Source: a virus. Taken from it: DNA of 20,904 nucleotides. Under the pieces are notes generated by a model that was given only the letters and a program-made list of their open reading frames with translations, searched no databases and had not been told where the DNA came from. Location: positions 1 to 20,904 of IMG/VR virus record IMGVR_UViG_3300025640_000074, one strand, 5' to 3'. Of this stretch, positions 1-20,904 are shown in pieces. Within the stretch, counting starts at the first letter, position 1; every line of letters begins with the position of its first letter. The position numbers and the translations under genes are program-made.

Positions 1-710
1 CGAACAATGTCACGGGCGGATACGGCAGACGCCGCAGATGCCGCAGCATTCGTTTCGCTGGTAGAAGCGTTGGACTCACTGGAAGCCGCAGCTACTTGAG
101 ACGCCGCAGCGTTGGTTTCACTGGTAGAAGCGTTAGATTCTGAGGAAGCCGCAGCCGTCTGAGAGGCAGCACTGGCTACTTGAGACGCAGCAGCGTTAGT
201 CTCGCTTGTGGAAGCGTTGGATTCTGAGGTTGCAGCGGCGCTTTGGGAGGCGGCAGCAGCACCAGCAGAACCTGACGCAGCCGTAGCAGACGTGGAGGCT
301 TCAGATGCTTTGGTAATCGAGGTGTTCGTAGCGGAAGTCACAGCGTCCGTCTGGGCGTTGATCACCGTGTTCGAGGTCTGATCGTTCTTTTCTTCGGTGT
401 AGTCGCGGAGAAGCTTCATAGAGTCCCCGATATCCGAAGGACGGAAGATTGCACCCGCAGCCCATGTAAAGAGGTCAGTGGAGAGGTTGGTATCTCGGGT
501 AAAGGTTACCCGGAAGTTGTTTGGTACGTTCGCATCAAAGCGGTATGTCGAGGCGTCTACAAGACTTCCGGGGTGAGACCCAGTTACATCTGCGAAACCT
601 TCGTCTTCCACCTTCACTACGACGAATGAATCGTCGAGATACGAGAAGGCGATGGTAAAATCAGTCGTCGCACCGTCAGCGGTGTAGACATTTACCGTAT
701 CAGACATCAT
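1..710 (-). CDS. Tail fibre protein, N-terminal part (runs off window)
   Basis: This frame is open from an ATG at 708-710 to the window edge, about 236 codons. Residues 1-120 resemble the T7 gp17 N-terminal domain that anchors the fibre to the tail: after MSDTVNVYTADG come a TDFTIAFSYLDDSFVVVKV strand region and a TFTRDTNLSTDLFTWAAGA segment. This is followed by a short EEKNDQTSN helix and then a low-complexity Ala/Ser/Thr region with SESNASTSETNAAAS repeats, typical of a fibrous shaft. The receptor-binding C-terminus lies outside the window. Two ATGs stand in tandem (710 and 707). AAGGA lies 4 bases before the first and 7 before the second, so the second (MSDT) is the better-spaced start. 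The gene sits after the internal virion genes, as gene 17 follows gene 16 in T7. Known family: T7-type tail fibre N-terminal domain. Shaft function is inferred. Confidence 0.85.
   Translation of the reverse strand, partial: MMSDTVNVYTADGATTDFTIAFSYLDDSFVVVKVEDEGFADVTGSHPGSLVDASTYRFDANVPNNFRVTFTRDTNLSTDLFTWAAGAIFRPSDIGDSMKLLRDYTEEKNDQTSNTVINAQTDAVTSATNTSITKASEASTSATAASGSAGAAAASQSAAATSESNASTSETNAAASQVASAASQTAAASSESNASTSETNAAASQVAAASSESNASTSETNAAASAASAVSARDIV
24..227 (-). repeat. Imperfect Ala/Ser-rich tandem repeats in tail fibre shaft
   Basis: Three degenerate units are visible, read on the minus strand, starting near 227, 143 and 80. Each encodes SESNASTSETNAAAS followed by a variable Ala/Ser/Gln stretch. 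Successive starts are 84 and 63 bases apart (28 and 21 codons), so unit length varies in whole codons. Several third positions differ between copies, so the repeat is maintained at protein level rather than being a fresh DNA duplication. The array may continue past base 1. Confidence 0.8.
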
Positions 711-732
711 CAAATCCTTTAAAGAATAGAGT

Positions 733-753
733 AGGGGGCCGATTGGACCCCCT
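733..753 (-). terminator. Terminator-like hairpin between gp16-like gene and tail fibre
   Basis: On the minus strand, AGGGGG pairs with CCCCCT. After a bulged T, CC pairs with GG around an AATC loop, giving an eight-pair GC-rich stem. The downstream tract (ACTCTATTCTTT) is T-rich but interrupted, so termination may be partial and let some transcription reach the fibre gene. The hairpin fills most of the 47-base gap between the two genes. Confidence 0.6.
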
Positions 754-757
754 TAGG

Positions 758-3700
758 TTAAAATTGATCAGCGACGAAGCGCTTCTCTGCGTCGGTCCAT
801 CCGGTTGTCTGATAGACTTCCTCAAGTTCCTTGCGTATCTCTGGGCCTACGCTGGTTAAGGCGTACCTCAGGGCGGCATCCCGGTACTGAGACAGGAGGC
901 CACGCCACAATTTGACCCTTGGGTCTTTGACGCTTGCTCCTCCAACTTTGAGAATGGGCTGGCTCTTACTGTTTACGTGCCGTTCAGCCAGTAACGCCCT
1001 CCATTTGCTATGCTCAGTCTGGTAGTAGTCGCCTTCGATCATTGCATTAGCGGCCTGCTCTAGGGTCATTCCGTTAATCTTAACGTCACCCTGAGAGATG
1101 GACTCTTGCATGAAGTCATATACGGACTGACCGTCCTGAGCCTTCATCTTGTGGTACGGCATTCCGTCCCGCTCGAAGGTAGGGGACAGAAAGTCAGTTC
1201 CTGTTTGTTCTTGGATGTCCGCAAGTTCATCTGAGAGTGCATCTACAGCAAACTCACGGGATACAAACGGCATGAACCCCCGGCTGTGCGAAGGTTGCAA
1301 GCGGCCCAGCGCATCACGTTCTTGGTTGATAGCCCCAAAGCCCATGAGCTTGAGAGGGCCAATGGATTTACCCAGTCTCTCATAGAAGTTGACTGGCTTT
1401 CCTTGGAACTCTCCGCCGCCCGTAAGGTCAGCTAATTGTAATAGCCAAAAGTTGAACGGCACGGCTGTCGCAAGGTTAGACGCTATTAACTGGCCTCCAC
1501 CCTTGAAGCCATCGTCCAAAATAACCGCCAAACTGTCCGTCATGTTTTTAAGAGAGGACTTCTCTAGGGTCTGGTTAAGGTACATCGCAGTGATAGCCCC
1601 AACAGTGTCGAGGTATTCTGTTGCTTGTTCGATATCCTGAGCATGCTTTACGTGTTCCGCAGCCATACGCGCAAAGACGAATGCGTTAAGGAACGGCACC
1701 TCCATATCAAGCGTGTTGAGATACCTTTTCTTACCGTTGGGGTAGCGGATACGGATTTGACCATAGGTTCTAGACTTAGGGTCAACGTCAATGAGACCCT
1801 CATCTCCGTCTCCTTTGAGAAGACCAATCGCTGACATTAAACCCATAGAAGTGAAGATGGAGTTAGCTGCGAGAATAGCACGGGTACGGGAGCGCACACG
1901 CATGTCAGGAGACCCATCGTCCAGCACCGCCTTTAGGTCGCGATGGAACTTACCAGCCGTTAACTTAAAGAAAGTGTCGGTGACCTTGTTATCTCCAGCT
2001 ACGAGCAGGAACGGCGACAACGCGGTAGCCATACGTTCTTCCATTACGTTTAGTGGGGTGGTCACAAACCGCATGAAGAACAAACGCAGCATCATGGCAT
2101 GGGTGGTACGTCCCATCATGAAAGACTTGATGCCCTTGTTGAGGGAGCCTGCGGCTGCATCAGACTGGAACATAGTGTCCAGAGCTACGTCTCTCGCATA
2201 GGAATCCATGATTCGACCGTCAGTGGACCGCATGGACAACGCAGCTTCCTCGCCTTCCTTCATGAGATATGCCTCAAAATCGGCGTTGGTGAGCTTACGT
2301 TTCTGCGCCAGCTTCATAAAGTCGTCACCGTATGTTCCTGCACGGGCATGGGTAGCCATTTCAGAGGAGATAACGATCTCTTTGAACATCTCATCCACGG
2401 CCCCCATGAAGCGGTAAACGTGTTCCGCAGCCTTCATGCCATGATCCAGAGACCCTTCTGCCTTAGACTGGCGGACCTCTTTGAGTGTCTTGTTGGTGTA
2501 GTAACCCTTGTCGTCAAACATGGAGTTCTCACCGAATTGAGACTTACCTCTGCGCCAGAACTTACTGAAGGCAGTCATGGCATCAGGCATCGACTGTGCG
2601 ATGGCCCCGTAAGAGTGCCAGAACCTCTTGAAGGACTGACCAGACGCCTTTGACCAATCGGCACGGCCCAATACACCCTCGATAGGGTTAACCACCGCAG
2701 CCTCGATCAGGTTAGCCATAGGGTTATGGATGGTCGCCCGTACAAAGTTACCTATGAGCATCAAACTCTGCGTACCTGTATTGAACAGTAGGTTAGCATT
2801 GGAGATGTGTAGAAGCTTCTCCAAGGTGGTAGGCTTGGTTGAAATCTCGTTAAAGACTTTGGCTCTTGAGCGCTTGTCTGTTGCGTTCTTAAAGGCTGAA
2901 CCTAACAGTTGTACCATGCGTTTGTCAGAGATTAGGCCACGGCTGGCCTGCCACTTAATGTCGGCTTCCCTACGGGCCAGTTCTGTTTCCGCTTTCTTTA
3001 CCCGCTTTAGAGCGTGCATCGCATGAGAACCTTTAGTGCCTGCCTTTGCTATGCCCACTTGGAGCCGGGCCACCTGTTCCTGTAGTACGTTGATTCGCTT
3101 CATCTTTTCTTGGAACAGTTTATTGTCCATTTGATCAGCATTTGACGCCAAGTCCGCAATAATCTGATTTGCTCTTTCAACGTACATGTCTTGAAGCGAG
3201 GCGGCTGCAAAGATATTGACAGCATCGTTGGTGGACCACTCACTGGGGTCCATGTTTCGGACCTTGCCGTACAGCGCGGAGTCGATCATGTCCTCATCGA
3301 GTTGGTCCAATAACTTAAAGGCCATGCCTTTGAACATGTTCATGGACACAGGCTCATTCTGAAGCTTTTCCATTGTTTTGGCGAACCTTGTGGCAATGAT
3401 GTCGTACATCTCCCTTGCATCGACTTCGTACATTTTACCTAGCTTGCCGTTAGGAACGTCTGCGGCATCACCAAGCCACTCCGCACCGAAGATTACTTCC
3501 ATTTGTTTCGAGCTTACACCCGAGGCTGTCCCAACCCGAACAACTGCGGTTGCTGCATCCAGAACTAGTTCATCCTCATCAACGAAATCAGGTATTTTGT
3601 CTCGATCAAACTGGAAGATTTCCTTGGTGGTCATCTGCCCGGTTTTCTCTGCGCCATCAGCGATTTGAACATGCTGTTCGTCAGCTTTAGCGCGAAGCTC

Positions 3701-5119
3701 GTTAATTGACTCTACAAATTTCTCATCGTTTTTCGCAGAAACCTTAGCTTCGGCATCAACAGATTTGGCTACGCTCTCTAAAGCCTTCGTGTGATTACCT
3801 TTGCTAGCGTTCTTGATTGCTACGAGACCAAAACCTAAGGCCTCAAACCCCGTGCCGATGAAACCACCTTCTGCAAGAACTTTTGCAAAGTTCATGATTT
3901 CGCTGTCATCAGGGTCCGTAGCCAAGAACTCCAATACTTCTCCACCCGGAATGCCGGAGTGAGCTATCCATGCTGATACGTTCATGTCGCCTTCGTTGTA
4001 GACCACCGCATCTGTGATTGCGCCTTTAGTCAGACCGTTTACGGCTCGACCAAGCATTGTTACCCCTTTGGAGAAACCCGGAGTTGCAACGTAGGTTCCG
4101 ATATACTCGCCAGCGAGAGCCATAAACTGACCAGTTCCAGAGTCAATTCTGGACATCAGTTCCTCTTTGGTCTCCCCTAAACCCTCTAAAGACAGGTCTT
4201 TGATACGCTCTTCATTAGGGCGGAACATAGTCATCCACTCATCATAGATGTCTGCAGGCATATCCATAACTTCAGACTTTCCGAGAGTCCTGTCAGCAAA
4301 CACCTTGTTCTCACCACCACCCGCAATCCACCGACGTTCCATACGCTCATCGAGCCATGCAAGTTCCTCATCAGTCTTAGGGGTAATACGGGCCTGAACA
4401 TTTAGTTCAGAGCCTATGCGATTAGCTACACCTTCAGCGAACCCCATCTGCATGGACCGGACGTTCTCACCGATTCCTGCCATAGCTGCAAGAGGGGCCA
4501 AGGCAAACTCACCTTCGCCGAAGAACGTGCCGATATCACCCGCAACCGTTCCAAGCAGGCCTTTAGGTTCTTGGGATTTTTCGTGCAGTGCAAAGGAAGA
4601 CCGCAGGTTGTTCATACGAGCTTCCCCAAGACGGTTCTCAAGAGCGGCCATAGCCCGAGGACTGGTCTTTGCTGCAAGGTAGTAACCGACTACCTTAGGG
4701 TTCTCCCCTGTCAGCGCCATGAGGCTCATTACATGAGGAAGGGGCTGGTAAGGTGACGTTTCGAGTTTGTAGTTGAGAGTACCTTCAGCCCTGCGGCGAA
4801 ATGCATCCGCAATTGCCTGATCCCCATAAACGAGGCGGTTAACATGTCGTCGGTGTTCTTCTACATGCAGCATTTCGGAGATAATCTTAGGATCACTCTC
4901 GCTCTGCTTTAGGTAAGGAGAGGCAACCTGTGCCTCCCCCTGTTCTTCTACAGGTTCACTACGAGGAACGTCCTCAACAGTAGGTGCTGGTTCTGGGTTT
5001 ACCTGAGGTTCTGGAGCCGTTGCAGGCTCAGGCTCAGGCTCAGGGTTACGTTGCGCGTCCCGCATATAGGCCGCTTGTGCAAAGCCACTGATAGATTCAT
5101 CAGCTTTGATTTCTACCAT
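758..5119 (-). CDS. Internal virion protein, gp16-like (large ejection protein)
   Basis: A 1453-residue protein, close to T7 gp16 (about 1318), in the gp16 position between the gp15-like gene and the tail fibre. By family it is an inner-core protein ejected into the host to form the DNA channel across the envelope. Visible features: a Pro/Glu-rich segment at residues 25-62 with EPEPEP runs; hydrophobic or glycine-rich stretches near 185-215 and 415-435; a charged helical region near 660-720 that looks coiled-coil; hydrophobic segments near 770-810 and 1085-1105 (SIFTSMGLMSAIGLL). The T7 gp16 N-terminal soluble transglycosylase domain is not recognisable here. The start ATG has AAGGA 9 bases upstream and lies 15 bases after the previous stop. 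Identity rests on size, order and overall character rather than a catalytic motif, so it could also be described only as a large structural protein. Confidence 0.78.
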   Translation of the reverse strand: MVEIKADESISGFAQAAYMRDAQRNPEPEPEPATAPEPQVNPEPAPTVEDVPRSEPVEEQGEAQVASPYLKQSESDPKIISEMLHVEEHRRHVNRLVYGDQAIADAFRRRAEGTLNYKLETSPYQPLPHVMSLMALTGENPKVVGYYLAAKTSPRAMAALENRLGEARMNNLRSSFALHEKSQEPKGLLGTVAGDIGTFFGEGEFALAPLAAMAGIGENVRSMQMGFAEGVANRIGSELNVQARITPKTDEELAWLDERMERRWIAGGGENKVFADRTLGKSEVMDMPADIYDEWMTMFRPNEERIKDLSLEGLGETKEELMSRIDSGTGQFMALAGEYIGTYVATPGFSKGVTMLGRAVNGLTKGAITDAVVYNEGDMNVSAWIAHSGIPGGEVLEFLATDPDDSEIMNFAKVLAEGGFIGTGFEALGFGLVAIKNASKGNHTKALESVAKSVDAEAKVSAKNDEKFVESINELRAKADEQHVQIADGAEKTGQMTTKEIFQFDRDKIPDFVDEDELVLDAATAVVRVGTASGVSSKQMEVIFGAEWLGDAADVPNGKLGKMYEVDAREMYDIIATRFAKTMEKLQNEPVSMNMFKGMAFKLLDQLDEDMIDSALYGKVRNMDPSEWSTNDAVNIFAAASLQDMYVERANQIIADLASNADQMDNKLFQEKMKRINVLQEQVARLQVGIAKAGTKGSHAMHALKRVKKAETELARREADIKWQASRGLISDKRMVQLLGSAFKNATDKRSRAKVFNEISTKPTTLEKLLHISNANLLFNTGTQSLMLIGNFVRATIHNPMANLIEAAVVNPIEGVLGRADWSKASGQSFKRFWHSYGAIAQSMPDAMTAFSKFWRRGKSQFGENSMFDDKGYYTNKTLKEVRQSKAEGSLDHGMKAAEHVYRFMGAVDEMFKEIVISSEMATHARAGTYGDDFMKLAQKRKLTNADFEAYLMKEGEEAALSMRSTDGRIMDSYARDVALDTMFQSDAAAGSLNKGIKSFMMGRTTHAMMLRLFFMRFVTTPLNVMEERMATALSPFLLVAGDNKVTDTFFKLTAGKFHRDLKAVLDDGSPDMRVRSRTRAILAANSIFTSMGLMSAIGLLKGDGDEGLIDVDPKSRTYGQIRIRYPNGKKRYLNTLDMEVPFLNAFVFARMAAEHVKHAQDIEQATEYLDTVGAITAMYLNQTLEKSSLKNMTDSLAVILDDGFKGGGQLIASNLATAVPFNFWLLQLADLTGGGEFQGKPVNFYERLGKSIGPLKLMGFGAINQERDALGRLQPSHSRGFMPFVSREFAVDALSDELADIQEQTGTDFLSPTFERDGMPYHKMKAQDGQSVYDFMQESISQGDVKINGMTLEQAANAMIEGDYYQTEHSKWRALLAERHVNSKSQPILKVGGASVKDPRVKLWRGLLSQYRDAALRYALTSVGPEIRKELEEVYQTTGWTDAEKRFVADQF
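5025..5042 (-). repeat. Hexanucleotide tandem repeat in gp16-like gene (EPEPEP)
   Basis: Three perfect copies of GGCTCA on the plus strand encode alternating Pro and Glu in the N-terminal linker of the gp16-like protein. Copy-number change would add or remove Pro-Glu pairs without a frameshift. Confidence 0.8.
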
Positions 5120-5134
5120 TGAGGCATTTCCTTC

Positions 5135-7678
5135 TTAGTTGTCTGTATACAGCTTCTTACCCAACTGGATGTTGGTTGCTACGTCTGTCTTTGACATGAT
5201 GTCTTTAAGCATTTCCTGCGCTTCTTCGTCTCTTGCTCCAGCTTCCCACTGGAACATAGCGATAGCCGCTTCTGCTAATTGTTCATCTGTCAGTGCAGCA
5301 GCAGGCTTAAACCCTGTCTGCTCAACCACGTATTTCTTGTAATCCGATGGGTTTCCTGTGGCATATTTATTGATAAGGTCATTGACCGTTGGTTTAACCT
5401 TACGATGCTCCATCCAGAAGCCAAGATACTGAACTCCCTGCTCGATGGTATCGAACGAGGGGGTGTCAATACGGCCACCCGAAGAGGCCTTCAGGTTGAT
5501 AGAGGATTTCTCGCCAAAGGCTTTCTTAAACTTAGCCGGTCCTTTACCGTTAGTAATCCTGCCGATTCCGCCAAAGTTAAACGTGCGGATTGAGGCCGGA
5601 ACTTTCTTACCTGAAGACTGTGTAGGGGACTTCAAGTTGTCGATCCCGAGTGTCTCCCGATTAAGCCCTGTTTCCGACGGTGCATCCAGTTCGAAGATAG
5701 GTTCACGGGAGTTTATAATCCCATCACCATCATCGTCCTGCAGAGCTTCTCTAGTGAGACCCTGAGCTTCTTCAAAACGAGCCATAGCCGCAGCAGGGTT
5801 ATCTACACCCAAGTTACGCTCTAGAGCGTCAGCTACGCTTTCTCCCGGTTGCTGCTCATACGGGTTGACATCGATCAAACCTACAGGCCCAAAATTGTAA
5901 GCAAGCTCCAAGTCCTCATCGGTGTCGGTGACAGGTATCAACGCATTTTCGTACTCAACCAGCATCTGGATCATTGATTCATCAGCGAAGTATTTACGGA
6001 AGATTACATTGTTAGAAAGCATCAGAATATCTGACGGGTCTTGGATTTTTTTGTTCAACTCTTGGCGGATAGTTACATCGTCCACGGACCCGAACTGTCC
6101 GTCCAGAATGTAACCCGAAGACTGGTCCATGATATTGTTTAGAAATTTATCTACAGTTCCCTCAGCTAATGCTTTTTTCCAGCCTGCAGAATCTTGTTCA
6201 ATAAGATCTCGAATTTTGGCTTCATACTGGCGTTTGATCTCAGATCGAGAGAGTGTTGTGGTTCCCGTAACACCCATAGACGTATCGCCCATTATCTGAC
6301 CAGCTAAGTCTGCCATCGCTGCAGAATCCTTTAGAAGAGACTTCACGAAAGGATGTTCGATTGCTTCAGGAACCTCAGGAACAAAACTCATTAGTTTTAT
6401 GCCATCTGCTTCCGTCAGGCTTGATAGCCTTCCTGCCATGAACCCACTTCTGTCAAAGTCTGGTTTAACAATTTCTTCAGCAAGTTCAGCCTTAAACACC
6501 ACAAGAGATTGTGCAGATTGACCTTTAGAGAAGGGATCGTCATCTGCGAAAGTTTTGGCACTAATATATGTTTGCTGTATGTCTTTGAACTCTTTCCACT
6601 TTTCAGTTCCCTCCTCACGTCCAAACTGTTCCCTAAAGGCAGGTAAGTAAGAACCAATCTCGGCTGTATTACCCGGATCACTCACGCTAGCGTACTGGCC
6701 TTCTAGGAACGCTTTGTTTGATTCGTTCTGTTGACGTTCCTGCTCTGTAGCCGCAGCCTTCACCGCCGCAGAATAGTCACGTTGAGCGTCCTTGAAAGCC
6801 GTTTTCATTGACTCTTGAGCGCCGCCTTGCCCCGAACCAAACTGGTCCATGAAGTCTTCATTACTCATTAGCTGCGTAGCATAATCTAAAACCCGTCCCG
6901 CATGTTCTAGGTCCGACTGCCACACTACCTCTTTAAGTTCAGTGGAGAAGACATCTAGGAACATTGCGTTACCTCGCTCCCTTCCTTTAATCCCCACCAT
7001 CTGCTGACGATGTTCCAGCAAGCTCGCGCCATATTCCAAATAGTCACCAGCTTCGTAAGCAGAGCGTCTTACACCCTTTTCAAAGTTGGATATAATCTCT
7101 GCATCGGCACGTTGAACCGCCAGTGCATCACTTTCAGCCAGAACTTTAGCTGCTAAAGGGGCAAACCGGGCCAAAACTTCAGGGCGTAGCTCCGCTGGGG
7201 TACTCTCGATACGTTCCTGAACGAAGGTAGAAAGCTGGTCTTGCAGCGCAGCGCGGCCCTGAGGGTTCCCATAGTTATCGTCTTGCTGAATGGTACTCAT
7301 CATACCTACAAGGTCTTCATCTAGTTGTCCGATGATGTTGCTTTCATTGTACGCCATCAGATTAGCTGGATTGTTCCAGAACTGATCAATGTACTCATCA
7401 CCTGTAACAGCGGACAGTGCGCCCAATTGAGAGGCAAGCTCTTTCTGCTGTTGCTGATACGCCAGAGAATCTTTGTATTCGTCGTTACGCTGTCGCTCTG
7501 CCAAACGAGACTCGTTGGAGGCTATACGTCCAAGGCTAGAGTTAATCTGTGAGAATGCCTTAGCGAGCATTCGGGAGTTTTGATTGTCGAGTGCGGGGCG
7601 CATGTACTGAGCGCGGTTACCCACCTCACCAGACGCTGCTCCACCCCGGCCCTGTATTTGTACTGGACCTCTTACCAT
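5135..7678 (-). CDS. Internal virion protein, gp15-like, with C-terminal muralytic-like domain
   Basis: An 847-residue protein, about 100 residues longer than T7 gp15 (747), in gp15 position between gp14-like and gp16-like genes. Residues 1-640 are mainly helical, Gln/Glu/Ala-rich, with no catalytic motif seen, as expected for an inner-core ejection protein. Residues 648-659 (DDDGDGIINSRE) fit the 12-residue EF-hand loop: Asp at 1, 3 and 5, Gly at 6, Ile at 8, Glu at 12. Residues 691-820 match the 220-aa protein encoded at 15046-15708. Both contain PAS(I/V)R followed by an N-x-G-x-I-G segment, a KP...(Y)ATGN/YSTGN stretch, and the motif WEAGAR (811-816 here). The pattern resembles phage structural lysozyme-like domains that begin R-N-N-P-G-N-I. 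Start ATG: AGGA 8 bases upstream, just after the gp14-like stop. The core assignment is by order and size; enzyme activity is inferred. Confidence 0.75.
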   Translation of the reverse strand: MVRGPVQIQGRGGAASGEVGNRAQYMRPALDNQNSRMLAKAFSQINSSLGRIASNESRLAERQRNDEYKDSLAYQQQQKELASQLGALSAVTGDEYIDQFWNNPANLMAYNESNIIGQLDEDLVGMMSTIQQDDNYGNPQGRAALQDQLSTFVQERIESTPAELRPEVLARFAPLAAKVLAESDALAVQRADAEIISNFEKGVRRSAYEAGDYLEYGASLLEHRQQMVGIKGRERGNAMFLDVFSTELKEVVWQSDLEHAGRVLDYATQLMSNEDFMDQFGSGQGGAQESMKTAFKDAQRDYSAAVKAAATEQERQQNESNKAFLEGQYASVSDPGNTAEIGSYLPAFREQFGREEGTEKWKEFKDIQQTYISAKTFADDDPFSKGQSAQSLVVFKAELAEEIVKPDFDRSGFMAGRLSSLTEADGIKLMSFVPEVPEAIEHPFVKSLLKDSAAMADLAGQIMGDTSMGVTGTTTLSRSEIKRQYEAKIRDLIEQDSAGWKKALAEGTVDKFLNNIMDQSSGYILDGQFGSVDDVTIRQELNKKIQDPSDILMLSNNVIFRKYFADESMIQMLVEYENALIPVTDTDEDLELAYNFGPVGLIDVNPYEQQPGESVADALERNLGVDNPAAAMARFEEAQGLTREALQDDDGDGIINSREPIFELDAPSETGLNRETLGIDNLKSPTQSSGKKVPASIRTFNFGGIGRITNGKGPAKFKKAFGEKSSINLKASSGGRIDTPSFDTIEQGVQYLGFWMEHRKVKPTVNDLINKYATGNPSDYKKYVVEQTGFKPAAALTDEQLAEAAIAMFQWEAGARDEEAQEMLKDIMSKTDVATNIQLGKKLYTDN

Positions 7679-7682
7679 CTTA

Positions 7683-8318
7683 TTATCCTACATAAGGGTT
7701 CATTGCTTGGCCCATGAAGCCGCCGCCCGTGCCGCCGCCCATGCCGCCGCTCATCATGGACCCCGGTACTTGACCAATCTGGCTCATGCGCTGCTGCTGG
7801 TAGTTATTGTTCTGTCCTTGGATCATCAGTGATGAGAACCCATTAACGACAGGGGCCAACATCGCCATCGTGTCACCAGCCGTCCAGCGGCCTTGCATCA
7901 CGGTGTTGATCTGGTTGACTTTGGTTACCTCAAGGTTGTGCAGGTCCATCTCGTAGGCATCTGCAAGGTTCTTACGCTCATCAATAAATCGACGGGCATC
8001 CTTGGACCATTTGCCCTTAGCATCGTTGATCGTTGCACGGATAGACGCACCACCGAGGTTAGAACTACCCGCCTGAGCCGATAGGTTTGACTCGGAGAGC
8101 TTCCCCATGAGTTCGAAGTCGAACCCTTGCTGTCGAATCTTTTTGTTATTCTGCAGGAACTTCAGGGAGGAAGTTTCTACCGCTGCGCCGTAACTGGCTT
8201 CAGCAGCTAATTTGTTAGCTTCATACTGTCGGTTTTGTTCTTCGATCCGCGCTTTCGATTGCGCAGCCGAGGACATCATTCCGAAGCCCATTTGGAGTAC
8301 CTGACCGATACCACACAT
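7683..8318 (-). CDS. Internal virion protein, gp14-like
   Basis: A 211-residue protein starting MCGIGQVLQMGFGMMSS; T7 gp14 (196 aa) likewise starts Met-Cys followed by a hydrophobic Ala/Gly-rich segment. A long charged helix follows (AQSKARIEEQNRQYEANKLA), and the C-terminus is Gly/Met-rich (GSMMSGGMGGGTGGGF). In the T7 family gp14 is the first core protein ejected and forms the outer-membrane pore. A longer reading from 8396 exists, but the ATG at 8318 is favoured. It has TAGGAG about 9 bases upstream, lies one base after the stop of the gp13-like gene, and gives the Met-Cys start seen in the family. The next gene follows after 4 bases. Confidence 0.78.
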   Translation of the reverse strand: MCGIGQVLQMGFGMMSSAAQSKARIEEQNRQYEANKLAAEASYGAAVETSSLKFLQNNKKIRQQGFDFELMGKLSESNLSAQAGSSNLGGASIRATINDAKGKWSKDARRFIDERKNLADAYEMDLHNLEVTKVNQINTVMQGRWTAGDTMAMLAPVVNGFSSLMIQGQNNNYQQQRMSQIGQVPGSMMSGGMGGGTGGGFMGQAMNPYVG

Positions 8319-8319
8319 A

Positions 8320-8844
8320 TTATTTGCTCCTAAGGATTGGATGAACTGGTTCACCGCTAGGGTGAGCCACGCGGTCAAAGATTTCGAAGCCGACAAACTC
8401 CACCCACTTTAGGTGTAACTCGTTGTCAGCATGGACGAAGTTGTAGATTTGGCTATGGTCACCCTGAAGTATCTCAACTTCATCTCGGGAGACCCGTAAA
8501 AACCCCATGACGTGCTTATCTACTGCTGTACTGCCCAAGCCCCAGACGATGCCGTCTTTGGTGGTCCCGTACATGATCAGTGGGGTGTCTTTGTGGGAGA
8601 GCGTCCGACATACTGTGGACTGCTCAAAACATTCTGTCAGGGCTTGCTTAGGCTCCTGCCCTGATAGGAGCATGATCTCACGTCTATCAGCGTGGCGCAT
8701 CGAGGCCGCAATAGCCCCGATGTCACCTTGTGTCGCTGGGCGAGCGTTATACTCGCCGCGCGTGAGGGTTGTGTTTGCCGAACCAATCGACGTGGAGGAT
8801 CGTGCAGCCGAATGGGCTGTCGTTCCTGAGGGTAATTTCTGCAT
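8320..8844 (-). CDS. gp13-like internal virion/assembly protein, start uncertain
   Basis: Up to 174 codons in the position of T7 gene 13, between tail tubular protein B and gp14. The C-terminal half resembles T7 gp13: residues 134-157 (NFVHADNELHLKWVEFVGFE and on) align by eye with its N-Y-V...N...H...L...G segment. Residues 35-50 (RPATQGDIGAIAASMR) look like the first strand and helix of an acetyltransferase-type (GNAT) fold, as proposed for gp13; a retained catalytic role is not shown. The only ATG before RPAT is at 8844, with GGAA 8 bases upstream, and this overlaps the 3' end of the tubular-protein-B gene by 98 bases. The first 33 residues are Ser/Thr/Ala-rich and may just be the shadow of that gene. 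The next ATG is at codon 49, inside the conserved region. The body is confident, the start is not. Confidence 0.65.
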   Translation of the reverse strand: MQKLPSGTTAHSAARSSTSIGSANTTLTRGEYNARPATQGDIGAIAASMRHADRREIMLLSGQEPKQALTECFEQSTVCRTLSHKDTPLIMYGTTKDGIVWGLGSTAVDKHVMGFLRVSRDEVEILQGDHSQIYNFVHADNELHLKWVEFVGFEIFDRVAHPSGEPVHPILRSK

Positions 8845-11800
8845 TATCGTTCCGAGTCATTACAGGCACACGCAATGTCCCTGAAGATTTCGGGAGGTCA
8901 CCAAAGGTTGTCGACGTGTAGCCTACGCGAGGGCCAGCATGATATGTTTTGGCTGGACGCCCACGGCTTGAGACATCCACAGAGAACGTGGCAGTGTCAG
9001 TGTAGGCAATGTTGATATAGTTGATTGTCAGTCGCCCATCGGTAACCAAGATTTCACCCTGAGGTTTCCGAGGCGCCCTCATGTAGAGGGTCGAGAGCTT
9101 CACCTCCATATCGTAGGGAATGCCCACAACAAGATCATCAGCCGAATAATCTCCCTTAACGAAGAGGTTTCCACCCTCCGTATAGCGGTCGATATTTACG
9201 GTATGTCCGCTGGTCAAATCCCACACCTCTACGAGGTTGGTCCCGTCATAGGGAATGGTTAGAAGTGTCTCTGGGTCACCGCTTGAAGATATCCCACTCT
9301 GATAGAATGTCTTTGTTGGGGTTACCTGCATATCGAGACGTAGCAACTCATACCCAAATAGGTCTGGTTGATCGCGAACATCAATCTTAGTGAGTTCACG
9401 CTCAGTTCCAAGGGAAGACACGCAGTAGAGATAGTTGCCGTAGATTCCGATAGATTCGATATCTCCGATACTCAAATCCCAGCGGCACCACGCAGATTGG
9501 ACCTTAGTTTGTCCGTCATACTCGAACTTGTAGACCCAGATAGATTGAGGGTCTGCTCGATTGAGTACAAAGACAGTTTTATTGTCGCGAGATGCTTGGA
9601 TGTAGCGAGCATCACCCGTAATGAACTGCGGACACTGGATCGTTAAATCCGAGGACAACAATCGGTCATCTTGAGCAGCACCCAAGAAGAACTCACGGGC
9701 TTGCGTGTATCCGCCAATTTCAGCCGTAAAGAAGGCAGACTGACCGATGGCATGGGGACGAACCGCTGTTGAGGTTTGGTAGTCTCCGATTTGCTTGGCT
9801 GAGACTGTTTTAGGTGTCAGAGCTTGGGAGTTCGAGTTGAGCGAAAACTGCCCCTTATCGGTAAACAGCAAAAGCTCATCTTGAACGGCCAACGCTGCGT
9901 GGACTTGCTCTACACGACCAAACCGCAACTCAACGTCAATCCTATTGTCGTCTTCAAGTTGTATGCAGGTAGAGCGGTAAAACTGCTCATAATAATTAAC
10001 CTCTGACAGGACCACGGACTCACCAGCGCAAACCCCGAGCCGACCTTGGAACAAGAACAAATCAGTGATGCCCTTACCCAGAAAACTTGGGGTCTCATTC
10101 GCTATAGCACTACCAACCTCTCGGCCTCGCCAGTTATATGGCTCTACACTCCAGTTACCATCTGATCCACGCACCAGAGCTTGTGGCATCGTGGAGGTGT
10201 CAAACTGTTCTGCTGATTGTGGTGCTAAGGTCTCAGTCCATCTACCGTCCTGATACGTGACAAAGTAGTCATCTTCATCCGTTGCGCTCTGGCCTGTAAT
10301 CTGTACTACCTCACCATCGGATCCTTTGTCGGCTAGGTCGTCAAAGTCTGTAACCTTACGGCCCGAGAAAGTTGGAGTGACCTCACTGATCGGTAAGTTA
10401 TTCAACAGTTCATTGACGCCATAGATGAAGAAGTCTGTGGTACTTGAGATCTTTATCTCACCTGTGTTTGCGTCGTAAGACGTGGTGGATAGGTCTACTT
10501 GAAACTGAGTACCCTCACTGTCCGTTGGCTGGAACAGGTTGGAGCCTCCTTGGCCTTGGAGCATATAGACGATATTCATATTGGTAGTGGCCGCATCGGT
10601 AGAAAAGTCAATCTTAGTTCCCGTGTATTTCTTAAAGAACCGCTCCGTAGCACCTGTAGACAGAACTCGGTCATGTCCAATGATGATCTCAAGTCTGTAG
10701 TTATTCGGGTTTGCAGTGTTCTGCGGAAACACAGACTGACTTTTGGCGCTACTGCCACCAGTAAACGCGGAGTACGTCGTGTAGGTCGCCCCATTGAAGA
10801 TCTCATACGCATTACTGATGTAGCAAGCTGAGTCAGTGGCAATTGTGACATTACCCGCTGAGTTCGAGCTGGCACTAGTTATCCCGAGATAATGAGTAGT
10901 ACCCTCGCTATCAATAGCCTCCATTCTGTTACTACCTGTCAAGGAGGCAAGACGTGCCGCATAGATATCCGCGTATCTAAGCGTATGACCCGTGACGGTA
11001 TCTGTGGATGCTACGGCCTGACCATCTCGCAGTTGTAAAGCAACGTGAGTTACCGCTGCACTGCTAGACGCAGCGTCGCTATTGGTTGAGCGTAGAACCT
11101 TGTAGCCATTGGAAACATTGAAATTATCACCAGACTCAGTAAGACCGCCACTGATGGCAGCAGCCGCTACAGAGAACGCAGGGTCCGTCGAATCTAGGTT
11201 GATCCAAGATCCCGTGACGTTCGAGAAATTGCTTACGTTCGAGTAGATGCTTATCGGTCTCCCGCCCAGTTCATACAGACCACGGCGATAAACGAAGTCT
11301 CGTTGGGTAGGAGCCGCTTCTCCAGTCTCCCACTCCGTTGCGCTGCTATAGTTTGAAGATACGTAAGCATTGGTTCCACTAAAAGTGGTGTAGCGATCAG
11401 CCTTCCGGTAGTACCTTTGATCATAGGCCGCTGTAGTCCCTAGCGGATAATACGTCAGCGTTTCCGTCGTGTTGTCAGATAGCGTTACGTCTTGCTTGAA
11501 CTCTAGGACAGCTTTGTACACTGAGTCGGAAGTAAAAGGCACCTCACTGGTCAATCGATCCATGAGATCCAAAGTAACCGCGTGGTTCGTTGCTTCGTTA
11601 CTAACAACGGTGTCAGTCTGGATTGCTGTCGTGACGTTCTTGTTCGCGAGGAAGGTATAGTCCCCAGCCGTCACCGCACGAATATTTGTGCTAGGATCGG
11701 TGCTTGTCAGGTAAGCCGCGCTTGTGGGGTTTACCGTGACAGACTGCTGGACTCCGTTGAGATCATAGACCTCGACTGATCCATCGCTATTCGTGATGAC

Positions 11801-12034
11801 AGAGTATTTTTCCGCCTGATCACGATCAATCGTGTGATGGAAGCTGGTGGTTCCTAAAGCAGAGGAAGTCAGGCTTGAAACGAACTCAGCGCCCCTTCGT
11901 TTAGATAACCCTTGGATAGCCGATGGATAAGCATTGACCATCGTTTGGGTAGCTTCCTTAATACGGGTTTCGGGCGGCTGCTGGGTAATGCCCCCCGTCA
12001 GCTTGCCAATATGATCAGTGATCTGTGCCATCAT
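8747..12034 (-). CDS. Tail tubular protein B (nozzle), gp12-like
   Basis: A 1095-residue protein whose N-terminus (ITDHIGKLTGGITQQP, residues 5-20, then GLSKRRGAEF) is the signature start of T7 gp12, where ISQSIKNLKGGISQQP is followed by GLQKRPP. A second family segment lies near residues 663-710 (DLFLFQGRLGVCAGESVVLS...DDNRIDVEL). By family, six copies form the distal tail nozzle and attach the fibres. It is about 300 residues longer than T7 gp12 (794); the extra material is Ser/Thr/Asn/Asp-rich beta-type sequence in the first 600 residues. Two ATGs are in tandem (12034, 12031). AAGGA lies 4 bases before the first and 7 before the second. The first ATG overlaps the stop of tubular protein A as ATGA, implying coupled translation. 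The 3' end overlaps the gp13-like gene. Confidence 0.92.
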   Translation of the reverse strand: MMAQITDHIGKLTGGITQQPPETRIKEATQTMVNAYPSAIQGLSKRRGAEFVSSLTSSALGTTSFHHTIDRDQAEKYSVITNSDGSVEVYDLNGVQQSVTVNPTSAAYLTSTDPSTNIRAVTAGDYTFLANKNVTTAIQTDTVVSNEATNHAVTLDLMDRLTSEVPFTSDSVYKAVLEFKQDVTLSDNTTETLTYYPLGTTAAYDQRYYRKADRYTTFSGTNAYVSSNYSSATEWETGEAAPTQRDFVYRRGLYELGGRPISIYSNVSNFSNVTGSWINLDSTDPAFSVAAAAISGGLTESGDNFNVSNGYKVLRSTNSDAASSSAAVTHVALQLRDGQAVASTDTVTGHTLRYADIYAARLASLTGSNRMEAIDSEGTTHYLGITSASSNSAGNVTIATDSACYISNAYEIFNGATYTTYSAFTGGSSAKSQSVFPQNTANPNNYRLEIIIGHDRVLSTGATERFFKKYTGTKIDFSTDAATTNMNIVYMLQGQGGSNLFQPTDSEGTQFQVDLSTTSYDANTGEIKISSTTDFFIYGVNELLNNLPISEVTPTFSGRKVTDFDDLADKGSDGEVVQITGQSATDEDDYFVTYQDGRWTETLAPQSAEQFDTSTMPQALVRGSDGNWSVEPYNWRGREVGSAIANETPSFLGKGITDLFLFQGRLGVCAGESVVLSEVNYYEQFYRSTCIQLEDDNRIDVELRFGRVEQVHAALAVQDELLLFTDKGQFSLNSNSQALTPKTVSAKQIGDYQTSTAVRPHAIGQSAFFTAEIGGYTQAREFFLGAAQDDRLLSSDLTIQCPQFITGDARYIQASRDNKTVFVLNRADPQSIWVYKFEYDGQTKVQSAWCRWDLSIGDIESIGIYGNYLYCVSSLGTERELTKIDVRDQPDLFGYELLRLDMQVTPTKTFYQSGISSSGDPETLLTIPYDGTNLVEVWDLTSGHTVNIDRYTEGGNLFVKGDYSADDLVVGIPYDMEVKLSTLYMRAPRKPQGEILVTDGRLTINYINIAYTDTATFSVDVSSRGRPAKTYHAGPRVGYTSTTFGDLPKSSGTLRVPVMTRNDNAEITLRNDSPFGCTILHVDWFGKHNPHARRV

Positions 12035-12630
12035 AGAATCCTTGTGCGCATCGATGCAAAGCGCAGAGTGGGCTGGTCTTGGAGGATGTTATAATCCCCA
12101 ACGCGATCTTCTTCCTGTTCAAGAAGGACCATCGCCCGTTGTGCTTGGATTTGCATCTGTTGCAGGTCAGTGTCTGACCCGAGAATGTTCTGCATATATC
12201 GCGAGGCGGCATCGAGTAGGATGAACCTACGAGCAGCCTCCGTTAGGTCTTCCCAGTCCAAGCCTTCCACCAAATCCAGAACCACCTTGTCGTTAAACTT
12301 GCGGGTACGGTTCAGTACATCGTAGAGCTTGCCACCACGGTCGGTGTAGCGCTTGGTCGTGTCGGGTCGTCCATCATGTCGGGACACCGCATCAACACGC
12401 AGGGTATTCGCTGGGAGAAGAATTTCTTTTAAGGTCGTAGGGGATAACTCGCGTTTTCGCTGAGTGTTCCATGACCAACCCTTAGTTTGGATTTCGCGGG
12501 AGGTCGCAGTGAGGACTTCAAGTGCGATCTGTGCTTCCGCTAGGTCTTCGTTAAGGTTCGTAATAGGTGCTTCACCTACAGCGGCCAACATGTAGTTAAT
12601 GGCCTCTAGCTTCGTTGTTGCTTGGATCAT
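12031..12630 (-). CDS. Tail tubular protein A (adaptor/gatekeeper), gp11-like
   Basis: A 199-residue protein, nearly the same length as T7 gp11 (196) and in the same position between capsid and tubular protein B. The N-terminus (KLEAINYMLAAVGEAPITNL) and the following segments (REIQTKGWSWNTQRKRELSP, LLPANTLRVDA, DLTEAARRFILLDAASRYMQ) are typical of this family. By family, twelve copies attach to the portal and form the tail adaptor. The start ATG has AAAGG about 8 bases upstream. The gene lies 70 bases after the capsid stop, behind a terminator-like hairpin, so it may be expressed at a lower level than capsid. Confidence 0.92.
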   Translation of the reverse strand: MIQATTKLEAINYMLAAVGEAPITNLNEDLAEAQIALEVLTATSREIQTKGWSWNTQRKRELSPTTLKEILLPANTLRVDAVSRHDGRPDTTKRYTDRGGKLYDVLNRTRKFNDKVVLDLVEGLDWEDLTEAARRFILLDAASRYMQNILGSDTDLQQMQIQAQRAMVLLEQEEDRVGDYNILQDQPTLRFASMRTRIL

Positions 12631-12651
12631 GTGTTCGCCTTTCGGTGAAGG

Positions 12652-12684
12652 AATTTAAGGGGAAGCCCGTTAGGACTCCCCCCT
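12652..12684 (-). terminator. Terminator-like hairpin after major capsid gene
   Basis: On the minus strand GGGGAG pairs with CTTCCCC (one G-T wobble), then a T/C mismatch, then CC pairs with GG around a short TAAC-type loop; the tract TTAAATT follows. It sits 20-50 bases after the capsid stop, the place where T7 has its main late terminator. The weak T tract suggests attenuation rather than full stop, because the tail genes continue on the same strand. Confidence 0.55.
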
Positions 12685-12700
12685 GTAGGATTTGTAACGC

Positions 12701-13819
12701 TTATACGTCAGCAGCCTTACGAACTTCGTAGAGGCAATCAGGGCGAAGCGTTGCAGCACCCATAAGAAGCTTGGAAACGAGCAAAGTACCCTGCTTGGCA
12801 ACTGAGTATTCGGACTCAGTGGTGAGGTCTTGCAACTTAACCATGCCGAGACCTTCTGTGTGCATAAACAAACCAAGGTTGTCAGATGCATCCACAGCAT
12901 AGTCTTGGCCGAAGCCATCTGTAGGTACGCCAGCGTCTGCACCGTTAGGGGCATTCAGCGGGGTACGGCTATCAGGGCCGGTGTTGGAGTTTGCAGTACC
13001 GTTAATCGCGAGGTGGTTCGTTGGTACAATGTTAAAGCCAGCAATCTTGTAGACTACTGCGTCACCGTAGTTACCGTTACCCGCAGAGAAATCAGAGTTG
13101 ATAATCGTCTTATCGTTCTGGTTAATCAGGGAGTAGTAGGTGCGTGGTGACACGTACAGGTGACGGCCATCCATAGGGATGTCATGCTCATCAAAGTACG
13201 CGGCAGCTTCAAACGCAGAGGTAACGAGTTCAGCAGCGCCAGCGCCTGTGCCAACGTGCTTCGTTACTGCGTTCTCCATGTCAACAATACCCTTACCAGC
13301 ACCAGAAGCGGCACCAGTGGCTGTTACGCCGGGAGCGCCAGGTACTTGTGCAGCGTTGAACTGGTCACCGAGACGTGCATCACGAATAGCCATCTGGAAC
13401 AAGGTACGCTCACAGGTGAGAGCCAAAGCTTGAGCCATCTGCTTGCTGTATTCAGCGCGGAACTCGAAGTGCGTCAGCATTTCGTCAATGTTGTTCAGGA
13501 ATACGCTGGATACCAAGAAGTCATCGATGGAAATCGTCTTCTCATCAGTCTTCATGGCCTGACCGACGATCTCTTGGCCGGGAACGAAGTGTTCAGCCTT
13601 AGCTTGGCCGATACCCGGGAATTGAGCGGTTTTGCCGCCTGAAATTGTACGGGTACGAATCTTGTCTTTGAGAGAAAACTTCTCATCAAAATGCTTTAGG
13701 ACTTCACCGCCAAAGGTTTTGAGCAGGAGGTCACGGGAGTTGTTGTAAGCGTTAGCGCCATCAATGGACGCAGGAAAGTTAGCTACTTGAGCTGGGGTAG
13801 GAGCGGCTGTCTGAGCCAT
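12701..13819 (-). CDS. Major capsid protein (T7 gp10-like, HK97-type fold)
   Basis: A 372-residue protein, slightly longer than T7 gp10A (345). Family-typical segments: NNSRDLLLKTFGGEVLKHFD (about 26-45), then FSLKDKIRTRTISGGKTAQF, FVPGQEI, KTISIDDFLVSSVFLNNIDE (about 94-113) and the helix EYSKQMAQALALTCERTLFQ. Near residues 155-200 an Ala/Gly/Pro-rich loop (VPGAPGVTATGAASGAGKG) looks like a flexible insertion. Ends with RPDCLYEVRKAADV. Known role: the shell protein, assembled on scaffold. The start ATG has AAGGA about 8 bases upstream in an AT-rich leader, consistent with strong translation. No clear slippery sequence for a T7-type 10A/10B frameshift was found near the end. Confidence 0.93.
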   Translation of the reverse strand: MAQTAAPTPAQVANFPASIDGANAYNNSRDLLLKTFGGEVLKHFDEKFSLKDKIRTRTISGGKTAQFPGIGQAKAEHFVPGQEIVGQAMKTDEKTISIDDFLVSSVFLNNIDEMLTHFEFRAEYSKQMAQALALTCERTLFQMAIRDARLGDQFNAAQVPGAPGVTATGAASGAGKGIVDMENAVTKHVGTGAGAAELVTSAFEAAAYFDEHDIPMDGRHLYVSPRTYYSLINQNDKTIINSDFSAGNGNYGDAVVYKIAGFNIVPTNHLAINGTANSNTGPDSRTPLNAPNGADAGVPTDGFGQDYAVDASDNLGLFMHTEGLGMVKLQDLTTESEYSVAKQGTLLVSKLLMGAATLRPDCLYEVRKAADV

Positions 13820-14064
13820 TTTCTTAATCCTTAAATTGAGATATTTCGTTTATTGAAAAGAGCATGCCCCCGCGAGTGAACTCAGCGTCTCTCAGGGTTA
13901 TCGCCGCAGCGGCCCATCGGTATTCTTTGTGTGTCTTGGGGTATATGTTTCTTGGTCGTCACCAAGGCCGTTCCACTTATGAGCGGCAACGGTCCCCGGA
14001 CCTGTGCGATATTGCGCAGAAGCCCGAGGTAGTGGGGTCATCCTATAATATAGGAGAGGGCCAC
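13820..14064 (-). promoter_or_regulatory. Hairpin-rich leader ahead of major capsid gene
   Basis: This is the longest gap between well-supported genes, just upstream of the most highly expressed product expected. Inverted repeats: 14041-14055 (seven-base arms around a central A, TCCTATA/TATAGGA); 13991-14002 (GGTCCCCGGACC); 13973-13986 (CCACT/AGCGG arms with one G-T wobble); 13951-13966 (six-base arms CTTGGT/ACCAAG, four-base loop); 13903-13913 (GCCGC/GCGGC). The last 45 bases before the capsid start are AT-rich, with the ribosome binding site. No consensus -35/-10 pair at proper spacing was found on either strand, although TATAAT-like bases occur inside the 14041 palindrome. Could be an mRNA-stabilising leader, a processing region, or partly coding (see 13898-14041). 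Confidence 0.45.
13898..14041 (-). CDS. Possible small protein (47 aa) upstream of capsid
   Basis: An ATG at 14041 opens 47 codons ending in TAA at 13898. The product begins MTPLPRASAQ and is polar and basic, rich in Pro, Thr and Arg (contains TVAAHKWNGLGDDQETYTP); it has no cysteine or membrane segment. The ATG is inside the 3' arm of a 15-base palindrome, preceded directly by AGG with no properly spaced ribosome binding site, which weakens the call. It would fill most of an otherwise empty gap in a very compact genome. Not recognised as any family; several hairpins overlap it, so the region may instead be an untranslated leader. Confidence 0.3.
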   Translation of the reverse strand: MTPLPRASAQYRTGPGTVAAHKWNGLGDDQETYTPRHTKNTDGPLRR

Positions 14065-14295
14065 CTACTGGTTCCGAGAGCGGTTTGTGGATCTCTTTTG
14101 GATCCGCAGGTTACTCATGGAGTTGTTCTTTGGGTTGCGATCTTTGTGGTCGATATCCTTGCCACGAAGAGCCGCTTTACCCTTCTTTTTGATCATCAAT
14201 CGCCGTGCTTTCTTTCGCGCATCATTGCGACGACGCTGGGAAGGCTTTGACTGATAATTCTCGTATTCTTTGCGGTAGTTACGTTTAGTAGCCAT
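14065..14295 (-). CDS. Small basic HNH-like protein
   Basis: A 76-residue, very Lys/Arg-rich protein (MATKRNYRKEYENYQSKPSQ). Residues 46-64 contain GKDIDHKDRNPKNNS and then SNLR. This is the DH...D.NP.NNS..NLR pattern of the first half of HNH nucleases and of many short phage proteins. The terminal histidine and the zinc cysteine pairs are absent, so cleavage activity is doubtful. It may bind DNA or act with packaging or other HNH proteins; this is inference. The ATG at 14295 is preferred over an in-frame GTG at 14298: GGAGG lies 9 bases before the ATG. It overlaps the end of the o-spanin-like gene by 11 bases. It is the last gene before the capsid leader. Confidence 0.65.
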   Translation of the reverse strand: MATKRNYRKEYENYQSKPSQRRRNDARKKARRLMIKKKGKAALRGKDIDHKDRNPKNNSMSNLRIQKRSTNRSRNQ

Positions 14296-14515
14296 CACAA
14301 AAGGCCTCCCGTTTTGTGTTGTTCATGAAGACCTGACTGACGGTGCCTAAAGAATCGTACTTACTTGCGTAGAGGTAGTCCCATTGGCCGCACGCTTGCT
14401 CAATCCCTGAACCAGCCCTTGTCGCGCATCCGCTGATGCTGCTGATCAGGACTAAGACGCAGACCATCGGAAGCAGCGTCGAGAGCAGCGCGAGACCGTC
14501 TATCGGCGTCCTCAT
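14285..14515 (-). CDS. Probable o-spanin (Rz1-like outer-membrane lipoprotein)
   Basis: A 76-residue protein with a hydrophobic signal segment at 8-28 and a lipobox ISGC with the lipidated cysteine at 30. The mature part is only about 47 residues and has two more cysteines (42 and 73) that could pair. The gene starts inside the preceding membrane-protein gene in another frame and overlaps it by 116 bases; this embedded arrangement is diagnostic of Rz/Rz1 spanin pairs in many phages. The tail CGQWDYLYASKYDSLGTVSQ...N...FC resembles companions of short Rz-like proteins in alphaproteobacterial phages, where a C-x-W...S..D.L....Q...N....C pattern recurs. Start: AAGGAA about 8 bases upstream of the ATG. 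Known role: fusion of inner and outer membranes at lysis, with the inner-membrane partner. Confidence 0.62.
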   Translation of the reverse strand: MRTPIDGLALLSTLLPMVCVLVLISSISGCATRAGSGIEQACGQWDYLYASKYDSLGTVSQVFMNNTKREAFCDGY

Positions 14516-14651
14516 CTTCTTTTTCCTTGTGTTGTTTTACAGCGGCTCTTTGAGAGACAAAGACAACCGCAACCAGACCAAGGAATGCCGCAGCGACCTT
14601 GGCCTTACCTGCGTCAAACCAAGTGAGAATGAATGCTAATTGTTCCATCAT
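14400..14651 (-). CDS. Probable i-spanin (Rz-like inner-membrane protein)
   Basis: 83 residues, with one membrane helix near the N-terminus (about 19-33, VAAAFLGLVAVVFVS) followed by a charged, helix-forming tail (KQHKEKEDEDADRRSRAALD) and the end QRMRDKGWFRD. One N-terminal anchor plus a helical tail, with an Rz1-like gene embedded in its 3' half, fits an inner-membrane spanin. It is shorter than lambda Rz (153), so a holin or other membrane protein is a real alternative; no multi-helix holin was seen in the window. ATGA overlap with the preceding basic-protein gene (tandem ATGs at 14651 and 14648) suggests coupled translation. The ribosome binding site is weak (AAGAG). Confidence 0.58.
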   Translation of the reverse strand: MMEQLAFILTWFDAGKAKVAAAFLGLVAVVFVSQRAAVKQHKEKEDEDADRRSRAALDAASDGLRLSPDQQHQRMRDKGWFRD

Positions 14652-14899
14652 TTACGGCTCTTGGTTCCAGAACATTTCCATTTCGCCCGTGACAAACGCA
14701 GGGGTGAGTTAGGGTTCTTTGCAGCCTTGGAATGGGATTTCATCTGACCAGCGGACCTTGCGCAATACGCATCCCCTTTGGATGTTCCGGGGCGAACACG
14801 GGGTCCACCACCTTTTGCTTTTCCTGCTTGGCCGTAGCTTACTTTTTTACCCGAAGAAGTGACTTTTACGGACGCCTTGCCCTTAGCAGGTTTCGCCAT
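14648..14899 (-). CDS. Small basic conserved phage protein (83 aa)
   Basis: 83 residues, highly Lys/Gly/Ser-rich. The N-terminal half is low-complexity (SVKVTSSGKKVSYGQAGKAK). The second half carries a pattern recurrent in small phage proteins: PGTSKGDAYCARSAGQMKSH, then NPNSPLRLSRAKWKCSGTKS, with cysteines at 46 and 76. No catalytic motif is visible, and function is unknown; the charge and small size would suit nucleic-acid binding or a minor head component. It starts one base after the stop of the 47-aa gene (TGA C ATG) and overlaps the next gene by 4 bases, so it belongs to a tightly coupled string. Recognised as a recurrent family by pattern only. Confidence 0.7.
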   Translation of the reverse strand: MAKPAKGKASVKVTSSGKKVSYGQAGKAKGGGPRVRPGTSKGDAYCARSAGQMKSHSKAAKNPNSPLRLSRAKWKCSGTKSRK

Positions 14900-14900
14900 G

Positions 14901-15044
14901 TCACTTCTTTTTCGGCTTAAAGCCGCCTGTCTTGTTCTTCATCTGAGAATAGGACTTAGAAGACACTGTAGACTTACTCTTTGGGCGGCTGTTGCCAGCT
15001 TTCTTCCGAGCGTTGATGTTATCGTAGAGACCTTTACCGGGCAT
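14901..15044 (-). CDS. Small basic conserved phage protein (47 aa)
   Basis: A 47-codon gene filling the space between two longer genes. The product starts MPGKGLYDNINARKKAGNSR and ends with a run of lysines (GGFKPKKK). The MPGKGLYxNI start followed by a basic tail recurs in small proteins of T7-like and marine podoviruses, usually unannotated. It has a strong AAAGGAAAG ribosome binding site shared with the stop of the previous gene (TAG, one base, ATG). The next ATG follows its TGA after one base. No cysteine or membrane segment. Function unknown. Confidence 0.75.
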   Translation of the reverse strand: MPGKGLYDNINARKKAGNSRPKSKSTVSSKSYSQMKNKTGGFKPKKK

Positions 15045-15045
15045 C

Positions 15046-15708
15046 CTACTTTCCTTTCTGTGCGTTGAAGAGGCGTGACCAGAAAGACCGTTGAGGCTTC
15101 TCTGGGGGTTGGTACGTCATCTCTTCAGGTGTAACTTCGATGCTATAACCACCGTCACGCCAAGCTTCTCGCAAGCCGTGTATCATCCCCCAAAATAACT
15201 CATCGATCACAGCCTGATCAGACAGGTCGTAGACGATGTTGAAGGCTTCGAAGCCGGGAGCAGCGCTAGAACGAGCGCCTGCTTCCCACTTCCCCATAGC
15301 GACCATCACTTGGTACAGCCGGAGGTATCCCGCAGGGTCGCCCCATAGGTCGATCACCTCGTACATGCCAAGGCCAGCGTCGCGAGCTACAGTGTTACCG
15401 TAGGTGTCGGAGTTACCTGTGGAGTATGCCTTCATAATTGCAGCGATGTTCGTCTGCCCCGGCTTAACTTCAGCACGTCGAATGACGTAGTGTCCGTAAT
15501 AGGCCGCACCGCCATATACTGAGTTAAAGGCCGGGGTAGGTAATTGGGAACCATCTGAGGCAGGCAGTGTGGCTGTATCGATTGCGCCGAACCTTGCCTC
15601 ATGATTGTCACGACTGGCACCGATGGCCCCAATGTTTCGTAATCGAACACTGGCAGGCACAGACTTGTCGTGTAGGTCGTAGGCCCAAGGGCCAGTGTAG
15701 ATTTTCAT
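15046..15708 (-). CDS. Putative peptidoglycan hydrolase-like protein (220 aa)
   Basis: 220 residues. Residues 18-146 share a domain with the C-terminus of the gp15-like internal protein: PASVRLRNIGAIG here against PASIRTFNFGGIG there, then a KP...AYSTGN stretch, and the identical WEAGAR (141-146). The opening R-x-R-N-I-G-A-I-G recalls the R-N-N-P-G-N-I start of phage structural or lysozyme-like proteins thought to cleave peptidoglycan, with the WEAGAR Glu as a candidate catalytic residue. Residues 150-220 are specific and end in a basic, aromatic tail (FWSRLFNAQKGK). No signal peptide or membrane segment was seen. It lies at the head of the cassette holding the spanin-like pair, so endolysin is the leading guess; a structural virion protein is the alternative. 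AGGG precedes the ATG by about 8 bases. Confidence 0.55.
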   Translation of the reverse strand: MKIYTGPWAYDLHDKSVPASVRLRNIGAIGASRDNHEARFGAIDTATLPASDGSQLPTPAFNSVYGGAAYYGHYVIRRAEVKPGQTNIAAIMKAYSTGNSDTYGNTVARDAGLGMYEVIDLWGDPAGYLRLYQVMVAMGKWEAGARSSAAPGFEAFNIVYDLSDQAVIDELFWGMIHGLREAWRDGGYSIEVTPEEMTYQPPEKPQRSFWSRLFNAQKGK

Positions 15709-15717
15709 GGTGTAACC

Positions 15718-16461
15718 CTAGAGTTGCGATCGGCCCAGCTTTTGGACAACCGCATTATTGTACGCTGGGTCGGTGGAGTAGCGTGGGTCTGCCATCGCTT
15801 CCTTTACCTGCGCCCAAGAGTCGAAGCGGTCTGCTGAAGGGGCTTGACCACCCTCGATCTGTCGCACTGGATCAGACGGAGAGTTGGAGTTGCGGCGAGC
15901 CTGAAGGCCATTCACAGCAAGCTTAATTCCATCCACGTCGTTACTTTCAATTGTACGGTTAAATGCATCGATCTCACCTTCAGACAGGTTGTCCGAGGCC
16001 CAGCCAATCAGATCGTCGTAGCCTGTCCGACCGCCCACCGTAGACACAATGTCTTCTACTTGGCGCTCAACTACGGCCTGTTGACCTTCGATGTACTTGT
16101 CTACGACTTCCTTCGAGTACCCAGCCTTAGCCGCTGCATCGTAGGAGTCTGAGGACAACTCACCGCTCTCACGGTACTCCGCTTCCAGAGAGGGCAAATC
16201 CAAACCAGACTCACGCACAGTTTCTGCTGTCGGCACTGAGTCTGCTGGCGTGTCTCCAGCGCCCATCTTGCCTTCCAGCTCAGAGTACGCTTTCGCCATA
16301 TCCTCAGGGGACTGGAACTTTTCTGGTAGCCATTCAGGACGTGAGGAGGCAGCAGATTTCTCTGCCGCCGCCGCATCATGGGCTTCCTGTACGAGTTGAT
16401 CGGGGGTCTTCCCCACGGTCTCAGAACTCGTATCGATTGTGTTAGAGATTACTTCACCCAT
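15718..16461 (-). CDS. Capsid scaffolding/assembly protein, gp9-like
   Basis: 247 residues, acidic, Ala/Ser/Glu-rich and mainly helical, between portal and the capsid region as T7 gene 9 is. Typical features: a central PEWLPEKFQSPEDMAKAYSE segment (42-61) found near the N-terminal third of podovirus scaffolds, and a C-terminal segment FDSWAQVKEAMADPRY...AYNNAVVQKL, of the kind that contacts the capsid protein. Known role: directs procapsid assembly and leaves before or during packaging. The ribosome binding site is poor: GTGAG stands 11 bases from the ATG, after the double TAATAA stop of the portal gene. Confidence 0.85.
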   Translation of the reverse strand: MGEVISNTIDTSSETVGKTPDQLVQEAHDAAAAEKSAASSRPEWLPEKFQSPEDMAKAYSELEGKMGAGDTPADSVPTAETVRESGLDLPSLEAEYRESGELSSDSYDAAAKAGYSKEVVDKYIEGQQAVVERQVEDIVSTVGGRTGYDDLIGWASDNLSEGEIDAFNRTIESNDVDGIKLAVNGLQARRNSNSPSDPVRQIEGGQAPSADRFDSWAQVKEAMADPRYSTDPAYNNAVVQKLGRSQL

Positions 16462-16480
16462 TAGGTTATATACTCACTTA

Positions 16481-18049
16481 TTATTCTTGTTCTTGTGTTT
16501 GAGCTTTGGCTTGGTCACGCATTGCGCCCATACCTTCTTGCATCGCCATCTGAGCCATTGCTGCCTCTTGAGCCTGCTGTTGTTCAGCCTGAATCTGTTC
16601 TTGGGATTTGATCAGACCATCAGCATCGATGCCAAGGGAGGTAGCCACGCGCTTCATGAGGTCGCCTACGTTAACCATAGAGAGAGCTTCAGGACCGAGA
16701 GGGGCCATCATCTGCATCATCTGTCCGTACTTGGTGAGGTCATGCCCACGTCCCAAAGCCTCAAGGCCAGTAACGATAGAAGGCTTCACGACACCATCAG
16801 GCAACTCAGGGAGTTTCTTCTGCTTCTGCATCCGAGACATCAGACGGTTCACCAGTGGCTGCTGCAGTTCGCTAGAGAGTACCGAGTAGACCCCGCCCAA
16901 AGCGTTCTCCAACATGGAGGACAACAGGCGGATTTCTTCAGCGGTCACACGTTCAGCGTTACGGGTAGCAGCGCTTTCCATGATGAAGGCTTGAGCCAGA
17001 CGTTGTTCGAGCTTGGCTGCAGTACCTTCAGCAACCCGGAGGTCGGACGCCTTGTTAACCTGCAGAAACTCGACGTCGGTAGCCTTGCCTGTAATGACTG
17101 CGCCATTGGAGGCGCTAGCCACTTCTGCCTTGTTTGTCTGGCTGTTGGCGTTGACCATAACCAGTGTACGAGCAGAGGCTGCAGAGGCATCGAGGATGTT
17201 CTTGTGCAAAGCCTCAAGAGACATGAGGTCACCGAAAAGTTCCTCTACGTGTGAACGTCCGTAGCTTTCTCCGGTAACGGAGGTCCAACGGAGTGCCATC
17301 AGTGGAGGGGCTTCAGCCGGGTATGTTCCATATGAGTCGGGTACAACTACATCATTAATTTCCTGATAGGTTACCCACTTGGTTTTCTTACCGGGTTCCA
17401 TCGTCAGGTTGTAGCAAGTGTAGACATCAATGGTTTTAGAGCCAGCGGTGTTCTTAACCTCATATTCAGGGGTCCAGCCAACAGCCTGTAGTACACCGGG
17501 GTCCATTGTCTCCGGGGCAAACTGTTCTTTGATGGTGACCTTCTTGAGTCGGCCCTGTGGGTCTCGGGATACAACAAACTTGTCGAGACCATAGCCCTTC
17601 AAGTTTCCGTCCTTAGGCAGTACCAGCAGGTAGTTACCAGTGACGATCAGATGACGCAGTGCCTCATGCAAGGCGTTACGCATTCCCTCACCTTCCAACT
17701 CGGAGATGACTGCACGTTCAATCGTGGAGAGACTTTCATCGACAGAGGCCCGTTGTGTTGGGTCTCCATTGGTCAACTGCAAGAGAGTGAAGTCATCTAC
17801 ACCAAGTTTAAAGAAGGGCGTGTTAGGGGGAAACAAAGCCATCATCAGCTTGGCGGCTAAGTTGTTCGTACCCCGTGCGCCGATAGATTGATAAGGCGTG
17901 TTAATGCGGAGAGAGGCGGTTACGCCCTCTTCCATCATGAGGGAGGGGACGGTGAGTGCAGATGACTCGCGTGCGCGACCCAAGTACACGTCTCTTGGGC
18001 CTTGCATCATCGAGTAGGAACCCGCGAGTGTTGCGTTAGGTTCAATCAT
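16481..18049 (-). CDS. Portal (head-to-tail connector), gp8-like
   Basis: 522 residues, close to T7 gp8 (536). The N-terminal block LTVPSLMM...TPYQSIGARGTNNLAAKLMM (about 33-70) followed by ALFPPNTPFFKL is the hallmark of T7-type portals. Further typical parts: WTSVTGESYGRSHVEELFGD (about 255-274) and the SAATRNAERVTAEEIRLLSS helix region (about 357-376). The C-terminus is Gln/Ala/Met-rich (EQIQAEQQQAQEAAMAQMAM), as in relatives. Known role: twelve copies form the DNA gate at one capsid vertex. The start ATG shares its A with the TGA of the upstream gene (TGATG), so translation is probably coupled; GGTGA lies about 7 bases upstream. Ends in TAATAA. Confidence 0.94.
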   Translation of the reverse strand: MIEPNATLAGSYSMMQGPRDVYLGRARESSALTVPSLMMEEGVTASLRINTPYQSIGARGTNNLAAKLMMALFPPNTPFFKLGVDDFTLLQLTNGDPTQRASVDESLSTIERAVISELEGEGMRNALHEALRHLIVTGNYLLVLPKDGNLKGYGLDKFVVSRDPQGRLKKVTIKEQFAPETMDPGVLQAVGWTPEYEVKNTAGSKTIDVYTCYNLTMEPGKKTKWVTYQEINDVVVPDSYGTYPAEAPPLMALRWTSVTGESYGRSHVEELFGDLMSLEALHKNILDASAASARTLVMVNANSQTNKAEVASASNGAVITGKATDVEFLQVNKASDLRVAEGTAAKLEQRLAQAFIMESAATRNAERVTAEEIRLLSSMLENALGGVYSVLSSELQQPLVNRLMSRMQKQKKLPELPDGVVKPSIVTGLEALGRGHDLTKYGQMMQMMAPLGPEALSMVNVGDLMKRVATSLGIDADGLIKSQEQIQAEQQQAQEAAMAQMAMQEGMGAMRDQAKAQTQEQE

Positions 18050-18390
18050 CAGTAATTCACCGGCCCCTTGCTAGCCCGAAGGCCACCAATAGTAGGCAGC
18101 GAAGGGGAAGCCATATTTCCGCCTGTAGGGATGCTCAGGGGGTTGCGGTATCCGCTTCCTCCCGGCGAGGCTTTCTTCCCAGAAACAACTTTAGAAGAAG
18201 TGGCGGGGCTACTCATAGCGTCGTCAGCAAGACCTTGGTTGGTATTCGCTTGATTCCTCGCATCAGAACTATAATTCGTCTTGATCGTGGGGAGAACGGG
18301 AGCAGTAGATGGTTCCTTGCCCCCCTTTCCGCGCCCACCCATCATTGCGAGTAGAGCGATGCCACCTACAGCGGCCATAATGTTACACAT
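18049..18390 (-). CDS. Small virion/ejection protein candidate, gp6.7/gp7.3-like
   Basis: 113 residues. It begins MCNIMAAVGGIALLAMMGG, then becomes a polar, probably disordered Ser/Gly/Pro/Lys tail with VSGKKASPGGSG, NPLSIPTGG and PTIGGLRASKG. T7 has two small proteins just before its portal gene (gp6.7 and gp7.3) that are virion components ejected with DNA. Gp6.7 also starts Met-Cys, and gp7.3 ends with an SGRK...GG...SLSV...GG pattern like that seen here. Similarity is compositional and positional, so the assignment is inference; the hydrophobic first 20 residues could instead be a membrane anchor. AGGA lies 9 bases before the ATG. It overlaps the upstream gene by 8 bases and the portal gene by 1. 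Confidence 0.5.
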   Translation of the reverse strand: MCNIMAAVGGIALLAMMGGRGKGGKEPSTAPVLPTIKTNYSSDARNQANTNQGLADDAMSSPATSSKVVSGKKASPGGSGYRNPLSIPTGGNMASPSLPTIGGLRASKGPVNY

Positions 18391-18604
18391 AGGATTCTTC
18401 CTCTTGTTGTGTATTCACAGCGCGTAGGTGATCCAAGACTTGTCTGTGTCCGACAGCTACATTGATAGTATGTAACTCCGTCACAACCTCATCTGGAACT
18501 ATCAGAGGGAAGACATGCTCAAGGTACGCGATTAGTTGTTTTGATATAACTGGTTGTTTAACCACCGGTTTTTCCTTATTACCGTAAATTATCGTACCGG
18601 GCAT
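18383..18604 (-). CDS. Conserved small phage protein (73 aa or 60 aa)
   Basis: The core ISKQLIAYLEHVFPLIVP (about 20-37) and NVAVGHRQVLDHLRAVNTQQ (about 48-67) fits a recurrent small podovirus protein type found near the portal gene, with YLE..FP and G.R.V..HL...Q signatures; function is not known to me. Start choice: the ATG at 18604 lies inside the last codons of nrdJ (16-base overlap) with only CGGAGC touching it. A GTG at 18565 has AAGGA 7 bases upstream and no overlap, giving 60 residues that keep the whole conserved core. The GTG start is quite plausible. Probably cotranscribed with nrdJ and portal. Confidence 0.65.
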   Translation of the reverse strand: MPGTIIYGNKEKPVVKQPVISKQLIAYLEHVFPLIVPDEVVTELHTINVAVGHRQVLDHLRAVNTQQEEESYV

Positions 18605-20550
18605 GCTCCGGTTGCACAGTCAGGGTCTTCCAGTTCGTCCATTAAGTCCGTAGCAGACAGGTCAACTTCCCCAAGTACAGCCATGTATTCCTCATATTCC
18701 TCCTCAGTGATTACTTCCTGAGGTAGGTACGGGTAGCCCAAATCTTTTGCAGTCTTGGTGGGATCATTTCGGAAAATCCAAGATACACCCACGTAGGTGT
18801 CCCAGTTTTCTAAAAGCCAGCTAATGATGTCTTTCATCTCTGAAGGATCGTAGGAGATTGTCACCGAACAGTTGTGGTCCACGTAGTGGTCCATCATTAA
18901 TTTGTATCGATCCAACTGCTTAACAGCAGACTCAAGGTTGACGTGCTTTCCATCTACCTGATCGAACTCGACGGTATCCCACTTCACAGGGAAGGAGAAA
19001 ATAATCGCGTCAGCAGGACTATATGGATCAGCAAAGTTACGGTAACCCGCATCCTTCAGCCGTTCTACCAGAGGGTCGCTTACAGAGAACTTTACGTTAT
19101 TGATGAGGTACTTTCCGAGAGGCTTGTGTACGCCCTCAGTTGTACTCATGACCTTGGACAGGGTGCCGGAAGGCTTGATCGTGGTGATTGCCTTGGAACG
19201 GGGAAGCCCCAGTTCGTCAGCCATCTCATGGGCAGCATCATGCGCAGCCGCACGGATAGCCTGTAGGTACTCTGCGCTGGGGTTAGCAGCGGCGATACCA
19301 GTAATACCAACACCCATCAGGCGAAGGTAATCGTTACTCTCATCCCAACCGGGCTGGAGAACACCGTCTTTAAAACTTACGCAGGTCTGGCGGTAGTTAG
19401 CGCGTGATACCAATCGGACAACCTTGAGGATCGTGGGGTTCTTTAACGAGAATTTGCTGAGGTCAATCTCTACTAGGTTGCAAAAACTTGTATCCCCGAG
19501 CATAATTTCCGCACATGGATTTACGCCCTTAAACCAAGGCGCACGTTTCTTTGCGGCAGAACCATTAATAAAACCCGGCTCTGATCCGCCAGCTTCGATC
19601 ATCTTGGCAAACACACCTTCTAGTTCCAAGCGGTTAGGCTTGTCCCAGAACACTACACTGTTGTTTGACTGACCGCGCCAAGGACGGTCGATCCAGTGGT
19701 CTTTCTTGGCCTCGATGAAGTCGTGAGCCATCTCGTTGTCGATGTCCAACAGGGCAATCTCAGCAGACCGTCGAGAGGACAGAGTGGTTCCAAGAAGGTT
19801 CAACAGATCGAGGATATCTAGCTCATTCAGCAGTTCGCCGTTGCGATTGTTAAGGACACCAGCAATCTTTTCATAAGCCTCTGCAAGTGTTCCATCGCCG
19901 GAGCTAATCCAGCCATAACCACTAAGGCGCTCACCCCCGGGACGAATCTCGGAGAAGTCGATTTTTAGGTTTGTAGCGTCCGCTGGGAGGGTCAGGAGTT
20001 TGCCGATGGACTTGGCCCATGCTTCGGCGCTGTCACCTACGGAGAGTGTGTAGTGGCCTTTCTGGGGGAGGCCAAACAGTTTTGTGGTATCTCGCCCACC
20101 CTTGGTCAGTCTTTGGGATCGCTGAATATTGACTGTGACAGGTTTGTGAAATCCCCGAAGCACACCCACCGAAGGTTTGAAACCCACTCCGCAGCCTTGG
20201 AGGAGTAACCAGAAAGAGTCCACGACATCGCTTGGAGTTGAGATGGTATTAAAGGAACAGTTGAACTGAGAGGCTTCTCGGGTCTTCGCAATGTCTGTTC
20301 CACCCAGCCAGCGAGTACGTCCAGAGGGTGACGCTTCGAGTTTGTAGAAGATGTCGTAGAGGTCATCGAGTTCGTTCAGTTCGTCAGTGTTTAGGTCGCG
20401 ACCCAACGCTCGTTCCCACAGCCATTGCTGATGTTGGATGATGCGGTCGGTCGTCTGTTCGAGTGTTTCAAAAATACCTCGCTCCTCATCGAGAGGGCGC
20501 GAGTAAGTGCGTCGGTGGACGATCTCCGACCGAGTGTCTTGGAATGACAT
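18589..20550 (-). CDS. nrdJ: Class II (adenosylcobalamin-dependent) ribonucleoside-triphosphate reductase
   Basis: 653 residues, of the monomeric class II type (Lactobacillus enzyme about 739). It makes deoxyribonucleotides using coenzyme B12 and needs no oxygen, iron or second subunit. Visible active-site parts: redox cysteine 98 in SQFNCSFNT; N344, thiyl-radical cysteine 346 and E348 in NPCAEI; partner cysteine 357 in SFCNLVEI; phosphate-binding loop KPSGTLSKV. The C-terminal redox pair is C645 and C650 in CATGACPVR, the C-x4-C spacing of the Lactobacillus enzyme. All key residues are present, so it should be active. The ATG has AGGA 8 bases upstream. It lies after a terminator-like hairpin and next to mazG. 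Host thioredoxin and imported or host-made B12 would be required. Metabolic gene of probable bacterial ancestry, common in marine phages. Confidence 0.97.
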   Translation of the reverse strand: MSFQDTRSEIVHRRTYSRPLDEERGIFETLEQTTDRIIQHQQWLWERALGRDLNTDELNELDDLYDIFYKLEASPSGRTRWLGGTDIAKTREASQFNCSFNTISTPSDVVDSFWLLLQGCGVGFKPSVGVLRGFHKPVTVNIQRSQRLTKGGRDTTKLFGLPQKGHYTLSVGDSAEAWAKSIGKLLTLPADATNLKIDFSEIRPGGERLSGYGWISSGDGTLAEAYEKIAGVLNNRNGELLNELDILDLLNLLGTTLSSRRSAEIALLDIDNEMAHDFIEAKKDHWIDRPWRGQSNNSVVFWDKPNRLELEGVFAKMIEAGGSEPGFINGSAAKKRAPWFKGVNPCAEIMLGDTSFCNLVEIDLSKFSLKNPTILKVVRLVSRANYRQTCVSFKDGVLQPGWDESNDYLRLMGVGITGIAAANPSAEYLQAIRAAAHDAAHEMADELGLPRSKAITTIKPSGTLSKVMSTTEGVHKPLGKYLINNVKFSVSDPLVERLKDAGYRNFADPYSPADAIIFSFPVKWDTVEFDQVDGKHVNLESAVKQLDRYKLMMDHYVDHNCSVTISYDPSEMKDIISWLLENWDTYVGVSWIFRNDPTKTAKDLGYPYLPQEVITEEEYEEYMAVLGEVDLSATDLMDELEDPDCATGACPVR

Positions 20551-20570
20551 TTATTATCCTAAGGTTGTGT

Positions 20571-20597
20571 TAAAAGACCGCCCAATGGGGGTGGCCT
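20571..20597 (-). terminator. Terminator-like hairpin upstream of nrdJ
   Basis: On the minus strand GGCC pairs with GGTC (one G-T), then an A/C mismatch, then CCC with GGG around a CCATT loop, followed by TTTTAA. It sits between the mazG block and nrdJ. The stem is imperfect, so read-through or an mRNA-processing role is possible; a new promoter for nrdJ was not identified. Confidence 0.5.
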
Positions 20598-20609
20598 TCT
20601 AAGTAAACT

Positions 20610-20693
20610 CTACGACTGTAAGGTCAGAGTTATCGATGTAAGTATGAGCGCGGAAACAGCAAAGGCGAGTGCCATCAAAACTTGGTACGCCAT
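20610..20693 (-). CDS. Possible 27-aa membrane peptide
   Basis: An ATG one base after the mazG stop (TAG A ATG) opens 27 codons ending in TAG at 20610. The product MAYQVLMALAFAVSALILTS then ITLTLQS is almost wholly hydrophobic and has no charged residue, as for a single membrane-spanning peptide. No good ribosome binding site is visible, so translation would depend on coupling to mazG termination. It lies before a terminator-like hairpin. It could be a chance ORF; the coupling and composition are the only support. If real, a small membrane regulator or toxin-like peptide would fit its form. Confidence 0.35.
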   Translation of the reverse strand: MAYQVLMALAFAVSALILTSITLTLQS

Positions 20694-20694
20694 T

Positions 20695-20904
20695 CTAAAA
20701 CAGGTTCGCTAAATCCGGTTTCTCGTAGTTTGGTCCCTTCAGAACCTTTCCGTCTTCCCGGCAGATCGGCTTACCGTCGTCATCTAATTTTGACATGTTG
20801 GACCTATGGACCCGCTCGAATACCTCATCGATTGGGAGGCCGAACGTCACTGCCATCCCGTAGGTCACATAAAGCAGGTCGGCCAACTCTTTGGTAAAGG
20901 CTGC
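20695..20904 (-). CDS. mazG: MazG-like nucleotide pyrophosphohydrolase, C-terminal part
   Basis: The reading frame is open through the window edge, so the start lies beyond 20904. The visible 69 residues begin AAFTKELADLLYVTYGMAVT and continue with GLPIDEVFERVHRSNMSKLD, then DGKPICREDGKVLKGPNYEK and PDL. The KELADLLYV helix with acidic metal ligands and the VHRSNMSKL...DGKVLKGPNY tail are typical of the all-alpha NTP pyrophosphohydrolases (MazG/HisE-like) common in phages. Known chemistry: hydrolysis of (d)NTPs, and in some members possibly (p)ppGpp, to the monophosphate and pyrophosphate. It sits with class II RNR as a nucleotide-metabolism pair. The precise substrate is not readable from this fragment. 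Confidence 0.88.
   Translation of the reverse strand, partial: AAFTKELADLLYVTYGMAVTFGLPIDEVFERVHRSNMSKLDDDGKPICREDGKVLKGPNYEKPDLANLF

Follow-up and report, generated by a model that had tools for sequence, protein, structure and literature searches.

The window, i.e. the whole stretch of 20,904 nucleotides analysed here (positions 1 to 20,904 of IMG/VR virus record IMGVR_UViG_3300025640_000074), is from a marine T7-like phage and encodes, among others, a gp15-like internal virion protein and a 220-aa protein of the lysis cassette (Table 1). Judging from the sequence comparisons below, each of these two proteins carries a copy of the same predicted cell-wall-cutting domain, the two copies being only distantly related. 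The gp15-like ORF lies between a gp14-like ORF (PHROG 805, a weak match, E 0.0038) and the ORF at the gp16 position, and is 41-43% identical to its homologue in the relative G005. The DDDGDGII stretch ahead of its C-terminal module recurs as the identical eight residues in G005 and as DDDGDGIS in G016. In the cassette, the Rz1-like and Rz-like ORFs share 113 coding bases, and no holin gene was recognised. A gene of the endolysin type stands in a cassette with Rz/Rz1 in the window, L006, and G016. The 83-aa basic ORF of the cassette has a 76-aa version at the same place in L006.

Table 1. Features of the window discussed in the text
Feature	Position	Strand	Remarks
Internal virion protein at the gp16 position, 1453 aa	758..5119	-	
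gp15-like internal virion (ejection) protein, 847 aa	5135..7678	-	Named by position and size
Putative Enc34-type domain at gp15 C-terminus, residues 687-847	5138..5620	-	Shared core, residues 691-820, at 5219-5608
gp15 Glu812 codon	5243..5245	-	E of WEAGAR; aligns with Enc34 catalytic Glu131
gp15 Tyr780 codon	5339..5341	-	Aligns with Enc34 Tyr95
gp15 Tyr772 codon	5363..5365	-	Aromatic; aligns with Enc34 Trp79
DDDGDGII stretch ahead of gp15 C-terminal module	5714..5737	-	
Major capsid protein, after the cassette	12701..13819	-	PHROG 267, E 3.5e-66
HNH endonuclease, after the spanins	14065..14298	-	PF13392, E 5.5e-7
Outer-membrane spanin (Rz1)-like lipoprotein ORF, 76 aa	14285..14515	-	ISGC lipobox; PHROG 1275 Rz-like spanin, E 1.2e-4
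Inner-membrane spanin (Rz)-like ORF, 83 aa	14400..14651	-	One membrane segment; assigned by architecture only, no PHROG match
Basic ORF in the cassette, 83 aa	14648..14899	-	No membrane segment found
220-aa Enc34-type protein, probable endolysin	15046..15708	-	
Cationic C-terminal tail of the 220-aa protein, last 24 aa	15049..15120	-	Net +4; long-form members have a two-helix membrane tail there
Shared predicted catalytic domain of the 220-aa protein, residues 18-146	15271..15657	-	
220-aa Glu142 codon	15283..15285	-	Aligns with Enc34 Glu131
220-aa Tyr103 codon	15400..15402	-	Aligns with Enc34 Tyr95
220-aa Tyr95 codon	15424..15426	-	Aromatic; aligns with Enc34 Trp79
Scaffold protein	15718..16461	-	9 bases upstream of the 220-aa gene; PHROG 1052 head assembly, E 5.9e-58; PHROG 1018 scaffolding, E 8.2e-9

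In a single BLASTP comparison, the C-terminus of the gp15-like protein is 32% identical to the 220-aa protein, with 47% positives, over 144 columns (E 1e-17). The raw score of the pair is 154, while the maximum for shuffled versions of the 220-aa protein is 69 (1947 of 2000 shuffles scored), and the pair is the sole cross-ORF match at E ≤ 1e-3 among the 74 window ORFs of at least 60 aa. A domain common to both proteins, which a preliminary description of this DNA had proposed from alignment by eye, is thus confirmed; the coordinates given there for the segments in the two ORFs are correct, and the motifs it quoted are present. The string WEAGAR, described as identical, does occur in both window copies but is not wholly invariant, for the gp15 homologue in G016 (L074) reads WEAGTG. 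The whole string was therefore rejected as an active-site signature.

The same description had likened both segments to R-N-N-P-G-N-I-type domains, and profiles, residues, and structures all agree with this. When compared with the Enc34/RNNPGN set by hhalign, alignment A5 gave 92.5% (E 4.7e-7) and alignment A4 83.3% (E 8.7e-6), each along 60 columns that surround the active site; an alignment restricted to the two gp15 domains gave 95.2% (E 2.7e-8) over 76 columns. Of two controls, a comparison of the RNNPGN set with an amidase alignment returned 0.1%, and the mixed gp15 alignment A8 gave 0.6%; the latter control is imperfect, as one of the three A8 rows carries the domain and yet the mixed alignment missed it. 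In the PDB, the RNNPGN profile retrieves Gp29 (9vvp, E 3.2e-20) and the Enc34 endolysin (7q47, E 6.8e-13), and the A2 profile gave six weak unrelated matches. The Enc34 domain is reported to be muralytic, with Glu131 catalytic (PMC8943055). The positions of Enc34 Glu131, Tyr95, and Trp79 are occupied here by Glu, Tyr, and Tyr (by alignment, not superposition), and the glutamate and both aromatic positions are invariant in all 13 A10 rows, the two gp15 copies among them. The RNNPGNI motif does not survive in its literal form (PASIRTFNFGGIG): it is reduced to R-x-x-N-x-G-x-I and lies beyond the span reached by hhalign; at this site the relative L043 reads R-N-P-G-A-I.

The predicted structure of the 220-aa protein (pLDDT 84.2, pTM 0.81) has two chains of 7q47 as its only PDB Foldseek matches under E 0.001. 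VIA aligned 142 residues of it to 7q47 with Z 10.7 and rmsd 4.0 (next Z 3.6), strong evidence that the model has the Enc34 fold. For the gp15 domain, 7q47 stands out as well (Z 7.4, rmsd 3.9, 128 residues; next 3.3), at a Z below the tool's caution level of 8 and in a model of low confidence (pLDDT 64.9, pTM 0.62). Because the alignment behind this model included endolysin rows, it is not independent evidence; the match is no more than suggestive of the same fold. Taken with the profile comparisons, these models support the assignment of both window domains to the Enc34-endolysin (PHA02564, R-N-N-P-G-N-I) family, with a predicted muralytic activity.

General searches gave little. At E ≤ 1 neither protein matched any family in Pfam or PHROGs, neither has an NCBIfam family of the Enc34/RNNPGN kind (one irrelevant weak match for gp15) or a TIGR02594 match at the curated cut-off, and BLASTP of the gp15 domains against Enc34 gave no match. 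A tblastn search of 50,697 phage records found no match to the 220-aa protein or to gp15, whether its domain or its full length served as query; tblastn with part of the relative L006 gave three records at E 8-10, taken as chance. With phmmer, the 220-aa protein had two matches counted as nothing useful and gp15 had none. Two scans of genome contigs for relatives returned 44 and 94 pattern-matching stretches, none confirmed; a scan for further gp15-type domains confirmed two loci among 345 stretches, both on contigs already in hand. With the two window domains, the Enc34 endolysin family would be extended to a divergent marine branch missed here by Pfam, PHROGs, and NCBIfam.

The preliminary description proposed the one fold for an ejected protein and for a lysis or structural protein; the former part is supported, and for the latter the gene context favours an endolysin. 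Six of the 11 family members examined (the window protein counted) have a two-helix membrane tail with at least two membrane-like segments, as in Enc34. The window protein and four further short forms are without this C-terminal membrane domain, so that the window protein has an Enc34-type catalytic domain without the full Enc34 architecture. Because it is encoded between the scaffold protein and the overlapping Rz/Rz1-like pair, and because of the Enc34-like tails in 6/11 members, the 220-aa protein is most likely an endolysin, its activity being predicted. Alternatively, it could be a virion structural protein, in which case the fold would be present twice in the particle and another enzyme would perform lysis. 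Such a role would fit a gene that begins 9 bases after the scaffold gene among head genes, in a cassette with no recognised holin; structural or sequence relatives of the PHA02564 family are also annotated as 'virion protein' or structural protein, and early T7-lysozyme-like ORFs are present in G003 and G016. These ORFs, however, align with T7 lysozyme to residue 121-122 only and have no cysteine beyond, so that their amidase activity is doubtful; moreover, TIGR02594 was not found in records G002 and G003, both of which may be incomplete. A merely structural 220-aa protein was rejected as quite unlikely on the basis of the spanin neighbours that follow its gene and the ORF39-like two-helix tails in the family.

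A wall-cutting domain at the N-terminus of a gp16-type protein, as in T7, is not the placement found here: the window domain is at the gp15-like C-terminus, and PHROG, Pfam, and NCBIfam searches with the 1453-aa protein at the gp16 position gave weak unrelated matches only, with no muralytic domain recognised. An alternative is that the gp15 domain is no entry enzyme but a relic without catalytic activity, or an anchor that binds peptidoglycan. Its divergence, the low confidence of its model, and the replacement of the AR of WEAGAR in G016 would fit this. We regard this as unlikely, for the glutamate and both aromatics are retained in both gp15 copies as in every other A10 row, and G005 and G013 fill the gp15 slot with a domain of another wall-active family. 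G016 carries both a gp15 domain and a long-form endolysin, the latter known by its C-terminus only.

The explanation preferred here, to which we assign a probability of about three in four after allowing for the unrecognised holin and the imperfect profile control, is that of the two Enc34-type copies the gp15 domain is an entry enzyme and the 220-aa protein a late lysis endolysin. How, where, and when the two copies act, and which bond they cut, we infer as follows. The gp15-like protein, by its position, would be a tunnel-forming ejection protein, and its last 160 residues would be the wall-cutting copy, held behind the DDDGDGII linker. This copy would make a local opening in the peptidoglycan as the ejectosome passes through the periplasm, and the 220-aa copy, expressed from a late cassette of endolysin, Rz-like, and Rz1-like genes, would degrade the wall at lysis. 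Both copies would cut the glycan strand with one glutamate (gp15 Glu812; Glu142 of the 220-aa protein) and two aromatic residues.

T7 lysozyme (gp3.5) has a lysis role, and together with the gp16 transglycosylase domain it gives T7 the same pair of entry and exit roles. In T7, however, these are two unrelated enzymes and local wall opening belongs to the gp16 N-terminus, whereas here one family would fill both roles and the opening is proposed for the gp15 C-terminus. Gp29 (9vvp), an internal virion protein D with an RNNPGN domain, resembles the gp15-like protein in carrying an Enc34-type domain on an internal virion protein, but has it at the N-terminus (residues 6-114 of 1295); the link of Gp29 to Kayfunavirus rests on a 99.1% tblastn match in a Kayfunavirus record. 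The gp15-like ejection protein of K1E/K1-5 is described as having lysozyme activity in the available part of a published account (PMC8954989), so that wall-cutting would likewise have moved from a gp16-type to a gp15-type ejection protein. The likeness is one of role, and that part of the account states no Enc34-type relation (PMC8954989).

The Enc34 ORF39 endolysin itself (7q47) shares with the window proteins the fold match and the positions of the catalytic glutamate and two aromatics, with part of the present family the C-terminal two-helix membrane tail, and with the window cassette an endolysin gene ahead of an overlapping Rz/Rz1 pair (PMC8943055). A holin-like gene precedes the endolysin gene of Enc34, whereas none was recognised in the window (PMC8943055). 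The two differ further in that identity in the structural alignments is 14-15%, that the RNNPGN motif is degraded here, that two strands are predicted here while Enc34 is all-helical, and that the window is from a marine T7-like phage with the tail-less short form. Each use, as an entry domain and as an endolysin, is already known across phages; what appears new, within a narrow literature search, is the presence of both in one genome, with the entry domain at the gp15 C-terminus. One fold would then serve entry and exit as a natural pair, and comparing or exchanging the two domains could test which properties adapt a wall-cutting enzyme to a short, local puncture or to bulk lysis.

The duplication postulated in the preliminary description is acceptable as an old split, not as a recent copy. 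A rival view, which would concern history only and is compatible with the functional explanation above, is that the phage recently copied its own endolysin gene and joined the copy to gp15. It might be read from the identity of the window gp15 domain to these endolysins (29-35%), which are closer to that domain than are the Enc34, Gp29, and RNNPGN sequences compared. The tree, however, unites all 11 endolysin rows in a single group (100/100) that leaves out both gp15 domains, and these, from the window and G016, share 52.7% identity. A recent duplication was rejected on this ground as highly improbable, and by this tree the gp15 copy and the endolysin copy split long ago.

The gp15 slot itself is modular, since two relatives carry there a TIGR02594 (CHAP, NlpC/P60-like) domain, above the curated cut-off in both G005 (E 1.5e-27) and G013 (E 5.8e-26). 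The C-terminus of gp15-like ejection proteins is thereby marked as a slot for exchangeable wall-cutting modules. The evidence tilts slightly towards a lineage that draws on one pool of such modules (Enc34-type and TIGR02594) for entry and exit; these would replace one another at the gp15 C-terminus and act as endolysins in other places, so that the entry and lysis enzymes of one phage could share a family and yet have been apart long enough to specialise. The TIGR02594 proteins differ from the window domains in family and in their presumed peptidase or amidase chemistry, but resemble them in occurring both in the gp15 slot (G005, G013) and in a free form, gp40 of Roseobacter phage CRP-804, which has a C-terminal membrane segment.

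The preliminary description had proposed, from motifs compared by eye, that the C-terminus of the gp15-like protein shares a domain with the 220-aa protein, and such a similar stretch was recovered by BLASTP (32% identity, 144 columns, E 1e-17). The raw score of the real pair is 154 against a maximum of 69 in shuffles (1947 scored of 2000), and no other two of the 74 window ORFs match each other at E ≤ 1e-3.

The window spans one whole virus record of 20,904 bases. On the minus strand, the genes run from MazG-like, ribonucleotide reductase, two small ORFs, portal (head-tail adaptor), scaffold and the 220-aa gene, through an 83-aa basic ORF, two overlapping small ORFs, HNH, major capsid and two tail tube proteins, to two small internal virion proteins, the gp15-like protein, a gp16-position protein and a tail fibre truncated at the window end. 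The names gp15 and gp16 are assigned from gene order and size, and neither protein has a noteworthy family match in PHROG, Pfam or NCBIfam searches. The top-ranked isolates for the portal protein (49%) are the Roseobacter phages CRP-804, CRP-403 and CRP-118, the first two annotated as Autographiviridae.

Coordinates of features in the window and in sequence stretches (L) of related virus records (G)
Feature	Coordinates	Remark
gp15-like protein, 847 aa	window 5135-7678 (-)	
Shared core, gp15 C-terminal domain	window 5219-5608	residues 691-820
DDDGDGII	window 5714-5737	precedes the exchangeable gp15 C-terminal module; retained with either module
gp15 N-terminus	window 7445-7678	versus L017: first 78 residues identical in window and G005; 677 aligned columns, 43%
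gp14-like protein	window 7683-8396	mechanical ORF start TTG; true start probably the internal MCGIGQVLQ, because the L052 and L074 relatives begin there
Tail tubular protein B	window 8747-12034	long (1095 aa); best family-match stretch, residues 558-1095
Tail tubular protein B, G003	L018:1308-4780	split into two ORFs, 98% and 55% identical
Small basic ORF	window 14648-14899	76-aa version inside the L006 lysis cassette as well
220-aa protein	window 15046-15708 (-)	
C-termini of 220-aa family	window 15049-15120 and relatives	two-helix membrane tail or short cationic tail
Shared domain, 220-aa protein	window 15271-15657	residues 18-146
Early T7-lysozyme-like ORF	L041:12689-13144 (-)	no ATG, GTG or TTG start upstream of conserved N-terminus
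Early T7-lysozyme-like ORF	L082:18714-19160 (+)	
Integrase-like ORFs (by eye)	L041:17664-18653; L082:13663-14679	adjoin phage RNA polymerase

A DNA pattern for R-N-N-P-G-N-I-R was found at seven virus loci, with a motif-bearing ORF in five; these five form alignment A6, to which Gp29 (9vvp) and the Enc34 endolysin (7q47) were added to give A7. By hhalign, A6 matched A5 (gp15 domain plus endolysin rows) at 87.0% (E 4.1e-6) and alignment A4 at 73.7% (E 2.9e-5), while an unrelated control, the amidase-like A3, gave 0.1%. In the PDB, the A6 profile retrieved two structures at E < 0.001, Gp29 in 9vvp (E 3.2e-20) and 7q47 (E 6.8e-13). With A7 the values were 92.5% (A5), 83.3% (A4) and, for the two gp15 domains without endolysin rows, 95.2% (E 2.7e-8, 76 columns). 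The suggested relation to the R-N-N-P-G-N-I-type family is therefore supported by these profile-profile matches. The 0.6% obtained for A7 against the whole-gp15 alignment A8 is a poor control, with the domain present in one of three A8 rows and TIGR02594 (CHAP, NlpC/P60-like) filling its place in the other two; the domain is masked because both types of row are mixed in the same columns.

Structure prediction also agrees with the claim of a common fold, 7q47 being the top match for both segments, although the gp15-domain model is weak. The 220-aa model (pLDDT 84.2, pTM 0.81) matched only the two 7q47 chains in the PDB below E 0.001 (next row E 0.49), and its VIA comparison with 7q47 gave Z 10.7 (rmsd 4.0, 142 aligned; next Z 3.6). 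In BFVD it had 15 rows with probability of at least 0.8, named virion protein (5/15), internal virion protein D (1/15) and tail-fibre/lysozyme protein (1/15), the others being nameless or uninformative. The gp15-domain model (pLDDT 64.9, pTM 0.62) gave Z 7.4 against 7q47 (VIA; rmsd 3.9, 128 aligned; next 3.3), and counts for less than appears because endolysin rows were included in its input.

In the Enc34 endolysin, Glu131 is assigned as catalytic, and Trp79 and Tyr95 are described as conserved (PMC8943055); in the PDB sequence they are 132, 80 and 96, a constant offset of one. They align, respectively, with Glu126, Tyr86 and Tyr94 of the gp15 domain (gp15 Glu812, Tyr772 and Tyr780) and with Glu142, Tyr95 and Tyr103 of the 220-aa protein, and none of the three columns varies across the 13 rows of A10, which include both gp15 copies. 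Muralytic activity is reported for the Enc34 domain, which is argued to be an N-acetylglucosaminidase with additional endopeptidase activity left possible (PMC8943055).

The 220-aa protein is probably an endolysin. Downstream of its gene, the 83-aa ORF is followed by a one-membrane-segment ORF and an ISGC-lipobox ORF, which overlap by 113 coding bases; the latter matches an Rz-like spanin family (E 1.2e-4). Enc34 likewise has an endolysin gene and then overlapping Rz/Rz1, but a holin-like gene precedes its endolysin (PMC8943055), whereas no holin was recognised in the window cassette. Scans for domain loci gave 22 (including the gp15 domain of G002) and 26, in overlapping sets. The 11 family members compared, the window's among them, come in two lengths: six long forms (289-305 aa) have two or more C-terminal membrane-like segments, as in Enc34, whereas the five short forms (217-227 aa) end in a cationic tail and lack such segments. 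The two tail types are possibly two routes to the periplasm.

The gp15 C-terminus varies among related records. G005 has a 220-aa protein identical to the window's, and its gp15 shares 43% identity with the window's across residues 1-662, up to and including the linker DDDGDGII, which resembles a calcium-binding loop; after it, TIGR02594 (E 1.5e-27; CHAP 1.3e-6) replaces the Enc34-type domain. The alignment also points to a sharp mosaic boundary after the first 78 gp15 residues of window and G005. The gp15 of G013 ends in TIGR02594 (E 5.8e-26), that of G016 (35% identical) bears the Enc34-type domain, matched by the A5 profile at E 1.6e-33, and G002 (gp15 98% identical) has both domain copies, as the window does. 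TIGR02594 matched two of nine records, both within gp15, and the proteins at the gp15 position in G011, CRP-804 and CRP-403 gave no NCBIfam match at E ≤ 0.001. In CRP-804, TIGR02594 is found on a separate protein, gp40 (E 2.8e-32), which has a single strong membrane segment at its C-terminus and is likely an endolysin. From these gp15 C-termini and gp40, each module family occurs both as part of gp15 and as a free protein in the wider phage group.

The G016 contig begins part-way through a frame that reads IEATPEEPWVYETPKIPVEE and continues into two membrane-like segments; Rz-like, Rz1-like, HNH and capsid genes come next. By eye, this frame corresponds to the C-terminal end of an endolysin of the long form, which we infer from the tail only, because the catalytic part would lie outside the contig.

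In a 19-row tree (midpoint root only, several long branches, small outgroup), the 11 endolysin rows and the six known RNNPGN rows each form one group (both 100/100). The two gp15 domains fall between them and are split from the known set together with the endolysins (100/100), but they do not group with each other, being joined in 6% of bootstrap trees. BLASTP identity is 52.7% between the two gp15 domains and 29-38% between them and the endolysins. This pattern fits an old split of the copies inside this phage lineage, with an insecure branching order.

Among 50,697 phage records, tblastn found the Gp29 domain in 802 (810 places) and the Enc34 domain in 737 (741 places). Internal virion protein D, further structural proteins and endolysins are among the matches listed (60 for Gp29, 40 for Enc34); therefore the Enc34-type domain is widespread and both uses are already known across phages. 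Places exceed records by only 8 and 4, respectively, at a sensitivity blind to more distant second copies, and the two Gp29 rows with a second place, among the matches listed, are both at a record end. According to a review, K1E and K1-5 gp15-like proteins bear lysozyme activity, and the hydrolase domain is able to shift between gp16 and gp15 (PMC8954989); by analogy with T7 biology as described there, the gp15 domain would act in entry. Within the relatives surveyed (IMG/VR and the phage collection, with few complete gp15 C-termini), what is new is a divergent marine Enc34-type branch without a name in three libraries (PHROG, Pfam, NCBIfam), the Enc34-type domain at the gp15 C-terminus and its swap with TIGR02594 there, and both uses in one genome, seen in the window and G002 and presumable in G016.

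G003 and G016 each have a T7-lysozyme-like ORF in the early region, whose alignment to T7 lysozyme stops at residue 121-122, with no cysteine beyond. Because T7 lysozyme requires His122 and Cys130 for its zinc, these ORFs may be inactive as amidases, and they are perhaps polymerase regulators without that activity. By alignment, that region also seems altered in the lysozymes of CRP-804 and CRP-403, though Amidase_2 still matches both. In these two phages an annotated integrase adjoins the phage RNA polymerase, as the integrase-like ORFs do in L041 and L082.
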